A stretch of 64,000 nucleotides of DNA from Paraflavitalea soli (lineage in GTDB: Bacteria; Bacteroidota; Bacteroidia; Chitinophagales; Chitinophagaceae). The notes under the pieces were generated by a model, which saw only the letters and a program-made list of their open reading frames with translations, did no database searches and had not been told where the DNA came from. The stretch spans positions 8,250,546 through 8,314,545 of the forward strand of contig NZ_CP032157.1 in the NCBI RefSeq assembly GCF_003555545.1. The letters run 5' to 3'. This document shows positions 1-64,000 of this stretch, one piece after another (position 1 is the first letter of the stretch; each line of letters opens with the position of its first letter). A program made the translations under genes and the position numbers.

Positions 1-198
1 CTGGGTATATTAATAATGGGTATTATTCAAATCAGAGAGTTATTGCAACATGGTTTTTCACCGGTGGTATTAATCCCTTTTGGGATGTTTGCTTTGGGCA
101 GCCTGTTGTTCACCTTTGCATTCAAGGCAGAAAGCAAAAAAGCCAATTCCTTCCTGAGCGATCTGTTAGAGGGCCAGGAAGTAGAAAAAGCCTCGTAG
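1..198 (+). CDS. C-terminal fragment of an integral membrane protein
   Basis: The frame is open from base 1 to a TAG at 196-198, so the ATG at 16 is probably internal and the gene begins outside the window. What is visible is one hydrophobic segment (FGMFALGSLLFTFAF) followed by a short charged tail, which suits the last transmembrane helix and cytoplasmic tail of a transporter or other polytopic protein. The family cannot be named from this piece. The AraC-type gene starts 16 bases downstream on the same strand. Confidence 0.55.
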   Translation: MGILIMGIIQIRELLQHGFSPVVLIPFGMFALGSLLFTFAFKAESKKANSFLSDLLEGQEVEKAS

Positions 199-214
199 TT
201 CGTACCTTGCAACC

Positions 215-1069
215 ATGAAGGGCATCACCATCATACCACCGCCACCGCACCTGAGCAGGCATGTCAGGAGTTTCTGGTATGCCGGACCTTCCACACAGCA
301 GCAACACTATCAGGTACTGGCAGATGGTGCTCCTGGACTGATCTTCCAACACAACAATGGACATTCGGGTATCACCTGGCAAGGCGTACATAAGCTACCC
401 CTTGCATTCGTCTATGGACAGGCCACCGTACCAGGAAACAACATTATGGAAGCTGGCACCTCGTGTTTGGGTATACATTTCCGGCCCCATGTGTGGAAAT
501 CGCTCTTTCAGGTGGACGCCAGCGAAGTCACCAATACCCTCATCGAATTGGATAACCTGTCTGGCCTGAGAATAACGGAGCAATTATTGAATACGGCAGA
601 TCCTTTACAAATAGCAAAGCTGCTGGGTGATTGCCTGTGGCAGAATATTGTCCGCAAACAACAGGAAGATGCCATCATTACAAATAGCGTACACGAAATA
701 GCCGCACATATTACTGTTGTTCATAGCAGTGAACTGTCGGGTAAATACAACCTCTCGCAGCGCCAATACCAACGGCGATTTAAACAACATATGGGCGTGT
801 CACCTGAAACCTATATCCGCATACTAAAATTTCAGCATGCCTTGCAGGCGATCAACCGAAGATCGTTCAGCAAGCTATCCGATATAGGTTATGAGCTTGG
901 CTTTGCCGATCAATCACATTTCATCCGGGAGTTCAGGTTATTCTCCGGTTATACGCCCAAAGATCTGCTGCAACAACAACAGCCTGTGCCGGTAGAGAGT
1001 ATGACTGCCTCGCTGGAAACCGGCCACCCAGGTATACCGTCCACCCGCCTGCTGATCTGCCCACAATAA
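215..1069 (+). CDS. AraC-family transcriptional regulator
   Basis: A 284-residue protein with the two-part layout of AraC regulators that carry a DUF6597-like N-terminal domain. The N-terminal region (about residues 1-140, with FWYAG and LADGAPGLIF) is a presumed ligand-sensing part. The C-terminal part (about 150-260) has the two helix-turn-helix motifs of AraC: LSQRQYQRRFKQHMGVSP and DIGYELGFADQSHFIREF followed by the family signature YTP. It should be a cytoplasmic DNA-binding protein. The effector and target are unknown. The MBL-fold hydrolase 72 bases downstream on the same strand is a plausible target, but that is inference from position only. Confidence 0.88.
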   Translation: MKGITIIPPPPHLSRHVRSFWYAGPSTQQQHYQVLADGAPGLIFQHNNGHSGITWQGVHKLPLAFVYGQATVPGNNIMEAGTSCLGIHFRPHVWKSLFQVDASEVTNTLIELDNLSGLRITEQLLNTADPLQIAKLLGDCLWQNIVRKQQEDAIITNSVHEIAAHITVVHSSELSGKYNLSQRQYQRRFKQHMGVSPETYIRILKFQHALQAINRRSFSKLSDIGYELGFADQSHFIREFRLFSGYTPKDLLQQQQPVPVESMTASLETGHPGIPSTRLLICPQ

Positions 1070-1106
1070 CGTCGCTACCGTTCTATTTTGCCTGCTGAAC
1101 GCCTGC

Positions 1107-1114
1107 TAGTTTTG
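1107..1114 (+). promoter_or_regulatory. Bacteroidota-type -7 promoter element (TAGTTTTG)
   Basis: TAGTTTTG matches TAnnTTTG, with a TTTG at 1087-1090 as a possible -33 element 16 bases upstream, slightly shorter than usual. It lies between the in-frame ATG at 1088 and the ATG at 1142. It therefore supports 1142 as the real start of the following gene. Confidence 0.45.
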
Positions 1115-1141
1115 TACTACCTGCTATTAAAACAGGAAAGT

Positions 1142-1897
1142 ATGAAAAACATATATCACCTCAACTGTGTAGACATCGATTCGCCCATGGGCGCCAAAGG
1201 CATCGGCCACTGTCTCTTGCTGGAAGATGAACAAGGGCTCATCCTGATAGATGCGGGCATTGGCCTGCTGGATACGCGCGACCCGGAAGGACGCCTGGGC
1301 ACGCAAATGATAGAGAAGGCAGGATTGCAATTTGATGAGCAGCTCACGGCTTACCGGCAAATTGAACAACTGGGATTTCGCCCGGAGGATGTAAGGCATT
1401 GTATCATTACCCACCTTGATTGTGACCATATAGGAGCCGTGATAGATTTTCCGGATATGGAACTGCATGTAGGGAAAGAAGAGTATGACAACTTCTACAG
1501 TGGCAATCCCCGTTACCTGCTGCACCAATTGGCGCACAGACCAACAATCCATACTTATGATACAAGCAGTGAAAAATGGTTTGGCCTGGAAGCGCGGAAA
1601 GTAGCGACTGGTTTTGAAACAGAGATATTGTTGGTGCCATTGCCGGGCCATTCGATGGGACATTGTGGGGTGGCGATCAGGATGGGCAAGGGATGGTTGT
1701 TCCATATCGGTGATGCTTATTATTACCGGGTGGAATTGGCTCAGGACGACCACCCCGTGTCACAACTGGCGGCACGTAATGCTGACGACAATGAACTGCG
1801 CATTCAATCACTGGAAGTCATCAGGCAATTGATGAAGGACCATCCGGAGATCACCATCTTCAGTTTTCATGATCCGGCTGAGTTTCCCGGAGTATAG
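1142..1897 (+). CDS. MBL-fold metallo-hydrolase
   Basis: A 251-residue metallo-beta-lactamase-fold protein without a signal peptide. The metal-binding motif is HLDCDH at residues 91-96 (HxDxDH, an Asp where many family members have the second His). Further ligands are probably in LPGHSMGHCG and HIGDAYYY. Size and the LIDAG and GHSMGH motifs resemble lactonase-like or general hydrolase members. The substrate cannot be read from the sequence. I chose the start at 1142, not the in-frame ATG at 1088, because a TAnnTTTG promoter element lies between the two and the fold begins at MKNIYHLNC. A convergent terminator follows. Confidence 0.82.
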   Translation: MKNIYHLNCVDIDSPMGAKGIGHCLLLEDEQGLILIDAGIGLLDTRDPEGRLGTQMIEKAGLQFDEQLTAYRQIEQLGFRPEDVRHCIITHLDCDHIGAVIDFPDMELHVGKEEYDNFYSGNPRYLLHQLAHRPTIHTYDTSSEKWFGLEARKVATGFETEILLVPLPGHSMGHCGVAIRMGKGWLFHIGDAYYYRVELAQDDHPVSQLAARNADDNELRIQSLEVIRQLMKDHPEITIFSFHDPAEFPGV

Positions 1898-1913
1898 CCA
1901 TGCAATTACCAGT

Positions 1914-1959
1914 GGTGACACCTTTGCCCTTGAGTGGCAGACAAAAGGTGTCACCTCTT
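1914..1959. terminator. Bidirectional terminator between convergent genes
   Basis: GGTGACACCTTT (1914-1925) pairs perfectly with AAAGGTGTCACC (1944-1955) around an 18-base loop, between the convergent MBL hydrolase and methyltransferase genes. U-rich tails are short on both strands. Confidence 0.7.
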
Positions 1960-1971
1960 TAGACTACCTCT

Positions 1972-2571
1972 TTAGGCTTGATCCTTCTGCGCTATAATAA
2001 ATACTTCTAATCCCGCCCTGGGTTTAATTGAATTGTAACAGGATGCCAATGTTTGCAGGGCGAAAGTGGGTTCAAACAGATCCATGTACTCCTGTATATT
2101 ACCGCCAAAAGGAGGGCCTCCTTCAAAGCTCCTGCTAAACAATACACCCACCAGTTTACCGCCCGGCTTCAGCAGGCTGTGCATCTTAGCCACATACGCT
2201 TCGCGGAGGGTAGGCGGCAGGGCACAAAAGAAAGTTTGCTCTATAATGAGATCGTATTGACCTTCCAGTGTAAAGAAATCTGCTGTAATAATGCTTAGTT
2301 GGCGGTGAAGGTAGCGCTTGAACTTATCGGCCAGTCTTTCCGTGAGTAGGGGAGAAATGTCTGCCAGCGTGATATTGGTAAATCCTTGTTGCAGCAGGTA
2401 TTCGGCTTCATACCCATTGCCGCAGCCGGGGATCAGGATGGCCATATCTTTACGGGCAAGCTGATCAATGTATTCTTTGATGGGCGTGGAGACATATCCT
2501 ATGTCCCAATTGGTTTGCTGTTGCTGGTAGAGATCATCCCAGTAGCCGGCATTTAATGGCAAATCGTTCAT
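1972..2571 (-). CDS. TPMT-like SAM-dependent methyltransferase
   Basis: A 199-residue class I methyltransferase resembling the thiopurine S-methyltransferase family. The N-terminus (YWDDLYQQQQTNWDIG) is typical of that family. The SAM motif I is LIPGCGNGYEAEYL near residues 46-59, with LADISP as the acidic loop after strand 2. The small-molecule substrate is unknown. The frame extends upstream to 2634, but the extension runs through the terminator of the upstream gene, so the ATG at 2571 is preferred. It may be reached by read-through from threonine synthase or have its own promoter. Confidence 0.85.
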   Translation of the reverse strand: MNDLPLNAGYWDDLYQQQQTNWDIGYVSTPIKEYIDQLARKDMAILIPGCGNGYEAEYLLQQGFTNITLADISPLLTERLADKFKRYLHRQLSIITADFFTLEGQYDLIIEQTFFCALPPTLREAYVAKMHSLLKPGGKLVGVLFSRSFEGGPPFGGNIQEYMDLFEPTFALQTLASCYNSIKPRAGLEVFIIAQKDQA

Positions 2572-2586
2572 AAGGGTAAATGTAAC

Positions 2587-2615
2587 AAAAAAAGGCCCCC
2601 GTTCCCACGGAGGCC
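2587..2615 (-). terminator. Intrinsic terminator after threonine synthase
   Basis: On the minus strand GGCCTCCGT and ACGGGGGCC form a 9-bp stem (one G-U pair) around TGGGA-type loop bases, followed immediately by seven T. It lies between the thrC-like gene and the methyltransferase gene. Confidence 0.8.
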
Positions 2616-2711
2616 AACCTTTAACATAAAACATCCATAATCAAACAATCGTTGATGAACGGTATCACCGCTGTTTTGTTGATGACCAATGGCAAGCAAT
2701 AGCGTCCTGTG

Positions 2712-2726
2712 AAACCTGTCAGGTTT
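2712..2726. repeat. Palindromic word AAACCTGTCAGGTTT
   Basis: A perfect palindrome (odd centre) just past the stop of threonine synthase, followed by a T run on the plus strand. A 13-base version recurs at 40686-40698. It may be a short dispersed repeat or act as a weak terminator. Confidence 0.45.
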
Positions 2727-2728
2727 TT

Positions 2729-3904
2729 TTAGATGATGTTCTCCAGATACTTGTAACCTGAGCCGGTGTTTAGCATCAATATCTTTTGACCCCGGTGGAT
2801 CTCTTGCTGGTCGATGAGGTCCAGTAAGGCTTTCCACAAAGCACCGCCTTCCGGTGCTATCAGCAAACCTTCTGTTTTGGCAATCTCCTTCACTGCACTG
2901 ATCATATCTGCATCCTGCACGGCAATGGGCAGACCGCCTGACTCACGCAATACCCGCAGGATCATGTTCTCAGCAAATGGATTGGGCACAGCCAGGCCGT
3001 TGGCAATGGATGGGCGACCTGTATAGTTCTTTGCATTTGGCTGTACCCCTTTCCAGGTATGAACAATAGGCTGACAGGTAGCTGCCTGCACAGCGATCAT
3101 TTTAGGACGCTGACTGCCGATCCATCCCATCTGCTCCATCTCTGCAAAAGCCTTCCACATGCCGATCAGCCCGGTGCCGCCGCCGGTAGGGTAGAGGATC
3201 ACATCGGGCAGGGTCCAATCCATTTGTTCGGCTATCTCATACCCCATGGTCTTTTTGCCTTCCAGGCGCCAGGGTTCTTTGAGGGTAGAAATATCAAAAC
3301 AGTCTATCGTTTGTTTTAATTGGGCCACTTTCTTAGCGCAATCGCTGATCAGGCCGTCTACCAGCACCAGCTCGGCGCCATACAACAGGCATTCATCTTT
3401 GAATACCTGGGGTGTATGCGATGGCATCACTACAATGGCTTTCATGCCGGCAGCTGCACAATAGGCCGCCAGGGCTCCCCCTGCATTGCCCGCGGTAGGA
3501 ACAATACAGTTATGCGCACCTGCTTCTTTGGCTTTGGATACTGCCGCGCTTAATCCCCGTGCTTTAAAAGAGCCGGTAGGGTTGCCCGATTCATCCTTGA
3601 TGAACAATTGAGGCAACTCATATTTTGACCGAAGGTGTTTTGGGGTGAGGATAGGCGTCATGCCTTCGCCAAGACTTACAATATTGTCCGGTTCAAAAAC
3701 CGGCAATACCTCGCGGTAACGCCACATGGTGCTCACCCGGCCACGGAGAGATGACTTTGAAAAAGTATTTGACAATTCATAACCGGCTACCAACGGTTGA
3801 TTACAACAGGTTGCAAAACTGTGCACTTCAAATATACTGTACTGCTGTCCGCACTGAGAGCAGGAGAGATGCGATAAGGAAGTAAATTGTTGCACTGTTT
3901 GCAT
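2729..3904 (-). CDS. thrC: Threonine synthase
   Basis: A PLP-dependent lyase of 391 residues that converts O-phosphohomoserine to threonine in the cytoplasm. Near the N-terminus is a zinc-ribbon-like stretch (LSCSQCGQQY, later ATCCNQ), then the PLP lysine motif ESGNPTGSFKARG, a serine/glycine phosphate-binding loop (PTGGGTGLIG) and a C-terminal NTGSGYKY. This pattern fits the threonine synthase family better than cysteine synthase or threonine dehydratase. The longer frame begins with a TTG at 3928 that lies inside a promoter-like element, so ATG 3904 is preferred. No hom or thrB neighbours are present, so it is a stand-alone gene here. Confidence 0.88.
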   Translation of the reverse strand: MQTVQQFTSLSHLSCSQCGQQYSIFEVHSFATCCNQPLVAGYELSNTFSKSSLRGRVSTMWRYREVLPVFEPDNIVSLGEGMTPILTPKHLRSKYELPQLFIKDESGNPTGSFKARGLSAAVSKAKEAGAHNCIVPTAGNAGGALAAYCAAAGMKAIVVMPSHTPQVFKDECLLYGAELVLVDGLISDCAKKVAQLKQTIDCFDISTLKEPWRLEGKKTMGYEIAEQMDWTLPDVILYPTGGGTGLIGMWKAFAEMEQMGWIGSQRPKMIAVQAATCQPIVHTWKGVQPNAKNYTGRPSIANGLAVPNPFAENMILRVLRESGGLPIAVQDADMISAVKEIAKTEGLLIAPEGGALWKALLDLIDQQEIHRGQKILMLNTGSGYKYLENII

Positions 3905-3925
3905 GGTACCGGGGTTTGGACAATA

Positions 3926-3933
3926 CAAAAGTA
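3926..3933 (-). promoter_or_regulatory. -7 promoter element for thrC (TACTTTTG)
   Basis: On the minus strand TACTTTTG matches TAnnTTTG and lies 21 bases before the ATG at 3904. I see no convincing TTTG at the -33 position. Confidence 0.4.
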
Positions 3934-4028
3934 TTGTTCATGGAATAAGTATCCCATACCATTTGCTTATACGCTATAACTTTTAGTTATGACCTGTAAA
4001 TGTGTGAAGATTGCTGTAAAAGGTGCGC

Positions 4029-4063
4029 CTCCCTGCAGCGCTGCAAAGCGGACCGGCAGGGAG
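4029..4063. terminator. GC-rich hairpin after the LysR gene
   Basis: CTCCCTGC (4029-4036) pairs with GCAGGGAG (4056-4063). It sits 17 bases beyond the LysR stop. There is no U tract, so it may be a 3'-end-stabilising hairpin and not a simple terminator. Confidence 0.4.
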
Positions 4064-4079
4064 ACTCATCTTAAAAAGG

Positions 4080-5015
4080 TTAATGTTTGCTTTTGGATTC
4101 TGTGCGACTGGTCGTTTTATTATAATAGCTGGTAGCCAGTTTAATAAACTGCTGATTGATGCGATCGGCTTCCGAACCACGGCGTTGTACAAAATAAAAG
4201 GGACGTTGTATGGAGATGCCGGGAATGTTGAGCCGTACCAGTTCGCCATTCTTCAGCTGCCGCGCTACAGATCGCAAGGGTAGGAATCCCAGGCAGGTAT
4301 CATCGAGCAGGAAGTTCTTCAGGGCTTCTGTACCGCCCAATACGATCCGTTGTTTAATGTCGGCTATACTGAGCTTGCATTTCTGTAATGCTTCCGTTAC
4401 TGCCGATAAAGTCCCCGATCCCCGTTCCCGCAAGGCCACCGGGATTCTTTTCAACTCTTCTGGCTGGATCAGTTTCTTTTTGGCCAGTTCACTGCGGGCA
4501 CTGCATACCGGTATCACCTCATCGGTGAGAAAGTATTGGTATTTAACCGTATTGATATTGTTCTTACCCTGCGTAATGGCCAGGTCTATCTCATGGTCCA
4601 GTAATGCTTTCAGGATATTTTCCGAATTGCGGTTTACCAGCGTGAGATCGATATTCGGATATTGCTGGTGAAAGGAGGAGAAAACCGGCGGTATTACATA
4701 GAGGGAAATCGTAGTGCTGGTGCCTAGGGTAAGAGAGCCTTTGGCAATGTGCAGGTTCTTCTGCCCCGTGATATCAAACTCCAGTTGCCTTTGCAACTCA
4801 CGGCCCTGTACCACATATTCCAATAGTATTTTCCCTTCGGCAGTTAGAGATACAGAATTACCCTTGCGCTCAAACAAGCTGATCTTATACTGCTTCTCCA
4901 GTGTTTGGATGTGTTTGGTAATGGCAGGCTGACTGATGTACAATACTTCTGCCGCTTTGGAAAAGCTCAGCTGGGTAGCTACTTCGAAGAATACCAGGTG
5001 GCCGAAATTAAGCAT
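4080..5015 (-). CDS. LysR-family transcriptional regulator
   Basis: A 311-residue LysR-type regulator. The winged helix-turn-helix is at residues 1-65 (FFEVATQLSFSKAAEVLYIS then QPAITKHIQTLE, with FERKG). It is followed by a periplasmic-binding-protein-like effector domain (about 90-295, with LTLGTSTTI, VIPVCSARS, LRERGSGT and GGTEALKNFL). It is flanked by minus-strand genes on both sides, so the usual divergent target is absent and its regulon cannot be inferred from position. The tail after about 295 is short and polar. Confidence 0.9.
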   Translation of the reverse strand: MLNFGHLVFFEVATQLSFSKAAEVLYISQPAITKHIQTLEKQYKISLFERKGNSVSLTAEGKILLEYVVQGRELQRQLEFDITGQKNLHIAKGSLTLGTSTTISLYVIPPVFSSFHQQYPNIDLTLVNRNSENILKALLDHEIDLAITQGKNNINTVKYQYFLTDEVIPVCSARSELAKKKLIQPEELKRIPVALRERGSGTLSAVTEALQKCKLSIADIKQRIVLGGTEALKNFLLDDTCLGFLPLRSVARQLKNGELVRLNIPGISIQRPFYFVQRRGSEADRINQQFIKLATSYYNKTTSRTESKSKH

Positions 5016-5043
5016 AGACCGAAATTACTGATTCCCGCTCCGA

Positions 5044-5079
5044 AATAAAAAAAGCGTTCCGTCAGCCACGGAACGCTTT
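5044..5079 (-). terminator. Strong intrinsic terminator after the Usp gene
   Basis: AAAGCGTTCCGT (5051-5062) and ACGGAACGCTTT (5068-5079) form a 12-bp perfect stem around a 5-base loop. A run of A on the plus strand at 5044-5053 gives the minus-strand transcript a U tract. Confidence 0.85.
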
Positions 5080-5097
5080 ATACAATAAAGATATGTA

Positions 5098-5928
5098 TTA
5101 CTCATGTATTGCAACAATAGGAACATGGCTATGGTAGGCCAGTTTCTTGGTATGGTTGGTCTTGAATATGCCACCCAGGAAAGAGTTTGTCTTGGGTATG
5201 ATGATAATAAGATCGATGTTCTTGTCCTGCGTATATTGGCTGATGGCTTCCAGGAAGTCATACTGCCTGATAAAGAAGAATTCGGGTTTGTATTCCTTCA
5301 ACATGCTTTCCAGGATCGCTACTTCCGCTTTGTATTCATCGGTCACCGCTACATAATGCTCATGGTCTACATTCACAATGTGCAGGGTGGGTTTGAAGAT
5401 GTCCAACACGGCTTTAATGGGCGCTACAGGGGTAGTGATGGCCACATCTTTCAGGTCGCTGGCCAATACTACGTTCTTGATCTGGCGGAAAGCAGCATCG
5501 GGCGGAACGATCAGCACAGGCACCAGGGCCGTATTCACCATATCGAGGGTATTGCTACCGATAAAGATCTGCTCCAGGCGGGTAGCGCCGGTAATACCCA
5601 TGATCACCATATCAATATCGTAATGACGCACGTAGCGTTCCATATTTTCTACCAGGGAGGAGCCATATTCCAATACCGTATCGATGGCCGCGCCACCGGC
5701 AAAGGGCTGGATCTCCTCTTTCAACTGCAGCAGGGCATTGCCGAGAATGATATTTCTGTCATTGTCACTTTCCGTAAGCAGGGAACCATCTGAACCTGCT
5801 GCTACTTTATCGGACACATTGTAGAGAATGATCTTCGCATCCGCTACTCCAGCCACAGCCTGTGCTGCGAATTTGGCCGCATTCTTTGAAGTATCGGAGA
5901 AATCAGTGGGAACGAGAAATTTTTTCAT
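5098..5928 (-). CDS. Tandem universal stress protein
   Basis: A 276-residue cytoplasmic protein made of two UspA-like domains. The first (about 1-140) begins KKFLVPTDFSDTSKNAAKFA and has VIMGITGATRLEQIFIGSNT near its end, close to the G-2x-G-9x-G(S/T) nucleotide-binding pattern. The second (about 150-276) begins KNVVLASDLKDV and ends in IPKTNSFLGGIFKTNHTKKL. The frame continues upstream to 6045, but that stretch runs through an intergenic inverted repeat, so ATG 5928, where family similarity begins, is the start. Usp proteins usually respond to starvation or redox stress. Its ligand is not determinable here. Confidence 0.88.
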   Translation of the reverse strand: MKKFLVPTDFSDTSKNAAKFAAQAVAGVADAKIILYNVSDKVAAGSDGSLLTESDNDRNIILGNALLQLKEEIQPFAGGAAIDTVLEYGSSLVENMERYVRHYDIDMVIMGITGATRLEQIFIGSNTLDMVNTALVPVLIVPPDAAFRQIKNVVLASDLKDVAITTPVAPIKAVLDIFKPTLHIVNVDHEHYVAVTDEYKAEVAILESMLKEYKPEFFFIRQYDFLEAISQYTQDKNIDLIIIIPKTNSFLGGIFKTNHTKKLAYHSHVPIVAIHE

Positions 5929-5962
5929 GTGTTCGTCAGTTTTTTCGAAAGATACGGGAATA

Positions 5963-6106
5963 TCGGCAATTTCGGCAATCGTCAATCGGCAATGATTCTT
6001 GATAAAATATACTGCTTTACTACCTTTTTGCTGCTGAGACCTCATCCTCTGAATTTAATCAACTCTTTAAAATAGCAGGACTATTGCCGATTGACGATTG
6101 CCGATT
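5963..6106. repeat. Inverted heptamer-word repeat, ATTGCCG family
   Basis: The left arm (5963-5998) and right arm (6083-6106) are inverted copies built from the 7-base word ATTGCCG/ATTGACG. The right arm reads ATTGCCG ATTGACG ATTGCCG. The 84-base spacer has no ORF or obvious stem. It lies in the divergent gap between the Usp and hexosaminidase genes. Related single arms occur at 17721, 46305, 46961 and 55131. Confidence 0.8.
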
Positions 6107-6171
6107 CACGTTTCTCCAATAATTCCCTATTTTTAGAACCATTTCCAAATTGTATAAACTAAGCCTGCACA

Positions 6172-8091
6172 ATGAAAAAAGGGATCCTTGTTATTTTCCA
6201 TGTTTTAACTGCACTCACCATGCTTGCTCAACAGGCTACCGAGATAGCCATTATTCCGCAACCTGTTTCCCTCGAAAAGCGGGAAGGTCAGTTCCTGTTT
6301 ACCGCACAAACCCGTATTGAAGCCGCAGACCGTAATCCGGATGCCTTGCGGGTGGCCTCCTTCTTTGCTGCGCAGGTGCGTAAGGCTACAGGCTATGCGG
6401 CAGTTGTGCAAACCACCCCTGCCGCCACCCGTACGAATGTGATCAGTTTTACCCTGAATAAAGCCGAAGAGGCCGATCTGGGCAACGAAGGTTATCGCCT
6501 CGAAATATGGCCCACCGGGGCAGTCGTGAAAGCCAATAAGGTGGCCGGCCTGTTCTACGGCATGCAAACCTTGTTGCAATTGTTCCCCAAAGACATCGAA
6601 AGCAAAACGGTGGTGGCAAAGAAAAGCTGGGCCCTGCCCGCTGTACGGGTCACTGATTACCCGCGTTTTGCCTGGAGGGGATTGATGTTCGATGTATCCC
6701 GTCACTTCTTTACCAAGGCCCAGGTGAAAGAGTTTATTGATGATATGGTCAGGTACAAATACAACCTGCTGCACCTGCACCTGACCGACGATCAGGGCTG
6801 GCGCATCGAGATCAAGAGCCTGCCCAAGCTCACCTCAGTAGGGGCCTGGCGGGTGGATAAGACGGGCACCTTTGGCGGCTTCTCCAATCCGGAAGCTGAT
6901 GAGCCCCGCACGTATGGCGGCTTTTACACCCATGAGGACATCAGGGAACTGGTACAATATGCCGGCGACCGCTTTGTGAACATCCTGCCGGAGATCGATA
7001 TTCCCGGCCATAGCATGGCGGCCGTGGCTGCTTATCCCGAACTTTCCTGTACACCGGGCACCTACCGCGTGAATTCAGGCGAGAAATTCATGCAATGGAA
7101 TGGGGATGGTACTTTTTATGCCCTGATAGACAATACCCTGTGTCCGGCCAATGAAAATGTATACACTTTCATGGATAAGGTATTCACAGAGGTAGCGGAG
7201 CTGTTTCCCTTTGGTTATATCCATATGGGCGGCGATGAGTGTGCCAAGAATTTCTGGGAGAAAAGCGATGCCATCAGGCAGTTGATGGAAAAGGAAAAAC
7301 TGAAAGACCTGCATGAGGTGCAAAGCTATTTTGTAAAGCGCATGGGGAAGATCATCGAGTCCAAAGGTAAAAAGATGATGGGCTGGGATGAGATACTGGA
7401 AGGCGGGCTGGCCCCGGGCGCAGCCGTCATGAGCTGGAGAGGTATCAAGGGAGGCAAGGAAGCAGCCGCAGCAGGTCATGAAGTGGTGATGTCGCCCAAC
7501 TCCAACGTGTACATCGACCTGATGCAGGGCGATGGCGCTATCGAGCCGCCGGTTTACAGCACCGTACGGTTGAAAAGCGCCTACCAGTTTGAGCCGGTCC
7601 CCGACGGTGTGAATCCTACCCTGATCAAAGGCGGACAAGCCAACCTGTGGACGGAGCAGATCTACAATATGCGTCACCTGCAATACATGGTCTGGCCCCG
7701 GTCTTTTGCCGTGGCAGAGGCCGTATGGTCGCCTAAAGCAAAGAAAGACTGGAATAACTTCATCGGCCGCGTAGAGCAGCATTTCCAGCGCTATGATGTG
7801 GCGGAGAAGAAATATGCCCGCAGTATGTACGATCCCATCATCAGCGCTTCTAAAACATCAGCAGGCGCCCTTAAAGTGGAATTGACTACCGAGGTAGAAG
7901 GACTGGATATCTATTACAGCTTCGATAATTCCTTCCCCGACCGCTTCTATCCAAAATATACCGGCGCTATCACACCGCCCAAAGATGCCGTGACGCTGAA
8001 GGTCGTTACCTACAAAGGGAAACAGGAAGTGGGCCGCCAGATGGCCATCCCCGTGGCAGAACTGATGAAGAGGGCGGAGAAGAAGAAGTAA
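6172..8091 (+). CDS. Beta-N-acetylhexosaminidase, GH20
   Basis: A 639-residue exported glycosidase that removes terminal N-acetylglucosamine or N-acetylgalactosamine from glycans such as chitin oligomers or glycoproteins. It has a signal peptide (residues 1-19, MKKGILVIFHVLTALTMLAQ), an N-terminal GH20b domain (about 25-160) and a TIM-barrel GH20 domain (about 164-530). The catalytic Asp-Glu pair is at 355-356 in HMGGDECAKNFW, and WRGLMFDVSRHFF is the barrel entry motif. A C-terminal Fn3-like or chitobiase-type sandwich (about 545-630, YYSFDNSFPD) follows. The protein is probably periplasmic or at the cell surface, since no lipobox is seen. The gene ends just before an inverted repeat containing a terminator. 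Confidence 0.93.
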   Translation: MKKGILVIFHVLTALTMLAQQATEIAIIPQPVSLEKREGQFLFTAQTRIEAADRNPDALRVASFFAAQVRKATGYAAVVQTTPAATRTNVISFTLNKAEEADLGNEGYRLEIWPTGAVVKANKVAGLFYGMQTLLQLFPKDIESKTVVAKKSWALPAVRVTDYPRFAWRGLMFDVSRHFFTKAQVKEFIDDMVRYKYNLLHLHLTDDQGWRIEIKSLPKLTSVGAWRVDKTGTFGGFSNPEADEPRTYGGFYTHEDIRELVQYAGDRFVNILPEIDIPGHSMAAVAAYPELSCTPGTYRVNSGEKFMQWNGDGTFYALIDNTLCPANENVYTFMDKVFTEVAELFPFGYIHMGGDECAKNFWEKSDAIRQLMEKEKLKDLHEVQSYFVKRMGKIIESKGKKMMGWDEILEGGLAPGAAVMSWRGIKGGKEAAAAGHEVVMSPNSNVYIDLMQGDGAIEPPVYSTVRLKSAYQFEPVPDGVNPTLIKGGQANLWTEQIYNMRHLQYMVWPRSFAVAEAVWSPKAKKDWNNFIGRVEQHFQRYDVAEKKYARSMYDPIISASKTSAGALKVELTTEVEGLDIYYSFDNSFPDRFYPKYTGAITPPKDAVTLKVVTYKGKQEVGRQMAIPVAELMKRAEKKK

Positions 8092-8100
8092 GGAGGGCAA

Positions 8101-8298
8101 GAATACAGGATACAGAATACAGAAGAATACAAGATACTGCGTACAGAAAAAGTAACAGGATCAAAAGAAAAAGGGGAAGCATCAATCGATGTTTCCCCTT
8201 TTGCATTGTATAAAAGTGTAGTTCGTTGCTGTTTTCTCTTTTCCCGTACCCTATCGAAGCAAACGATTCTGTATCCTGTATTCTGAATTCTGTATTCT
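8101..8298. repeat. Inverted heptamer-word repeat, GAATACA family, enclosing a terminator
   Basis: The left arm (8101-8132) reads in words of seven, GAATACA GGATACA GAATACA. The right arm (8265-8298) is its inverse (GATTCTG TATCCTG TATTCTG). The left arm starts ten bases past the hexosaminidase stop, and the right arm ends at the base before the stop of the convergent FtsX-like gene. A terminator hairpin sits between the arms at 8168-8203. Confidence 0.82.
8168..8203. terminator. Bidirectional terminator between convergent genes
   Basis: A long stem: AAAAGGGGAA (8169-8178) pairs with TTCCCCTTTT (8193-8202) and continues through a G-U pair and CATC/GATG to a 4-base AATC loop. A and T runs flank it on both sides, so it can stop both the hexosaminidase and permease transcripts. 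Confidence 0.85.
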
Positions 8299-10665
8299 CT
8301 ACTCGCTTCTCAAACTCCTCACCGGGTTGGCCAAGGCGGCTTTGATCGATTGGAAGCTGATGGTGAGGATAGCAATGAAAATGGCGATGATACCCGCCAG
8401 CAGGAATACCGTCCAGGCAATATTTATTTTATAGGCAAAATCCTGCAGCCATTTGTTCATGGTATACCAGGCAATTGGTGCGGCGATTACGATGGAGATC
8501 AGTACCAGCGTAATAAAGTCCCTGGCCAGTAAGCGGATGATGCCCCCTACACTGGCGCCCAGTACCTTGCGGATACCGATTTCCCGGGTGCGTACCTGGG
8601 CTGTATAAGCAGCCAGTCCCAACAATCCCAGGCAGCAAATAACAATGGCGATGATGGCAAAAATGTTGAAGATAGTGCCGGTGCGGGTTTCGCTGGTATA
8701 GAGTTTATCAAAGGTTTCGTCCAGGAAATGATAATTGAAAGGCATTTCTGTGTTGTATTGCTTCCATACTTTTTCAGCGGCAGCAATGGCCTTGGGTGCA
8801 TCCTTGCCCGTGGTCTTGATATAGACCATGGCATTTTTTCCTGTTTGCGTATAAAAGATAGCCGGTTCTATTTTGTTTTTCATCGAAGCATAATGAAAAT
8901 CCTTCACTACGCCTGTAATAGTACCGGTCGTTTCCCATAATTTGAATGGCTTGCCAATCGGGTCCTTGATGCCTGCCTGCCGTATTGCCGTTTCGTTGAG
9001 TATGAAGTGCGCTGAATCCGCTGGCGTGCCCGTGAAGTTGGCCCCCGCAACCAGTTGCATTTTAAAGAAGGGTATGAAATCCGCTGAAATACCAACAGGA
9101 TGCATCATCATGGTCTCATCCGCTCCCTTTCCTTGCCACCAGTTGCTACCTGTTTGGTTGGACAGGCTGATGATATTATCATCAGCCCGGGCCACATCCA
9201 ATACACCGGGTTGACTGATCAGGGTAGACCTGATGGTAGTATAGTCAGGGCTTCCATTACGCACCCATATACTCAGTACATTTTCTTTGTCGTAACCGAG
9301 ATTGCGTGAACGGATGTATTGCAGTTGATTGCTGATAATGAGCGTACCGATAATGAGCGCTACCGAGCAGGCAAATTGGGTTACTACCAATGCTTTCCGG
9401 AACAAGGCATCACTGATGCGTGCATTCATTTTTCCTTTTAATACTTTCAAAGGCTCAAAGGAAGAAAGCAGCAGGGCGGGATAGATGCTGGAAACGATCA
9501 GCGCCCCTGTAATAATGGCGAGCAACAAGGTCCATAAGCGATAATCCAGCAGGTTCAGCTCCAGTTCTTTGCCTGATAACTGGTTAAAGAAAGGCAACAA
9601 CACATTGATGACCCCAATAGCCAGTATCGCCGCCAGTACAAACAGCAGGGCTGTCTCTACGATAAATTGCAGGAACAGTTGCCATTTGGCGGCGCCTACG
9701 ATCTTGCGCATGCTCACTTCCCGGGCGCGCAGCATGGAGCGGGCCGTGCTGAGGTTAACATAGTTGATACAGGCAATGATCAGGATGATCAAAGCGATCC
9801 AGGTAAACATGCGCACCGTCTCCATACCTGCTTCTTTGCCGTCCGACAGATAAAGGTGCATATCGGGCACACGCAGGAACTGGTATTTGATATCCGTATC
9901 ATCCGCTTTATTCCGCAGGTGGATATTACGCAGGTCCGTAGCCAGCTTTGGGAGGTCGGTGCCTGGTTTCAATTTGAAGTAGGTAAAATAGTTGAATTGA
10001 TGGAAATCGTTTTCCATTGTCCGGCCATCCGTCCGGTTTTGGTATTGTAAACGGGTCATCAATTCCAGGGGCATCACCATATCGTATTGGATAGTGGAGT
10101 TCTTGGGTACATCTTTGGTGATGCCTGTAACCGTGAAATTGGTGGTCTTATCAGCTACGATGACCTTACCTATAGGGTCTTCATTGCCAAAGTGCTTTTT
10201 AGCGGCTGTTTCAGTCAACACCACGCTGTAAATATTGGGAAAAGGGTTCGCTGCATTGCCCTTAATGATCGGGAAGTTGAACATGGTAAAGAAAGCAGGA
10301 TCGGCCATAATGCGCTTGTCAATATCCAGGCGTTTCTCTTTATACATCATGGAATAATAATAGCCGCCGCCACACCAGCGTACCATTTCTTCGATCGCCG
10401 GCAATTGTTCCTTTCCCATCACCCCAATGGGCGCTACAGTGGCTGTCCATATCTGTACACTGGCGCCTGTGCCTACCTGGTTTTCCAGTTTGTAGATATT
10501 GTCGGCCTGCTTGTGAAAGCGGTCGAAGCTCAGTTCGTCCTGCACCCATAGCAAGATCAGGATGCCCACTGCGAGGCCTGCGGTCAGGCCGGCAATATTG
10601 ATGGCCGAATAGAATTTATTCTTAACAAGGTTGCGCCAGGCAGTTTTCAGGTGATTTTTGAACAT
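8299..10665 (-). CDS. FtsX-like ABC transporter permease (MacB-type)
   Basis: A 788-residue inner-membrane protein with the duplicated MacB_PCD-FtsX architecture common in Bacteroidota. It starts MFKNHLKTAWRNLVKNKF and has a first membrane helix at about 20-40 (INIAGLTAGLAVGILILLW) and a periplasmic domain. Next come a three-helix FtsX block (about 280-400), a helix near 430, a second periplasmic domain, and a final FtsX block at about 670-785 that includes REIGIRKVLGASVGGI. No ATPase gene lies beside it, so its partner is elsewhere or it works with a shared ATPase. The ATG six codons upstream (10683) is an alternative start. The transported substrate is unknown. Confidence 0.88.
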   Translation of the reverse strand: MFKNHLKTAWRNLVKNKFYSAINIAGLTAGLAVGILILLWVQDELSFDRFHKQADNIYKLENQVGTGASVQIWTATVAPIGVMGKEQLPAIEEMVRWCGGGYYYSMMYKEKRLDIDKRIMADPAFFTMFNFPIIKGNAANPFPNIYSVVLTETAAKKHFGNEDPIGKVIVADKTTNFTVTGITKDVPKNSTIQYDMVMPLELMTRLQYQNRTDGRTMENDFHQFNYFTYFKLKPGTDLPKLATDLRNIHLRNKADDTDIKYQFLRVPDMHLYLSDGKEAGMETVRMFTWIALIILIIACINYVNLSTARSMLRAREVSMRKIVGAAKWQLFLQFIVETALLFVLAAILAIGVINVLLPFFNQLSGKELELNLLDYRLWTLLLAIITGALIVSSIYPALLLSSFEPLKVLKGKMNARISDALFRKALVVTQFACSVALIIGTLIISNQLQYIRSRNLGYDKENVLSIWVRNGSPDYTTIRSTLISQPGVLDVARADDNIISLSNQTGSNWWQGKGADETMMMHPVGISADFIPFFKMQLVAGANFTGTPADSAHFILNETAIRQAGIKDPIGKPFKLWETTGTITGVVKDFHYASMKNKIEPAIFYTQTGKNAMVYIKTTGKDAPKAIAAAEKVWKQYNTEMPFNYHFLDETFDKLYTSETRTGTIFNIFAIIAIVICCLGLLGLAAYTAQVRTREIGIRKVLGASVGGIIRLLARDFITLVLISIVIAAPIAWYTMNKWLQDFAYKINIAWTVFLLAGIIAIFIAILTISFQSIKAALANPVRSLRSE

Positions 10666-11106
10666 ATTGAAGTTGTTTACCAAATGAACAGGAATAACGT
10701 GGCTACGACATTATTCGTGGTAAAAACGGTGCCAGTTATGTAAGCGATTGATAAATAGTTTATTGGACGTATTAAAAGGCCCTGAAACTGTCCGGTTTTA
10801 ATACAGCCGGTGTACGGTAAATACCAACGTTTATCCCGCTTTGCAATGAGGACTGAGTTTATCGAAGCCGCCTTTTCCGCCCTTCTGCAGGAGGCAGACT
10901 GATAAAGTCATAAAAAAATGCAGGTGTCTGCAACGATAAGGCCTTGACGGATGTCAAGAGATGGAGCAGGCATCCTGCTACATTTTTAGTAAGATTTAGT
11001 AAGACGGGTTTAGGGGGTTAAATCAGTCTCTTCTAAGGGTCTCCGGACGGGAGACCCTTCTTTTTTCAGCGACCTATCCACGATTGACGTTTTACGATTC
11101 ACGTCT
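10666..11106. other. 440-base region without a recognisable protein gene
   Basis: It lies between the start of the FtsX-like gene and the stop of the DUF2961 gene, both on the minus strand. It should hold the FtsX promoter. The only short plus-strand ORF with ordinary codon use is about 18 codons (ATG at 10846). The region ends with a strong plus-strand terminator (11035-11066) that serves no visible plus-strand gene. A small RNA is possible. Confidence 0.5.
11035..11066 (+). terminator. Strong plus-strand terminator with no assigned gene
   Basis: AAGGGTCTCC (11035-11044) and GGAGACCCTT (11050-11059) form a 10-bp perfect stem with a short loop, followed by CTTTTTT. The U tract exists only on the plus strand, whereas both neighbouring genes are on the minus strand. 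Confidence 0.75.
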
Positions 11107-12248
11107 TCAATTCTGCTCCAACAGATCCCTGCCGGGTAATTTAGGAAAGCTGGTATGTGGTTCCAACTGGTACCAGAACACGACAGAGCTGATATCTGAT
11201 TGCTGCTGCAGGTACCTGCCGCCGCTCTTCCAACCCAGGTCCTGCATGGTGATCTTCAGTTCCTTTTCGAAGCGTATAGGGTCAGTAAGATGCCAGCGGT
11301 ACATGCCAAAGCGTTGCTGCGAGGTGTAGAGCCCATCAGGACGAATCACCTGGTGCAGGCCGGCATAGGCAGTGCTGAATTCCTGGTATTTGCCTTTCAC
11401 ATCAAAGTTGTAAGAGCCGCAAAAATAATCTTCTGTCCCTGTGCCATTGATCGTAGGGAACTGCGTATCTCCATCCATAAAGAATTTGATCTCTCCTTCA
11501 CCCCACCAGCCATTGTTGTGAATGCCGTAGGCCATATACGTGCCCACATACTGACCCTTGCCTTTGATATTATCGATCATCGTGTAAAGGCCACCCTGGG
11601 TAGGATTGTTCCTGCGAAACTGGGCATGGAAATAAGCCGCATCATCAGGCACCTCCGTCAGCGTATAATCGATCTGGTAATAGATGCGCATATCTTCAGC
11701 GGCAATATTCTCCAGCGTCACCCGGCATTTCTTCCGGAAAGGCATTGGCCAGTAGCAATTAAAGGCACTACCCGGATTCACTGTCACCGCCAGGGAGTTG
11801 AGGGGGGCATAGACACCCCAACCCATGCCAAAAAAATCCCCAACAGGCACTTCCACAGAAGGCTCTTTTTCATCATCCCAATAAAAACGGAGAATAGAGA
11901 AACGCCAGTTGCCCGTAGGCGTCATCCAGATATGTTGAATAGCTCCTGAGCCAGTGATCTCGCCCAGGGTGAAGGTGGTGCCCTTTTTAATGACCACGTA
12001 TGGACTCACTTTCCATCCCTGTCCCAGTTCCCGCGCTTCGTTTTTGGCGGAGCCGTTTTCCAGGGTGGCCATCCCCCTTTGCCGGGCTCACCGGTAAAGT
12101 TTTCAGGACTAATGGAGCGTGTTTTGGCATTGGATACCCGGTAGATATTTCCCAGGTTTACATCGAGCCCATTGAAGGCATTGTTTTTCTGTGCAATAGC
12201 AACAGTCGTTAGCATGGCAAGTGCCAGTAGCAGGATTATTGACCTCAT
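11107..12248 (-). pseudogene. DUF2961 domain protein interrupted by a single-base frameshift
   Basis: Two consecutive minus-strand frames together make one DUF2961 protein. The first (12248 down to the break) supplies a signal peptide (MRSIILLLALAMLTTVAIAQ) and the start of the mature region (SNAKTRSISPENFTGEPGKG). The second, from about 12072 to 11107, continues with MATLENGSAKNEARELGQGW and the DUF2961 body (TGTEDYFCGSYNF, NNGWWGEGEIKFFMDGD). The frames join if one G is added to the run of five at 12073-12077 (C on the plus strand). DUF2961 proteins are exported carbohydrate-active enzymes; some members act on fructofuranose- or arabinofuranose-type glycans. The substrate here is unknown. 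Either the gene is inactivated or the base is a sequencing error. Confidence 0.82.
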
Positions 12249-12480
12249 GTGTGCATGAATTTTAGGTAACAGGAAGGTACAAAAGATTTTTCCTTTTGCA
12301 TTTCTTTAACAGCATAATGGCACCCGGGCACGATATATGATTGTTATGATAGTATACATAAAAGCGTGAGCCGCTGCACCTGAAGCAGAGCGGCCCACAC
12401 TAAAACATCCATACCGGATAACTATAGGGCAATTAATGCCTGCCCTGCAAATATGTTGATTGGTAGTTTTGGTTGTAGAG

Positions 12481-12526
12481 AAAGAAGGCCCTCTCAAGTC
12501 GCACAACAATTGAGAAGGCCTTCTTT
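12481..12526. terminator. Long hairpin downstream of the S9 peptidase
   Basis: AAAGAAGGCC (12481-12490) pairs with GGCCTTCTTT (12517-12526), and after one mismatch TCTCAA pairs with TTGAGA. Both arms end in TTCTTT. It is probably the terminator of the minus-strand peptidase gene. Confidence 0.7.
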
Positions 12527-12529
12527 ATA

Positions 12530-12622
12530 GTCTGGAAGTCTGTAAGACCGAAAGTCCGAAAGAAGAAACCAGTAGGGCTGTATTACTTTCGGACTTTTCC
12601 GACTTCCCGTCTTTCCGACTTC
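12530..12622. repeat. Inverted octamer-word repeat, AGTCCGAA family
   Basis: The left arm (12530-12565) steps in eight-base words (AGTCTGTA AGACCGAA AGTCCGAA). The right arm (12586-12622) is the inverse and ends at the base before the peptidase stop codon. The spacer is about 20 bases. The same family recurs at 50168-50263. Confidence 0.78.
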
Positions 12623-15067
12623 TTAAAATGCTTTCTTATTACTGCCACCGCCAACAGGATTCTTGTCGGCGTTCTTTACATATTTGTCCAGCCAGGCGTT
12701 TTGCTCATACAGCAGGTGCAGCAGGTTTTCCTTCCCGCGATAACCATGCGCTTCATAGGGCAGGCTTACAAAACGCACCGTACCACCATGACCTTTCACC
12801 GCATTGAATAAGCGTTCACTCTGGATGGGGAAGGTGCCTGGATTGTCATCCATTTCACCGTGTATCAGCAGCAGGGGCGTTTTGATCTTATCAGCATGAT
12901 AGAAGGGGCTCATGGCTGCATACAGCTCAGGCGCCTGCCAGAAAGTGCGGTCCTCATTCTGGAAGCCAAAGGGAGTGAGCGTACGGTTGTAAGCGCCACT
13001 GCGAGCGATACCGGCTTTGAACAGTTTGGTATGCGCCAGCAGGTTGGCCGTCATGAAGGCGCCATAGCTATGGCCACCCACCGCCACGCGGTTCCTGTCG
13101 CCTACACCCATCGCAGCCAGTTTGTTGATCGCTGCTTCTGCATTCATCCTCAACTGATCGATGAAATTATCATTGGGTTTCTTGGTAGAATCAGTTGCTA
13201 CAATGGGAAACTCGGCATTGTCCAGTACCGCATATCCCTGCGTAACCCAGAAAATGGGACCACCGTAACCGATCAGGGTAAAGCGGTCTTTGGAACCACG
13301 GATCTGTGCCGCATCAGCAGCAGAGTTGAATTCGCGGGGATAAGCCCACATCAATACAGGCAAAGGACCGTCTTTCTTGGGATCATAACCTTTGGGCAGG
13401 TAGAGACTGCCAGTCAGGTCAACACCATCTTCACGTTTGTATGATATTTTTTCTTTCACAATGCCATCCAGTTGTGGATAGGGATTGGCAAAGCTGGTAA
13501 TGGGTTGGTCGGCCACCCGCAATACTAAATTCTTGATATAGTAATTGGGCATGTCTTTCTGCGACTCACGGCGTGTGAGCAATACCAGTTTGTCTACATC
13601 CAGTACATCTGTGATGCTTTCATAAGTTCCCTCCTGGCAGCGCCAGATGATTTCGTTTTTCCTGGTCTTCAGGTCAAACTTGGCGAGGAAAGGCAGGTCC
13701 CCCTTGGGTGAGCTACCCACCGGGTTGTTCATCAACAGCTTGGTGCCATTGTCGATCAGTTTTATTACCTGACGGCCGTATTTGTTTTTTACCGTTACAG
13801 GAAAGCCGGGACTGTTATAAGCATCCGTCATATTGCGCTCCTGTAAGGTTTCCAGTTTGCCCGTGGAGGGATTGTACAGGCTGAGCCGTGTGCTTTGTTT
13901 GCTTTGCAAACGCTCGCTTACCAGTGCCAGGTTTTCATCACCCCAGGTGATGCCGCCAAAGCGCCAGGTTGTTTTCAACAACTCTTTGGGCGTACCCGTA
14001 AAGGGCGCGCTCAAAGCGTATACGACATCGTGGAAATCAGTTTTGCTTTTGTACATACCGCTGTCGAGTGGTTCACTCCACACGATTGTAGCCGCTTCAT
14101 CATCGCGCCAGTCGAACCCACGGGGTGCATTCAATACATTGTCATATCCGGAAGGGGAGAGCTCGGAAGAAGGAAGCTCAGCTACCGTCTTTATTACCTT
14201 ACCTGTAAGGTCCGTGATATTTACAGTAGAGTTGAAACCGAAAGCAGGCACCAGGTAGGAAAATGGCTTTTTGATCACACGGGTGAGCATGTATTTCTTA
14301 TCGGGTGAAAGGCTAAAAGAAGTATAAATGGCGGGTTTGCCAATTTTGGTCTCTACACCATTCACATTCTTAGCCAGTTGAACCGTACTGTAAAATGCAA
14401 ACAGCTGTTCGTCGTACGGTGTTTTGATGAGATCCTGGTAAGTGCGGCTGGGCGCTACCTTGCCCAGGTTCTGCTGGATGGCAGGCCCCGAAGGTGTTAA
14501 GGATTTGGCGGGAGCAGCGCTGGCAGGCTGTAAAGTTGTTTTATACAGCAGCGTATTGTCATCCATCCAGGTGAAATCCTGTCCCAGGATCACATTGAGC
14601 GGCTGCTTGTTGACCTTCGTAGCCTTACGGGTGGCTACATCGATTACATACAGGTCCACCGTTTTGTTGGACGTATGCGTAAAGGCGATCTTCTTTTCAT
14701 TGGGACTCCAGCTTACATTGCCAGCCAGCAGGTTGACAGGTAACCCGGTTACGGGAAATTCTTTACCGGCCTTGATGTCTTTCAGCGTAAAGTTGTTGAT
14801 GAAGTTCTGGCGGCTGGGGGCAAAGTTGTTGGGGTTGATCCGTTGACCGGCAATCCTCAATTCGGGCTGGGCCAGTTCTTCCACGGAGGGATAGCTATTC
14901 CTTTCCATCAGGAGCATCCATTCCGCTTTTCCGTCAATGCTTACACCTGGCGTGGGCTTGGCCAGCAGCAGGTCGGCAATTTCTTTGGGGGGTGTTTTAT
15001 AACCTTCGTCCTGGGCTGAACAGAAGGTCACTACAAAAAGGCAAAAGACTACTAAGAGCTTTCTCAT
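12623..15067 (-). CDS. Exported S9-family (prolyl oligopeptidase-like) serine peptidase
   Basis: An 814-residue protein with a signal peptide (MRKLLVVFCLFVVTFCSAQ), an N-terminal beta-propeller-like region (about 40-540, with repeated blade motifs such as VSWSPNEKKIAFTH) and a C-terminal alpha/beta-hydrolase domain (about 560-800). The catalytic triad is visible as Ser in GGHSYGAF (about 665), Asp in HGEMDDNPGT (about 740) and His in YEAHGY (about 773). Length and domain order resemble the S9 glutamyl-aminopeptidase-like group (S9D), but the cleavage preference cannot be proved here. It probably acts on peptides in the periplasm. Confidence 0.9.
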   Translation of the reverse strand: MRKLLVVFCLFVVTFCSAQDEGYKTPPKEIADLLLAKPTPGVSIDGKAEWMLLMERNSYPSVEELAQPELRIAGQRINPNNFAPSRQNFINNFTLKDIKAGKEFPVTGLPVNLLAGNVSWSPNEKKIAFTHTSNKTVDLYVIDVATRKATKVNKQPLNVILGQDFTWMDDNTLLYKTTLQPASAAPAKSLTPSGPAIQQNLGKVAPSRTYQDLIKTPYDEQLFAFYSTVQLAKNVNGVETKIGKPAIYTSFSLSPDKKYMLTRVIKKPFSYLVPAFGFNSTVNITDLTGKVIKTVAELPSSELSPSGYDNVLNAPRGFDWRDDEAATIVWSEPLDSGMYKSKTDFHDVVYALSAPFTGTPKELLKTTWRFGGITWGDENLALVSERLQSKQSTRLSLYNPSTGKLETLQERNMTDAYNSPGFPVTVKNKYGRQVIKLIDNGTKLLMNNPVGSSPKGDLPFLAKFDLKTRKNEIIWRCQEGTYESITDVLDVDKLVLLTRRESQKDMPNYYIKNLVLRVADQPITSFANPYPQLDGIVKEKISYKREDGVDLTGSLYLPKGYDPKKDGPLPVLMWAYPREFNSAADAAQIRGSKDRFTLIGYGGPIFWVTQGYAVLDNAEFPIVATDSTKKPNDNFIDQLRMNAEAAINKLAAMGVGDRNRVAVGGHSYGAFMTANLLAHTKLFKAGIARSGAYNRTLTPFGFQNEDRTFWQAPELYAAMSPFYHADKIKTPLLLIHGEMDDNPGTFPIQSERLFNAVKGHGGTVRFVSLPYEAHGYRGKENLLHLLYEQNAWLDKYVKNADKNPVGGGSNKKAF

Positions 15068-15339
15068 GAGTTGTGCAGTTTATGAATAGTTAGGATTGAC
15101 TGGTTGGTTGATCAACTGTTAGACGACAGGCAGTTGCGGCCCCTGTGCGGCCATGGCAACAAGTTAAGTATTGTGGATTTTTCCCTTGCTTGGATATATG
15201 ACAGGTGGCGGAATGCTTATAGGAATACCCGCAAAAGGCGGTTGATAAACATATTATTATAAATTGCCGGGTGGCAAAAGGCATAGGCCTAAAAATATTT
15301 TTTGCTAAAAGAAAGGATGTCCTATTTTTGCGACTCGAA
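15068..15339. other. Divergent intergenic region with the his promoter
   Basis: It separates the minus-strand S9 peptidase from the plus-strand his leader. Beyond the his promoter at 15301-15330 I see only the presumed peptidase promoter near 15068-15120 and no gene. Confidence 0.5.
15301..15330 (+). promoter_or_regulatory. Promoter of the his leader and hisGDC unit
   Basis: TTTG at 15301-15304 and TATTTTTG at 15323-15330 are separated by 18 bases, a good match to the Bacteroidota TTTG / TAnnTTTG promoter. Transcription should begin only a few bases before the leader ATG at 15340. Confidence 0.7.
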
Positions 15340-15393
15340 ATGAACATATTTACGCACATACATCACCATCATCATACTTACCCTTCCAGGTAG
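15340..15393 (+). CDS. hisL: Histidine leader peptide
   Basis: A 17-codon ORF, MNIFTHIHHHHHTYPSR, with six histidine codons including five in a row, located just upstream of an intrinsic terminator and hisG. This is the classical layout of a his attenuator leader. GGTAGGCC at 15389-15396, which overlaps the leader stop codon, can pair with GGCTTACC (15432-15439), the 5' arm of the terminator. A ribosome stalled at the His codons would leave that segment free and allow antitermination. A ribosome that reaches the stop would cover it. The ORF begins about 9 bases after the -7 element, so the mRNA is almost leaderless. No ribosome binding site is seen. Confidence 0.85.
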   Translation: MNIFTHIHHHHHTYPSR

Positions 15394-15427
15394 GCCGGTG
15401 GTGCTTTGTTCAGTGCCATATTATAGT

Positions 15428-15461
15428 AAAGGGCTTACCGCAGGTAAGCCCTTTTTATTTT
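15428..15461 (+). terminator. his attenuator terminator
   Basis: AAAGGGCTTACC (15428-15439), loop GCA, then GGTAAGCCCTTT followed by further T and ATTTT. It lies 34 bases after the leader stop and 26 bases before hisG. Confidence 0.9.
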
Positions 15462-15486
15462 ACCACCAATCAAAAACAAGGATCAG

Positions 15487-16338
15487 ATGCTAAGAATAGC
15501 CATTCAGAAATCAGGACGTTTGTATGAAGATTCCGTACAGCTGTTGAAAGAGTGCGGAATTGACCTGCGCAATGTAAAAGACCGCCTGCGTACAGAAGCA
15601 GACAATTTTCCCCTGGAAGTATTCTTCTTGCGCGATGATGATATTCCCCAGTACGTGGAAGATGGAGTTGCGGATATTGGTATCGTAGGTGAGAATGTAT
15701 TGTTTGAGAAGAACAAACAGGCCGAAGTAGTGGAAAAGCTGGGCTTTGGCAAATGCCGCCTGTCCGTAGCTGTGCCCCGCGGCCAGCAATACGAAGGTGT
15801 AACCTCCCTGCAAGGCAAACGCATCGCCACCAGCTATCCTTTCCTCGTCAATACTTTCCTGGCAAAGAACAATGTACAGGCTGAGATCCACGAGATCAGC
15901 GGTTCCGTAGAAATTGCACCCGGCATAGGATTGGCCGATGTAGTGGCCGACCTGGTAAGCAGTGGATCCACACTGTTCATGAACGGATTGAAGGAAGTAG
16001 AAACCATTCTCCAGTCGCAATCCGTACTCATCAAGAACAACCAACTCAGTGCAGCACAGCAGCAATTACTGGACAAACTCCTGTTCCGCATACGTGCCGT
16101 GAAAAAAGCCAAGCGCACCAAGTATGTGCTGCTGAATGCACCCAACGATAAATTAAAAGAGATCATCAGCCTGCTGCCCGGTATGAAGAGTCCGACTGTA
16201 CTACCCCTGGCCGAACAAGGCTGGAGCAGTGTACACAGCGTATTGAGTGAAGATACCTTTTGGGATATCATCGAACAGCTGAAAGCTGCCGGTGCACAGG
16301 GTATCCTGGTGGTTCCCATTGAGAAAATGATAATATAA
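15487..16338 (+). CDS. hisG: ATP phosphoribosyltransferase, long form
   Basis: This enzyme condenses ATP with PRPP, the first and committed step of histidine synthesis. At 283 residues it is the long HisG form. The catalytic domains span about 1-205 (LRIAIQKSGRLYEDS, ADIGIVGENV, and the PRPP loop around GLADVVADLVSSGSTL). The C-terminal ACT-like regulatory domain (about 210-283) normally binds histidine for feedback inhibition. No hisZ is therefore expected. It is the first structural gene after the his attenuator and is followed by hisD after 62 bases. Confidence 0.95.
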   Translation: MLRIAIQKSGRLYEDSVQLLKECGIDLRNVKDRLRTEADNFPLEVFFLRDDDIPQYVEDGVADIGIVGENVLFEKNKQAEVVEKLGFGKCRLSVAVPRGQQYEGVTSLQGKRIATSYPFLVNTFLAKNNVQAEIHEISGSVEIAPGIGLADVVADLVSSGSTLFMNGLKEVETILQSQSVLIKNNQLSAAQQQLLDKLLFRIRAVKKAKRTKYVLLNAPNDKLKEIISLLPGMKSPTVLPLAEQGWSSVHSVLSEDTFWDIIEQLKAAGAQGILVVPIEKMII

Positions 16339-16400
16339 ATGAATACACCGGTAAATCAGCGCATCAAACCAATCCGAAAGCACAATAATATTACGCGTTT

Positions 16401-17678
16401 ATGAAAGTATTTGATAACCCGGCCCGCAGTGAATGGAATACTTTACTGCAGCGGCCTGTGGCAGAGGCCGCCAAACTGGAGACAGTGGTGAGTGGTATCC
16501 TGCAGCAGGTTAAAATAAAAGGCGACGAAGCGGTTAGGCAATTGACCCGGGAGTTCGACAAAGCAACAATTGATCAACTGCTCGTTAGTGAAGCTGAGGT
16601 CCGGGAAGCAGCCGGCTCATTGGACGAGGGCCTGAAAACAGCCATCCTGACTGCCAAAGCCAATATTGAGACCTTTCATAAAAAGCAGTTGAGCGAACCT
16701 GAAGTGGTGGAAACCATGCCCGGTGTACAATGCTGGCGCAAATCCGTGGCTATTGAAAAGGTGGGATTGTATATTCCGGGTGGTACCGCTCCTTTATTCT
16801 CCACCATCCTGATGTTGGGTATACCAGCCAGGCTGGCAGGCTGTAAGGAGATCATCCTTTGTTCGCCTCCGGATAAAAATGGCAAACTGCATCCGGCCAT
16901 ATTATTTGCCGCGCAGGCAGTGGGGGTAACGAGCGTGTTCAAAGCAGGAGGTGTACAGGCCATCGGCGCCATGGCTTATGGAACAGCTTCTGTACCCAGG
17001 GTGTCTAAAATATTCGGTCCCGGTAACCAATATGTTACCTGCGCCAAGCAATTGATACAACAGGAGGGCATTGCCATCGACATGCCGGCAGGCCCCAGTG
17101 AGGTAGCTGTGTATGCCGATAAAAGTGCTGATCCCGCGTTTGTAGCTGCCGACCTGCTGAGCCAGGCAGAACACGGCGTGGATAGCCAGGTAATATTAGT
17201 CGTGAGTCAGGAGTCTTTAGTCAAAAGTGTGCAGGAGGAGCTTGATAAGCAACTGGCCTTATTGCCACGGAAAGACCTTGCGGCCAAAGCCCTGGAGCAT
17301 AGTAAGATCTTTGTCATGAAGGATGAAGCTGACGCTATTGACCTGTTGAATGAATATGCAGCAGAACACCTGATACTGGCCTGCAACAATGCCAATGAGC
17401 TGGCCGGAAAAGTAGTGAATGCAGGATCGGTATTCCTGGGCCATTATTCACCGGAGAGTGTGGGCGATTATGCCAGCGGCACCAACCACACCCTTCCTAC
17501 CAATGGATACGCCAAAGCGTATAGCGGGGTAAGCGTGGACAGTTTTGTAAAAAAGATCACCTTCCAGCAGCTTACCAGGCAGGGATTACAAAACATCGGC
17601 CGTACCGTAGAACTGATGGCCGAAGCAGAAGGACTGGAAGCGCACGCAAATGCAGTAAGAATACGGATGCTGAAATGA
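16401..17678 (+). CDS. hisD: Histidinol dehydrogenase
   Basis: A zinc- and NAD-dependent enzyme of 425 residues that oxidises histidinol to histidine in the last two steps of the pathway. Recognisable motifs are VEKVGLYIPGGTAPLFST, FGPGNQYVT, the GPSEV loop, ADLLSQAEHG, and NEYAAEHL carrying the catalytic Glu-His pair. The length is normal for the family. The gene is in the attenuated his unit after hisG. A stretch at about 17196-17232 resembles an intergenic word repeat, but it translates into a normal part of the protein. Confidence 0.95.
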   Translation: MKVFDNPARSEWNTLLQRPVAEAAKLETVVSGILQQVKIKGDEAVRQLTREFDKATIDQLLVSEAEVREAAGSLDEGLKTAILTAKANIETFHKKQLSEPEVVETMPGVQCWRKSVAIEKVGLYIPGGTAPLFSTILMLGIPARLAGCKEIILCSPPDKNGKLHPAILFAAQAVGVTSVFKAGGVQAIGAMAYGTASVPRVSKIFGPGNQYVTCAKQLIQQEGIAIDMPAGPSEVAVYADKSADPAFVAADLLSQAEHGVDSQVILVVSQESLVKSVQEELDKQLALLPRKDLAAKALEHSKIFVMKDEADAIDLLNEYAAEHLILACNNANELAGKVVNAGSVFLGHYSPESVGDYASGTNHTLPTNGYAKAYSGVSVDSFVKKITFQQLTRQGLQNIGRTVELMAEAEGLEAHANAVRIRMLK

Positions 17679-17720
17679 TGGGAGTTACTGGTTGTCGGAT
17701 CTTTACTAAGATACGCATCC

Positions 17721-17749
17721 ATTGCCGACTGCCGATTGCCGATTGCCGG
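17721..17749. repeat. Single arm, ATTGCCG heptamer family, between hisD and hisC
   Basis: Four heptamers ATTGCCG ACTGCCG ATTGCCG ATTGCCG in a 100-base intercistronic gap. No inverse partner is seen nearby. Confidence 0.75.
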
Positions 17750-17780
17750 CCCTGATTCACGAACTTCAAAAAACGAAACA

Positions 17781-18833
17781 ATGAGCTTTGATCTGAATAA
17801 TATAATAAGAGATAATATCAAGAAACTGGTACCCTATTCCTCTGCCCGTGATGAGTTTAAGGGAGAGGCGAGTGTGTACATCGATGCCAATGAGAACAGC
17901 CTGGGATCGCCACTGAGAAAATGGTACAACCGGTACCCCGATCCTTTGCAAAAGCAGGTAAAGAACAAATTAAGCGAAGTAAAAGGCGTTCCTGCCGAAC
18001 ATATTTTCATCGGTAATGGCAGTGATGAATGTATCGATGTGCTGATACGGGCCTTCTGCGATCCGGGGAAAGACAATATTATTATTTGTCCGCCTACTTA
18101 TGGTATGTATGAAGTGAGCGCCAACATCAATGATGTAGCCATTAAAAAAGTGCCGTTAACCCCAGCCTTCCAGCTCGACCTGCCGGCCATTGAAGAGGCC
18201 GTGGATGATCAGACTAAAATGATCTTCATCTGTTCGCCCAACAATCCTACCGGTAACTCTCTGGAGCGGGATGATATTGAAGTATTGCTGAATAATTATT
18301 TTGGCCTGGTGGTCATCGATGAAGCCTATATTAATTTCTCCCGCTTCCGGTCCTTTACCCAGGAACTGGAAGATTATCCCAACCTGGTGGTGATGCAAAC
18401 TTTGTCCAAAGCATGGGGACTGGCGGCTTTGCGGGTAGGGCTCGCTTTTGCTTCCGTGCCCATTATTGAGATAATGAATAAAGTAAAACCTCCTTATAAT
18501 ATCAACCAGGCTTCGCAGGACCTCGTATTGCAGGCGCTGGAAGAAGTAGGGCAGGTGAATGATATGATCAAGGAGATCGTATCACAAAGAGGGGAGCTGG
18601 AAAAGCTGTTGCCTACCCTGGCGGTGGTTAAAAGAGTGTATCCTTCCGATGCCAACTTCCTGTTGGTACAGGTAACGGATGCCAACGCCATCTATAATTT
18701 CCTGCTGCAGGAAGGTATCGTGGTACGTAACCGCAGCAGTGTGACATTGTGTGAAGGGTGTTTGCGCATAACAGTAGGTACGGCTGCAGAAAATGAAGCG
18801 TTGGTGAAGGCATTGAAGAAATACGCTGCTTAA
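17781..18833 (+). CDS. hisC: Histidinol-phosphate aminotransferase
   Basis: A PLP-dependent class I/II aminotransferase of 350 residues that converts imidazole-acetol phosphate to histidinol phosphate. Motifs: YIDANENSLGSP at the N-terminus, NGSDECID, SPNNPTGN, VIDEAYINF and the PLP lysine in QTLSKAWGLA. The frame opens upstream at 17736, but those codons derive from the heptamer repeat region, so ATG 17781 is preferred. It follows hisD by 102 bases. Confidence 0.94.
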   Translation: MSFDLNNIIRDNIKKLVPYSSARDEFKGEASVYIDANENSLGSPLRKWYNRYPDPLQKQVKNKLSEVKGVPAEHIFIGNGSDECIDVLIRAFCDPGKDNIIICPPTYGMYEVSANINDVAIKKVPLTPAFQLDLPAIEEAVDDQTKMIFICSPNNPTGNSLERDDIEVLLNNYFGLVVIDEAYINFSRFRSFTQELEDYPNLVVMQTLSKAWGLAALRVGLAFASVPIIEIMNKVKPPYNINQASQDLVLQALEEVGQVNDMIKEIVSQRGELEKLLPTLAVVKRVYPSDANFLLVQVTDANAIYNFLLQEGIVVRNRSSVTLCEGCLRITVGTAAENEALVKALKKYAA

Positions 18834-18866
18834 TTATTTATTTTTCATCTAACGAATACCAGCATC

Positions 18867-20156
18867 ATGAAATGGATTAGCAAAGTGCTCCCCCTTATTC
18901 TTTTGGCAGCCTCAGCTGCTTATGGCAACGACACCACGCATGTAAAACCCAGGCTCCGCAAGGCGGCGCCTGTAGAAGAGAATGGAGGCATTACACTGCC
19001 TGCCGGCTTCAAGGCCGTGGTAGTGGCCGATTCTGTGGGCAGGGCCAGGCATATCGTGACTGCCGCGAATGGCGACCTGTATGTCATGTTGTTCAGGATC
19101 AAAGACGGGCATGGCATATTGCGCCTGCGTGATACCAACAACGATGGTATTGCCGACCAGACAACGGCCTTTGGTAATTATGCCGGTACAGGTATTACCA
19201 TCAAGGATGGTTATTTGTATGCCTCTTCCAATAAGGAAGTATTTCGCTACAAGCTGAATGAAAAGCAGGAAGTGATCAATCCCGAACAACCGGAGAAGAT
19301 CGTCACAGGCCTGATCGACAGGAATACACACAATACCAAATCACTGGTGCTGGATAATGTGGGCAATATTTACGTGAATATTGGCGCTCCTTCCAATGCC
19401 TGTCAGCTGGAAGACCGCAAAAAAGGTTCTCCTTCCCCTTATCCCTGCCCCTTACTGGATTCAGTAGGCGGCGTATGGCAGTTCAAGGCCGATAAACTCA
19501 ACCAGTCTTACCCCGAAGGTATCCGGTATGCTACCGGTATCCGCAACATCATGGGGCTCGATTGGAACCAAACCACCAACTCGCTGTTTGCGATGCAGCA
19601 CGGCCGGGACAACCTCAACTCCCTGTTCCCTGAAATGTACAATGAAGACGAGAGTGCAGAATTGCCTGCGGAAGAGTTATTCCAGATCAACAAGGGCGAT
19701 GATTTTGGCTGGCCTTATTGTTATTTCGATTGGTACCAAAACAAGAAAGTACTGGCCCCGGAATATGGCGGCGATAAAAAGAAAGAGGGGCTTTGTGCCG
19801 ATAAGAAGAAACCGGTCTATGCATTTCCCGGTCACTGGGCGCCGAATGCCTTGATGTTCTATACCGGCAACCAGTTTCCCGAAAAATACAGGAATGGCGC
19901 TTTTGTGGCCTTCCATGGTTCCTGGAACCGGGCGCCCAAGCCACAGGCCGGGTACTTTGTCGTATTCCTTCCTTTTAAGGATGGCAAGCCCAATGGCGAG
20001 TATGAGATCTTTGCAGATGGTTTTGCCGGTGCATCCCGGGAGCCTGCCAAATCAAGGTTCCGTCCCTGCGGACTGGCCCAGGGCCCTGATGGTTCCCTGT
20101 ATATCTCCGACGATAAGAAAGGTCGTCTCTGGAAAGTAACTTACACAAAAAAATAA
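18867..20156 (+). CDS. Sorbosone dehydrogenase-family (PQQ-type sugar dehydrogenase-like) protein
   Basis: A 429-residue exported beta-propeller protein with a signal peptide (MKWISKVLPLILLAASAAYG). Motifs include LPAGFKAVVVAD, YATGIRNIMGLDWN, HGRDNLNSLFPE, GDDFGWPYCYFD and GSLYISDDKKGRLWKV. The last two are typical of L-sorbosone dehydrogenase and soluble glucose dehydrogenase-like proteins that use pyrroloquinoline quinone. The physiological substrate is not known. It sits inside the his unit between hisC and hisB and is followed 12 bases later by a cytochrome c, a likely electron acceptor. Confidence 0.85.
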   Translation: MKWISKVLPLILLAASAAYGNDTTHVKPRLRKAAPVEENGGITLPAGFKAVVVADSVGRARHIVTAANGDLYVMLFRIKDGHGILRLRDTNNDGIADQTTAFGNYAGTGITIKDGYLYASSNKEVFRYKLNEKQEVINPEQPEKIVTGLIDRNTHNTKSLVLDNVGNIYVNIGAPSNACQLEDRKKGSPSPYPCPLLDSVGGVWQFKADKLNQSYPEGIRYATGIRNIMGLDWNQTTNSLFAMQHGRDNLNSLFPEMYNEDESAELPAEELFQINKGDDFGWPYCYFDWYQNKKVLAPEYGGDKKKEGLCADKKKPVYAFPGHWAPNALMFYTGNQFPEKYRNGAFVAFHGSWNRAPKPQAGYFVVFLPFKDGKPNGEYEIFADGFAGASREPAKSRFRPCGLAQGPDGSLYISDDKKGRLWKVTYTKK

Positions 20157-20168
20157 ACACTTGCTGCT

Positions 20169-20582
20169 ATGCAAAAAACATTGCTATTGATCACTTGTGC
20201 TGGCGCCTTTTTATTGATGGCCGCACAGGTAAAACCAAAGCCAGTGCCTAAAAAGGTATTGGAGAACGGTAAAAAAGTATACGATACTTATTGCCTGCCC
20301 TGTCATCAGCAGGATGGGAGTGGGGTACCCAATATGACCCCTACATTAAGCAAGACCACCTGGGTGACCGGCGATAAAACAAAGCTCGTACAGGTAATCC
20401 TGAAAGGCATGAAAGGTGTGGAAGTGGATGGTGAAACCTACGATAATGTAATGGCTGCTCATGACTATCTCACAGATCAGGAGATTGCAGATGTGACAAC
20501 TTATGTTCGTAACAGTTTTGGCAATAAAGCGAATATGATCACAGTAGCAGAGGTGAAAGCCATCCGCGCTAAGACAAAATAA
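20169..20582 (+). CDS. Exported c-type cytochrome
   Basis: A 137-residue protein with a signal peptide (MQKTLLLITCAGAFLLMAAQ) and one haem-binding motif CLPCHQ (CxxCH) at about residue 42. The probable axial methionine is in the region of KGMKGVEVDGETY or NVMAAHDYL, with the C-terminal helix LTDQEIADVTTYVRNSFG. This is a class I mono-haem cytochrome domain. Its pairing with the upstream dehydrogenase suggests that it carries electrons from it. The left arm of a heptamer repeat begins right after its stop. Confidence 0.88.
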   Translation: MQKTLLLITCAGAFLLMAAQVKPKPVPKKVLENGKKVYDTYCLPCHQQDGSGVPNMTPTLSKTTWVTGDKTKLVQVILKGMKGVEVDGETYDNVMAAHDYLTDQEIADVTTYVRNSFGNKANMITVAEVKAIRAKTK

Positions 20583-21130
20583 GAATACAGAATATAGAAT
20601 CCAGAATTCAGAAGAAATACAGGTTAAAAGGCAGACTGATTGGTAGCATGTTTAATTAATTGCTTAACCTCAATGTTATTAACATGCAACCTGCAAAATG
20701 TTTTGAAGACCTGTTTGTATGGCAGAAAGCTCACCAGTTTACTATCGGTATTTATGGCTATACACGAAATTTTCCGCGTGAAGAAGTATATGGACTAACT
20801 TCGCAATTCAGAAGAGCCGCTGTTTCGATAGCAGCCAATATTGCAGAAGGGTTTAAAAAGCGAAGTGGGAAAGACAAGGCAAGGTTTATGAATATTGCAC
20901 AAGGTTCATTGGAAGAGTGCAGGTATTACCTAATACTTTCCAGGGACCTTAATTATGGTGAAAACCAGTCTTTGGGCGATTTGCTGGATGAAGTGAGTAG
21001 AATGCTTGAGTCTTACCACAATGCAATCTCGAAATCTATAATTAATTAATACAATACTATTCATTGTGAATTCCATGTGCTGGTTCCTATATTCTGGATT
21101 CTGGATACTGGATTCTAAATTCTGTTCTTC
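20583..21130. mobile_element. Putative element: GAATACA-family inverted arms around a four-helix-bundle gene
   Basis: The left arm (20583-20623) reads GAATACA GAATATA GAATCCA GAATTCA. The right arm (21086-21130) is its inverse (TATTCTG GATTCTG GATACTG GATTCTA). Between them is only the four-helix-bundle gene. The left arm begins at the base after the cytochrome stop, and the right arm ends at the base before the hisB ATG. The interior is more AT-rich than the flanking genes. No transposase or target duplication is seen, so mobility is inference. Confidence 0.5.
20684..21049 (+). CDS. Four-helix-bundle protein (23S rRNA intervening-sequence / S23 family)
   Basis: A protein of about 121 residues from the ATG at 20684 (an in-frame ATG at 20660 would add eight residues). 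The family signature is clear: FEDLFVWQKAHQF, YGLTSQFRRAAVSIAANIAEG, RFMNIAQGSLEECRYYLILS, and a last helix with LLDEVSRMLESY. Family members were first found inside 23S rRNA intervening sequences and are related to the Avd accessory protein of diversity-generating retroelements. A biochemical role is not established. Here it stands alone within the his unit, between inverted heptamer-repeat arms. Confidence 0.9.
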   Translation: MQPAKCFEDLFVWQKAHQFTIGIYGYTRNFPREEVYGLTSQFRRAAVSIAANIAEGFKKRSGKDKARFMNIAQGSLEECRYYLILSRDLNYGENQSLGDLLDEVSRMLESYHNAISKSIIN

Positions 21131-22270
21131 ATGAAAAGAGTGTTATTCATCGACCGCGACGGTACATTGATCCACGAAGCTCCTCCTACTTATCAGCTGG
21201 ACTCTTATGACAAGCTTACTTTTTATCCCGGTATGTTTGAGTACATGGGAAGGATTGCCCGTGAGTTTGACTATGAGCTGGTGATCGTGACCAACCAGGA
21301 TGGATTGGGCACGCCAGGGTTTCCGGAAGATACTTTCTGGCCATTGCACAACCTGGTGATGAAGAGCCTGGAAGGTGAAGGCATTCATTTCAGCGCTACG
21401 TATATTGACCGCTCCTTTCCTAAGGACAATGCACCTACCCGCAAACCGGGTACCGGCATGCTCACCCAATACCTCAATAATGAGGCCTACGATATTGAGA
21501 ATTCCTACGTGATCGGCGACCGCATCACCGATGTACAACTGGCCAAGAACCTGGGCTGTAAAGCCATCTGGCTCAACAATGATGCTTCCCTGGGAGCCGG
21601 TGAGATCAAGGACAAAGTAGCTGAACTGCAACATGTGATCGCCCTGGAAACCACCAAATGGAGTGAGATCTATGAATACCTCCGACTGGGATTGCGCACT
21701 GTGATCCATGAGCGCAATACCAGCGAAACACAGATCAAGATCGAACTCAATGTGGATGGCAGCGGCAAAGCACGCATCATTACAGGACTTGGTTTCTTCG
21801 ACCATATGCTGGACCAGATCGCTCGTCATGGTAAGATGGACCTTACCATCCGCGCCAATGGCGACCTACATATTGATGAGCACCATACCATTGAAGATAC
21901 TGGTATTGCCTTGGGTGAAGCCTTTGCACAGGCCCTGGCCGATAAGCGGGGCATGGAACGTTATGGTTTTGCCTTGCCTATGGATGAAGCAGACGCCAAG
22001 GTATTGATTGATTTCGGCGGCCGCAGCTGGATCGTATGGAATGCAGAATTCCGTCGGGAAAGGATAGGGGAGATGCCTACTGAAATGTTCTTCCACTTCT
22101 TCAAATCATTCTCCGATGCCGCCAGGTGCAACCTGCACATTGAATGTCATGGCGACAATGAACACCATAAAATAGAAGCGATCTTCAAAGCATTCGCCAA
22201 AGCCATCCGCATGGCCGTAAAGCGTGATCCGCTGAGTAATTATTTGCCGAGTACGAAAGGGGTGTTGTAA
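21131..22270 (+). CDS. hisB: Bifunctional histidinol-phosphatase / imidazoleglycerol-phosphate dehydratase
   Basis: A 379-residue fusion enzyme for two steps of histidine synthesis. The N-terminal HAD phosphatase (about 1-165) has the nucleophile motif FIDRDGTL (Asp8, Asp10) and [16 protein letters not shown]. The C-terminal IGP dehydratase (about 185-379) has [26 protein letters not shown], and [17 protein letters not shown] with the metal-binding histidines. In place of the cysteine zinc loop of enterobacterial HisB-N it has [15 protein letters not shown] without cysteine. The right arm of a heptamer repeat ends directly at its ATG, so its translation signals come from repeat sequence. Confidence 0.94.
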
Positions 22271-22440
22271 TTACGGATTTCGAATGTAGCATGTAGGATT
22301 GCTGCCGCGATTGGTACCCGCAAATAAAGATTCAGGTCGCCGGACTTTCTAAGCCACCAGGAAGTTCGTAGTTGTTTATATTGTTACACATAAAGAATTC
22401 GAAATCCTACATCCTACATCCTACATCCTACATCCGGAAT
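22271..22440. repeat. Inverted heptamer-word repeat, CATCCTA family
   Basis: The right arm (22395-22440) contains CATCCTA four times in tandem after AATCCTA. The left arm (22271-22300) is the diverged inverse (GAATGTA GCATGTA GGATT). The left arm begins directly after the hisB stop, and the right arm reaches the stop codon of the convergent GNAT-like gene. The spacer of about 95 bases shows only weak pairing. Confidence 0.82.
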
Positions 22441-22721
22441 TATAACAGCACATCTTGCCATTCCTTTACCCTGTCAAACACAGACTTGGCGAAGGGGCAG
22501 AGCGGTATGATCTTGATATTATTGGTGCGTGCATATTCCACGGCAGCGTAAACAAGTTGTTTACCGATGCCTTTGCCGGAGAGTGATTCGTCTACTTCCG
22601 TATGTTCGATGAGCATTTGACCGGCATTGGGCGTCGAGTACACCATTTCGGCCAGTATTTTACCATCCTGTTCTACATAGAACATACTTTTGACCTTCCC
22701 TTCTTTGTGTTGTATCAGCAT
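22440..22721 (-). CDS. Small GNAT-like N-acetyltransferase (YidJ/COG2388 type)
   Basis: A 93-residue single-domain protein typical of the short GNAT group. Motifs are KILAEMVYSTP, HTEVDESLSGKGIGKQLV (acetyl-CoA loop Q/GxGxG/K), AVEYARTNNIKIIPLCPFAK and a final aromatic/leucine tail. The substrate is unknown. It lies 30 bases downstream of the small hydrolase on the same strand and is probably cotranscribed with it, convergent with the his unit. Confidence 0.82.
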   Translation of the reverse strand: MLIQHKEGKVKSMFYVEQDGKILAEMVYSTPNAGQMLIEHTEVDESLSGKGIGKQLVYAAVEYARTNNIKIIPLCPFAKSVFDRVKEWQDVLL

Positions 22722-22751
22722 CTTTTAACGTGTTGTGGTGAATCCTGCAAT

Positions 22752-23279
22752 TTAATACAATTGTTGGAGCAGGGCCATGCCTTCCGGCCAGAGCCCCAGG
22801 TTGCTCGCTGAATTAATATGCCCATAGTCGCCTACATTCACGAGGCGGCTGCCCCAGGCATCGGCAAATTGCTGCGCACGCTCCATCGTTACATACATAT
22901 CATTTGTGCTGGCCACCGTGATGGACGGGAAAGGCAGTTTGTTCAGGGGCATGGGCATGAAGCCTGTAGTGCCGGGCGGATAGCTGGGGGCATCCACATC
23001 ACTGGGACCAACCAGTAAAGCGCCTTTGATCACCCGGTTGTACCGGGCAGCCCAACGCACAATGGTGCAGCAGGCAAGACTATGCCCTACCAGTATCACC
23101 TTGTGAGGGGCATGCTGTGTTACAGCAGCATCGATGGTGTTGATCCAGTCTTCGCAAACCGGGGTATCCCAATCAAGCTGCTCAATACGGGTAAAACCGT
23201 AAGCTGTTTCCCATTGCGTTTGCCAGTGTTGCGGGCCGGAGTTATTGAGGCCCGGGAGGATAAAGATGATGGGGTTCAT
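22752..23279 (-). CDS. RBBP9/YdeN-family serine hydrolase
   Basis: A 175-residue alpha/beta hydrolase of the RBBP9 type. Motifs: IFILPGLNNSGPQHWQTQWE, nucleophile elbow VGHSLACCT, Asp in ASTNDMYV and the catalytic His in YGHINSASNLG. The length matches the family. It is cytoplasmic, with unknown substrate. On the minus strand TATCTTTA precedes the ATG by five bases, a near match to the -7 element. Its promoter is back to back with that of the trp leader. Confidence 0.87.
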   Translation of the reverse strand: MNPIIFILPGLNNSGPQHWQTQWETAYGFTRIEQLDWDTPVCEDWINTIDAAVTQHAPHKVILVGHSLACCTIVRWAARYNRVIKGALLVGPSDVDAPSYPPGTTGFMPMPLNKLPFPSITVASTNDMYVTMERAQQFADAWGSRLVNVGDYGHINSASNLGLWPEGMALLQQLY

Positions 23280-23364
23280 GCTCTAAAGATAAAGCAACAG
23301 CCGGAGTTACACAGGGTTACCCTCACATTAACGTTTTCTTGGATCTGGTCCCTTTTGGATTTTT

Positions 23365-23396
23365 TTTGGCAGAATGGAATTGCTACCGCATATTTG
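23365..23396 (+). promoter_or_regulatory. Promoter of the trp leader and operon
   Basis: TTTG at 23365-23368 and CATATTTG at 23389-23396 (one mismatch to TAnnTTTG), separated by 20 bases. The leader ATG follows after only 7 bases. Confidence 0.6.
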
Positions 23397-23403
23397 CACT
23401 ACA

Positions 23404-23466
23404 ATGGTATTGAACAAACAAAATAATCAGTGGTGGTGGCATACAAACTCTAAACGGGGCTTGTAA
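23404..23466 (+). CDS. trpL: Tryptophan leader peptide
   Basis: A 20-codon ORF, MVLNKQNNQWWWHTNSKRGL, with three consecutive tryptophan codons upstream of a terminator and trpE. CGGGGC at 23455-23460, in the last codons of the leader, is perfectly complementary to GCCCCG (23502-23507), the 5' arm of the terminator. Ribosome stalling at the Trp codons would leave it free to form the antiterminator. Full translation of the leader would mask it and allow termination. The organisation mirrors the his leader in this window. It has almost no 5' untranslated region and no visible ribosome binding site. Confidence 0.87.
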   Translation: MVLNKQNNQWWWHTNSKRGL

Positions 23467-23501
23467 CGCTGCTATTGTTGTTTTATAACACTATATTCAG
23501 G

Positions 23502-23530
23502 GCCCCGATGTATCATCGGGGCTTTTTTAT
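23502..23530 (+). terminator. trp attenuator terminator
   Basis: GCCCCGATG (23502-23510), loop TAT, CATCGGGGC (23514-23522), then TTTTTTATTTT. It lies 44 bases before trpE. Confidence 0.92.
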
Positions 23531-23573
23531 TTTATTCTTTATCAACTATAAATTTCTTTCAGAGGGACCAGGC

Positions 23574-24992
23574 ATGAAAAAAATAGCTATTCAGACGAAT
23601 TGTAAAAAGATGCTGGCCGATGTGTATACCCCCGTGGGTATCTACCTGCGTGTGCGGGACCGTTTCCGCGATACGGTATTGCTGGAAAGCACCGATCACC
23701 ATGCGGCCGATAACAGTTATTCCTTCATTTGTATCAATGCCATCGCCGGTATGGAGATCACCTCCACCCGCAGCATTGAATTCAAATGGCCGGGCGAAAC
23801 CCCTGAAAAGATCACTGTAAAGGATGTGCAGGAAGTGCCGCAGCTGCTATGGGATTTCATGCAGCGGTTTGAGGTGACCGGAACCTCCACCAAAGAAAGC
23901 CGGTTTGCCCAGGGACTGTATGGCTATACTACCTTCGATGCGGTACAGTTCTTCGACACCATACAGTTGAAGTCCGGCAGCGTAACCCCGGATATTCCCC
24001 TGATGCGCTACCGCCTGTATCAATACGTGATTGCCATCAACCATTATAAAGACGAACTGTTCATCTGTGAAAATGTGATCAAGGGATTGGACAGCGACTT
24101 ATCAATAGTAGAGTCCCTTATCCGCAGCAAGGATGTACCCGTATATCCTTTTAAAGCACAAGGTGAAGAGGTATCCAATATGACCGATGAAGCCTACCGC
24201 GAGATGGTGACCAAGGGTATCCAGAGCTGTTTCCGCGGCGATGTATTCCAGATCGTATTGAGCCGCCGCTTTCAACAAGCCTTCCAGGGCGATGAGTTCA
24301 ATGTATACAGGGCCCTGCGCAGCATCAATCCTTCTCCTTATTTATTCTTTTTCGATTACGGCGATTATAAACTCATGGGCTCTTCTCCCGAATCCCAGAT
24401 ACTGATCCAGCAAGGCAAGGCAGTAGTACATCCTATTGCCGGTACTTTTAAACGCACCGGTGATGATGAAACGGATAAACTGGAGGCCGACCGTTTATTG
24501 AAAGATGCCAAAGAGAATGCCGAGCACGTAATGCTGGTAGACCTGGCGCGTAATGACCTGAGCAGGGTATGCGATGAAGTCGCAGTAGAGCATTACCGGG
24601 AAGTACAATACTACAGCCATGTGATCCACCTGGTAAGTGAGGTGACTGGTAAAGTGCGGCCCAATGCCAATCCTTTTGAATTGATGGCTAAAACATTTCC
24701 CGCAGGCACTTTGAGTGGAGCGCCTAAATTCAGGGCCATGGAGCTGATCGACTCTTATGAACCTACTACCCGCAGTTACTATGGCGGCGCCATTGGTTTC
24801 ATGGGATTTGATGGCACTTGCATCCACGCCATCATGATCCGTACTTTCCTGAGCAGGCAAAACACCTTGTTTTACCAGGCAGGAGCCGGGGTAGTGGCCG
24901 CCAGCAAACCGGAAAGCGAATTGCAGGAAGTGAATAACAAACTAGGCGCCCTGAAAAAGGCCATTGTTTTTGCAGAAGAGATATCTAAATAA
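23574..24992 (+). CDS. trpE: Anthranilate synthase component I
   Basis: This subunit converts chorismate to anthranilate with ammonia supplied by TrpG. It has 472 residues from ATG 23574. The frame extends upstream through the attenuator but cannot be coding there. The N-terminal domain carries a feedback-site motif, LLESTDHH. The C-terminal chorismate-binding domain has FQIVLSRRF, GSSPESQ, PIAGTFKRTG, LVDLARNDLSRV, AGTLSGAPKFRAMELID and YYGGAIGF. First structural gene after the trp attenuator, followed by trpG after 84 bases that hold an AGCTCGT repeat. Confidence 0.95.
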   Translation: MKKIAIQTNCKKMLADVYTPVGIYLRVRDRFRDTVLLESTDHHAADNSYSFICINAIAGMEITSTRSIEFKWPGETPEKITVKDVQEVPQLLWDFMQRFEVTGTSTKESRFAQGLYGYTTFDAVQFFDTIQLKSGSVTPDIPLMRYRLYQYVIAINHYKDELFICENVIKGLDSDLSIVESLIRSKDVPVYPFKAQGEEVSNMTDEAYREMVTKGIQSCFRGDVFQIVLSRRFQQAFQGDEFNVYRALRSINPSPYLFFFDYGDYKLMGSSPESQILIQQGKAVVHPIAGTFKRTGDDETDKLEADRLLKDAKENAEHVMLVDLARNDLSRVCDEVAVEHYREVQYYSHVIHLVSEVTGKVRPNANPFELMAKTFPAGTLSGAPKFRAMELIDSYEPTTRSYYGGAIGFMGFDGTCIHAIMIRTFLSRQNTLFYQAGAGVVAASKPESELQEVNNKLGALKKAIVFAEEISK

Positions 24993-25013
24993 TAACGCTT
25001 CGATTTACGGGTC

Positions 25014-25059
25014 GCGGGCTGTTTTGCTCGCAGCTCGTAGCTCAAAGCTCGCCGCTAAC
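25014..25059. repeat. Heptamer-word repeat, AGCTCGT family, between trpE and trpG
   Basis: A run of 7-base words GCTCGCA GCTCGTA GCTCAAA GCTCGCC. No inverse arm is close by. Relatives lie at 46427-46454 and 51136-51186. Confidence 0.72.
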
Positions 25060-25076
25060 TAATAAAACCCATTACA

Positions 25077-25649
25077 TTGACCCGGATATTAGTTTTTGAC
25101 AATTACGATTCGTTCACTTACAACCTGGTGCATTTGGTAGAAAAGATATTGCACCAGAAAGTAGAGGTATTCCGTAACGACCAGATCCCTTTGGAGAAAG
25201 TAAAGGAGTATGACAAGATCATTTTGTCACCCGGTCCGGGTATTCCGGAAGAAGCAGGCCTGTTGTTGCCGTTGATCAAAGAATATGCTGCTTCCAAATC
25301 CATCCTGGGCGTATGCCTGGGGCACCAGGCCATTGGACAAGCCTTCGGTGGCAAACTGGTAAACCTGAGTACCGTATACCACGGCGTGGCTACGCCCTGC
25401 CAGATACTGGATCGCAAGGCGCCCCTCTTTGCAGGACTGCCTGCCGAAATTGAAGTAGGCCGTTACCATAGCTGGGTTATCAGTGAGGAAGGTTTCCCGA
25501 AAGAGTTGGAGATCACCGCCCGGGAAGCCAATAACTTTATTATGGCTTTGCAGCATAAAAAGTACGATGTACAGGGCGTTCAGTTTCACCCCGAAAGTGT
25601 ACTGACACCCGTAGGCGAACAAATATTACGTAACTGGTTGAAAAACTAA
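25077..25649 (+). CDS. trpG: Anthranilate synthase component II (glutamine amidotransferase)
   Basis: A 190-residue class I glutamine amidotransferase that feeds ammonia to TrpE. Motifs: FDNYDSFTYNLVH, ILSPGPGIP, catalytic Cys in GVCLGHQAIGQAFGG, and His-Glu in QGVQFHPESVLTP. The start is a TTG at 25077: the family N-terminus begins exactly there and no ATG is available upstream within the gap. trpD follows after 2 bases. The paralogue pabA shares these motifs, but the context points to trpG. Confidence 0.93.
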   Translation: MTRILVFDNYDSFTYNLVHLVEKILHQKVEVFRNDQIPLEKVKEYDKIILSPGPGIPEEAGLLLPLIKEYAASKSILGVCLGHQAIGQAFGGKLVNLSTVYHGVATPCQILDRKAPLFAGLPAEIEVGRYHSWVISEEGFPKELEITAREANNFIMALQHKKYDVQGVQFHPESVLTPVGEQILRNWLKN

Positions 25650-25651
25650 TT

Positions 25652-26647
25652 ATGAAAAAGATATTACAGTTGTTATTTGAACACAAATCCCTCAGCAGGG
25701 CTACTGCGAAGGAAGTGTTGGTCAATATCGGCAAAGGCGTATACAACGAGCATGAGGTTACTTCCTTCATGACCGTATACCTGATGCGCAGTATCACCAT
25801 CGAAGAGCTGCAGGGCTTCCAGGATGCCTTGCTGGAGCTTTGTGTGCCGGTAGACCTCAATGGCCATGCTACCATTGATATTGTAGGTACCGGTGGCGAT
25901 GGAAAGAATACGTTCAATATTTCCACCCTGGCCTGTTTTGTGGTAGCGGGTACCGGGCAAAAAGTGTCCAAGCATGGCAATTATGGCGCTTCTTCCATCA
26001 GCGGTGCTTCGAACGTAATGGAGCAACTGGGCTATAAGTTTAAGAATGATGCCGCGCAGTTGAAGAAGGAAGTAGAAGAAGCTAATATTTGTTTTCTGCA
26101 TGCACCCCTCTTTCATCCGGCCTTAAAGACAGTAGGCCCCATCCGGAAAAACCTGGGCGTACGTACTTTCTTCAATATGCTGGGGCCCATGGTCAATCCT
26201 GCTTCGCCAGCCTTTCAGCTGGTAGGTGTATACAGCCTGGAGATGGCGCGTATCTACAATTATTTGTTGCAACAAACCGATAAGGCATTTACCATCATTC
26301 ACGGACTGGATGGGTATGATGAAATATCCCTCACCAACGATACCAAGGTGATCACCAATTCCGGCGAACGGGTGATGACGCCTGAGCAGTTGGGTAAGCG
26401 CATGGTGATGGCGGCAGATATTTCCGGAGGCAATAGTGTAGAAGAAGCTGCCAAAATATTTGTGAAGATATTGAACCGCGAAGGCAGCTGGTCACAGAAT
26501 GCCGTGGTGTTGGCCAATGCTGCGATGGCCCTGCATTGCACCGGCCAATACAAAAAGTATGATGATGCCTATGCGGCGGCTGTAGAAAGTCTGGAGAGCG
26601 GAAAAGCGAAAGCAGCGCTCGATAAACTGGTCGGGCTGCAGTCGTGA
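25652..26647 (+). CDS. trpD: Anthranilate phosphoribosyltransferase
   Basis: It transfers the phosphoribosyl group of PRPP to anthranilate. It has 331 residues, with the PRPP loop DIVGTGGDGKNTFNIST, KHGNYGASS, GVRTFFNMLGPMVNPA and HGLDGYDEISL. The gene is practically contiguous with trpG (2-base gap), so translation is probably coupled. Its TGA stop lies within a word repeat (26641-26668). Confidence 0.95.
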   Translation: MKKILQLLFEHKSLSRATAKEVLVNIGKGVYNEHEVTSFMTVYLMRSITIEELQGFQDALLELCVPVDLNGHATIDIVGTGGDGKNTFNISTLACFVVAGTGQKVSKHGNYGASSISGASNVMEQLGYKFKNDAAQLKKEVEEANICFLHAPLFHPALKTVGPIRKNLGVRTFFNMLGPMVNPASPAFQLVGVYSLEMARIYNYLLQQTDKAFTIIHGLDGYDEISLTNDTKVITNSGERVMTPEQLGKRMVMAADISGGNSVEEAAKIFVKILNREGSWSQNAVVLANAAMALHCTGQYKKYDDAYAAAVESLESGKAKAALDKLVGLQS

Positions 26648-26668
26648 ATAGTGAGCCGTGAATGGTTG
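26641..26668. repeat. GTGAATA-type word repeat across the trpD stop codon
   Basis: The words CGTGAATA GTGAGC CGTGAATG overlap the TGA of trpD. It is a short and less certain member of the intergenic word-repeat set, in the 74-base gap before trpC. Confidence 0.45.
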
Positions 26669-26721
26669 ATGAGAGGGCTGGTTCGATGATTAATAAGTAA
26701 TAAAATACAACAAGCGGATCG

Positions 26722-27501
26722 ATGAATATTCTGGATAAAATAATTGCGTACAAAAGAAAAGAAGTAGCGGGAAGGAAAGCGGTGACCAGCATGGCCGACC
26801 TGGAAAAAAGCCCGGCTTTTGCACGCCCTGTATTGTCATTGAAGCAGTTTTTGCTGGATGATAGCAAAACAGGTATTATTGCCGAATTTAAGCGGCAATC
26901 GCCTTCCAAAGGGGTCATTAACGGAGAGGCCGATGTAGTGGCGGTAACCACCGCTTATGCACAGAATGGGGCTTCTGGTTTATCTGTATTGACAGATGCT
27001 GGCTTTTTTGGCGGCAGTACCGAAGACCTGGTGAAAGCCAGGGTAAACCAGATCCCGATCCTGCGGAAGGATTTTATCATTGATGAATACCAGATCGTAG
27101 AAGCCAAAGCAATGGGAGCCGATGTAATTTTGCTCATCGCAGCCTGTCTGACACCAGCTGACGTGAAGCGCCTGGCCGCTTTTGCCCAAAGCCTGCAACT
27201 GGAAGTTTTATTGGAATTGCATGGGGAGGAAGAACTGGAACACATTTGTGAAGAAACGGTATTGGTAGGGATCAATAACCGCAACCTGAAAACCTTTGCG
27301 GTTGATATTGAACGCAGCCTGGCTATGGCACTGCGCATCCCGGCCGGTAAAGTGAAGATCGCGGAAAGCGGTATTTCTTCCGTAGAAAATATCCGCCTGT
27401 TCCGTGATCATGGATTCAGGGGTTTTCTCATCGGAGAGAACTTTATGAAAGAACCCAATCCAGGTCTTGCCTTTGAGCAGTTCGTGAAAGCCATCCAATG
27501 A
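26722..27501 (+). CDS. trpC: Indole-3-glycerol-phosphate synthase
   Basis: A TIM-barrel enzyme of 259 residues that closes the indole ring from CdRP. Motifs: IIAEFKRQSPSKG (catalytic Lys), SVLTDAGFFGGS, LRKDFIIDEYQI, VGINNRNLKTF, IAESGI and FLIGENFM. It is separate from trpF, unlike the enterobacterial fusion. It follows trpD by 74 bases and precedes trpF by 74 bases. Confidence 0.95.
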   Translation: MNILDKIIAYKRKEVAGRKAVTSMADLEKSPAFARPVLSLKQFLLDDSKTGIIAEFKRQSPSKGVINGEADVVAVTTAYAQNGASGLSVLTDAGFFGGSTEDLVKARVNQIPILRKDFIIDEYQIVEAKAMGADVILLIAACLTPADVKRLAAFAQSLQLEVLLELHGEEELEHICEETVLVGINNRNLKTFAVDIERSLAMALRIPAGKVKIAESGISSVENIRLFRDHGFRGFLIGENFMKEPNPGLAFEQFVKAIQ

Positions 27502-27575
27502 TGTGGTCAACCACCATACCATCGGATGGACGATTGATTTGCCAGATACAACTAACACTTAAAATCTGACAACAC

Positions 27576-28208
27576 ATGAGAGTAAAAGTTTGCGGCATGA
27601 CACAACCCGACCAGGTAGAAGCATTGGCTGCCATGGGCGTCACCTTTGCCGGTTTTATTTTTTATCCTAAAAGTCCGCGGTATGTGTTTAAGCACATGAC
27701 GACTACACAGATCCGCAAATTCAATAATATCAATAAGGTGGGCGTATTTGTCAATGCGCCTATTGAAGAGGTACTGCACCTGGTAGATGAATGCCGCCTG
27801 CACATGGTACAGCTGCATGGCGATGAACCACCCAAGTATTGCGAGAAGATCGCCGATTATGTATCTGTGGTAAAAGCATTCCGTTTGAGTGACAATGACA
27901 GTGTGGAATGGATGATCAAACCCTATATGGATGTGTGCGATATGTTTATGTTTGATACCATGGGTGTGGGATACGGCGGCACAGGCAAAAAGTTTGACTG
28001 GAGCATGTTGAGGAACAGTACTATCGGCAAGCCTTTCTTCCTGAGTGGTGGTATTGAGCCGGGCGACGAAGAAGAACTGAAGGCCTTTTCACAGCAACCA
28101 GTAGCCAAAGCTTTATTTGCAATAGATATCAACAGCAAGTTTGAATTGACTCCCGGGGTGAAGGATATGGAGAAAGTGAAGGCGTTTGTTGATAAGGTGA
28201 AGTTATGA
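27576..28208 (+). CDS. trpF: Phosphoribosylanthranilate isomerase
   Basis: A TIM-barrel isomerase of 210 residues that performs the Amadori rearrangement before TrpC. Motifs: VKVCGMTQPDQ (catalytic Cys), FAGFIFYPKSPRYV, VQLHGDE, FDTMGVGYGGTGKKFDW (catalytic Asp and phosphate loop) and LSGGIEPGD. The C-terminus (SKFELTPGVKD) is standard. A separate HisA is encoded 4 kb downstream, so TrpF need not be bifunctional. Confidence 0.94.
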   Translation: MRVKVCGMTQPDQVEALAAMGVTFAGFIFYPKSPRYVFKHMTTTQIRKFNNINKVGVFVNAPIEEVLHLVDECRLHMVQLHGDEPPKYCEKIADYVSVVKAFRLSDNDSVEWMIKPYMDVCDMFMFDTMGVGYGGTGKKFDWSMLRNSTIGKPFFLSGGIEPGDEEELKAFSQQPVAKALFAIDINSKFELTPGVKDMEKVKAFVDKVKL

Positions 28209-28228
28209 GGTGGCGAATCAAATTTTAT

Positions 28229-28349
28229 TGTCATTTCGAACGGAGCGAAGCGGAGTGAGAAATCTGCTTGCGTCGATAGGAGATTTCTCCCTGCGGTCGA
28301 AATGACAAAAAAAGCGAGTCGAAATGACAAAGGGAAGTCCAAATGACAA
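28229..28349. repeat. Inverted repeat TGTCATTTCGA...TCGAAATGACA with extra partial copies
   Basis: The left arm (28229-28265) begins TGTCATTTCGAAC and ends GAGAAATCT. The right arm (28281-28307) runs AGATTTCTCC to TCGAAATGACA. Two partial right ends follow (GTCGAAATGACA and CCAAATGACA). A second copy lies at 47794-47907. I recall similar sequences in many Bacteroidota genomes. This recollection is not checked. Confidence 0.8.
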
Positions 28350-28385
28350 GGCAACAAGTTCTTTCAAAGTATTAAAATCAGTAGC

Positions 28386-28904
28386 ATGGTTACTGTTCGT
28401 TTGGCGGAAGAAAAAGACCTTCCGGAAATATTGGTCATCTACAATGATATCATTGTAAATACCACGGCGGTATATGATTATAAACCGCATACCCCTGCCA
28501 TGCGAAAGCAGTGGTGGGATACCAAAAAGGAGCAGGGATTCCCGGTATTTGTAGCAGAAGAAGCGGGCAGGGTAGTGGGCTTTAGTTCCATAGGTCCCTT
28601 CAGGGCCTGGGCAGCTTACAAATATTCCGTCGAGAATTCAATATACGTGGCATCGGATGTAAGAGGCAAGGGCATTGGGAAACTGTTGATACCACCATTG
28701 ATCGAAGCCGCTACCCAACTAAACATGCATACCATACTGGCCGGTATCGATGCCAGCAACAAAGCCAGCATTCAATTGCATGAAAAGTTTGGGTTTAAAG
28801 AAGTAGCGAACTTCCGGCAGGTGGGATATAAGTTTGGCCGATGGCTTGACCTGAAATTCCTGCAACTGGTACTGGCAACACCGGTACAGCCAGAGGAAAG
28901 ATGA
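28386..28904 (+). CDS. GNAT N-acetyltransferase, phosphinothricin-acetyltransferase-like
   Basis: A 172-residue GNAT protein. The N-terminal VRLAEEKDLPEILVIYND and WWDTKKEQGFPVFVAEE, the acetyl-CoA loop VASDVRGKGIGKLLI, and LAGIDASNKASIQLHEKFGF are typical of the Pat/YncA group that acetylates amino-group substrates such as methionine sulfone or phosphinothricin analogues. The native substrate is unknown. It is inserted between trpF and trpB in the same direction, with repeat elements on both sides. Confidence 0.85.
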   Translation: MVTVRLAEEKDLPEILVIYNDIIVNTTAVYDYKPHTPAMRKQWWDTKKEQGFPVFVAEEAGRVVGFSSIGPFRAWAAYKYSVENSIYVASDVRGKGIGKLLIPPLIEAATQLNMHTILAGIDASNKASIQLHEKFGFKEVANFRQVGYKFGRWLDLKFLQLVLATPVQPEER

Positions 28905-28916
28905 GTAAACAAATTA

Positions 28917-28983
28917 ATGTCAGGAGCCTGTCGAAGGCGTCTAAAGGGTGGGTCGCCCTCAAAGGGCGGCTCACCCTGACATA
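28917..28983. repeat. Long palindromic element ATGTCAGG...CCTGACAT before trpB
   Basis: The ends ATGTCAGG (28917-28924) and CCTGACAT (28976-28983) are inverse. Inside, AGGGTGGGTCGCCCT pairs with AGGGCGGCTCACCCT around CAA. Related hairpins lie at 31213-31246 and 56175-56222. Confidence 0.78.
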
Positions 28984-29006
28984 AGAGAATATAAAATAGC
29001 AGACCA

Positions 29007-30227
29007 ATGATCAATCGAACGATGCCCCTGGGGCAATATAAAGGAACCTACCAGCAGCCAAATATATTTGGATACTACGGAAATTTCGGCGGCGCTTATA
29101 TCCCCGAAATGCTGCACCGCAATGTAGAAGAACTGAAGAACCGGTATCTTCAGATTATGTACGATGCCTCTTTTCAGAAAGAGTTTCACGATCTCCTGAA
29201 AAACTATGTGGGCAGACCTACTCCCTTGTACCTGGCCCAGCGGCTGAGCAAACAATTCAATACAAAGATCTACCTCAAGCGGGAAGACCTTTGTCATACC
29301 GGCGCCCATAAGATCAACAATACCATCGGCCAGATATTACTGGCAGAGCGCCTGGGCAAGAAACGCATTATTGCAGAAACAGGAGCAGGTCAGCATGGCG
29401 TAGCTACTGCTACCGTGTGTGCATTGAAAGGCGTAGAATGCATCGTATACATGGGTGAAAAAGACATCGAGCGGCAGGCGCCCAATGTGGCCCGGATGAA
29501 AATGCTGGGCGCTACCGTGATCCCTGCCACCAGCGGCAGTAAGACCCTGAAGGATGCTACCAACGAAGCTATCCGCGACTGGATCAATAACCCCGGGGAC
29601 ACCCATTATATCATTGGCAGCGTAGTAGGGCCGCACCCTTACCCGGATATGGTGGCCCGTTTTCAAAGCGTGATCAGTGAAGAGATACGCCGCCAGCTGA
29701 AAGAAGAAACAGGCAGTGAATTCCCTTCCCATGTATTGGCTTGTGTAGGTGGCGGCAGCAATGCAGCCGGCGCCTTCTACCATTTCCTGGAAGAATTTAA
29801 CGTGCAATTGGTAGCGATAGAAGCAGCTGGCCATGGTGTTGACAGCGGCATGAGCGCTGCTACCACCCAACTGGGAAAACCTGGTGTACTGCACGGCAGC
29901 AAAAGCCTGGTGATGCAAACAGAAGACGGACAGGTAGTAGAGCCACACAGTATTTCAGCAGGACTTGATTACCCCGGCATTGGCCCCCTGCATGCCCACT
30001 TGTACGAAACAGGCCGCGCTAAGTTCTTAAGTGCTACCGATGAGGATGCATTGAAGGCAGCCTTTAACCTCGCCAAGCTGGAAGGAATCATCCCGGCACT
30101 GGAATCCGCCCATGCTTTATCAGCATTGAACCAACTGTCCTTTAAATCAAGTGATGTGGTGGTGCTTTGTTTGTCGGGCAGGGGCGATAAGGACCTCGCC
30201 ACATACATGAAGGCAATGGAGGAATAG
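29007..30227 (+). CDS. trpB: Tryptophan synthase beta chain
   Basis: A PLP-dependent subunit of 406 residues that condenses indole with serine. Motifs: [25 protein letters not shown] lysine in [24 protein letters not shown], phosphate loop [10 protein letters not shown], and the ESAHAL and SGRGDKDL ends. This is the classical TrpB1 type that works with TrpA, which is encoded 146 bases downstream. An in-frame ATG at 29022 is a possible later start. Confidence 0.95.
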
Positions 30228-30228
30228 G

Positions 30229-30304
30229 TATTAGCTTTTAGGTATTAGGATTTAGCCATTCGTCGCCGGCTGTTCGCTAACAGCTAAAGGCTAAAAGCTA
30301 ACAG
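30229..30304. repeat. Inverted heptamer-word repeat, TTTTAGG/GCTAAAA family, between trpB and trpA
   Basis: The left arm (30229-30257) reads TATTAGC TTTTAGG TATTAGG. The right arm (30275-30304) is the inverse (GCTAACA GCTAAAG GCTAAAA GCTAACA). The spacer is about 17 bases, so the arms could fold into one long hairpin inside the trp mRNA. A relative is at 44524-44553. Confidence 0.8.
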
Positions 30305-30373
30305 CTCTTTACTCTTTAGGCATGAAGAGTATGAGATTCTCTAAATAATAACATTACGCGTTAAGTAAACAAC

Positions 30374-31204
30374 ATGAGCAGGATACAGGAGTTATTCAAA
30401 AGGAAGAAAGACCATGTGTTGAATATTTATTGTACAGCAGGTTATCCGCAGGCAGATAGCACCCTGCCCGTGATGCAGGCCTTGCAGGATAATGGGGCCA
30501 ACCTCATCGAGCTGGGTATGCCTTACAGCGATCCCCTGGCCGATGGCCCGGTGATACAGGCCAGCAGCAGCATTGCCCTGGCCAATGGTATGACCATCAA
30601 AAAGCTGTTTGCACAGCTGAAGGATATGAGAAGTAAAAAAGGGACCGTCGATGCAGAAGGCGGTGGCAGTGGCGGACTGCGGGGAGGCCATATCCATGTG
30701 CCGGTGATCCTGATGGGGTATATGAACCCTGTATTACAATATGGATTTGAAAAGTTTTGTGCCGATGCAGCCGCTGTAGGGATCGATGGGCTGATATTAC
30801 CCGATCTTCCTGAGCATGAATTTGAAACAGAATACGGTCCCATCATCAAAAAGTATGGCCTGGATTTCATCTTCCTGGTAACCCCGGAAACTTCTGCAGA
30901 ACGTATCCGGAAACTGAATGCCCTCAGTACCGGTTTTCTTTATGCCGTATCTTCTTCTTCCACTACCGGGAAAGACAAAGACATGGGCGGTGTAAGTGCT
31001 TACCTGCAACGCTTGCAGGATATGAAACTGAGCAACCCCATATTGGTGGGTTTTGGTATTAAAGACAAAGCGAGCTTTGAAGCTGCCTGTGCCTATACGC
31101 AGGGTGCTATCATCGGTACTGCATTTATACAAGCCCTGGAAAACAAAATGGAAAAAGAAGTACCAGCCGCCATTGAGCAATTTTTGAATAAGGTCTTACA
31201 ATAA
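30374..31204 (+). CDS. trpA: Tryptophan synthase alpha chain
   Basis: A TIM-barrel subunit of 276 residues that cleaves indole-3-glycerol phosphate to indole. Motifs: catalytic Glu in LIELGMPYSDPLADGP, catalytic Asp in LILPDLPEHEF, FLVTPETS, VSSSSTTG, VGFGIKDKASF and GAIIGTAFIQ. Residues about 87-107 form a glycine-rich extra segment (SKKGTVDAEGGGSGGLRGG) before VPVILMGYMNPV, which makes the protein slightly longer than usual. Confidence 0.94.
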   Translation: MSRIQELFKRKKDHVLNIYCTAGYPQADSTLPVMQALQDNGANLIELGMPYSDPLADGPVIQASSSIALANGMTIKKLFAQLKDMRSKKGTVDAEGGGSGGLRGGHIHVPVILMGYMNPVLQYGFEKFCADAAAVGIDGLILPDLPEHEFETEYGPIIKKYGLDFIFLVTPETSAERIRKLNALSTGFLYAVSSSSTTGKDKDMGGVSAYLQRLQDMKLSNPILVGFGIKDKASFEAACAYTQGAIIGTAFIQALENKMEKEVPAAIEQFLNKVLQ

Positions 31205-31212
31205 AAACGTCA

Positions 31213-31246
31213 CGGGTGGGTCGCCTTTCAAAGGCGGCTCACCCTG
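31213..31246. repeat. Hairpin repeat GGGTGGGTCGCC...GGCGGCTCACCC before hisH
   Basis: CGGGTGGGTCGCCTTT pairs with AAAGGCGGCTCACCCTG with few mismatches. It has the same family sequence as 28917-28983. No U tract follows, so it is not an evident terminator between trpA and hisH. Confidence 0.72.
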
Positions 31247-31260
31247 ATAATAATATCATT

Positions 31261-31854
31261 ATGAGTTTAGTGATCGTTAAATACAATGCCGGTAATATTC
31301 AATCTGTATTGTATGCCTTGGAAAGGATCGGTGTGGAAGCCGTGGTGACAGATGACCATGAGCAGATCAGGCAGGCTGATAAAGTGATCTTTCCGGGGGT
31401 AGGCGAGGCCAGCAGCGCCATGCGCTACCTGAAAGAAAGAGGACTGGATGAAGTGTTGAAAAGCCTGCAACAGCCTGTACTGGGCATCTGCCTGGGCATG
31501 CAATTGATGTGTGCCTACAGCGAAGAAAATGATACCCCCTGCCTGGGCATCTTTCCCGAGCAGGTGAAGTTGTTTAAGCCCGCCGCTGGCAGTACCCTCA
31601 AAGTGCCACAAATAGGCTGGAATTCCATCTACAACCTGAAGACAGACCTTCTGAAACAAACAGCAGAAAACAGCTATTGTTATTTTGTACATGGTTATTA
31701 TGCTGCGCTGGGCGATCATACCATCGCCACCACCGATTATGTACAACCTTATAGCGCCGGTCTGCACCGCGATAATTTCTACGGGCTGCAGTTTCACCCC
31801 GAGAAGAGCGCGAAGGTGGGAGAGCAATTGTTAAAGAACTTTTTGAGTATATAA
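31261..31854 (+). CDS. hisH: Imidazole glycerol phosphate synthase, glutaminase subunit
   Basis: A 197-residue class I amidotransferase that supplies ammonia to HisF. Motifs: VIVKYNAGNIQSV, FPGVGEASSAM, catalytic Cys in GICLGMQLM, and GLQFHPEKSAKVGE with His-Glu. The frame extends to 31216 through the upstream hairpin, so ATG 31261 is preferred. It lies directly downstream of trpA without a terminator, and so probably in the trp transcription unit. Confidence 0.94.
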   Translation: MSLVIVKYNAGNIQSVLYALERIGVEAVVTDDHEQIRQADKVIFPGVGEASSAMRYLKERGLDEVLKSLQQPVLGICLGMQLMCAYSEENDTPCLGIFPEQVKLFKPAAGSTLKVPQIGWNSIYNLKTDLLKQTAENSYCYFVHGYYAALGDHTIATTDYVQPYSAGLHRDNFYGLQFHPEKSAKVGEQLLKNFLSI

Positions 31855-31855
31855 G

Positions 31856-32980
31856 ATGGAGATCAAACCCGTACCATTGCCCGATGTATGGAGGATACGC
31901 CAGGTGGTCATGTATCCCGAAGAAAACCTTGACTTTGTAAAGCTGGGAGAAGATGAAAAAGGATTGCATTGGGGCGTATATATAAAGGGTGAGCCTGTAT
32001 CGGTGATCTCCGTATTTGAGGAATGGGGACAGGTGCAGTTCAGGAAATTTGCCACCCTTCATCCCCACCAGGGAAAAGGTTATGGCACCGCCTTGCTGCA
32101 ATATGTAATGGATTGGGCAAAGCGCCAGGGCAAGCGCTCCATCTGGTGTAATGCCAGGCTGACAGCCACCAGCATTTATAAAAAGTTTGGTATGAAGGCC
32201 ACCGGTACTTCCTGGCAGAAGTATGGCCTGGATTTTATTAAAATGGAAAAACAGTTACAACATCGTATGCAGATCATTCCCGCTATTGATATTATTGATG
32301 GAAAATGTGTGCGCCTTACCCAAGGCGATTACCAACAGAAGAAAGTGTACAATGAGCACCCACTCGAAGTAGCCCTGGAATTTGAAGGCGCGGGTTTGGA
32401 GCGCCTGCACCTGGTAGACCTTGATGGGGCCAAAGCCGGCGCCGTGAAGAACTGGAAGGTATTGGAGACCATTGCGGCCAAAATAAAAATGGTGATCGAC
32501 TTCGGTGGCGGCATCAAAACCGATAAGGATGTAGACATTGTATTTAATTCAGGTGCAGCATTGGCCACCGTGGGCAGCATTGCCGTAAAGAATGAGCAGG
32601 AGTTTGTAAAATGGTTATTGACCTATGGCGCCGATAAATTCCTGCTGGGGGCTGATGTAAAAGAAGAGAAGATCGCCGTAGGCGGCTGGCTGGAAACCAC
32701 CGATATATGGATATATGATTTCATTGAAAAATACCTGGCCCATGGTGTACAGCAGATATTCTGTACCGATGTGAGTAAAGATGGCTTGTTGCAGGGACCT
32801 GCAACGGAACTGTATCAAAACATCATCAGGAAGTTTCCGACATTGAACCTGATAGCCAGTGGCGGCGTGAGCAATATGAACGATGTATTGCAGCTGCAGG
32901 AGATCGGCTGCAGTGGCGCCATCATTGGCAAAGCTATTTATGAGGGGCATGTTACCATCAATGACCTCGCAAAATTATAA
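31856..32980 (+). CDS. hisA: GNAT acetyltransferase-HisA fusion (HisA: phosphoribosylformimino-AICAR-phosphate isomerase)
   Basis: A single 374-codon frame that starts one base after the hisH stop. Residues 1-133 form a complete GNAT domain (FRKFATLHPHQGKGYGTALL with the acetyl-CoA loop, SIYKKFGMKATGT, ending DFIKMEKQL). Residues 138-374 form a complete HisA barrel (MQIIPAIDIIDGKCVRLTQGDY, catalytic Asp8 equivalent, FGGGIKTD, CTDVSKDG, ASGGVSNMNDV). The linker is only about five residues. HisA may also be made from the internal ATG at 32267, which is exactly where free HisA proteins begin. The isomerase function is secure. The acetyltransferase substrate is unknown. A lost stop codon by base error is the main alternative to a real fusion. 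Confidence 0.88.
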   Translation: MEIKPVPLPDVWRIRQVVMYPEENLDFVKLGEDEKGLHWGVYIKGEPVSVISVFEEWGQVQFRKFATLHPHQGKGYGTALLQYVMDWAKRQGKRSIWCNARLTATSIYKKFGMKATGTSWQKYGLDFIKMEKQLQHRMQIIPAIDIIDGKCVRLTQGDYQQKKVYNEHPLEVALEFEGAGLERLHLVDLDGAKAGAVKNWKVLETIAAKIKMVIDFGGGIKTDKDVDIVFNSGAALATVGSIAVKNEQEFVKWLLTYGADKFLLGADVKEEKIAVGGWLETTDIWIYDFIEKYLAHGVQQIFCTDVSKDGLLQGPATELYQNIIRKFPTLNLIASGGVSNMNDVLQLQEIGCSGAIIGKAIYEGHVTINDLAKL

Positions 32981-32998
32981 GCTAATAAAACTATCGAA

Positions 32999-33760
32999 GT
33001 GTTAACAAAGCGAATTATACCCTGCCTGGATATCAAGGACGGCCGCACGGTAAAAGGAACCAATTTTATGAATCTGCGCGATGCAGGCGACCCCGTAGAA
33101 CTGGGCGCCCTGTATGCACAGCAGGGCGCCGATGAACTGGTATTCCTGGATATTACGGCAACCAATGAGAGAAGGAAGACTTTAAGTGAGCTGGTCAACC
33201 GGATAGCCCACCATATCAATATCCCGTTTACCGTGGGCGGTGGTATAAGCAGCGTGGAAGATGTGCAGGTATTGCTGCAAAACGGAGCCGATAAAATATC
33301 CGTGAATACCGCAGCCTTTAAGCGCCCGGAACTGATCGGGGAACTGGCCAGGGAGTTTGGCAGTCAATGTGTGGTGCTGGCCATTGATACCCGCCTGGAA
33401 GCCGATGGTGAATGGTATGTATACCTCAACGGGGGGCGTGTGAAAACCGAAGTCACCTGTTTTGACTGGGCCAAACAAGGCGTAGACCTGGGCGCCGGAG
33501 AGATTCTGCTCACTTCCATGAACCACGATGGCACCAAACAGGGATTTGCCCTCGATATCACCCGCCGGCTGGCAGAAGCCCTGCCCGTGCCGGTGATCGC
33601 CAGCGGCGGCGGCGGCACCATGCAGCATTTTGTGGATGTATTTGAACAGGGAAAGGCCGATGCAGCCCTCGCTGCCAGTATCTTCCATTTTAAGGAGATC
33701 AGTATTCCGGAATTAAAGGGATATTTGCAGGGTAAGCAAATCGCAATCAGACCAGTATGA
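32999..33760 (+). CDS. hisF: Imidazole glycerol phosphate synthase, cyclase subunit
   Basis: A TIM-barrel subunit of 253 residues that forms imidazole glycerol phosphate and AICAR together with HisH. Motifs: [20 protein letters not shown] (catalytic Asp), [33 protein letters not shown] (second catalytic Asp) and [11 protein letters not shown]. The start is a GTG at 32999, where the family N-terminus begins (VLTKRII). Its stop overlaps the next start (ATGA). Confidence 0.95.
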
Positions 33761-33954
33761 TCCCATCTGTTATTCTTTTCCTTGCTGTTAGTGCCGGCAT
33801 CATGCTGGTGCTCTTCAATTACATAAAGAACAAGCAGATGGACCGTGAAGCGGACCGGCATGGAAGACTGCATGAAAAGCAGGAGGAGCTAATGGAATCA
33901 TTACGGGCGAAGAAAAAAGAGAATACACAAGACCGAACTCAGCATACAGATTAA
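33757..33954 (+). CDS. Small single-helix membrane protein within the his segment
   Basis: A 65-residue protein with one N-terminal membrane helix ([19 protein letters not shown]) and a highly charged tail ([20 protein letters not shown]...). The start overlaps the hisF stop by four bases (ATGA) and hisIE starts 2 bases after its stop, so it looks translated and coupled. I do not recognise a named family. A coiled-coil cytoplasmic tail is possible. Confidence 0.65.
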
Positions 33955-33956
33955 AC

Positions 33957-34553
33957 ATGAAAGTAGATTATTCAAAATACACCGATGGACTGGTACCTGC
34001 TATAGTGCAGGATTTCAAAACCCATAAAGTATTGATGCTGGGGTTTATGAATGAAGAGGCCGTGAAGAAAACCATGTCCGAAGGCAAGGTTACTTTTTAC
34101 AGCCGCAGTAAAAAGCGTTTGTGGACCAAAGGCGAGGAGAGTGGCAATCACTTACTGGTGAAAGAGATCATGTCCGATTGTGACAATGATACCCTGCTTA
34201 TCAAAGCACAGCCCCTGGGCCCTACCTGCCATACAGGTGCCGATACCTGCTGGAGTGAAAGGAACCACCAGGAAGATTTCCTGTATTACCTGGAAGACAT
34301 TATAGAGCTGCGTAAAAAGAGTTCCGACGAGAAATCCTACGTAAAGCAACTCTTTGGTAAAGGCATCAATAAAATGGCCCAAAAAGTGGGGGAGGAAGCC
34401 GTGGAACTGGTGATCGAAGCCAAAGATTCAAATGATGATCTTTTCCTCAATGAAGCCGCTGACCTGCTTTTCCATTATTTGATTTTACTTAACGCAAAAG
34501 GTCATAATTTAGAGTCCGTCGTGAACATTCTACGGCAGCGTCATTCAAAATAA
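33957..34553 (+). CDS. hisIE: Bifunctional phosphoribosyl-AMP cyclohydrolase / phosphoribosyl-ATP pyrophosphohydrolase
   Basis: A 198-residue fusion enzyme for steps two and three of histidine synthesis. The HisI half (1-105) has VLMLGFMNEEA, YSRSKKRLWTKGEESGN, the zinc/magnesium site DCDNDTLL and GPTCHTGADTCW. The HisE half (about 110-198) has KSYVKQLFGKGINKMAQKVGEEAVELVIEAK and EAADLLFHYLILL, a MazG-like helical fold. The fusion arrangement is common in Bacteroidota and enterobacteria. It completes the set of his enzymes in this window. Confidence 0.95.
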   Translation: MKVDYSKYTDGLVPAIVQDFKTHKVLMLGFMNEEAVKKTMSEGKVTFYSRSKKRLWTKGEESGNHLLVKEIMSDCDNDTLLIKAQPLGPTCHTGADTCWSERNHQEDFLYYLEDIIELRKKSSDEKSYVKQLFGKGINKMAQKVGEEAVELVIEAKDSNDDLFLNEAADLLFHYLILLNAKGHNLESVVNILRQRHSK

Positions 34554-34563
34554 ATAGCTCTCT

Positions 34564-35649
34564 ATGAAGCAGTTACTGGTATGCATATTATTAATACCCA
34601 TGGGATTACTGGCTCAGTCGGGGTTTGTGATCAAGGGAAATGTGATGGGCCTGCCCGAGGCGTCCAAAGTGACCCTCACGGATGTTAACAATGCAACCGA
34701 CACCCTGGCCCGCGGCAAGGTGGAAAAGGGCGTGTTTGAACTGAAAGGATCCATCAAAGAGGCCAATCTTTACCAGTTGAATTTTGATGGGGTGGAAAAG
34801 AAGACCATCCTGTTCATCGGCAATGACAATGTTACCGTACAGGGTAATGTGGAGAAGGTGCAGGACATCCAGGTAAAGGGCTCTCCTGTACACGATGACT
34901 TCGTTACCTTCCAAAGCACTTTCAACCCTCTTTTCAAGAAGCTGACAGAAATGAACCAGCAGCTATACGCTACACCCAATGTGCAACCTGGCGATTCCAT
35001 CATGGTGGCTTATATGAATCACGTGGAAAAAACAAAGGCTGCTATTGAAAAGTTTACCATCGAAAAGAAAGGTTCTCCCGTGGCCCCTTTCGTGTTGGTA
35101 GTAACCAGCGAACTGGAGCAGGATATCAGCATTCTCGAAAAGCATTTTAACCTGCTTGCTGCTAACGGTCAACAGGGCTTTTATGGCAAGATCCTGAAAC
35201 AGCGCATTGATGATAGTAAGATCGGCGCCATTGGCAGCCAGGCCATAGAGTTTAGCCAGAATGATACCACTGGTAAGCCCGTCTCCCTGGCTTCCTTCCG
35301 GGGCAAATATGTGCTGGTAGATTTCTGGGCCAGCTGGTGCAAGCCCTGCCGCATGGAGAACCCCAATGTAGTGACCGCTTTCAACAAATTCAAGGATAAG
35401 AATTTCACCGTACTGGGTGTATCCCTCGACAGAGAAAAGCAATCCTGGTTACAGGCCATCAAAGATGATAATCTTGCCTGGACCCAGGTGAGCGACCTGA
35501 AATTCTGGAGCAATGAAGTAGCCCGCCTGTATAAAGTAGAGGGCATACCTCAAAACTTCCTCATTGACCCTACTGGTAAGATCATCGGTAAAAACCTACG
35601 CGGAGCAGGATTGCAATCAAAGCTTTGCGAACTGCTGGGATGTAATTGA
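34564..35649 (+). CDS. Exported TlpA-like thioredoxin with DUF4369 domain
   Basis: A 361-residue protein with a signal peptide (MKQLLVCILLIPMGLLAQ), a DUF4369 N-terminal domain (about 20-120, GFVIKGNVMGLPEASKVTL), a helical middle part and a C-terminal TlpA/AhpC-type thioredoxin domain (about 225-361). The active site is WASWCKPCRMEN and the cis-proline region VEGIPQNFLI. It is probably a periplasmic disulfide reductase. It follows hisIE by 10 bases and is the last gene before the terminator at 35720, so it probably belongs to the same transcript as the trp and his genes. Confidence 0.88.
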   Translation: MKQLLVCILLIPMGLLAQSGFVIKGNVMGLPEASKVTLTDVNNATDTLARGKVEKGVFELKGSIKEANLYQLNFDGVEKKTILFIGNDNVTVQGNVEKVQDIQVKGSPVHDDFVTFQSTFNPLFKKLTEMNQQLYATPNVQPGDSIMVAYMNHVEKTKAAIEKFTIEKKGSPVAPFVLVVTSELEQDISILEKHFNLLAANGQQGFYGKILKQRIDDSKIGAIGSQAIEFSQNDTTGKPVSLASFRGKYVLVDFWASWCKPCRMENPNVVTAFNKFKDKNFTVLGVSLDREKQSWLQAIKDDNLAWTQVSDLKFWSNEVARLYKVEGIPQNFLIDPTGKIIGKNLRGAGLQSKLCELLGCN

Positions 35650-35815
35650 TTTCGAATTTCGGATGTAGGATGTAGTATTGCTGACGCGAATTGAACTCAC
35701 TGATTACTTATAAATAACGAACCCGCTGATATAGTTTGGCTTTATCAGCGGGTTATGATTTAATCGACAACTCGCATTCGGAGAATCCTAAATTCTACAT
35801 CCGACATCCGACATT
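35648..35815. repeat. Inverted heptamer-word repeat, CATCCTA/CATCCGA family, enclosing a terminator
   Basis: The left arm (35648-35683, GGATGTA GGATGTA) and right arm (35775-35815, AATCCTA AATTCTA CATCCGA CATCCGA) are inverse. The left arm overlaps the TGA of the thioredoxin gene, and the right arm runs into the stop codon of the DUF2911 gene. A terminator sits between them. Confidence 0.82.
35720..35754. terminator. Bidirectional terminator between convergent genes
   Basis: ACCCGCTGATA (35721-35731) pairs with TATCAGCGGGT (35743-35753). It ends the long plus-strand trp/his transcript and the minus-strand DUF2911 transcript. U tails are weak. Confidence 0.75.
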
Positions 35816-36925
35816 AATTTACATCCTTTCCGTCCTGCAGCAGCTGTAGGATCCTCATCACATTGTCCTTATTCACTTTGTCGGGCGCTTGTGGAAGGGC
35901 TTTCAAAGCATATTCTGTCGCTTTCTTGTAATCTTTGAGCGCTGAATACCCTCTCGTCATACCCATATTGGTGGTGAAGGTATTGGGATTCTTATCGTAG
36001 TCAGTTTGAAAGCATCGAATGCTTCCTTGTATTTCTTTTGCTGTAGTAACTGCCTCGCATAATTATGGATCTGTGCGGGATTGCCCAGTGGCAACGCTTC
36101 TTTCATCAAGGCCTCCGCTTCCGCCCCCCGGTTCAACCTGGCCAGTAACTGCGCTTTCGTAGAAAGCGTGGTGAAGTTCTTATTACCCACAAATGTGCCG
36201 TTGACCGCTTCTTCCGCCCAGGCTAATCCTTCTTCAAAGTTTGTATTGTGCACCAGACAATAGACGGCGGCTTGGTTGTAGTTTTGCCAGCCTGGATTAA
36301 AGCTTTTCTCACTGCGCAGCTCCTTACGGAAAGATTCCAGCTGGATGTTGACATAATCCGTTGACACCCGGAAGGGGATCATGAGTTTCTCCCATTCCAG
36401 CGCCACGGTGGCCGATGAATCGGTCTGATTGAGGAATTCATATTTGAGCCACTCCACACTTTTATCAAGTGGCATGGGTTTAACCGTCACTCGCACCGCA
36501 TCTTCTTTATCATTGTAAAAGAAGCTACCCCAGGAGGTATAGTTTTTAGAAAGAATAACCGTAGAAGCGAGAGAGTCGTAAGCAATGAATAAACCGTATT
36601 TGCCCGCCGGTACCGGTTTACCTTCAATCATCACCGGCGTAGTAAATGCTATCACTGTATTCTCGTTGGCGCCTGCCCGCCAGGGAGCATTTTTGCTGGT
36701 GCCAAATCCTAGGTCTGTAAAACCTTTGTGCACCAGGTTGCCCCATATCTTGCCTTCCCGACCTTTTACAGCCGGACGGCCGTATTCAATACTTACATTG
36801 GTAATGCCGATATTCTCACTTACCTCGGCTTTCCTGTTACCGCCATCGGGCGTAGTGGTGAGTTGGGCAACCGTGTTGGAGAGGAGGAGTAGCACAGCCG
36901 CAGCAGTCAGCAATTCGTTTTTCAT
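35814..36925 (-). pseudogene. DUF2911 protein with TPR-like C-terminus, broken by a single-base frameshift
   Basis: The main frame (36925 to the break) gives a signal peptide (MKNELLTAAAVLLLLSNTVAQ) and the DUF2911 domain (IGITNVSIEYGRPAVKGREGKIWG, GANENTVIAFTTPVMIEGKPVPAGKYGLF). It continues into a helical-repeat region to DAFK, then into a nonsense tail. Adding one A to the AAA run at about 36005-36007 (T on the plus strand) restores the normal continuation: DYDKNPNTFTTNMGMTRGYS, then DYKKATEYALKALPQAP and the usual end DNVMRILQLLQDGKDVN, with a stop at 35814-35816. The function of the family is unknown. Either the gene is a fresh pseudogene or a base is missing from the sequence. Confidence 0.82.
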
Positions 36926-37263
36926 GCAGGTTTGTTTTAGTTAACTAAAGCTAAAGAAGATTACAGCACAAGGAAAGCGAATTGGGACTTGCTGTCAAAA
37001 GAACAGGATGAACTGACGGTTTTTATGACCTAAGGTAAATACATGATAAAAGCGATCTTTTTCATGCATACATGTTTGAAAACCAACGTAACAGGTTGTT
37101 GGATAGGTTATTTCTGCTATTCATGGTACAGATCCGGTCGTTAATAGACCAAGACTGCTGGTTTGCATTCTATGAAGCATTTGCTACCGTTTATTAACTA
37201 AATCAGGCGGTTTGCTAATTGCCCCTATGGCGATCGCCGGGCACTTGGTTACTTTGTATCGAA
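36926..37263. other. Divergent intergenic region, 338 bases
   Basis: It should hold the promoters of the minus-strand DUF2911 gene and the plus-strand secreted protein. TTACTTTG at 37250-37257 is a near match to a -7 element for the plus-strand gene. No repeat word, terminator or convincing ORF is seen in it. Confidence 0.45.
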
Positions 37264-37908
37264 ATGATGATCACCCGGTATACACAATGGCTGTTTACAT
37301 CTGTTTTATTACTGCCTGTCTTTTATATACAGGCGCAAACCACTTCAACTATGGCAGGTGAGTATTATCTGAGAGGCGTGATGGAAGTGGCCTCTGGTTT
37401 TAAATTGAATCCCGATGCTACTTTCCAGTTCTTCTTTTCTTATGGTGCCCTCGACCGTTATGGTACCGGTCAATGGGAGGAGAAAGAAGGGAAAGTAATC
37501 CTCAACAGCAAGCCGCAGCCGGCCAGGGATTTTGCACTGGTGACCAGTAAGAAGGTACCAGGCAATCAAATCACTATCCGCATCACAGAAAAGAACGCAG
37601 CGTTACTGCGTTTTGTACATGCCAGGATAGGCCCTGGTAATACTGCTGAAATGCTGGAAGCCGATCAAAAAGGAATGATCGTATTGCCAAAGCAGGCCAT
37701 CGATTCCATCACCTTGCTATTTGAATTCTGTCCCGAGCGTTCTTCTACCTTTTCTGTTGCGGATACTACGCATAATTATTTTGAGTTCCGCTTTGAGCCC
37801 TGGCTTATGGAGGTGTTTTTCAGGAATTTCACTTTGCAGGTGGATAAAGAAGGATTGTATGGAAAACATCCACTGATGGAAGGTGCTGAATTTCATTATA
37901 ATAAATGA
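37264..37908 (+). CDS. Exported hypothetical protein
   Basis: A protein of about 214 residues with a signal peptide (MMITRYTQWLFTSVLLLPVFYIQA) and a mature domain rich in beta strands. The motif GVMEVASGFKLNPDATFQFFFSYGALDRYGTGQW, followed by KEGKVILNS, suggests a small beta-barrel or lipocalin-like fold. I do not recognise a family. The frame extends upstream to 37219 without a better start signal. There are no functional neighbours; the next large gene is the convergent PBP. Confidence 0.7.
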   Translation: MMITRYTQWLFTSVLLLPVFYIQAQTTSTMAGEYYLRGVMEVASGFKLNPDATFQFFFSYGALDRYGTGQWEEKEGKVILNSKPQPARDFALVTSKKVPGNQITIRITEKNAALLRFVHARIGPGNTAEMLEADQKGMIVLPKQAIDSITLLFEFCPERSSTFSVADTTHNYFEFRFEPWLMEVFFRNFTLQVDKEGLYGKHPLMEGAEFHYNK

Positions 37909-37969
37909 TACACCGGCAACGTTAAAGCTCATCGACCCTTATTTACTAACCTTTATTAATAACTGTTTT

Positions 37970-38047
37970 ATGTGGCTGTCATTTTTACTTTACATCATTG
38001 TTTCACTGGGCTTACTGGTTTTCCAACTCAGGCGCAAGGGAGCTTAG
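37970..38047 (+). CDS. Possible 25-residue membrane peptide
   Basis: The ORF MWLSFLLYIIVSLGLLVFQL followed by RRKGA is a single hydrophobic helix with a positive C-terminal tail. It ends 4 bases before a heptamer-repeat arm. Composition resembles real single-span small proteins, but length alone cannot exclude chance. Confidence 0.4.
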   Translation: MWLSFLLYIIVSLGLLVFQLRRKGA

Positions 38048-38050
38048 GGA

Positions 38051-38200
38051 GAAGAATACAGAATGTAGAATATAGAATCCAGAAGAATACAAGAGCTGGA
38101 AATTGGCTTTTATAAAAAAAGGCGTTGATAATTCATCAACGCCTTTAATATATTACGAACCCATGCTGGATTCTATATTCTGAATTCTATATTCTTCTTA
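38051..38200. repeat. Inverted heptamer-word repeat, GAATACA family, enclosing a terminator
   Basis: The left arm (38051-38093) reads GAATACA GAATGTA GAATATA GAATCCA. The right arm (38165-38200) is the inverse (GATTCTA TATTCTG AATTCTA TATTCTT) and ends inside the stop codon of the PBP gene (38198-38200). The terminator at 38118-38146 is nested between them, as at 8101-8298. Confidence 0.83.
38118..38146. terminator. Terminator nested in the repeat
   Basis: AAAGGCGTTGAT (38118-38129) pairs with ATCAACGCCTTT (38135-38146) around a 5-base loop. An A run on the left gives the minus-strand PBP transcript a U tract. Confidence 0.85.
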
Positions 38201-40618
38201 ATTCCCCTCTTTATCTTTCTTCTTTCCGCCGAAGATGCGCCTGAAGAGTCCGTCCTTTTTCTTTTTCTCCTCTTGTTTTACTTCCTCTTTGGGATCTTTC
38301 TTCTCCGGTACCTGGTTTTTAGGTTTCACTGCTTCTTCCAGTACCTTTTGTTCTTCTATCGCTTGTTTGGAGTCTGTAGGAATGTTTTGCGTATCCGGTG
38401 TGCCCAGGTATTCATCAGCTGTACCATTGCCCTGGTTGGCGCCTTCTGCACCGGGATCAGGGGTACGATCAGCTATGCCGCCGTAATCGTACAACTGCTC
38501 ACTGCGCATGTTTTCCGGTTGTACAAACCTCGCCTGTTTATCCAGTCCCAGCGTTTTATCAGCCAAGGCTTTCTGGAAGAAATATTCCCAGATGGGGCGT
38601 GCTGCCCGGCCACCTTCACCAAGGCCGCCATCCAGGCGAATGAAGCGGTCATCACAACCGATCCAGGCCCCTGCCATCAACTGCGGTGTAAAGCCAAAGA
38701 ACCAGGCATCCGAATTGTCGTTGGTAGTACCGGTTTTACCGCCCATTTCCGCTATTCCTAAACGTGCACGCAGGCCGGCCGCTGTTCCATAATCTGTTGC
38801 ACCCTGCATCATGCGGGCCATCGTATAAGCTGTTGTTTGACTGATCACCTCTTTGCGTTCCGTAGCAAAGGGTGTCAGCACATTACCGTTCTTGTCTTCA
38901 ATGCGTGTAATATAAATGGGCTTCGTGCTGAAACCGCCCGAAGGGAACATCGTATAGCCCCACATCATCTCGTACAGCGAAAGATCGCAGGTACCGAGCG
39001 CAATGGAAGGGTAGGGATCTACCTTGGTAGGTATATTGATCTGCTTCAGGAAATCAGCAAAACGCTGTGGCGTAGTTTGCTTAATGATATAAGCCGCTAC
39101 TTCGTTGACCGACCATGCCAATCCGCTGGCCATCGTACGCGTACCCACACGGCCCCTGTTCTTGGCAGGTACATAACCGGATCCGGGAAAGTATTGCTGC
39201 GTTTGCTCACACTGTGTTTCCGGGGTAAAGCCGTATTCTTCTACCGCCAGTGAATACAGGAATGGCTTGATGGAAGAACCTACCTGTCTTTTTGTTTTCA
39301 GGTTTACGTGGTCGTATTTGTAATTCTTAAAGTCGATGCCGCCTACCCAGGCTTTTACCTGTCCGCTGAGTGGGTCCATCACCATGAACGATGCCTGCAT
39401 CATCTCCCGGTTGTATTTGATGGAATCCATCGGTGTCATCACCGTATCTTTCTCTTTCTTCGGATTCCAGGCAAATACCTTCATGGGCGTTTTCTGGTAG
39501 AAGGTTTTCTTGATCTCAGCATCACTCAGGCCATCCTCTTTCAGGTTTTTCCAGCGCTGGCTGCTTTTCATGTATCCTTCCAGTATATTATCGTGCCCCT
39601 TCCAGATAGCATCAGTTTTTACACCGCGCTGTGCTGCCAGCGCGCGTTGTAATACAGGCAGGTGTTTGGCTACCGCTTCTTCTGCATACAGCTGCATGCG
39701 CGGATTAATGGTGGTGTAGATATGAAGACCATCTGCGTAGATATCGTATTCGTCGCCATTGGGTTTTTTATGGTCTTTGGCCCATTTCTTCAACTCTTCA
39801 CGGATCACATCCAGGAAGTAAGGAGCAATACCATTGTTCTCATCCATCTTTTTATAATTCAGGCGGATGGGTTCCTTTTTTAATTTGGCTGCCTCTGCTT
39901 CCGAGAGGAAATTGTTGCGCGCCATCAACTCGATTACCGTATTGCGCCGGTCAAAAGATGCTTTGTAATTCGTTCTTGGATTGTAGGTACCGGTGGCTTT
40001 TTGCATGCCTACCAATACCGCCGCTTCTTCTACCGTAAGACGGTCTGGCTCTTTGGAAAAGAAAGTACGGGCAGCATTGCGGATGCCGTATACGTTATCG
40101 CTGAAGGAAACAGTATTCAGGTACAGTGCTATGATCTCCTGTTTGGTGAAATTGCGTTCCAGCTTGATCGCAATAATATTTTCTTTGAGTTTTTGTAAGA
40201 TCCGTGATACAATATTCGTAGCCCGCTCATCAAACATATTGAGGGCCAGCTGCTGGGTAATGGTGCTGGCACCGCCATCCCTCCCCAGGGTAGCAAGGGC
40301 CTTGGTAAGGCGAATGCCATCAATACCCGAATGGTCATAAAAGCGCTTGTCTTCCGTGGCTACCAACGCGTTGATCACATGCTTTGAAATATCATTATAC
40401 TTCACATAGCTGCGGTTGCCCCGCTCCCGGTAATATTTGCCCATCGGTGTACCATCATCGCCAAAAACCTCAGAGGCAAGGGTAATAGAAGGATTCTCCA
40501 GTTCATCCAGTGAAGGCATTTTACCGAATAAACCCCAATTAATGAGCAGTAAAAACAATACAATACCGAGAAAGCCATATAGGAATATGCGCCAAAAGAT
40601 CTTAACAGGACGGGTCAT
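38198..40618 (-). CDS. Class A penicillin-binding protein (transglycosylase/transpeptidase)
   Basis: An 806-residue bifunctional peptidoglycan synthase of the PBP1a type. It has a cytoplasmic start and membrane anchor (residues 10-30), then the GT51 transglycosylase with catalytic Glu89 in ATEDKRFYDH and the TQQLALN motif. The transpeptidase domain follows, with active-site SSIK at 448-451, SVN at 503-505 and KTGTT at 628-632. The last about 100 residues are low-complexity and end in a lysine-rich tail (EEKKKKDGLFRRIFGGKKKD). It acts at the periplasmic face of the inner membrane. It has its own terminator, and the next upstream gene on the same strand is the PorW/SprE-like gene, 217 bases away. 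Confidence 0.94.
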   Translation of the reverse strand: MTRPVKIFWRIFLYGFLGIVLFLLLINWGLFGKMPSLDELENPSITLASEVFGDDGTPMGKYYRERGNRSYVKYNDISKHVINALVATEDKRFYDHSGIDGIRLTKALATLGRDGGASTITQQLALNMFDERATNIVSRILQKLKENIIAIKLERNFTKQEIIALYLNTVSFSDNVYGIRNAARTFFSKEPDRLTVEEAAVLVGMQKATGTYNPRTNYKASFDRRNTVIELMARNNFLSEAEAAKLKKEPIRLNYKKMDENNGIAPYFLDVIREELKKWAKDHKKPNGDEYDIYADGLHIYTTINPRMQLYAEEAVAKHLPVLQRALAAQRGVKTDAIWKGHDNILEGYMKSSQRWKNLKEDGLSDAEIKKTFYQKTPMKVFAWNPKKEKDTVMTPMDSIKYNREMMQASFMVMDPLSGQVKAWVGGIDFKNYKYDHVNLKTKRQVGSSIKPFLYSLAVEEYGFTPETQCEQTQQYFPGSGYVPAKNRGRVGTRTMASGLAWSVNEVAAYIIKQTTPQRFADFLKQINIPTKVDPYPSIALGTCDLSLYEMMWGYTMFPSGGFSTKPIYITRIEDKNGNVLTPFATERKEVISQTTAYTMARMMQGATDYGTAAGLRARLGIAEMGGKTGTTNDNSDAWFFGFTPQLMAGAWIGCDDRFIRLDGGLGEGGRAARPIWEYFFQKALADKTLGLDKQARFVQPENMRSEQLYDYGGIADRTPDPGAEGANQGNGTADEYLGTPDTQNIPTDSKQAIEEQKVLEEAVKPKNQVPEKKDPKEEVKQEEKKKKDGLFRRIFGGKKKDKEGN

Positions 40619-40685
40619 ATTAATAATTAACTTTTAGTAAGGGTTATAGTTCAACTGCAAAAACCATACTTGAATGCATTGCTGC

Positions 40686-40698
40686 AAACCTGTCAGGT
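40686..40698. repeat. Second copy of AAACCTGTCAGGT
   Basis: A 13-base match to the palindrome at 2712-2726, in the 217-base gap upstream of the PBP gene. Confidence 0.4.
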
Positions 40699-40798
40699 GG
40701 GATTGGTATATAAGTGCTTGTATTTCAGTAAAGTTCGGATTTTTCACCATTTCACTAAAATGTTAAAACTTCAATTTGATGTGCATAGCCATGTCCGC

Positions 40799-40838
40799 GC
40801 TGTATTCTTCTGAATACTGTATTCTGTATTCTTTCCTA
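40799..40838. repeat. Single arm, GAATACA family, at the 3' end of the PorW/SprE-like gene
   Basis: Words TGTATTC TTCTGAATACTG TATTCTG TATTCTT run into the stop codon (40836-40838). No inverse arm is found in the gap. Confidence 0.7.
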
Positions 40839-43800
40839 GAATTTTCCCGGGAACATTTGCTGCAAAAATAGTTTATAGGTGTCTACGTCCCTGGTATTCT
40901 GTAATACGCCGAGGTTGGCATCCGTAACGATCACAAAGGTATATTTAGCCGTTGGCAGCCAGGGGATCAATTCCCCGGTAGCTATTTTGCGGGCTTTCTC
41001 CATGTATTCGAGGGCGGCATTGGCATTTTCAAAACTGGAAATGGTCATCAGTCGCACGGTATCAGACAGCGCCTGGTTGCCAATCTGGAAAGCTTTATTG
41101 AAATAGCGTTCTTTATTGTACCGGTTGAAGGCATTCCGGGCCTCTGTGATGTATACAGGATCCACTTTCGTAAGCACCAGCGCTACCATATGCGTTGCAT
41201 TGGGATCATAGAAGAAAGCTGGTTTGCCGGGGGCCACGGTCACTTCGCGGGCCCTTACCACACTATCCTTTGGCGGAGCTGCCGGTTTTTGCTGCACACT
41301 GTCCGTAACCGGTTGTTTGGGAATAGGCGTAGCATTTAGGACCAGCGCATCACGTTTCAGCTTATCCGTAGCAATAGGCGCTTTTTGTGCGTTCTGTGTA
41401 CTGTCTTTTTTAACAGCGGAAGATTTGGTAGTGGTTTCTATAATACGTGCCTGCTCTTCCTCTACCACCGGAGGCGCTACTACGGGCGTATCCTTCTTCA
41501 CCGGCCCGATGGGAGAATCGTCGATGATGGTGATGCTGTCATCCTTGGGTCGTTCTATTTTCAGCTTCGTCAGATAATCCTCAATCTGCGCCCGGCGACC
41601 CAATACATCAATAAGCGTTTTGGCTTTTTCAGCCATAGGTGTATTGGGGAAAGTGGTAACGATATTATTGAGCGATGCCTTCGCTGAATCGTCGAGCCGT
41701 TGGTGAATGAAGTACACAGACTGGATGTACAGTAATTGAGGAGTCCAGTAATTTTTGCCATAGATGCTATCCGCCACTTTCTTTTGTTCGAGGGCATCCA
41801 TAAAATTGCCTTCAATGAACAGGTTGTACACGTGCTCATACTGCCTGGTCATGGCAGCTTTGGCCGCCAGTTCTTCCGGCGTACCTTTGGGATTCGATAC
41901 CGTTTTCTCAAAGGAAGTACCCGGATATTTGGCTTTCAGTTCTGCCGCTACTTTGTTGGCGCTGGCAGTAAGGCCCATTTTGTTGTAGCAATAGTACAGG
42001 TGGAACAACACTTCCGGCCGCAGGCTGCTGTAACCGAATTTTTCCAGGAACCCTTCAAAAGTGGTAATGGCAGAAGCATAGTCTTCCAGGCCTTCCATAT
42101 AGGCTACACCAAGTTTTGCCTGTGCATTTTCTATAGAATCATTGGAGAATGCCAATTGCTTTTCGGAGAGTGGCAGGTTTTTTAGCAGGCCTTCATAGCT
42201 GAGGTCTCTGCCGCCCTCAGCATTGCCGCCATCGATGCCCCCCTGGGGATTGCCCGCCACCTGATCCGGTAAACCCGGCACCTGGTTGGTGGCCTGTCTT
42301 ACCGCAGCCATGCGACGCCAGTTGTCTACATTCTGCCGGGAGCCCCATTTGCCCTTGAAGTCTGTATAGCCTTTTGATTTGAGGCCCGGGTTGTAGAAAT
42401 ACCAATCACCCTTTGTATTGCTGCTGCTGAACAGGTCGGGGGGGGGAGTATTGTTGTTATTGTTGTTCAGCAACGGATCGTTGTTATTGACCGCAGAAGG
42501 ATCTTCTTCTTTGATGCCTTGTTGTTTGCGCAGCTGTTTGGCCAGTTTGCGTACAAAGGCCTCTCTTTCGGCCTCCGGCATGGCCGCAATGCGCTGCAGG
42601 CTATCCTGTCTTTGGATGATGGAGAGTTGTTCTACTATACGCACAAGCGCTCCTTTGCGCATATCATATACCTGCTGGCTGAGGATGGTAGAGTCCACTA
42701 CCGTTACACTGTCGTAATAGTTTTTGGATTCCGCATATTCCTTTTGGTCGAAGCTCAGTCCACCCAGCATCAGGAAAGCCCTTGATTTGTAAAGATTGTC
42801 GCCGCTGGGGTTGGTATAACGGGTCGCTTTTAAGAACAATGCTTTGGCGCCGGGAATATTGTTGCGTTCCAGCTCCATTTGCGCCGCTGCAAAATAAATG
42901 ATGTCGCGGTAGTTCGTATACTTATCGCGACGTGCCATTTTAACCAGTGTATTGATGTTTTCCTGGATGGCTTTTTCATCCCCTTTATTCTGGCGGATGC
43001 TGTTGAGCCGTGCATATACTTCCAATACAGGGTCCAGCGTATGGTTGATCACACGGTCATAGAACTCCTGTGATTTTGAGTGGTCTTTGATGCGTTCATA
43101 CAATTGTGCAATGAGGAATTCCCAGCGTGCTTTTTCCGCCCGGTTGGCGGCATTGGGCAGTGCCCGCTCGAGGTATACAGCGGCACTATCATAAAATTGT
43201 TGTTTATAGAAATACCAGGCCTGCACTTCATAGAGGTCCGTTTGTAGCCGGTCCGGAAAGTTGGGGTCGTGTTTCAGCGTTTCTATGAGACCGGATGCTT
43301 CTGCCATTTCATCCCTGGCGAGGAAGGTCCTGATCTGCCAGATGAACGATTCATTGCGGCTGGGCGGGCTGGTCCATACCTTGGTAACGAGATCGGTCTT
43401 TTCTTTGGTGGAAATAGAGAATGCGTTGCCCCCTTCGTTGGCATTACTGCCAATGGGCATATCATAACCATCTTTTTCCCGCGGCGAATAAATGTAGTTG
43501 ATGTATTGAAAAGTGAAATAGGCCGTGTCCAGGTTATTCTTGTAATAATAAGCCTTGCCCATGAGCATGTACAGGTTATCCGTCCAGGTGGTGCGGAGGT
43601 CGTGGATGAGAATACCCGTATTGGCTTTATAAATGACAGAATCGAGTTCCCTGTCCTGCGACATTTGCTGCAGACTGTAATTGTAAAAGGGGAGGAGCTG
43701 CGTATAGTCGTCTTTAAATCCTAGTTTGGCTCTTTCGACGATCTCTTCCAGTTTGGCATTTGCGTTGAAGTGCCAGTTGAATTTGGTAGTACCATTCTGC

Positions 43801-44012
43801 GTAAAGCGGCGTACAACCGTCCACTTCTTATCACCTGTTTTTTCAGAGCGCAGCTTTTTTTCTTCGTATTTCTTCGGTTTTCCCTTCAGGTCAAAAGAAA
43901 GCAAGGGCTGCTGTGCGGAAGTTTCCGGCAACCAAACGTAAGAGAAAATGAATAGTAGTAAGAATATCCGCATCATCGAGACCGTCATTGCTCCGCAAAC
44001 TAAACCCTTCAT
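40836..44012 (-). CDS. PorW/SprE-like TPR protein of the type IX secretion system
   Basis: A 1058-residue exported protein with a signal peptide in its first 35 residues (hydrophobic RIFLLLFIFSYVWLP, cleavage near SAQQ). There is no lipobox cysteine, although PorW/SprE are usually lipoproteins. It has many tetratricopeptide-like helical pairs (about 80-500 and 600-800), an asparagine/proline-rich linker (NNNNNNTPPP), a serine/threonine/proline-rich segment (about 820-930) and a conserved C-terminal domain (about 935-1058, FFYDPNATHMVALVLTK). This order matches the periplasmic SprE/PorW component needed for type IX secretion and gliding. In-frame ATGs at 43976 and 43973 directly before RIFLLL are alternative starts. 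Confidence 0.82.
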   Translation of the reverse strand: MKGLVCGAMTVSMMRIFLLLFIFSYVWLPETSAQQPLLSFDLKGKPKKYEEKKLRSEKTGDKKWTVVRRFTQNGTTKFNWHFNANAKLEEIVERAKLGFKDDYTQLLPFYNYSLQQMSQDRELDSVIYKANTGILIHDLRTTWTDNLYMLMGKAYYYKNNLDTAYFTFQYINYIYSPREKDGYDMPIGSNANEGGNAFSISTKEKTDLVTKVWTSPPSRNESFIWQIRTFLARDEMAEASGLIETLKHDPNFPDRLQTDLYEVQAWYFYKQQFYDSAAVYLERALPNAANRAEKARWEFLIAQLYERIKDHSKSQEFYDRVINHTLDPVLEVYARLNSIRQNKGDEKAIQENINTLVKMARRDKYTNYRDIIYFAAAQMELERNNIPGAKALFLKATRYTNPSGDNLYKSRAFLMLGGLSFDQKEYAESKNYYDSVTVVDSTILSQQVYDMRKGALVRIVEQLSIIQRQDSLQRIAAMPEAEREAFVRKLAKQLRKQQGIKEEDPSAVNNNDPLLNNNNNNTPPPDLFSSSNTKGDWYFYNPGLKSKGYTDFKGKWGSRQNVDNWRRMAAVRQATNQVPGLPDQVAGNPQGGIDGGNAEGGRDLSYEGLLKNLPLSEKQLAFSNDSIENAQAKLGVAYMEGLEDYASAITTFEGFLEKFGYSSLRPEVLFHLYYCYNKMGLTASANKVAAELKAKYPGTSFEKTVSNPKGTPEELAAKAAMTRQYEHVYNLFIEGNFMDALEQKKVADSIYGKNYWTPQLLYIQSVYFIHQRLDDSAKASLNNIVTTFPNTPMAEKAKTLIDVLGRRAQIEDYLTKLKIERPKDDSITIIDDSPIGPVKKDTPVVAPPVVEEEQARIIETTTKSSAVKKDSTQNAQKAPIATDKLKRDALVLNATPIPKQPVTDSVQQKPAAPPKDSVVRAREVTVAPGKPAFFYDPNATHMVALVLTKVDPVYITEARNAFNRYNKERYFNKAFQIGNQALSDTVRLMTISSFENANAALEYMEKARKIATGELIPWLPTAKYTFVIVTDANLGVLQNTRDVDTYKLFLQQMFPGKF

Positions 44013-44122
44013 AACTGATTTTCAAGAAAAATATTATAAAATCCAGCCTTTATTTTTTTGTTTCCACAGTAGTGTGCTTTTCGGCCTATCTTGTTACCTT
44101 TAAAGCGCTGAAAAACCTCTGT

Positions 44123-44518
44123 ATGGCCAAATTCGATGCCAATTCCACCTTGAAACGTTTACAGAACCGCTACCGCCTGGTAGTGATGAATGATGATACT
44201 TACGAAGAGGTTGTTACGTTTAAGTTATCACGCCTGAGTGTCTATATTGTTCTAAGCACCATTTTCGTGTTATTGACCGGCCTTACCGTAGCCCTGATCG
44301 TGTTTACCCCTCTGCGGATGTATATTCCAGGTTATGGGGATGTAAATGCCACGCGGGAGCTGCGGGAACTGAAGATCCGGACCGATTCCCTGGAGACAGT
44401 CATGCACCAGCGGGGCCAATACCTGGATAATGTCAAGAATGTATTGCAGGGCAACCTCAGTGTAAAGCTCGATACTACCGCACTGGACATTCCCAAGCCG
44501 GAGACCATTGACGAATAG
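44123..44518 (+). CDS. Membrane protein resembling the N-terminus of Bacteroidota M23 peptidases, peptidase domain absent
   Basis: A 131-residue protein with a cytoplasmic start (MAKFDANSTLKRLQNRYRLV), one membrane helix (VYIVLSTIFVLLTGLTVALIVF), the motif TPLRMYIPGYGD and a periplasmic coiled-coil-like segment. The same start is usual in M23 metallopeptidases that stand beside bactofilin genes, but here the frame ends cleanly before any HxH or HxxxD zinc motif. ATG 44123 is preferred over 44072 because family similarity begins there. The bactofilin gene is 128 bases downstream, with a repeat arm in between. Confidence 0.72.
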   Translation: MAKFDANSTLKRLQNRYRLVVMNDDTYEEVVTFKLSRLSVYIVLSTIFVLLTGLTVALIVFTPLRMYIPGYGDVNATRELRELKIRTDSLETVMHQRGQYLDNVKNVLQGNLSVKLDTTALDIPKPETIDE

Positions 44519-44523
44519 GGGTT

Positions 44524-44553
44524 GGCTTTTAGGCATTAGCTGTTAGCCTTTTT
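44524..44553. repeat. Single arm, TTTTAGG family
   Basis: Heptamers GGCTTTT AGGCATT AGCTGTT AGCCTTT, six bases after the upstream stop codon. Same family as 30229-30304. Confidence 0.68.
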
Positions 44554-44646
44554 AGCACTATAGATATCGTGTAGCATACGAAATACGGCATTCCATACGT
44601 TTCGACTTATTGATTCATCATCCTAACTCATTTAAAACCAGTTCAT

Positions 44647-45093
44647 ATGTTCAACCAAAAGTCCAAATCCGAAACCTTTCAGGAAACGCCCACGCCCGGT
44701 GGCGCGAGTATTATTGCTTCCGGCACTACACTTAAAGGGGATATCAGCAGCAGCGGCGACATCCGTATTGACGGGGTACTGCAGGGCAATATCAACTGCA
44801 CCGCCAAGGTAGTTATTGGCTCCAATGGTGTGGTCAATGGCGATATTGCAGGCCAGCAGGCTGATATCATGGGCAAAGTGACTGGAACCATCAAGGTGAA
44901 GGAATTACTGCAACTGAAAGGCGGAAGCCAGGTAAATGGCAATCTTCATGCAGGTAAGCTGCAAATTGAGCCCACAGCCAATTTCAATGGTCAGTGTCAT
45001 ATGTCAGGAGCCGACAATACCCCCGTACAGACAGCTTCCTCCAATGGCCAGGCCGATAAACGTACCGAAAAAGCGGTATTGGCAGGCGCTTAA
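44647..45093 (+). CDS. Bactofilin (polymer-forming cytoskeletal protein)
   Basis: A 148-residue bactofilin. The central beta-helix (about 20-115) is built from repeated short strands with glycine/isoleucine turns: SIIASGTTLKGDISSSGDIRIDG, VLQGNINCTAKVVIG, VVNGDIAGQQADIMGKVTG. Both termini are disordered. Bactofilins polymerise at the membrane and place cell-wall or envelope proteins. Its upstream neighbour here is the M23-like membrane stub. Confidence 0.93.
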   Translation: MFNQKSKSETFQETPTPGGASIIASGTTLKGDISSSGDIRIDGVLQGNINCTAKVVIGSNGVVNGDIAGQQADIMGKVTGTIKVKELLQLKGGSQVNGNLHAGKLQIEPTANFNGQCHMSGADNTPVQTASSNGQADKRTEKAVLAGA

Positions 45094-45227
45094 ACATCGT
45101 ATCCGTTGTTTATTTTTATAAGATGTTGACTTCTAATTGGTTGACAAGGGTTTCTATTGCCTCTATACCTGCGGACCAGGTACCCGATGGGCCCTGGATA
45201 ATGCATATAGTGTTGGAGTCCATATTT

Positions 45228-45269
45228 TGTATTCTTCTGTCTTCTGTCTCCAGTATGCTGTATTCTTTT
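45228..45269. repeat. Single arm, GAATACA/TATTCTG family, upstream of a membrane protein gene
   Basis: Diverged words TGTATTC TTCTGTC TTCTGTC TCCAGTATGC TGTATTC. It ends eight bases before the TAAATTTG promoter element. Confidence 0.6.
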
Positions 45270-45276
45270 CTCTTCG

Positions 45277-45284
45277 TAAATTTG
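45277..45284 (+). promoter_or_regulatory. -7 promoter element TAAATTTG
   Basis: An exact TAnnTTTG match that ends five bases before the ATG at 45290, implying a leaderless or nearly leaderless transcript. No clear TTTG at -33. Confidence 0.5.
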
Positions 45285-45289
45285 CCTCC

Positions 45290-45694
45290 ATGGAGCTACA
45301 AACCGCATCGAGGAATTTTTTACCTATTACCGTTATCTTTCTCATTACCAATGCTTTTTTCATCTTCGGTCGTCCCTTGTTGGCCAAATGGGGTGTGGAC
45401 ACCGATGTATTGATCATTGGGAATCTTCTGCTGGTCCTGCTCACAGTCTTCTCCTTTTACCAACACAACCGGGCTTTGCGTAATAAGAACCTCCACGCTT
45501 TCCTGCGGTTGCTCAAAGGCAGTATGCTGATCAAAATGGGCGTATGCGGGGTGGCCGCCCTTATCTATATCCTGGTTGCCGGCAAAGGTGTAAACACCGG
45601 CGGTGTGCTGGGTTTTATGTTATTGTATTTTGTATATACCCTCACCGAAGCGGCTATTGTGATGAAACTTAGCAAGCAGAACAAGAATGCCTAA
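45290..45694 (+). CDS. Four-helix integral membrane protein of unknown function
   Basis: A 134-residue protein with four predicted membrane helices (about 11-28, 40-56, 78-97, 105-122) and a basic C-terminal tail (KLSKQNKNA). In size and topology it resembles AtpI-type proteins, but no ATP synthase gene is near, so I leave it unnamed. The frame extends to 45137 through a repeat, and the promoter-like element supports ATG 45290. It overlaps the next gene by eight bases. Confidence 0.72.
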   Translation: MELQTASRNFLPITVIFLITNAFFIFGRPLLAKWGVDTDVLIIGNLLLVLLTVFSFYQHNRALRNKNLHAFLRLLKGSMLIKMGVCGVAALIYILVAGKGVNTGGVLGFMLLYFVYTLTEAAIVMKLSKQNKNA

Positions 45695-46304
45695 ACAGGA
45701 AGCGCCATTGGATTACCTGCGCCGGTTTATCCCCGAAGCGGCGGTTTTGAAAGTACTGGACTACCTCCGGCAATACAACGTACACCTCACAATAACCCAG
45801 GAACGCAAGACCGTACTGGGGGATTACCGGCACGCCACCCAATACAAAGCACACCGCATCAGTGTCAATGGCAACCTCAATCCCTATGCCTTTCTCATCA
45901 CCCTGGTGCATGAACTGGCCCACCTGGTCACTTTTACCCAATACGCCAATCGTGTGCAGGCCCATGGTAAAGAATGGAAAACCCTGTATGCCTTATTGTT
46001 AGCTGAGTTTCTGAAAGAAGGCATTTTTCCGGCCGATATTCAGCAGGCCCTCCTGCAGTCCATGCACGATCTGCCGGCCAGTAGTTGTGCCGATGAAGGC
46101 CTGATGCGCGTACTGAAGCGATACGACCGCAACAATGGGATGGTGTTGATAGAAGATGTACCCGAAGGCCAGTTGTTTGATATAGGAGAGGGGAGGATCT
46201 TCAAAAAAGGAAAGAAACTACGCAAGCGTTATCAATGCCTGGAAGTGAAGACTGGTAAAATGTACCTGTTCAGTCCCATCTACGAAGTGAAACTGGCTTC
46301 ATGA
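45687..46304 (+). CDS. SprT-like zinc metalloprotein
   Basis: A 205-residue protein with the zinc motif HELAHLV (HExxH; about residues 72-78) preceded by NPYAFLITLV and followed by HGKEWKTLY, which supplies the third ligand. This is the SprT-like arrangement also found in the protease domain of SPRTN. The C-terminal part (about 130-205) has strands and basic patches (FKKGKKLRKRYQC). Whether it is an active protease on DNA-protein crosslinks is not known in bacteria. Start overlaps the upstream membrane-protein gene, which suggests translational coupling. Confidence 0.85.
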   Translation: MPKQEAPLDYLRRFIPEAAVLKVLDYLRQYNVHLTITQERKTVLGDYRHATQYKAHRISVNGNLNPYAFLITLVHELAHLVTFTQYANRVQAHGKEWKTLYALLLAEFLKEGIFPADIQQALLQSMHDLPASSCADEGLMRVLKRYDRNNGMVLIEDVPEGQLFDIGEGRIFKKGKKLRKRYQCLEVKTGKMYLFSPIYEVKLAS

Positions 46305-46342
46305 GCCGGCAATCGGCAGTCGACAATCGGCAATGATCCGTA
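46305..46342. repeat. Single arm, ATTGCCG family
   Basis: Inverse words GCCGGCA ATCGGCA GTCGACA ATCGGCA begin directly after the SprT-like stop codon. A GAGTTACTTT segment follows, and the same combination recurs after 46961. Confidence 0.72.
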
Positions 46343-46386
46343 GACTTTGGAGTTACTTTATTTTAATGGGATCGGCCTCCTGTATT

Positions 46387-46454
46387 CACTCGTAGCCTTG
46401 TCCCGACGGAGCGGTAGTGAGGTCGGGATCGCAGCTCACCGCTCGTAGCTTGCA
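46387..46454. repeat. AGCTCGT-family words around a GTCCCGAC...GTCGGGA hairpin
   Basis: CACTCGTAGCC, then TCCCGAC (46401-46407) paired with GTCGGGA (46422-46428), then GATCGCA GCTCACC GCTCGTA GCTTGCA. The element ends two bases before the GNAT stop codon. Confidence 0.65.
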
Positions 46455-46456
46455 TT

Positions 46457-46942
46457 TCACAGCTTCTTCAGCATCCAGATATCACATCCAAAATGACCCG
46501 TATTGCCCAGCGGCCCAGGAAGGTATTGAAAGCCAAACTTTTCATAAACACTGACCGCTTTCCGGAGTTCAGGCATCGTTTCCAGGTATACCTGCCTGTA
46601 TCCTGCTTCCCGTGCAAAGTCCAATGCTTTATCAATGAGTAGTTTTCCCAGGCCCAGGCCCCTTGCTGCAGGCAGGAGGTACATTTTTACCAGTTCACAA
46701 GTGCCTTCCGGTAAGCCATCAGATGGAAAAATACCTGCGCCACCCATGAGCTGGTCGTTCACGATGGCCACATAATAAATACTGCCGGGTGTTTGGAACA
46801 GCGTATGCAAAGCGTCGGTGGTGCTGTCGTAATAAACAGTGCCGGGGTGATTGGCGCCAAATTCGGTGAGGGTATTGCGAATGATGATGGCCAGGGCCGC
46901 GTTGTCGGCCGGTTCAATAGTCCTGATCTGTACGGGCTGCAT
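46457..46942 (-). CDS. GNAT-family N-acetyltransferase
   Basis: A 161-residue GNAT protein: QIRTIEPADNAALAIIIRNT at the N-terminus, GAGIFPSDGLPEGTCELVKM, the acetyl-CoA loop LLPAARGLGLGKLLI, and YLETMPELRKAVSVYEKFGF. The C-terminal LGNTGHFGCDIWMLKKL resembles the group of small amino-acid or polyamine-like acetyltransferases. Substrate unknown. A TATCTTCG element lies four bases before ATG 46942 on the minus strand, which supports this start over 46957. Confidence 0.85.
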   Translation of the reverse strand: MQPVQIRTIEPADNAALAIIIRNTLTEFGANHPGTVYYDSTTDALHTLFQTPGSIYYVAIVNDQLMGGAGIFPSDGLPEGTCELVKMYLLPAARGLGLGKLLIDKALDFAREAGYRQVYLETMPELRKAVSVYEKFGFQYLPGPLGNTGHFGCDIWMLKKL

Positions 46943-46946
46943 GCCG

Positions 46947-46954
46947 CGAAGATA
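46947..46954 (-). promoter_or_regulatory. -7-like element TATCTTCG for the GNAT gene
   Basis: One mismatch to TAnnTTTG, four bases before the start codon, preceded by TTTG immediately upstream. The identical octamer lies eight bases before the PNP start codon. Confidence 0.35.
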
Positions 46955-46960
46955 CAAACG

Positions 46961-47040
46961 GCAATCCTGAATTGGTAATCGGCAATGATTCGCAGGAGTT
47001 ACTTTTCGGGGTGAAACCAGCGTCCTGTATTAGCTCGCCG
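46961..47040. repeat. Composite word repeat, second copy flanking the GNAT gene
   Basis: GGCAATCC, GGTAATCGGCAATGATTCGCAG, GAGTTACTTT, TCCTGTATT and AGCTCGCCGCTTGT occur in the same order as in 46305-46395 on the other side of the GNAT gene. The two copies are direct repeats. Confidence 0.62.
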
Positions 47041-47049
47041 CTTGTATTC

Positions 47050-47133
47050 CTAGCTAATCAATGCCATAATACCGTAGAGGAGCACATAGCTAACGAAGAG
47101 GACACCAAAGAAGAGTTTGATAGGGTTTTTCAT
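47050..47133 (-). CDS. Possible 27-residue single-span membrane protein
   Basis: MKNPIKLFFGVLFVSYVLLY then GIMALIS and a TAG stop. It has a basic cytoplasmic start followed by one hydrophobic helix, a composition common to authentic small membrane proteins. It stands alone in the 340-base gap between the GNAT and DUF4468-like genes. Confidence 0.45.
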   Translation of the reverse strand: MKNPIKLFFGVLFVSYVLLYGIMALIS

Positions 47134-47299
47134 AAACGGCAAACGATTAACGGTTGAAAAATGAATGTATGTCCGTTCCTAACGAAAATTCTGTGCCAGG
47201 TATTTTGTGGAAGCCAATAAATACTTTTTTCAGCGATCATGGAAGTTATTGCTAATATATTCCTGAAAAATATCAATTGATTTTCTACCTTGTAGTACC

Positions 47300-47782
47300 A
47301 TGCGTTCATTGCTTTTTATACTGCTTATCATGAGTGTGGATGCCGAAGCCCAACTGCCCCGCAATACGCTGGACCAATACGAATATGCCCAGGAAATTAC
47401 CCTCAATGCCCCCGATTCATTACTAAAGCAAAGGGCCCGGAATTTTTTCCGGCAGCCTTTCATCATACACTGGGATTCCGTGGCATTTGTGGAAGCGGCG
47501 CATACCGGCAAGGGACATATTATGATGCGTATCAATCATTGGTTCTCCGGCTTCACTGTGCCCATCGCTTTGACACTGGAAATTGAGGTAAAGGATAATG
47601 GATACCGGTATTCCATTCGTCACCTCGAAGCCGATAAAAAGAACAGCATCTACCTGTTTCCCCTGGAGCAAAAGCCCGAAGCCGTCAACTCAGTAGTATA
47701 CGAACAGTTGCTGCAAAAGACCCAGCGTTATATCGGCTCCACCATCAGCATGCTCAAACGCTTCATGCAAGGCGATTTATGA
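47300..47782 (+). CDS. Exported DUF4468-like protein
   Basis: A 160-residue protein with a signal peptide (MRSLLFILLIMSVDAEA) and an alpha/beta domain resembling DUF4468: YAQEITLNAPDSLLKQRARNF, a run of strands with KGHIMMRINHWFSGFTVPIALTLEIEVKDNGYRYSIRHL, and a C-terminal helix. The function of the family is not known. The protein is probably periplasmic. The Bacteroidota repeat at 47794 begins soon after its stop. Confidence 0.68.
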   Translation: MRSLLFILLIMSVDAEAQLPRNTLDQYEYAQEITLNAPDSLLKQRARNFFRQPFIIHWDSVAFVEAAHTGKGHIMMRINHWFSGFTVPIALTLEIEVKDNGYRYSIRHLEADKKNSIYLFPLEQKPEAVNSVVYEQLLQKTQRYIGSTISMLKRFMQGDL

Positions 47783-47793
47783 TCCTTCTGGTG

Positions 47794-47907
47794 TGTCGAA
47801 CGAAGCGAAGCGGAGTGAGAAATCCCGCAAAGCGGGACAAGTACTGCTTGCGAGTCGGGCGGTCCTTTTGCTTCGACAGCAGATTTCTCCCTGCGGTCGA
47901 AATGACA
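47794..47907. repeat. Inverted repeat GTCGAACGAAGCG...TCGAAATGACA, second copy
   Basis: The left arm (47794-47825) and right arm (47881-47907) match the element at 28229-28307 almost base for base. The interior differs and holds a small hairpin, CCCGC AAA GCGGG. Confidence 0.8.
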
Positions 47908-47931
47908 ACAAAGGAAGATCAACAACAAAAA

Positions 47932-47956
47932 GGGCCGCTGAAATCTCAGCGACCCA
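47932..47956 (-). terminator. Terminator after sucC
   Basis: GGGCCGCTGA pairs with TCAGCGACCC (one mismatch) around a 4-base loop. A run of A upstream on the plus strand gives a U tract on the minus strand. Confidence 0.75.
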
Positions 47957-47986
47957 ATAATCTATAATTAATAATCAGTAATCAAA

Positions 47987-49198
47987 CTACGCGATCGCTT
48001 TACCCACCAGGGCAGCCGCTTCACTCAGCAGGATAGCACTCTGCACTTTCAGACCACTTTCTTCAATCAGCTTCTTGGCCTCATCAGCATTCGTACCCTG
48101 TAAACGTACAATGATCGGTACTTCAATATTGCCAATAGATTTGTAAGCGTCAATAACACCCTGCGCTACCCGGTCACAGCGTACAATACCACCGAAGATA
48201 TTGATGAGAATGGCTTTTACTTTGGGGTCCTTCAGGATGATGCGGAAGCCGGCTTCTACCGTAGTAGCATTGGCAGTACCGCCTACGTCCAGGAAGTTGG
48301 CAGGCTCACCACCGCTCAGCTTGATCATATCCATGGTAGCCATGGCCAGACCAGCGCCGTTTACCATACAACCTACGTTGCCGTCCAGCTTCACAAAGTT
48401 GAGGTTGTATTTACCAGCTTCTACTTCTGTAGGATCTTCTTCACTGATATCACGCATTGCTTCCAGGTCGGGATGACGCATGAGCGCGTTATCGTCCAGG
48501 TTCATCTTACAGTCCACAGCGATGATCTTTTCATCGGCCGTCTTGAACAAGGGGTTGATCTCCAGCATGCTGCAATCCAATCCCACATAAGCATTGTATA
48601 AATTGGTAACAAACTTTACGCAGTTCTTGAAGGCTTCCCCTTTCAGTTGAAGGTTGAAGGCAATCTTACGTGCCTGGAAACCCTGCAGGCCACCACCGGG
48701 GTGAACCCACTCTTTGAATATCTTTTCAGGCGTGTTGTGCGCTACTTCTTCAATGTCCATACCACCTTCTGTACTGTACATGATCACATTCTGGCCACGA
48801 CCGCGGTCGAGCAGGATGGATAAGTAAAATTCTTTGATGGGGTTGGGGCCGGGATAGTATACATCCTGGGCTACCAGTACTTTGCTCACCAGCTTACCGG
48901 CAGGACCGGTTTGAATGGTTTCCAGTACACCACCCAGTATATTGGAAGCGATCTGCTTGATCTCTTCTGCACTTTTACCTACAGCCACACCACGCTGCTC
49001 CGTACCGCGGATCTTTCCTTTACCGCGTCCGCCGGCATGGATCTGGGCTTTCACCACAGCGAAACTATTGCCATACTGTACTTTAAGATTCTTATAAGCT
49101 TCTTCGGCTGCATCAGCCCTGTCTACCGGGATACCTTCCTGTACCGGTACATTGTATTTCTTCAGTAACTCTTTAGCCTGGTATTCGTGGAGATTCAT
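47987..49198 (-). CDS. sucC: Succinyl-CoA ligase (ADP-forming) beta subunit
   Basis: A TCA-cycle enzyme subunit of 403 residues that binds nucleotide and couples succinyl-CoA cleavage to ATP or GTP formation. It starts MNLHEYQAKELLKKYNVPVQ, with the ATP-grasp motifs QIHAGGRGKGK, EFYLSILLDR, LEINPLF, DCKMNLDDNAL, VNGAGLAMATMD, FLDVGGTA and NIFGGIVRCD. The frame extends to 49354, but homology begins at ATG 49198. sucD is not adjacent, which is usual in many Bacteroidota. It diverges from the lipoprotein gene at 49360. Confidence 0.95.
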   Translation of the reverse strand: MNLHEYQAKELLKKYNVPVQEGIPVDRADAAEEAYKNLKVQYGNSFAVVKAQIHAGGRGKGKIRGTEQRGVAVGKSAEEIKQIASNILGGVLETIQTGPAGKLVSKVLVAQDVYYPGPNPIKEFYLSILLDRGRGQNVIMYSTEGGMDIEEVAHNTPEKIFKEWVHPGGGLQGFQARKIAFNLQLKGEAFKNCVKFVTNLYNAYVGLDCSMLEINPLFKTADEKIIAVDCKMNLDDNALMRHPDLEAMRDISEEDPTEVEAGKYNLNFVKLDGNVGCMVNGAGLAMATMDMIKLSGGEPANFLDVGGTANATTVEAGFRIILKDPKVKAILINIFGGIVRCDRVAQGVIDAYKSIGNIEVPIIVRLQGTNADEAKKLIEESGLKVQSAILLSEAAALVGKAIA

Positions 49199-49359
49199 GC
49201 AGGAATAATTTTGGGCGAATTTAAGGAGGAAAGCCCAGAAATTAGAATGAAGTATTTGGTTTAGCCAATTTACCCATTGAAACACAGGATTATATAATTC
49301 CCAGAGGCCGTCTGCCAACTCAGTTGCTGTGAATAAATTCTTCTCTACCTTCATTCTCT

Positions 49360-50190
49360 ATGTACAGATTACTCATTTTGATCATATTCCTCACTGCTTG
49401 CAGCTCTTCCCAGAAGATCGTCATTCCCGCCCGTCCGGCCGAGGCCATCAATGGGACCGATTTTTACAAGAAAGTGATCCCCCTTACCCGCGAAGAGCGC
49501 GAAAGCATCGTAGTAAAGGAAGTCTTATCAGGCAATATCCCGTCCTTCCTCAAATACTTTGTGCGCATTGCCACCGAAGCGACCGATTCCCTGGGCATCA
49601 TCCATAAAGCCGTTTATTATGTGTCTCCTGACTACCTGTCCGTGGGCAGCAATGCCGATTTTGCCCGCATTCCCCTCACCCCCGTGGCTGCCCAAAAGAT
49701 CGCAGATGGCCTGCACTGTTTTTTGCCTACCCGCAAAATGGTCAATGATATTTACCGGCAATCAGTAGTAAAACTGGAGCCTATTCCTTTGTACCAATAC
49801 CGCGACAGCGCCCTGATGTTCTGGCAGCACCACCTGATGATCGAAGGCCAGCGGAAGTTGCGCCGGGGCCTTATCGCCGGCATCAAAAAGGATGTGGTGA
49901 TATCCGGTAAAATATCCCGCGATCCCAAGCCCCACCGGGTAGCGATCTATGGCTGGCATACGCCTGAGGGCAAGCCCATTCAACCCCTGTATACCGGTCA
50001 TGTGGATTGGTATGTCGATTACAGCCATGGCATCCGGCTGGTTTACAGCAAGATCAAGGTTGATGGCCGGTGGATGGAGTATGAGGAGATTTTAAAGAAC
50101 CCACTACTGAAGGGGCTCTTGTGTGATGAAGAATACTGCGATTTCTATAAATATGAATGGGAAGAGGTCCGTAAGTCCGTAAGTCAGTAA
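49360..50190 (+). CDS. Lipoprotein of unknown function
   Basis: A 276-residue protein with a lipoprotein signal (MYRLLILIIFLTACSSSQK; lipobox LTAC). The body contains GTDFYKKVIPLTREERES, VYYVSPDYLSVGSNADFARIPL, CFLPTRKMVNDIYRQS, a dibasic stretch RKLRRGLIAGIKKDVVIS, and YTGHVDWYVDYSHGIRLV. I recognise it only as a conserved-looking Bacteroidota secreted protein. The last residues (VRKSVSQ) are encoded by an octamer word repeat, so the original C-terminus may have been replaced. Confidence 0.72.
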   Translation: MYRLLILIIFLTACSSSQKIVIPARPAEAINGTDFYKKVIPLTREERESIVVKEVLSGNIPSFLKYFVRIATEATDSLGIIHKAVYYVSPDYLSVGSNADFARIPLTPVAAQKIADGLHCFLPTRKMVNDIYRQSVVKLEPIPLYQYRDSALMFWQHHLMIEGQRKLRRGLIAGIKKDVVISGKISRDPKPHRVAIYGWHTPEGKPIQPLYTGHVDWYVDYSHGIRLVYSKIKVDGRWMEYEEILKNPLLKGLLCDEEYCDFYKYEWEEVRKSVSQ

Positions 50191-50263
50191 GTCCGTTAAA
50201 ACATCTTTCGGTCTTCCGGACTTCCGGACTTTTCTGTCTTTCGGACTTTTCCGTCTTTCCAAC
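50168..50263. repeat. Octamer-word repeat, AGTCCGTA family, overlapping a coding end
   Basis: The left part (50168-50200) reads AGTCCGTA AGTCAGTA AGTCCGTT and codes for the last residues of the upstream lipoprotein. The right part (50204-50263) holds the inverse words (TCTTCCGG ACTTCCGG ACTTTTCT). Same family as 12530-12622. Confidence 0.78.
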
Positions 50264-50271
50264 TATCTTCG
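50264..50271 (+). promoter_or_regulatory. -7-like element TATCTTCG for the PNP gene
   Basis: One mismatch to TAnnTTTG, eight bases before ATG 50280 and directly after the repeat. Confidence 0.4.
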
Positions 50272-50279
50272 CGCACATT

Positions 50280-51101
50280 ATGGCTGATATTATCCAACAG
50301 TTACAGGAAACCACCGCATTCATCCGGAACCTTTACCCTCATATACCCCAGGCTGGTATTGTACTGGGCAGTGGTCTTGGCAATTTTGCCCGCGAGATGA
50401 AAGTGGAGAAAGAGATTCCCTACAGCGACATACCCCATTTCCCCGTATCCACAGTAGAAGGCCATTCCGGCAAGCTGATATTTGGCGAGCTGTCTGGCAA
50501 GAAGGTAGTGGCAATGGCAGGTCGTTTTCACTTTTATGAAGGTTATACTCCCGGGCAGGTCACGTACCCCATCCGGGTGATGAAGTTCCTGGGCATACAG
50601 CACCTGCTGGTGTCTAACGCTGCCGGTGGAGTGAATCCGGGCTTTAGAGTAGGCGATCTGATGCTGATCACCGATCACATCAGCCTGGCCATTGTAAATC
50701 CACTGTTGGGTAAGAACCATAGTGAACTGGGTCCCCGCTTTCCCGATATGAGTGAGCCTTATAGCAAGGACTTGCAAAAGAAGGTCAAAGCTATTGCGGC
50801 TTCCCTGCAGGTAACTTTGCGGGAGGGTGTTTACTTCGGTGTTACTGGTCCTACTTTTGAGACAAGGGCCGAATACAAAATGATCCATGCATTGGGCGGT
50901 GATGCAGTAGGCATGAGTACCGTGCAGGAAGTGATCATTGCCATACATATGGGATTGCCGGTGGTAGCCATCAGCATCATTACCGACCTGGGTATTCGCG
51001 AAGAGGACAATGTGATCACACACCAGGAGGTATTGGAAGCCGCTGCCGCAGCAGAGCCCAAACTGTCGGCCATCTTTAAGCAACTAGTAGCTGAGTTATA
51101 A
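50280..51101 (+). CDS. Purine nucleoside phosphorylase (PNP/MTAP family, trimeric type)
   Basis: A 273-residue enzyme that splits purine nucleosides with phosphate into base and ribose-1-phosphate. Motifs: GIVLGSGLGNFA (phosphate site), VEGHSGKLIFG, RFHFYEGYTP, VSNAAGGVNPGF, GVTGPTFETRAEY (base-binding Glu) and VGMSTVQEVIIA. The later stretch is SIITDLGI, where human-type PNP has ITN. The Asp may shift base preference, but this is an alignment by eye. It stands alone between repeats. Confidence 0.93.
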   Translation: MADIIQQLQETTAFIRNLYPHIPQAGIVLGSGLGNFAREMKVEKEIPYSDIPHFPVSTVEGHSGKLIFGELSGKKVVAMAGRFHFYEGYTPGQVTYPIRVMKFLGIQHLLVSNAAGGVNPGFRVGDLMLITDHISLAIVNPLLGKNHSELGPRFPDMSEPYSKDLQKKVKAIAASLQVTLREGVYFGVTGPTFETRAEYKMIHALGGDAVGMSTVQEVIIAIHMGLPVVAISIITDLGIREEDNVITHQEVLEAAAAAEPKLSAIFKQLVAEL

Positions 51102-51135
51102 CGGAAAGTAAAGTGAAGGTGATTCGTATCAAAGG

Positions 51136-51186
51136 AGCGTCAGGAGCGGCTGTTCGCTCGCAGCTCGTAGCTCATAGCTCGCAGCT
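51136..51186. repeat. Heptamer-word repeat, AGCTCGT family
   Basis: GTTCGCTCGCA GCTCGTA GCTCATA GCTCGCA GCTG in the gap after the PNP gene. Its start GAGCGTCAGGAGCGGCTG is partly inverse to the words. Confidence 0.7.
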
Positions 51187-51264
51187 GTTTTCACAAGATT
51201 AACTTTTGTTTTACCGGTTCGCCGGTTTTAATCAGTAATTTGTTTCCCTAATTTTAAGGCACCA

Positions 51265-53364
51265 GTGTTGAGGATTTTTTATATACTTTTTGGAATAGTC
51301 TTGTTATCGGCCGGCTTTGTAACAACTGCATCTGCCCAGCGCGGAGCTATTGACAGGCTCAGGAGTATGGGGGGCAATATGGGTGGCGGAGGCAAGGGCG
51401 GCGATAGCGTAGCCCACCGTACCGGGTTGGAAGATTCCATTACCATTCACTTCCGCTTCCTCGATTCCAGCGGCCTGCGCAATTTCGATTCTACTCTTTA
51501 CGATTTTACCAAAAAAGTACCTTTGCCCTGGTACCACCAGCACCTGGGTAACCTGGGCAATGCTTCCCGGAGCCTGTTGTTTACACCCATTATGCAATCC
51601 GGCTGGGACCATGGTTTTCATGCTTACGACAATTATATGTTTACCGTAGCGGAAACCCGCTTCTTCAATACTACCCGCCCTTATACCGAGTTGAATTACC
51701 TGCTGGGCTCAAGGTCCGAGCAGATGATCAACATTGTACATACACAGAATGTAGGCCCCCTCCTCAACCTGGGCATTCAATACCGCCTCATCAATTCGCC
51801 TGGCCTGTTCCAGAATGCCAATACCAACCACAACAATTACCGGTTTACCTCCTGGTACCAATCTAAAAATAAACGTTACCAGAATTTCATTGTACTGCTG
51901 GGCAATAAGCTCCAGTCCGGTGAGAACGGAGGGATCAAGACCGATACCAATTACCTGGACCTGGTTGGGTATGAAGAGCGGTCCAGCGTACCTACCCAAT
52001 TGGGCACCGCACAGGTAAACAGCCGGAATTTCTTTACCACCAATATCGGTACAGGTACCTTTTTTACCACTGCCACCTACCTCATGCGGCAGCAATATGA
52101 CCTGGGACAGAAAGACTCTATCGTAACCGATTCAACAGTAATTCCCCTTTTCTATCCACGGTTAAGGCTGGAGCATACCATTAGTTACAGCACCTATAAT
52201 TACCGGTTCAAGGACAACCAGGTGGTAGACAGCGCCTGGTACAAGAATAATTACGGGATCGATGTAAAAGCTCCCCGGGATACTTTTATGATACGGGATT
52301 ACTGGCGTGAGCTGGTCAATGATTTTTCTGTTTACCAGTTTCCCGATGCAAAGAATGCCCAGCAATTTGTGAAAGTGGGCGCCTCGTTGCAAATGCTGAG
52401 TAGCACTTTTTATTCACCCCCAATAAAAAACATCAGTCCGATCCTGTTCCTGCAAAACCTGGCAAATGGTGTTGATATGACAGGCCAGATATCTACCAAT
52501 GCCCACAATTTCTTTTTACATGGTGAATACCGCAATCGTACCCGCAATAAGAAGTGGGATATTGAAGCCAGTGGAAAGTTTTATGTAAATGGACTTAATG
52601 CGGGTGATTATGATGCTTATATAAGCCTGCAGCGTTTCCTGGGGCAGCGGATCGGTTACCTGCGGGCAGCCTTTCAGAATACCAACCGTACCCCTTCCTT
52701 TATCTATGATCAGGCCAGTAGCTTTTACCTGCCAGCTGCTACACCGCTCACCTTTAAGAAAGAGAACATCACGAATATCTTCGCTACCCTCGATATGCCC
52801 AGGTATGGTTTGAAGCTTTCCGGTAGTTATTACCTGGTCACCAACCTTACCTATTTTAAGTCGAGGTACCAGCCGGAGCAGTTTTCTTCCCTCTTCAACC
52901 TGCTGCGGGTAACCGGCGAAAAGCAGTTCAAGTTGGGCCGGCGGGGTTGGAACTGGAGAACATGGGTCATCTTACAGCAGCGGGCCGGAGATGGACCGGT
53001 AAATGTACCCCTGATCACCACACGCAATATGATCGGGTATGATGGCAACCTCGGCTTCAAGAACCTGGCCATCAGTTTTGGCCTGGAAGCCAAATACTTT
53101 ACAGCCTATAAAGCGCCTGCTTATTCACCGTTAATAGGTCAATACTATTTCCAGGATACTGTTAATGTGAAATTGCGGACCCCTGAAATGAGTCTCTATA
53201 TGCACTTCCGTATTAAGAGTTTCAATGCGTATGTGCGTGCAGAAAACCTCAATACCTTCAATGTTTCCAAAGGCGGGTTTACCAAAAACAATATACCTAC
53301 CATTAACTATCCCTATCCCGGCTTACAAATACGGGTAGGTATCTTCTGGAGTTTTGTGAACTAA
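51265..53364 (+). CDS. Putative outer-membrane porin (Porin_10-like)
   Basis: A 699-residue exported protein with a signal peptide (LRIFYILFGIVLLSAGFVTTASA), a glycine-rich linker (MGGNMGGGGKGGD) and a long region of alternating beta strands that ends in an aromatic residue-rich strand (YPGLQIRVGIFWSFVN). Motifs such as YTELNYLLGSRSEQ, LGIQYRLINSPG and NHNNYRFTSWYQSKNKRYQNF match the putative-porin family of Bacteroidota. The start is GTG 51265 (TTG 51268 is an alternative). Its stop overlaps that of the convergent cupin gene by four bases. Confidence 0.85.
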   Translation: MLRIFYILFGIVLLSAGFVTTASAQRGAIDRLRSMGGNMGGGGKGGDSVAHRTGLEDSITIHFRFLDSSGLRNFDSTLYDFTKKVPLPWYHQHLGNLGNASRSLLFTPIMQSGWDHGFHAYDNYMFTVAETRFFNTTRPYTELNYLLGSRSEQMINIVHTQNVGPLLNLGIQYRLINSPGLFQNANTNHNNYRFTSWYQSKNKRYQNFIVLLGNKLQSGENGGIKTDTNYLDLVGYEERSSVPTQLGTAQVNSRNFFTTNIGTGTFFTTATYLMRQQYDLGQKDSIVTDSTVIPLFYPRLRLEHTISYSTYNYRFKDNQVVDSAWYKNNYGIDVKAPRDTFMIRDYWRELVNDFSVYQFPDAKNAQQFVKVGASLQMLSSTFYSPPIKNISPILFLQNLANGVDMTGQISTNAHNFFLHGEYRNRTRNKKWDIEASGKFYVNGLNAGDYDAYISLQRFLGQRIGYLRAAFQNTNRTPSFIYDQASSFYLPAATPLTFKKENITNIFATLDMPRYGLKLSGSYYLVTNLTYFKSRYQPEQFSSLFNLLRVTGEKQFKLGRRGWNWRTWVILQQRAGDGPVNVPLITTRNMIGYDGNLGFKNLAISFGLEAKYFTAYKAPAYSPLIGQYYFQDTVNVKLRTPEMSLYMHFRIKSFNAYVRAENLNTFNVSKGGFTKNNIPTINYPYPGLQIRVGIFWSFVN

Positions 53365-53936
53365 GCGAATGTCGCCTTGCTCTTTCCAGCTGGCTTGTTC
53401 CAATACTTGTATTCCAATAATTTCAATATCCCTTTCTTCCGGGCACGTTTGGCGCGGTATAATAAATACGGTGTGATGAAGGCCAGGAATCCCGTGAGCC
53501 GTGTATTGCCGAGGTCAAGCAAGAGCGCCAGGTGATCCAGCTTTTGGGGAATACCGCTCTTATTGGTCAGGCCATCGCTGGCCAGTCCATATCCAATGGC
53601 TACACATTTTTCAAATTCGGTGGAACCTGGTGTGAGTTTCACCAGGAAGCGGATAGGTGTAGGGCCGGCATTGTAAAAACGGTGCAGCTGGTTGATCTCC
53701 GCCACCGTTGTTTCCCCTGGTTTCAGGTGTAGCTGTCTTTTCTTAAGACCAATGCTCAACGTGCCTTCCAGCGCAGTAAACTCTTCATTAAAGCTGGTGT
53801 GGTAATGCAGGTCATTGCCGCCTCCGGCTTCCAGGGCTACTTCCAACAGGGTATAAGCGCCATTTGTTTCCTGGCTGCTTTCCAATAAAGTCACTTTATC
53901 CTTAATAAGCGGATTTTCAAATACTCTTTTTTCCAT
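53361..53936 (-). CDS. Cupin-domain protein with membrane-associated tail
   Basis: A 191-residue protein. Residues about 15-110 form a small cupin barrel with the metal-binding motif LHYHTSFNEEFTALEG and the second motif INQLHRFYNAG. The C-terminal part (about 130-190) is a hydrophobic/basic segment (LTGFLAFITPYLLYRAKRARKKG). A metal-dependent enzyme or sugar-binding role is possible. The substrate is unknown. ATG 53936 is preferred over 53990 since the family starts with MEKRVFENP. Confidence 0.8.
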   Translation of the reverse strand: MEKRVFENPLIKDKVTLLESSQETNGAYTLLEVALEAGGGNDLHYHTSFNEEFTALEGTLSIGLKKRQLHLKPGETTVAEINQLHRFYNAGPTPIRFLVKLTPGSTEFEKCVAIGYGLASDGLTNKSGIPQKLDHLALLLDLGNTRLTGFLAFITPYLLYRAKRARKKGILKLLEYKYWNKPAGKSKATFA

Positions 53937-54108
53937 GGCATATAAATTGGAAGCTAAAGTAGCAGCAGTACAGGGTTGGGTAAAGGCCATATGGTACCAT
54001 GTGCAGGAAAGGGTACATGAATTGCAAATACTTAATGTTCAGTTGCTTGCCAGTTTGGAGCATTATTTGCATATTGTTCTGTAATTTCACTTACGAAAAA
54101 TGATAAAT

Positions 54109-54600
54109 ATGAAAAACAAAGGCATGCTGTCAGTTACAGCGTTTTCTCTCTTGTTAGTTGTTATGAGTGCCTGCTCTACCAGCAGGGTAGCCAATCCGGA
54201 TGGTGGTAAAAATGTAAAAATCAGTGGAACCTGGACGGTCCAGGATATAGACTTTGAAGGTATTACCGGCAAGGTAAAGGTTTCCGTGTTTGATGATGCA
54301 CCTTACACTTGTTTTATTGGCAGCCAATGGAACCTGATAGCCAGTGGCAATGGTTCTTATACCCTCCCTTCGGGCCAGGATTGTAATGCCGGCGAAAGGA
54401 CCATATTCTGGGGCGTACAAACGGAGAATGGCGTACCCACTTTTATGTTTAAAAAGATGCCAGGTGGTGTAAAGCCCGCCAAAATAACCGACGGTTATAA
54501 ATTGACCGTAAAATCAGTTACTGCCAATAGCCTGGTATTGCAGGATGATATCAATTTTGAAGGTAAAACCGTGTATATCAATTATCACCTGACCAAATAA
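54109..54600 (+). CDS. Lipocalin-like lipoprotein
   Basis: A protein of about 163 residues with a lipoprotein signal (MLSVTAFSLLLVVMSACSTS) and a small beta barrel: ISGTWTVQDIDFEG, FIGSQWNLIASGNGSYTLP, ERTIFWGVQTENG and KLTVKSVTANSLVLQDDINFEGKTVYINYHLTK. The fold is that of the lipocalin-like proteins often encoded by Bacteroidota. The ligand is not known. ATG 54100 is an alternative start three codons upstream. Confidence 0.8.
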   Translation: MKNKGMLSVTAFSLLLVVMSACSTSRVANPDGGKNVKISGTWTVQDIDFEGITGKVKVSVFDDAPYTCFIGSQWNLIASGNGSYTLPSGQDCNAGERTIFWGVQTENGVPTFMFKKMPGGVKPAKITDGYKLTVKSVTANSLVLQDDINFEGKTVYINYHLTK

Positions 54601-54617
54601 TAAGTGGATTTTATGTT

Positions 54618-54646
54618 AAAACGGGCTTGCTGTGGTAAGCCCGTTT
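54618..54646 (+). terminator. Terminator after the lipocalin-like gene
   Basis: AAAACGGGCTT (54618-54628) pairs with AAGCCCGTTTT (about 54636-54646), followed by CCTTTTC. Confidence 0.82.
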
Positions 54647-54667
54647 TCCTTTTCAGAAAATACACCC

Positions 54668-54675
54668 TACATTTG
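54668..54675 (+). promoter_or_regulatory. -7 promoter element TACATTTG
   Basis: An exact TAnnTTTG match ending eight bases before ATG 54684, so the transcript would start close to the ATG. No clear -33 TTTG. Confidence 0.55.
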
Positions 54676-54683
54676 TAACAGTA

Positions 54684-55070
54684 ATGAAAAAGGCCATCAT
54701 CGCCATATTAGCCGTTCTGTATATGACCATCGCCAGTGGGGTGGTGGTTAATGTGCATTACTGTATGGGGCGTCTTGCCTCCGTAGAATACGGATATGAT
54801 GACCATGATGTTTGTGGAAAGTGCGGCATGAGCGCCACCAAAAAGGGCTGCTGCCACACAGAATACAAATTCGTAAAACTGCAGGATGAACACCAGCTGG
54901 CCCAGGCCCAGGTACATTTCCTGGAACTGCCTGCTGAGGCTCCTGTACAAGTTTCCCTTTTTCAATTACCACTTTCCGGCGAGGATCAATATCTCTCCCT
55001 TCAGTACCATTCTCCACCCGATCCCCGCCTCAATCATGTCTACCTTAGTAATTGCGTTTTCAGAATTTGA
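54684..55070 (+). CDS. HYC_CC_PP family protein
   Basis: A 128-residue exported protein. It has a signal peptide (MKKAIIAILAVLYMTIASG), then the family signature VNVHYCMGRLASVE, the cysteine cluster CGKCGM...GCCHTEYKFVKLQDEH and the proline motif HSPPDPRLNHVYLSNCVFRI. This is the HYC/CC/PP pattern after which the family is named. Six or more cysteines and histidines suggest metal binding. It heads a cluster with two HMA-domain proteins and a TlpA thioredoxin, so a role in copper or other heavy-metal handling is likely but inferred. Confidence 0.83.
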   Translation: MKKAIIAILAVLYMTIASGVVVNVHYCMGRLASVEYGYDDHDVCGKCGMSATKKGCCHTEYKFVKLQDEHQLAQAQVHFLELPAEAPVQVSLFQLPLSGEDQYLSLQYHSPPDPRLNHVYLSNCVFRI

Positions 55071-55130
55071 TGAATGCCACGGCAATTGTGAAGCTGGCTA
55101 ACCAGGCAGCGTATTAAAATTATTACGTCC

Positions 55131-55170
55131 TCATTGCCGACTGTCGATTGCTGATTATCGAGTGCCGACT
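55131..55170. repeat. Single arm, ATTGCCG family
   Basis: Heptamers ATTGCCG ACTGTCG ATTGCTG ATTATCG AGTGCCG, within the 131-base gap between the HYC_CC_PP gene and the first HMA gene. Confidence 0.72.
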
Positions 55171-55201
55171 TCTAATTCATCAATTAAACAAATTAATCAT
55201 C

Positions 55202-55594
55202 ATGAAAACGCAATCAATCGTTCTCTCCTTCTTATTTATAGTATTCTCTGCATTCAGCGTAAGCGCTCAAAAGAAAGATCCCACTCAGAAAAAAGAAACC
55301 CTGAAAGTATGGGGCGAGTGCGGCATGTGTAAAAAGACGATCGAAAAGGCTGCTAAGGATTCAGGCGCTACTACCGCTAATTGGGATACAGAAAGCAAGA
55401 AACTCACCATTACCTACAGTACCGCCAAAACCAGCAACGAGAAGATCCAGCAAGCTATTGCCGCTGCCGGTTATGATACCCGCGACCTGACAGCCAATAA
55501 TGAAGCTTATGACAAGCTGCATGAATGCTGCAAGTATGATCGCAAAGCAGCCGCCGCCAGGGAGGAGAAAAAAGAACCCGCGCAACACCATTAA
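55202..55594 (+). CDS. Periplasmic heavy-metal-associated (HMA) domain protein
   Basis: A 130-residue protein with a signal peptide (MKTQSIVLSFLFIVFSAFSVSAQ) and an HMA domain (about 30-95) with the metal site GECGMCKKTIEKA (CxxC). A second cysteine pair, HECCKYD, and a His-rich end (QHH) follow. It probably binds Cu(I) or a similar soft metal in the periplasm. The frame extends upstream to 55148, but the signal peptide begins at 55202. The second HMA gene follows after 20 bases. Confidence 0.88.
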   Translation: MKTQSIVLSFLFIVFSAFSVSAQKKDPTQKKETLKVWGECGMCKKTIEKAAKDSGATTANWDTESKKLTITYSTAKTSNEKIQQAIAAAGYDTRDLTANNEAYDKLHECCKYDRKAAAAREEKKEPAQHH

Positions 55595-55614
55595 TCACCT
55601 CAAAGCAGTTGACA

Positions 55615-56160
55615 ATGAAAAAAACGATCATTACACTGCTGGTGGTACTGGTCAGTATTGCCGGCAGGGCACAATTTAAAAGTGCCAACCTACAGGCTGC
55701 AGGACTTACCTGCGCCATGTGTACCAAGGCTATCAATAAAGCACTGGAAAAAGTACCTTTCGTACAGGATGTAAAAGTGGACATCAAATCTTCTTCCTTC
55801 CAGATCAATTTCAAGGAAGGCGTGCCGGTTGACTTTGATGTGATGAAGAAAGCCGTGGAAGATGCCGGCTTTTCTGTAGCCAAACTAAAGGTAACCGGTG
55901 TGTTTGATAAAGTGGATGTACAGAATGATGCCCATGTACAGATCGATGGTAAAACCTTTCATTTCCTGGGTGTCAACAAGCAAACCCTGCAAGGGGAGAA
56001 GGCCATTACCCTGGTTGATAAAGATTTTGTGAGTGCGAAGGAATACAAGAAATACAGTGCTGCCACCAGCATGGCTTGTATTAAGACCGGCAAAGCACAA
56101 AACTGTTGCACCAAAGAAGGTATCGCTGCCGACAGCCGTATTTACCACGTAACAATCTGA
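55615..56160 (+). CDS. HMA-domain protein with C-terminal extension
   Basis: A 181-residue protein: signal peptide (MKKTIITLLVVLVSIAGRA), an HMA domain (about 24-90) with GLTCAMCTKAINKAL (CxxC metal site), then a strand-rich extension (VDVQNDAHVQIDGKTFHFLGV) and a C-terminal cysteine patch (SMACIKTGKAQNCCTKEG). Presumed periplasmic metal-binding partner of the preceding protein. Confidence 0.87.
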   Translation: MKKTIITLLVVLVSIAGRAQFKSANLQAAGLTCAMCTKAINKALEKVPFVQDVKVDIKSSSFQINFKEGVPVDFDVMKKAVEDAGFSVAKLKVTGVFDKVDVQNDAHVQIDGKTFHFLGVNKQTLQGEKAITLVDKDFVSAKEYKKYSAATSMACIKTGKAQNCCTKEGIAADSRIYHVTI

Positions 56161-56174
56161 TTAACGTACGCCTG

Positions 56175-56222
56175 CCAGGGTGAGCCGCTCCGCCAACCGG
56201 CGGGCTAACGGCCCACCCTGGT
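56175..56222. repeat. Hairpin repeat CCAGGGTGAGCCGC...GGCCCACCCTGG
   Basis: The ends CCAGGGTG and CACCCTGG pair perfectly, with GCCG/CGGC-type pairing inside. Same family as 28917-28983 and 31213-31246. It lies between the second HMA gene and the TlpA gene. Confidence 0.72.
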
Positions 56223-56236
56223 TATAAATTTATTGC

Positions 56237-56719
56237 ATGAAACAATTATTATTTGCTGGTCTGCTGCTGCTGGCAGCCAATACCCTGGTGCAGGCTCAAC
56301 CTAAAAAGGGAGAGCAGGCGCCTGATATCTCCATTCCCAATGCCCAGGGCAAAACCGTCAAGCTTTCCTCCCTGAAGGGCAAGGTAGTATTGATCGACTT
56401 CTGGGCTTCCTGGTGCGGTCCCTGCCGCAAGGCGATGCCCGGCCTGCGTACCAATTATGCTGCCTTTAAAGCAAAGGGATTTGAAATTTATGGGGTAAGC
56501 CTGGATGAGAATAAAAATGCCTGGAAGAAAGCCGTGGCAGCCGATCAGATCACGTGGATACAAGTGAACGAACCGGGCGGATGGGAAAGCCACACGGCCA
56601 GGGCCTGGAACATTGAGCAATTGCCATCAGCCTTCCTGCTGGACAAGCAAGGGAAGATTGTAGCCACAGATCCTACAGAAGCTCAATTAAAAGCATTGCT
56701 GCAAACCATGTTACCTTAA
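56237..56719 (+). CDS. Exported TlpA-like thioredoxin
   Basis: A 160-residue protein with a signal peptide (MKQLLFAGLLLLAANTLVQA) and a single TlpA/ResA-type thioredoxin domain: PDISIPNAQGKTVKLSSLKG, active site WASWCGPCRKAMP (CGPC) and the cis-proline at IEQLPSAFLLD. It is probably periplasmic and could keep cysteines of the neighbouring metal-binding proteins reduced. That role is inferred from context. Confidence 0.9.
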   Translation: MKQLLFAGLLLLAANTLVQAQPKKGEQAPDISIPNAQGKTVKLSSLKGKVVLIDFWASWCGPCRKAMPGLRTNYAAFKAKGFEIYGVSLDENKNAWKKAVAADQITWIQVNEPGGWESHTARAWNIEQLPSAFLLDKQGKIVATDPTEAQLKALLQTMLP

Positions 56720-56731
56720 AACCGGTTGTGT

Positions 56732-57556
56732 ATGAAACAAGTAATTACCATGATATCGGTGTTGCTGGTATCGGCAGCTGGCTATGCGCAGGAATTATAT
56801 CCGTATACAGAACCTGCCTCCAATATGCCGAGCAAGTCCATCAGCGCCAAGTGGGCTACCAAATTATTGAAGAGTGAACACAATGACCGCGTAGAGCAAC
56901 GGCAGACCCCCGAGGTCATGTTTGGCCTTAATAAAAACTGGATGGTGCATGTGGCTGGCACCTTTTCCGACATGTATTCCTCCAACCTGCGGTGGGAGAG
57001 TGTACGCCTGTATGCCAAATACCGCTTTCTTTCGATCGATGATGTACACAAGCATTTCCGGTTAGCCGCTTTTGGTGAAGTTACCCATAGTGTGAATGAT
57101 GCTTATTACGAAGAAGTGGCATTGGATGGTGACCAGAGCGGTGTCATGGGCGGCATTGTGGCGACACAATTGTGGCAGAAGCTGGCCGTGTCAGGTTCTC
57201 TCAGCTATGCCCAGGTGACCACCAAAAAGCCCAAATACATTGAGGACTCCTATCCCTGGCAGGCATTGAACTATACCTTGTCTGCGGGCTACCTGGTATT
57301 GCCACGGGAATACACCAGCTATCGCCAAACCAACCTCAACCTCTATGTAGAGCTGCTGGGGCAGCGTACCCTCGACAGGAAGCAATATTATATAGACCTG
57401 GCGCCTGCTGTGCAGCTTATTTTCAACAGCAATGCCAAGTTGAACATAGGGCATCGCTTCCAGCTCAACAGTGATATGCACCGGATGGCAGAAAAAAGCT
57501 GGCTGATAAGCTTTGAATATGTATTCCTGAACGCCCTGAAGAAACGGGGATTCTGA
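56732..57556 (+). CDS. Exported outer-membrane beta-barrel-like protein
   Basis: A 274-residue protein with a signal peptide (MKQVITMISVLLVSAAGYAQ) and many amphipathic beta strands that end with SWLISFEYVFLNALKKRGF. Motifs MPSKSISAKWATKL and RQTPEVMFGLNKNWMVHVAG recur in Bacteroidota proteins next to heavy-metal genes, but I do not know a named family. Start ATG 56732 (56726 is also in frame). It closes the metal module; a strong terminator lies about 50 bases downstream. Confidence 0.75.
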   Translation: MKQVITMISVLLVSAAGYAQELYPYTEPASNMPSKSISAKWATKLLKSEHNDRVEQRQTPEVMFGLNKNWMVHVAGTFSDMYSSNLRWESVRLYAKYRFLSIDDVHKHFRLAAFGEVTHSVNDAYYEEVALDGDQSGVMGGIVATQLWQKLAVSGSLSYAQVTTKKPKYIEDSYPWQALNYTLSAGYLVLPREYTSYRQTNLNLYVELLGQRTLDRKQYYIDLAPAVQLIFNSNAKLNIGHRFQLNSDMHRMAEKSWLISFEYVFLNALKKRGF

Positions 57557-57604
57557 TGCTAAAGGGTTCATAACCATACCTTACCATGACTTTCCGGTTA
57601 TACG

Positions 57605-57635
57605 ACCGGCGCTCCGGGGGCGCCGGTTCTTTTTT
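57605..57635 (+). terminator. Terminator of the heavy-metal module
   Basis: ACCGGCGC (57605-57612) pairs with GCGCCGGT (57620-57627), followed by TCTTTTTT on the plus strand. Confidence 0.88.
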
Positions 57636-57645
57636 GCAATGTATT

Positions 57646-57799
57646 AATTGCACTGGCTTTTTCAGGTATGGCAAGCCTTACCCCTCTAATCATGCTGATA
57701 CTGTGCCTGTTATAGCAATGGTCAGAATCACCCATCATAAGCCCTAATTGCACTGCCCTGCACATCCCAGTGCAATTCCTAGAGCTACGCAGTGCAATT
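57646..57799. repeat. Four copies of AATTGCACTG / CAGTGCAATT
   Basis: Exact 10-mers at 57646-57655 and 57746-57755 (AATTGCACTG) and at 57768-57777 and 57790-57799 (inverse). The last three start 22 bases apart, two helical turns, as expected for a row of protein-binding sites on one DNA face. The first lies exactly 100 bases before the second. Confidence 0.75.
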
Positions 57800-57957
57800 A
57801 CTTCCCTTATTGGGAACGGAAAACCGGCTATGTGAAAAGATCTGACAGGCACTCCATAAAATCCCTGTTAACTACTTTTGATCCCAATAATAGCTATGTC
57901 CCCAACCAGCGCACATGCGGGGATTTTTAGGGGCAAGGTGGACGATGAATTGAGTCC

Positions 57958-58296
57958 TTACAATGTATCCAGGTCGGCGAAGGAAATGGGCTTGATCAAC
58001 ACTTCATAAGAAAATCCGGGGATATTGGGAAAAGTAGGTGGGTAACCACTCATGAGGAATAAACGCAGGGATGGATTTACATGCAGAAAACTTTCTACTT
58101 TGCTCCATCCAATGCCATCGGGCAGGTTGTTGTCCAGGAACAGGATATCCGGGTGAATAAGCTGCATCTCTGCGAACCCTTCCTGTAAGGTGGCTGCGCT
58201 ATATACATCGTAGTTTTTTTTGACAAAATAGGATTTCATCAGTAAACATAGATCAGCTTCGTCATCAATGATCAGTATCTTCTTTTTGTTTGCCAA
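57958..58296 (-). CDS. Single-domain response regulator
   Basis: A 112-residue receiver domain without output domain. The acidic pocket is in LIIDDEADLC, the phospho-acceptor Asp in ILFLDNNLPDG, the Thr/Ser switch in LMSGYPP and the conserved Lys in VLIKPISF. It could act as a phosphate shuttle or bind a partner protein. No histidine kinase is adjacent. The next genes upstream are the divergent YtxH/holin operon. Confidence 0.88.
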   Translation of the reverse strand: MANKKKILIIDDEADLCLLMKSYFVKKNYDVYSAATLQEGFAEMQLIHPDILFLDNNLPDGIGWSKVESFLHVNPSLRLFLMSGYPPTFPNIPGFSYEVLIKPISFADLDTL

Positions 58297-58447
58297 TACA
58301 GGTGATTAAGGTTTCACTAATAACGTATTGTATCGAAAAAAAGTGCCGGACATTTGTGGGGATTCTTTTCCCCGATTCAGTCATTCTCTACGGGCGGCAT
58401 CCTTTTTACTAATATAAACATCATTCTATCATTTAAAATTATTCAAA

Positions 58448-58684
58448 ATGACTACAACAACAAAAGTATTATTGGGCATCGTAGGCGCCGCCGCTGCCGG
58501 AGTAGTGATCGGTATGTTAGTAGCTCCTGATAAAGGTAGTGAGTTGAGAAAAAAGATCAAGAGTAATTGTAATGACTGGGCCAGCAGTTTGTCTGACCTG
58601 TTTGCAGCAGGTAAGGAAAAAGCCGAAGACCTTGCTCAAGAAGCCGGTAATAAATACAACCGGGTAAAAGAAAACCTTGGCTAA
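58448..58684 (+). CDS. YtxH-domain protein
   Basis: A 78-residue protein with an N-terminal membrane helix (VLLGIVGAAAAGVVIGMLVAPDKGSELRKKI is the YtxH signature; glycine-rich helix then LLAPxxG) and a charged amphipathic tail. YtxH proteins are small general-stress membrane proteins. The first gene of a three-gene plus-strand set, it is preceded by an AT-rich 150-base gap shared with the response regulator. Confidence 0.88.
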   Translation: MTTTTKVLLGIVGAAAAGVVIGMLVAPDKGSELRKKIKSNCNDWASSLSDLFAAGKEKAEDLAQEAGNKYNRVKENLG

Positions 58685-58719
58685 GTACAGGTGTACCATT
58701 CCTTAAAAAAAGACCAGCT

Positions 58720-59091
58720 ATGCGGCAGAAAACAGAGGATATACAATACTCAGAGGTGAAAGACGCCAATACCAGTGATAACCTGGCCGATAATGTGATG
58801 GACTTCCTTGAAACTTATTATAAGCTTACACTGGTGAATGTGACCGACAAGGTGTCGGGTGTGGCATCTTCAGTAGTAACCTTTATGGCTATTTTTATCA
58901 TTGGCATTTTTGTGATCCTTTTTATAGGCCTTGCATTGGGCACCTGGCTGGGCCAGCTGCTCAATAGCACCATCGCAGGATATTTCCTGGTAGCTGGTCT
59001 TTTTTTATTGATCATGTTGTTAATATGGGTGTTCCGTAAAAAGCTCATGACAGGATTCAGGAACTTTATTATCCGCAAAGTGTATGAATAA
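58720..59091 (+). CDS. Holin-superfamily (phage_holin_3_6-like) membrane protein
   Basis: A 123-residue protein with a polar start, an amphipathic helix (VMDFLETYYKLTLVNVTDKVSGVASS), two membrane helices (about 48-70, VVTFMAIFIIGIFVILFIGL, and 80-100) and a basic tail. This is the layout of the putative-superfamily-III holin proteins found outside phages in stress loci. It does not indicate a prophage. It overlaps the next gene by eight bases. Confidence 0.82.
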   Translation: MRQKTEDIQYSEVKDANTSDNLADNVMDFLETYYKLTLVNVTDKVSGVASSVVTFMAIFIIGIFVILFIGLALGTWLGQLLNSTIAGYFLVAGLFLLIMLLIWVFRKKLMTGFRNFIIRKVYE

Positions 59092-59479
59092 ACCGGTGAT
59101 CAAATCATATGAAGACCTGCTGCAGGAACAGGATCGTTTGCGCAAACAACTCAATACACAAAAGGCAGAACTGAATGGCAGGATCAGGGAAGTGAAAGAA
59201 AAGCTGGCTCCTGTAGGAACCATTATATCTGCCATCGGAGGCATCAGTGCCATGGGTGCTAAGAACCCGATGATCAAGTCGGGGATCGGCCTGGCAGTAG
59301 ATATGTTCCTGAAAGGACGTTTATTCAGGAAGAGCGGCCTGGTAACGGGTATACTGGGTAGTTTCCTGGTACGTAATGTGGCTACTAAGGTAGCAGCAGG
59401 GGCTGCAGGCGCCCTGATCGGCACCCTCATCAAAAAGTTCACCCACCGGAAACCGGGGAAACCTGCTATGCAGGAATAG
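59084..59479 (+). CDS. Membrane-associated protein with N-terminal coiled coil
   Basis: A 131-residue protein: a coiled-coil-like N-terminus (LLQEQDRLRKQLNTQKAELNGRIREVKEKL), then hydrophobic glycine/alanine-rich segments (TIISAIGGISAMGAKNP, GILGSFLVRNVATKVAAGAAGALIGTLI) and a basic tail. I know no named family. The start overlaps the holin-like stop, so the two are translationally coupled, and its 3' end overlaps that of the convergent response regulator by 14 bases. Confidence 0.72.
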   Translation: MNKPVIKSYEDLLQEQDRLRKQLNTQKAELNGRIREVKEKLAPVGTIISAIGGISAMGAKNPMIKSGIGLAVDMFLKGRLFRKSGLVTGILGSFLVRNVATKVAAGAAGALIGTLIKKFTHRKPGKPAMQE

Positions 59480-59897
59480 AGGCTGTATTGAGCCAATAAC
59501 TCCTGATCTCCTGGATCACCCGCACCAAAGCATCAAAGCTTACGGGTTTTACCACATAAGTATTGGCGCCGAGTTCATAACAACGCCTGATCTCGTTTTC
59601 GTTCTTGGTAGTGGTAAATATAATAACCGGAATTTTCTTCAATTCCGGATGTTGTTTGATCTCCTTCAAGACTTCCCTTCCATCTTTTTTCGGCATATTC
59701 AGATCGAGCAAAATAAATCCCGGATACAGGATATCCAGTGTTTTTTTATGCATGATCCCCGAGAGGTATTCGATCAATTCTATGCCATTTTCCACAAATT
59801 CAAGGGTATCTGTAAAGCCATTTTCCTCGAAGGCCGTTTGTAGTAAAAAACGGTCATCTGCATCATCTTCAGCGATGAGGATAAAGGGTTTCTGCAT
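59466..59897 (-). CDS. Single-domain response regulator, Rcp1-like
   Basis: A 143-residue receiver domain of the group that pairs with bacteriophytochrome or hybrid kinases (Rcp1-like, with the long beta4-alpha4 region). Acidic pocket in LIAEDDADDRFLL, phospho-acceptor in FILLDLNMPKKDG, switch Thr in IIFTTTKNENE, Lys in YVVKPVSF. No kinase is adjacent. Confidence 0.9.
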   Translation of the reverse strand: MQKPFILIAEDDADDRFLLQTAFEENGFTDTLEFVENGIELIEYLSGIMHKKTLDILYPGFILLDLNMPKKDGREVLKEIKQHPELKKIPVIIFTTTKNENEIRRCYELGANTYVVKPVSFDALVRVIQEIRSYWLNTASIPA

Positions 59898-60217
59898 AGC
59901 GGTGGTGATACATTTTACGCAAATGTAGAAAACTGCGTGCTAACCCCCTTAAAAATCAACAAATTCCTGCTCAATTTTATATGGAAGGGCGGAGTGTTTT
60001 CGGAAAATACGGTACTTCCCGGCAGTCCCGCAGCCACCTCATCATTCCTGTAGCATAAAGGCCCCGTTTTCACGACAGGAAATGCCTCCTGGGGGACAAC
60101 CGGCCCCGGTATGGGAGATGTTTCCCCGTCGCCGGGAAAGACTGCAGAGGGTATGGTTTTTTTGACCTTTAATGGAGGAAACAGGAATGTAAATCTTTAA
60201 TCATTAATTGTTTTTTT
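59898..60217. other. Divergent intergenic region, 320 bases
   Basis: It separates the Rcp1-like response regulator (minus) from the hydrophilic protein (plus). It contains GC-rich stretches capable of weak pairing (for example GGCCCCGTTTTC and CCGGCCCCGG) and GGAGGAAACAGGAATG close to the plus-strand gene. No gene or repeat word is recognised. Confidence 0.4.
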
Positions 60218-60622
60218 ATGAGTATAAAAGATCCAAAAACAAAAGGAAAACATGATTCGACCGGTAATACGGGGACTCATGAAAAGAGCGGTTATCAACA
60301 GGCGGATCAGCAGGATAAGAAGAAGAAGGCTTTTGACGAAGGCATGTCGAATAATTCCAATACCCAGACAGGAACGGCCCACAGTGGCTATGACGAGAAG
60401 AATCCTAAACACCCCGGCGGTAAGCAGCAGCAAGGACCCAAAGTGACAAATGACGAGAATACGATCACAAATAGCCAGGAACAAAACAAAGTGGATGAGG
60501 AACCTGTAGATGAGCGCTCCGGCAATTCTGCTGAACGAACCGATCCGGAAATTGACTCTCCTATTCCGGACGCAGAAAAAACAGAGAAGAAAATACCTAC
60601 TATGAAAGGAGGGGCTTTATAA
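60218..60622 (+). CDS. Highly hydrophilic, probably disordered protein
   Basis: A 134-residue protein without hydrophobic core: rich in Asn, Gln, Lys, Glu, Gly and Ser (STGNTGTHEKSGYQQADQQD, NTQTGTAHSGYDEKNPKHPG). Composition is like stress-associated hydrophilins, but I do not recognise a family. Two terminators follow. Its neighbourhood of small stress-type genes suggests a stress protein; that is inference. Confidence 0.65.
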   Translation: MSIKDPKTKGKHDSTGNTGTHEKSGYQQADQQDKKKKAFDEGMSNNSNTQTGTAHSGYDEKNPKHPGGKQQQGPKVTNDENTITNSQEQNKVDEEPVDERSGNSAERTDPEIDSPIPDAEKTEKKIPTMKGGAL

Positions 60623-60675
60623 CCCCGGTGATAGATACGATAAGTTTTCGCGGCGGACGTTGATTTGGTTGTTTT

Positions 60676-60704
60676 AACCCGGTAGCATGGCTACCGGGTT
60701 TTTT
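60676..60704 (+). terminator. Terminator after the hydrophilic protein
   Basis: AACCCGGTAGC (60676-60686) pairs with GCTACCGGGTT (60690-60700) around ATG, followed by TTTTTT. Confidence 0.88.
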
Positions 60705-60720
60705 GTTGTGGCAAGGGCAC

Positions 60721-60756
60721 AAAAAAAGTGCAGTGGGGGGCCACTGCACTTTTTTT
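60721..60756. terminator. Perfect symmetric bidirectional terminator
   Basis: A run of seven A plus GTGCAGTGG (60721-60736) is perfectly inverse to CCACTGCAC plus seven T (60741-60756) around GGGG. It serves as second terminator for the plus-strand gene and as terminator for the DUF1328 gene on the minus strand, whose stop is at 60770. Confidence 0.88.
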
Positions 60757-60769
60757 AAGCTTCTTCTAT

Positions 60770-60940
60770 CTACTTCGCATTTCGCGTCTGTCTTCTATTT
60801 ACCACAGAAGCTATAAATAAAAAAGTAAAGATGAAAAATAAGATCTTAGCAATTGTTGGATCTCCTCCCATCATTCCTCCAAATCCACATAAGGACGCAA
60901 TTAGCGCCATAATCAGGAAAATCTCTGACCACCGTAGCAT
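60770..60940 (-). CDS. DUF1328-like small membrane protein
   Basis: A 56-residue protein with two hydrophobic helices, MLRWSEIFLIMALIASLCGF and AKILFFIFTFLFIASVV, joined by a GGMMGGDPT turn. The opening MLRW...FL..ALIA..GFGG and the AKILFFIF start of helix two match DUF1328 (YtjA type) proteins. It is too short for many gene finders. It lies 20 bases downstream of the 72-residue gene and a terminator follows its stop. Confidence 0.78.
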   Translation of the reverse strand: MLRWSEIFLIMALIASLCGFGGMMGGDPTIAKILFFIFTFLFIASVVNRRQTRNAK

Positions 60941-60960
60941 AACCGTTGATTTAAATTGTT

Positions 60961-61179
60961 TTACAATGGATCAAAATCCTTCGCTTTAAACAGTGGTTCC
61001 ATAAATAAGGGCAACTTTCTTTTTTCTGGTTCTTCTATAGCTGCTGGTTTATTCAAGGTTACCGGAAAGACACTTTGATCCGTTTCTTGTTTGTGTTTCC
61101 TTGCAGGTTCTACACTTTCTTTGAAAAATAGTTTAGTGCGATGTCTTTGCCGGCGTAGAGCGATATTCTTTGTTTCCAT
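60961..61179 (-). CDS. Small basic hypothetical protein
   Basis: A 72-residue hydrophilic protein rich in Lys, Arg and Glu (METKNIALRRQRHRTKLFFK, EPEKRKLPLFMEPLFKAKDF). No membrane segment, signal peptide or known family is seen. Its distance of 20 bases from the DUF1328 gene on the same strand suggests joint transcription. Confidence 0.5.
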   Translation of the reverse strand: METKNIALRRQRHRTKLFFKESVEPARKHKQETDQSVFPVTLNKPAAIEEPEKRKLPLFMEPLFKAKDFDPL

Positions 61180-61322
61180 GAGTTATAATTGAGTATAACA
61201 AATGTCAAAAAACTAATGCCCGTTCATATTACCGGTTCAGACATATCAATGTGGATCACATTCCACAAAATTTTGTGCAACATGCCCCATTGATGATTAA
61301 CATCCAATTAGCAAAAAAGAAC

Positions 61323-62834
61323 TTAAAGGTTAAGGTGCTGCTGTATAAGAGCGGCAGCTTCCTCCAGTATCCAAACAGAAACGGAAGCGCCGTTGACAAG
61401 GAATTCTACTTTGCCATGCTCATCTGCTGTGAGCTTTTCTGATCGATTACCGGTGATGTCGGTAAAAGTTTTGTGAGCGAAACGATTTCCCAGCTCCATG
61501 ACCTTATTCCCTTCACTTCCGTTGCTTAGTAATACAGCACAACCGGAAAATTCTCTATCATCAGTTCCTCTCCTTATCCAGCCTACGGTATTAGGATGAT
61601 CGAAATAATCGTACTCTTCACCATAGGAAAGCAATTGACGTACCAAAAGCATGCTTTCCAAAGCTGGGACTGGTACTATTTCAATGGGGATCTTCTCTTC
61701 ACCTTTCTGTACCTCGTATTTAGCGCCATACAGATGGGGGAAAAAAACACAGGGAAATCCCTTGACTCTTAAAAGGATAAGTGCATAAGCGAGTGGCTGG
61801 AACCAAAAATCAACATAGGATTCTAATGATTGACCGGGCTGACTGTCGTGGTTGTCGACAAATGTGAAGCTGCTCTCAGGCAATTCTTTCAACACGGTGT
61901 TATCAAAGATACTGCGAAGATCGTAATTGTTTTTAATCTGTGCCGCATCAAAAAAGTTAAAATGCAACGGAACATCATACATTAGTGATTGCTTGCCCAG
62001 GGCATTACAATAATTGATGATTGCCTCTGTTTTATTGCTCCAGTATTCTGCTACACAAAAGAAATCCTTCTGGAACTTATCTTTCAGGAAGTGCAGCCAT
62101 TCCTGGAAAAAGCGGTAGTTGATATGTTTTACTGCATCCAGCCGAAAGCCATCGATATTGGTAGTTTCGATATACCAGGCGCCCCATTTCTTAACTTCTT
62201 CTCTTACAAAGGGATTTCTAAAATCAATATCGGCCCCCATGAGGTAATCAAAATTTCCCATTTCATCGTCCAGCATCTGGTCCCAGCCATCACCCATATT
62301 GTGCTGGATGAGGAATATCCTTTCCCGGTTATCTATCATTTCACTTACCCCGGTAAATGATTCTTTGTCCCATATAAAATTTGAATATTTACCGCCTCTG
62401 CCGGGGAAGGTAAATTTAGTATGGGCTTCTATTTCCACTACCTGGTCGGCCATTTCCTTTCGGTTTTCGGTATTTACTTCACGGGCTCCCATCTTCTCTG
62501 TTTCATCCCCGCCGTGTTTGTGGTTAAGTACAATGTCGGCAATGGCCTGCAGCTGATGTTCGTGAAGGGCATTTATGCAGTCAATATATTGTTGTTTGGT
62601 GCCATGCCTGGTGCGCACGGTAGCCTGCTGGTCAAATTCACCCAGGTCAAAAAGATCATACACTGCATAGCCCGGCTCCCAGGTGCCGCGGGCCGATTTA
62701 TAGGCGGGTGGCAGCCATACATGGGTGATGCCCAGTTTTGCCAGCCAGGCAGCCTGTTCTTTGCAATGGTTCCAAAGGTTACCATCATCGGGATATTCCC
62801 AATGGAAAAACTGAAACATGGTAGGGTTGTTCAT
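61323..62834 (-). CDS. Cytoplasmic alpha-amylase, GH13 (subfamily 5 type)
   Basis: A 503-residue alpha-amylase without signal peptide that should hydrolyse alpha-1,4-glucans such as glycogen or maltodextrins inside the cell. The family start TMFQFFHWEYPDDGNLW is typical of liquefying/cytoplasmic amylases. Catalytic regions: ADIVLNHKHGGDE, nucleophile Asp233 in GFRLDAVKHI, acid Glu263 in FCVAEYWSN and Asp330 in FVDNHDSQ. The C-terminal beta domain is at about 410-503. The oxidoreductase gene is 9 bases upstream on the same strand. Confidence 0.94.
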   Translation of the reverse strand: MNNPTMFQFFHWEYPDDGNLWNHCKEQAAWLAKLGITHVWLPPAYKSARGTWEPGYAVYDLFDLGEFDQQATVRTRHGTKQQYIDCINALHEHQLQAIADIVLNHKHGGDETEKMGAREVNTENRKEMADQVVEIEAHTKFTFPGRGGKYSNFIWDKESFTGVSEMIDNRERIFLIQHNMGDGWDQMLDDEMGNFDYLMGADIDFRNPFVREEVKKWGAWYIETTNIDGFRLDAVKHINYRFFQEWLHFLKDKFQKDFFCVAEYWSNKTEAIINYCNALGKQSLMYDVPLHFNFFDAAQIKNNYDLRSIFDNTVLKELPESSFTFVDNHDSQPGQSLESYVDFWFQPLAYALILLRVKGFPCVFFPHLYGAKYEVQKGEEKIPIEIVPVPALESMLLVRQLLSYGEEYDYFDHPNTVGWIRRGTDDREFSGCAVLLSNGSEGNKVMELGNRFAHKTFTDITGNRSEKLTADEHGKVEFLVNGASVSVWILEEAAALIQQHLNL

Positions 62835-62843
62835 ATGCTTATT

Positions 62844-63839
62844 TTATTTTTTATCTGCCGGATAGGTGATATGTGTTTGCCGCCGGATAGCATCCAGGGT
62901 AGCCATCAGGTCGAGACTGAACTGGTGGCAAAGCTTATCGCTGTATAATTTGCCCTGCTTTATACAATGGTATACTTCTTCTGCTTCATATTGCAATCCA
63001 TGGCCTTCCCATTCGCAGGGATATTCTATTTGAGAACCATCATAAATGGTGACCGTGATCCTGTCTGGTCTTTCATTCCAGGGGGTAGCAATGTGAATGC
63101 GGCCCGTTTCACCATAAATGGTAGCTGTTCGTTCGGTTTGGGTAACCAGTGATGATTCGATGAGGGCGTAACCCTGGTTGCCATAACTGAATACCGCTGC
63201 ACAGGATTCATCTATGTGCTGATCTGATAACCGGGCCGTGGCTTTTATCATAGTTGGTTTACCCAACAGGAGGTGTGTCAGAAAGACGGGATAGATACCC
63301 AGGTCGAGCAGGGAACCACCACCCAGCGATGGGTTGAAGTAGCGGCTCTCCGGGTCATGGGGAGCTTTATAGCTCATGTCGGCTTTCAGGGAGATGATCT
63401 TGCCGATGGCCTTGCTTTCTAACAGGGATAATACTTTCCCAATGCTGGGGAGAAAACGGATCCACATGCCCTCCATTAAAAAGGTTTGGTTTTTAGTGGC
63501 AGCATCGACCATTTCATTGACTTCTCTGCTATTCATGGCCAATGGCTTTTCACAAAGCACGGGTAACTTATGTTGCAGGCAGCGCAAGGTTTCTTGATGG
63601 TGCAACGGGTGCGGTGTGGCAATGTATACGGCATCCACCCCGGCCTGCTTCACAAAATCCCCGATATCTTCGAAATACCTGGGGGCGTCTTCTTTCTCTG
63701 CAAATGCCGCTGCTTTTTCCAAACTATGGGACAATACGGCACCAATGCGGTGCCTGGCACTTTTAATTTGATCGAGGTCGTGGGCAAACTCTGTAGCTAT
63801 ATTGCCAGGCCCGATAATACCCCAGGTAAATGTATCCAT
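62844..63839 (-). CDS. Gfo/Idh/MocA-family oxidoreductase
   Basis: A 331-residue NAD(P)-dependent sugar or polyol dehydrogenase-like protein. The N-terminal Rossmann domain (1-120) has WGIIGPGNIATEFA and the lysine motif VLCEKPLAMN. The C-terminal domain has LLDLGIYPVFLTHLLLG. The form with ESRYFNPSLGGGSLLDLG resembles trans-1,2-dihydrobenzene-1,2-diol dehydrogenase-like members. Substrate unknown. It probably forms an operon with the amylase (9-base gap). Confidence 0.9.
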   Translation of the reverse strand: MDTFTWGIIGPGNIATEFAHDLDQIKSARHRIGAVLSHSLEKAAAFAEKEDAPRYFEDIGDFVKQAGVDAVYIATPHPLHHQETLRCLQHKLPVLCEKPLAMNSREVNEMVDAATKNQTFLMEGMWIRFLPSIGKVLSLLESKAIGKIISLKADMSYKAPHDPESRYFNPSLGGGSLLDLGIYPVFLTHLLLGKPTMIKATARLSDQHIDESCAAVFSYGNQGYALIESSLVTQTERTATIYGETGRIHIATPWNERPDRITVTIYDGSQIEYPCEWEGHGLQYEAEEVYHCIKQGKLYSDKLCHQFSLDLMATLDAIRRQTHITYPADKK

Positions 63840-64000
63840 TGGAAAGAAAGTTAAATGGGTTGTTGGGAAGGGATGGGCAACACTTATACCATTGAATGCA
63901 TGGGGATTTTGATCTACATTGAATAGCTGCTGTGTTGATCAAGCGGGTAAAATAACCGGCAACAGGTTACCGGACAGGTAAGTACGCAGGGGTATAAGAT

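Follow-up and report, generated by a model that had tools for sequence, protein, structure and literature searches.

What is the short interval that separates a cytochrome c gene from hisB in Paraflavitalea soli, and how could it have come to be there? It lies in a 64,000-nucleotide stretch of the genome (contig NZ_CP032157.1, positions 8,250,546 to 8,314,545), referred to as the window, to which all plain coordinates below belong. The hisB/cytochrome intergenic element (20583-21130) consists of a single IVP gene between inverted arms of tandem heptamers. Our analysis favors, with reasonable though not high confidence, its assignment to a transposase-less family of mobile stem-loops in which a pentameric IVP protein recognizes the word of its own arms and helps gene-bearing and gene-less copies to spread. 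Mobility and the pairing of word with protein are supported by sequence comparison, whereas binding and the chemistry of insertion are what we infer. The element comprises the following parts:

20583-20613, + strand: 5′ arm, GAATACA GAATATA GAATCCA GAATTCA GAA (word GAATNNA), lag-7 score 15
20684-21049, + strand: IVP gene, PF05635/TIGR02436 four helix bundle protein, 121 aa, ATG start
21091-21123, + strand: 3′ arm, inverted heptamers (TNNATTC)
20583-21130, + strand: complete gene-bearing element; ortholog in sister species G002, putative one-arm remnant in G004, empty junction in G003

In inverted orientation, the two arms form a 27-nt match that contains 3 mismatches (score 21). Of 4000 random placements with similar geometry in samples of this genome and of genome G008, one attained that score and 47 attained a score of 14. 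The inverted GAATNNA arms noticed in the initial annotation are therefore real. The 5′ arm begins right behind the cytochrome TAA and has a looser tail to about 20625, and the 3′ arm stops 7 nt short of the hisB ATG (21131), such that the arms abut the neighboring gene on the cytochrome side, as had been proposed for both sides, and fall short of it on the other. The 64-kb window contains 18 tandem segments with a lag of 7, as compared with 0-2 for every other lag from 4 to 16 except the harmonic lag of 14 (10 segments). In a predicted RNA fold of the element the arms pair (z −4.5), and no Rfam family matched in any of 7 sources including the window. A putative sorbosone-dehydrogenase-like gene and the cytochrome c gene occupy 18867-20582 between hisC and hisB; in the sister species G001, a hisC-like gene lies immediately 5′ of hisB.

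The PF05635 gene is the sole gene seen between the window arms (profile match E 8e-37), in agreement with its description as the only content of the element. The window protein scores 126.1 bits against the PF05635 23S_rRNA_IVP profile (cut-off 33.8) and 120.4 bits against TIGR02436 (cut-off 24). Its predicted model (pLDDT 95.3) is most similar to 2gsc_B, the X. campestris XCC0516 protein (TM 0.89), followed by 2rld and then by the Avd protein of diversity-generating retroelements (4dwl, 8ub7 and 8ube; TM 0.74-0.78 at 13-14% sequence identity). The fold is shared with Avd, to which the initial annotation had related this family, and the window protein scores below both the Avd cut-off (NF033474, 26.1 bits vs 80) and the bAvd cut-off (23.9 vs 40). 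Avd is a pentamer. Two S23-family PDB entries contain five chains each, and a title cited in PMC10053308 describes 2gsc as built from five four-helix bundles. Within the window's class, 225 of 295 sampled genomes have PF05635 matches, and the number of IVP matches per genome ranges from 0 to 14, a patchy presence.

To assess how general the arms are, we counted an IVP gene as armed when its flanks gave an inverted score of at least 14 within 200 nt (250 nt in the cyanobacterial and 26-genome sets). The IVP loci are the best-scoring matches plus hand-picked others rather than a random sample; proteins shorter than 95 aa (90 aa in the cross-phyla and 26-genome sets, 85 aa in cyanobacteria), flanks shorter than 100 nt and the broken, cut or duplicate loci L042, L062, L069 and L084 were dropped, and two-gene loci were counted twice (two in the cross-phyla set and one in the 26-genome set). 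Among relatives up to the level of the order, 45 of 59 IVP genes have arms, as compared with 3.8% of cross-locus pairs and 10/539 control ORFs. The proportion is 25/30 for the best-scoring IVP genes of the window's class (295 genomes searched; cross-locus 8.9%), 48/78 in a set of mixed phyla (7.9%) and 21/26 in cyanobacteria (116 genomes searched, 44 of them with a match; 10.8%), and 19 of 30 genes from 26 genomes, a set overlapping the mixed-phyla one, are armed as well (6.3%). At this threshold, arms are absent from 14/59 IVP genes of relatives and from 30/78 of mixed phyla. These results provide PF05635 genes, for which we know of no demonstrated function, with a context, namely a mobile stem-loop.

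The arms share an architecture that extends beyond the GAATNNA word. Across 122 armed loci, the best arm period is 7 in 67 cases, 8 in 24, 9 in 5, 10 in 3, 6 in 2 and 12 in 1, with 20 loci not reaching a score of 9, and an arm holds about 4.4 units (217 arms, with 4 or 5 units after rounding in 131 of them). C is scarce on the 5′ strand of the arms (9% vs 23% in far flanks), and the dinucleotide AG is 1.43-fold over-represented with a spacing of mostly 7, falling within the consensus word of 115/157 period-7 arms where composition predicts 53%. Since the arms form an inverted repeat, a G/A-rich word lies 5′ on both strands, and the conserved polarity accordingly relates to the center of the element and not to the direction of the gene. 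Reshuffling the units of one arm lowered the mean match from 23.2 to 18.6 (p ≤ 0.05 at 19/84 loci), which indicates that the arms as a group are complementary in register and do not merely share a word.

The initial annotation had proposed arms of one fixed word, GAATNNA/TTCTNNA, which did not hold: IVP lineages differ in word, and although most words are 7-mers, 8- to 10-mers occur too. The suggested survey of IVP genes in related genomes consequently found arms with differing words, and a search confined to GAATNNA would have spoken falsely against the association. In the source genome itself (G000; 8.44 Mb, one contig), all four IVP genes lie inside heptamer arms, each with a word of its own: GAATNNA in the window, GAGCTNC at L002, GGATNNN at L003 and TCGGCAR at L004. 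The L003 arms, both discernible by eye, reach an inverted score of only 10 because they have drifted. A single universal GAATNNA arm is ruled out by the other words found at three of these four genes.

We next compared words with proteins at 135 loci, leaving out identical proteins as well as loci from all other members of the genus; within-genome pairs of the multi-copy genomes G000, G008 and G011 were excluded, and those of a few other genomes were kept. The fraction of word-sharing pairs (score of at least 14) changes with rising protein identity from 34/2180 below 30%, through 72/3903, 87/2137, 99/616 and 39/121, to 14/20 at 70% or above, whereas sharing in the opposite polarity amounts to 21 pairs in total. 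Between nearest protein neighbors the arm score is 13.0; over 2000 permutations it averaged 7.2 and never exceeded 8.5. In Balneolaceae (L216), an unclassified member of the Bacteroidetes (L205), Verrucomicrobia (L212) and Ignavibacterium (L232), the window protein has relatives accompanied by words resembling GAATNNAG, and other relatives at similar identity, for example L215 and L222, have no such words. Together, the comparisons suggest that word and protein tend to be co-inherited across phyla. The predicted ligand of each IVP protein would then be the arm word beside its gene, which would make the specificity code readable from sequence.

The words of the source genome also occur in arrays without a gene. 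We surveyed a 400-kb sample plus the window, where some arrays represent the two arms of one pair. Among the arrays outside IVP elements, 23 of 27 match one of the four IVP words of this genome, as compared with 3.7 on average and 13 at most in 100 control draws. Each draw took four genes belonging to other genomes, among them some sister-species genes with identical words. In G008, 17/31 arrays match the genome's own IVP words (control mean 5.4, maximum 12) and 14/31 match none of them. The window features of this kind, none of which is assigned to a strand, are:

8100-8311 (site 8095-8312), unstranded: gene-less inverted pair, word GAATNNA; encloses a terminator-like hairpin (by eye)
38053-38200, unstranded: gene-less inverted pair, word GAATNNA; encloses a terminator-like hairpin (by eye)
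22271-22437, unstranded: gene-less inverted pair, word GGATGTA (L003 IVP word); directly 3′ of hisB; absent in G004
35649-35814, unstranded: gene-less inverted pair, word GGATGTA; element-free junctions of 13-23 nt in G001, G002 and G004
5972-6114, unstranded: gene-less inverted pair, word TCGGCAA (L004 IVP word); 3′ array matched to L004
25026-25050, unstranded: element remnant, word GAGCTNC (L002 IVP word)
51156-51186, unstranded: array, word GAGCTNC; junction element-free in G001 and G003
17723-17748, unstranded: single array, word TCGGCAR; between hisD and hisC (names read from translations)
30276-30306, unstranded: array, word GCTAAMA, unlike any IVP word of the source genome

The inverted pairs at 8101-8298 and 38051-38200, which had been described as empty, are genuine pairs, although each of them holds a terminator-like hairpin, and the window also contains the arrays of other words that had gone unlisted. 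At 25026-25050, the sister species G004 has a compact hairpin with the GAGCTNC word, and G001 and G002 have none. No element was seen at the junction corresponding to 30276-30306 in G001 or G003. Arrays with no IVP gene of their own word comprise those at 30276-30306 and 47957-47984 of the window and at L073 1026, L080 4185 and L083 10396; in the source genome, such arrays are perhaps families orphaned by the loss of their protein. A core, GCTG(C/A)CGCG, directly follows the 5′ arm in source-genome elements with differing words (GAATNNA, GGATNNN and GTTTCGG), at window positions 22300 and 35679, L010 1532, L026, L031 1533 and L064 4818. Overall, 7 of its 15 occurrences follow an array, in scanned sequence chosen partly for containing arrays.

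Comparison with four sister species (G001-G004) links the arrays to the presence of the protein. IVP matches number 6 in G002 and 2 in G004, with none in G001 and G003, and overlapping matches to the exact GAATNNA pattern number 109 in the source genome, 13 in G002, 10 in G004 and 0 in both G001 and G003. The pattern is present in 10/39 genomes, all of them IVP-bearing, and in 0/10 genomes without IVP. Arrays with a lag of 7 or 8 were absent from 245 kb of the IVP-free G001 and G003 (75 and 170 kb from contig starts), and lag-7 arrays have a density of 4.2 per 100 kb in the source genome and of 3.6 in random stretches of G008.

The junction between the cytochrome gene and hisB could be compared in three of the sister species: it measures 10 nt and lacks the element in G003, it holds an orthologous gene-bearing copy in G002, and its 60 nt in G004 can be read as a one-arm remnant. 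Comparing orthologous junctions, as had been suggested, therefore yielded an empty site, and the borders of the window copy could be placed to within a diverged junction. Of the 14 array sites of the window, at least 6 (20583, 22271, 25000, 30235, 35650 and 51105) are element-free, with a junction of 23 nt or less, in one or more relatives; at the remaining sites, where resolved, relatives have arms or other filler. At the L003 site, sister species hold an orthologous element with a different word, GTTTCGG, which shows that words drift, and do so in both arms. Within the genus, sharing of words (L001/L044, L004/L132, L048/L131 and L134/L135) concerns orthologous positions and thus reflects vertical inheritance.

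The site at 8095-8312 behaves differently. There, convergent genes share a terminator-like hairpin across sister species, with arms in some of them only: G001 and G003 have a hairpin without arms, which we read as homologous, and in G002 arms of another word (GAGTNCA) surround its own hairpin. The interior of the window copy looks like it includes the native terminator. Arms around a native-looking terminator, together with the other word in G002, set this site apart from the simple insertion of a single cassette. Such a situation could result if arms were slippage-expanded tandem repeats, inverted by template switching at terminator hairpins, with the IVP gene there by chance; arms of different words enclosing terminator hairpins in different species fit this explanation, as does the number of units, which differs between the close copies L342 and L343. 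We nevertheless hold it to be very improbable, since it accounts neither for the arms at 45/59 IVP genes against 10/539 control ORFs, nor for the recurrence of the same word families within a genome, nor for words that follow the protein across phyla.

Exact borders came from plasmids of Nostocales. In Nostoc sp. ATCC 53789, pNsp_a carries an IVP element whose matching junction on pNsp_c is bare, and pNsp_c carries a different IVP element whose corresponding junction on pNsp_a is bare. The IVP gene of Nostoc N6 is split by a gene-less unit of 182 nt that shares its word and is uninterrupted in two relatives, and the rarA gene of Calothrix brevissima is split by a 184-nt gene-less copy and is intact in Aulosira and N. 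carneum. The target duplication at the insertions into the Nostoc IVP gene and rarA is 0 or at most 1 bp; a duplication of several bp, of the type associated with MITEs and terminal inverted repeats, was thus not found at these two exactly bordered Nostocales insertions. The 10 gene-less copies fetched cover 9 sites, because two copies share an orthologous site; nine copies are followed on the right by ATAA and one by GTAA. The (A/G)TAA target is known from the Nostocales gene-less family alone. These comparisons indicate that units with and without the gene are inserted as discrete segments.

The Nostocales gene-less family occupies 100 places, spread over 43 plasmid records out of 72,556, and has a conserved folded interior of its own. 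The predicted RNA fold of a Nostoc gene-less element pairs the arms (z −8.7). Compensatory changes affect 7/59 predicted pairs among 8 gene-less copies, all of them confined to the internal hairpins and the inner hairpin on the 3′ side; the outer stem is nearly invariant and hence uninformative about pairing. With the element oriented by its interior, rarA lies on the strand opposite to the insertion, which speaks against the target having to be transcribed in the sense direction in every case. At L364 (Calothrix brevissima NIES-22 plasmid2), a rarA gene annotated in two pieces adjoins a reverse transcriptase homolog. On a plasmid of Picosynechococcus sp. PCC 7003 (L350; NZ_CP016476.1, 124549-128893), an IVP gene lies in a type III-B CRISPR operon, co-directional with and between cas10 and a Cmr3-family gene.

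These findings bear on the hypothesis of coding and non-coding forms of one element. A mobile element with non-coding relatives that share its arm word is supported by our data, whereas an origin of the non-coding copies by gene loss would be speculative, given the native-looking terminator at 8095-8312 and the distinct interior of the Nostocales family. They also bear on a different role for the protein, in which IVP would be a post-transcriptional regulator, the arrays its binding sites on mRNAs and its own arms autoregulatory, with arrays spreading by other means and co-evolving with the protein. Arrays often adjoin stop or start codons, IVP genes are located in operons, and a regulatory role has been proposed for TAACTGA repeats (PMC4679880). 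We regard this role as an unlikely explanation of the whole, because gene-less units insert precisely into the coding sequences of the IVP gene and rarA, element-free junctions exist and presence is patchy, with 0-14 matches per genome. Judged from the sequences, insertions, empty junctions and patchiness together amount to the behavior of a mobile element, with which a regulatory side effect would be compatible.

If the stem-loops are mobile, which enzyme moves them? No transposase or other enzyme gene was found inside the element. Matches to Y1_Tnp occur in 6/6 IVP-bearing and 4/6 IVP-free genomes tested, and matches to the reverse transcriptase profile RVT_1 in 5/6 and 4/6, respectively; the source genome has 2 Y1_Tnp matches, both outside the window, and 2 RVT_1 matches, none of them in the window. 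Over these 12 genomes, the presence of the element shows no clear correspondence with Y1 transposases or with reverse transcriptases. A reverse transcriptase is unlikely to be a necessary partner, since G014 has 7 IVP matches and 0 RVT_1 matches. The counts for Y1_Tnp keep a Y1 enzyme acting in trans in play.

On this view, the stem-loops would be carried along in trans by an HUH Y1 transposase of the IS200/IS605 type, with IVP itself a passenger or an accessory. The 0- or 1-bp duplication, the (A/G)TAA beside one end and the hairpins inside the ends resemble IS200/IS605 insertion, and all six IVP-bearing genomes tested have Y1_Tnp matches. We consider this quite unlikely: four of the six IVP-free genomes also have such matches, including the sister species G001 and G003 (2 each), G014 combines its 7 IVP matches with just one weak Y1_Tnp match, and the link between word and protein is left unexplained. 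As for phages, an origin from them is unsupported, the window protein having no match in 50,697 phage records. Both neighbors of the IVP gene are co-directional with it in 103/138 cases and both opposite in 6/138, with control adjacent ORF pairs being co-directional in 263/355. In a Gracilibacteria genome (L268, 2680-2838), a 6S RNA gene adjoins an IVP gene.

Returning to the transposase-less stem-loop family, we suggest the following model. An element comprises two inverted arms, each of about 3-6 tandem words of 7-8 nt, enclosing one IVP gene, and non-coding copies have the arms and a folded loop only. IVP lineages pair with arm words of their own, several such pairs being possible in one genome, and gene-bearing copies, mostly co-directional in operons, are probably expressed by read-through. 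The pentameric protein may bind its own word in single-stranded RNA or DNA arms, with approximately one word per subunit, and could thereby mark its own stem-loop family for host enzymes of replication, repair or RNA processing; a host process would then insert the stem-loops with almost no target duplication. To our knowledge, IVP has no catalytic motif, and it therefore cannot be the whole machine. If IVP does drive insertion, mobility would be conferred by a protein that has no known active site and makes use of enzymes of the host. The initially suggested link to nucleic-acid insertion has gained from the co-inheritance of word and protein and from the insertion into an IVP gene, and its binding step and insertion chemistry are putative parts of the model.

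A broader version would define a new class of transposase-less elements across bacterial phyla, in which each subunit of an Avd-like pentamer reads one of the tandem words of a single-stranded arm, word specificity evolves with the protein and each ring propagates its own stem-loops, with 23S rRNA intervening sequences and the orphan heptamers of cyanobacteria, xanthomonads and Beggiatoaceae as copies or relics. We put this forward tentatively and would not yet favor it. The elements would be a candidate source for heptamer repeats previously described with no associated gene. Such intergenic tandem heptamers comprise GGGAATC in Xanthomonas, often in inverted pairs and 70 in Xcc, and GGGGA(C/T)T in Nostoc, both generally unassociated with mobile elements (PMC4692102), as well as TAACTGA in Beggiatoaceae, cyanobacteria and Bacteroidetes, with no evident mechanism of transfer (PMC4679880); the resemblance to our arms lies in the intergenic tandem heptamers, in their frequent inverted pairing in Xanthomonas and in the GGGGACT arms of one cyanobacterial IVP gene, and the solved IVP structure 2gsc comes from X. 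campestris. No IVP gene is named in the excerpted parts of either account, and no title or abstract opening among the matches listed joins heptamer repeats with IVP/S23 genes, in a search that covered mostly open-access journal articles. The cyanobacterial IVP gene L340 has GGGGACT arms, in a frame with one stop and an uncertain start, and GGGGACT repeats lie upstream at L202/L301 with no inverted partner at threshold. The GGGAATC pattern occurred in a single genome among 395 from the phylum to which G472 belongs, a set with no Xanthomonas genome knowingly included, as one array with no IVP gene within 4 kb, and TAACTGA was not found in IVP flanks.

Several known systems share parts of this design. 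In 23S rRNA intervening sequences, an S23/IVP ORF lies in a stem-loop whose loop is excised from the transcript by RNase III, and gene-less forms are known; the protein family and the ORF-in-stem-loop topology are thus the same, whereas the window copy lies between protein genes (cytochrome c and hisB), outside any 23S rRNA gene, and 20 other IVP loci scanned gave 0 LSU matches. Avd shares the fold, and the 8ub entries are titled as a DGR ribonucleoprotein reverse transcriptase; the differences are the 13-14% identity noted above and that no reverse transcriptase is linked to the IVP element. IS200/IS605 elements insert with no or minimal target duplication at a short fixed target at one end and have hairpins near their ends, which is matched by the fixed (A/G)TAA right-end target of 10/10 Nostocales gene-less copies, a likeness drawn from Nostocales data only; the tandem-word arms and the lack of a transposase found in the element differ. 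A further parallel in organization is REPIN-RAYT, in which REP repeats are mobilized by a REP-associated tyrosine transposase (HUH Y1). The IVP element does not encode such an enzyme, its protein being a four-helix bundle with no known active site, and its arms are tandem 7-8-mers where REP sequences are single palindromes. Like REPIN-RAYT, however, it has inverted short repeats on either side of a protein gene, non-coding copies of the repeat scattered through the genome with a preference for intergenic sites, and a protein matched to its own repeat family.
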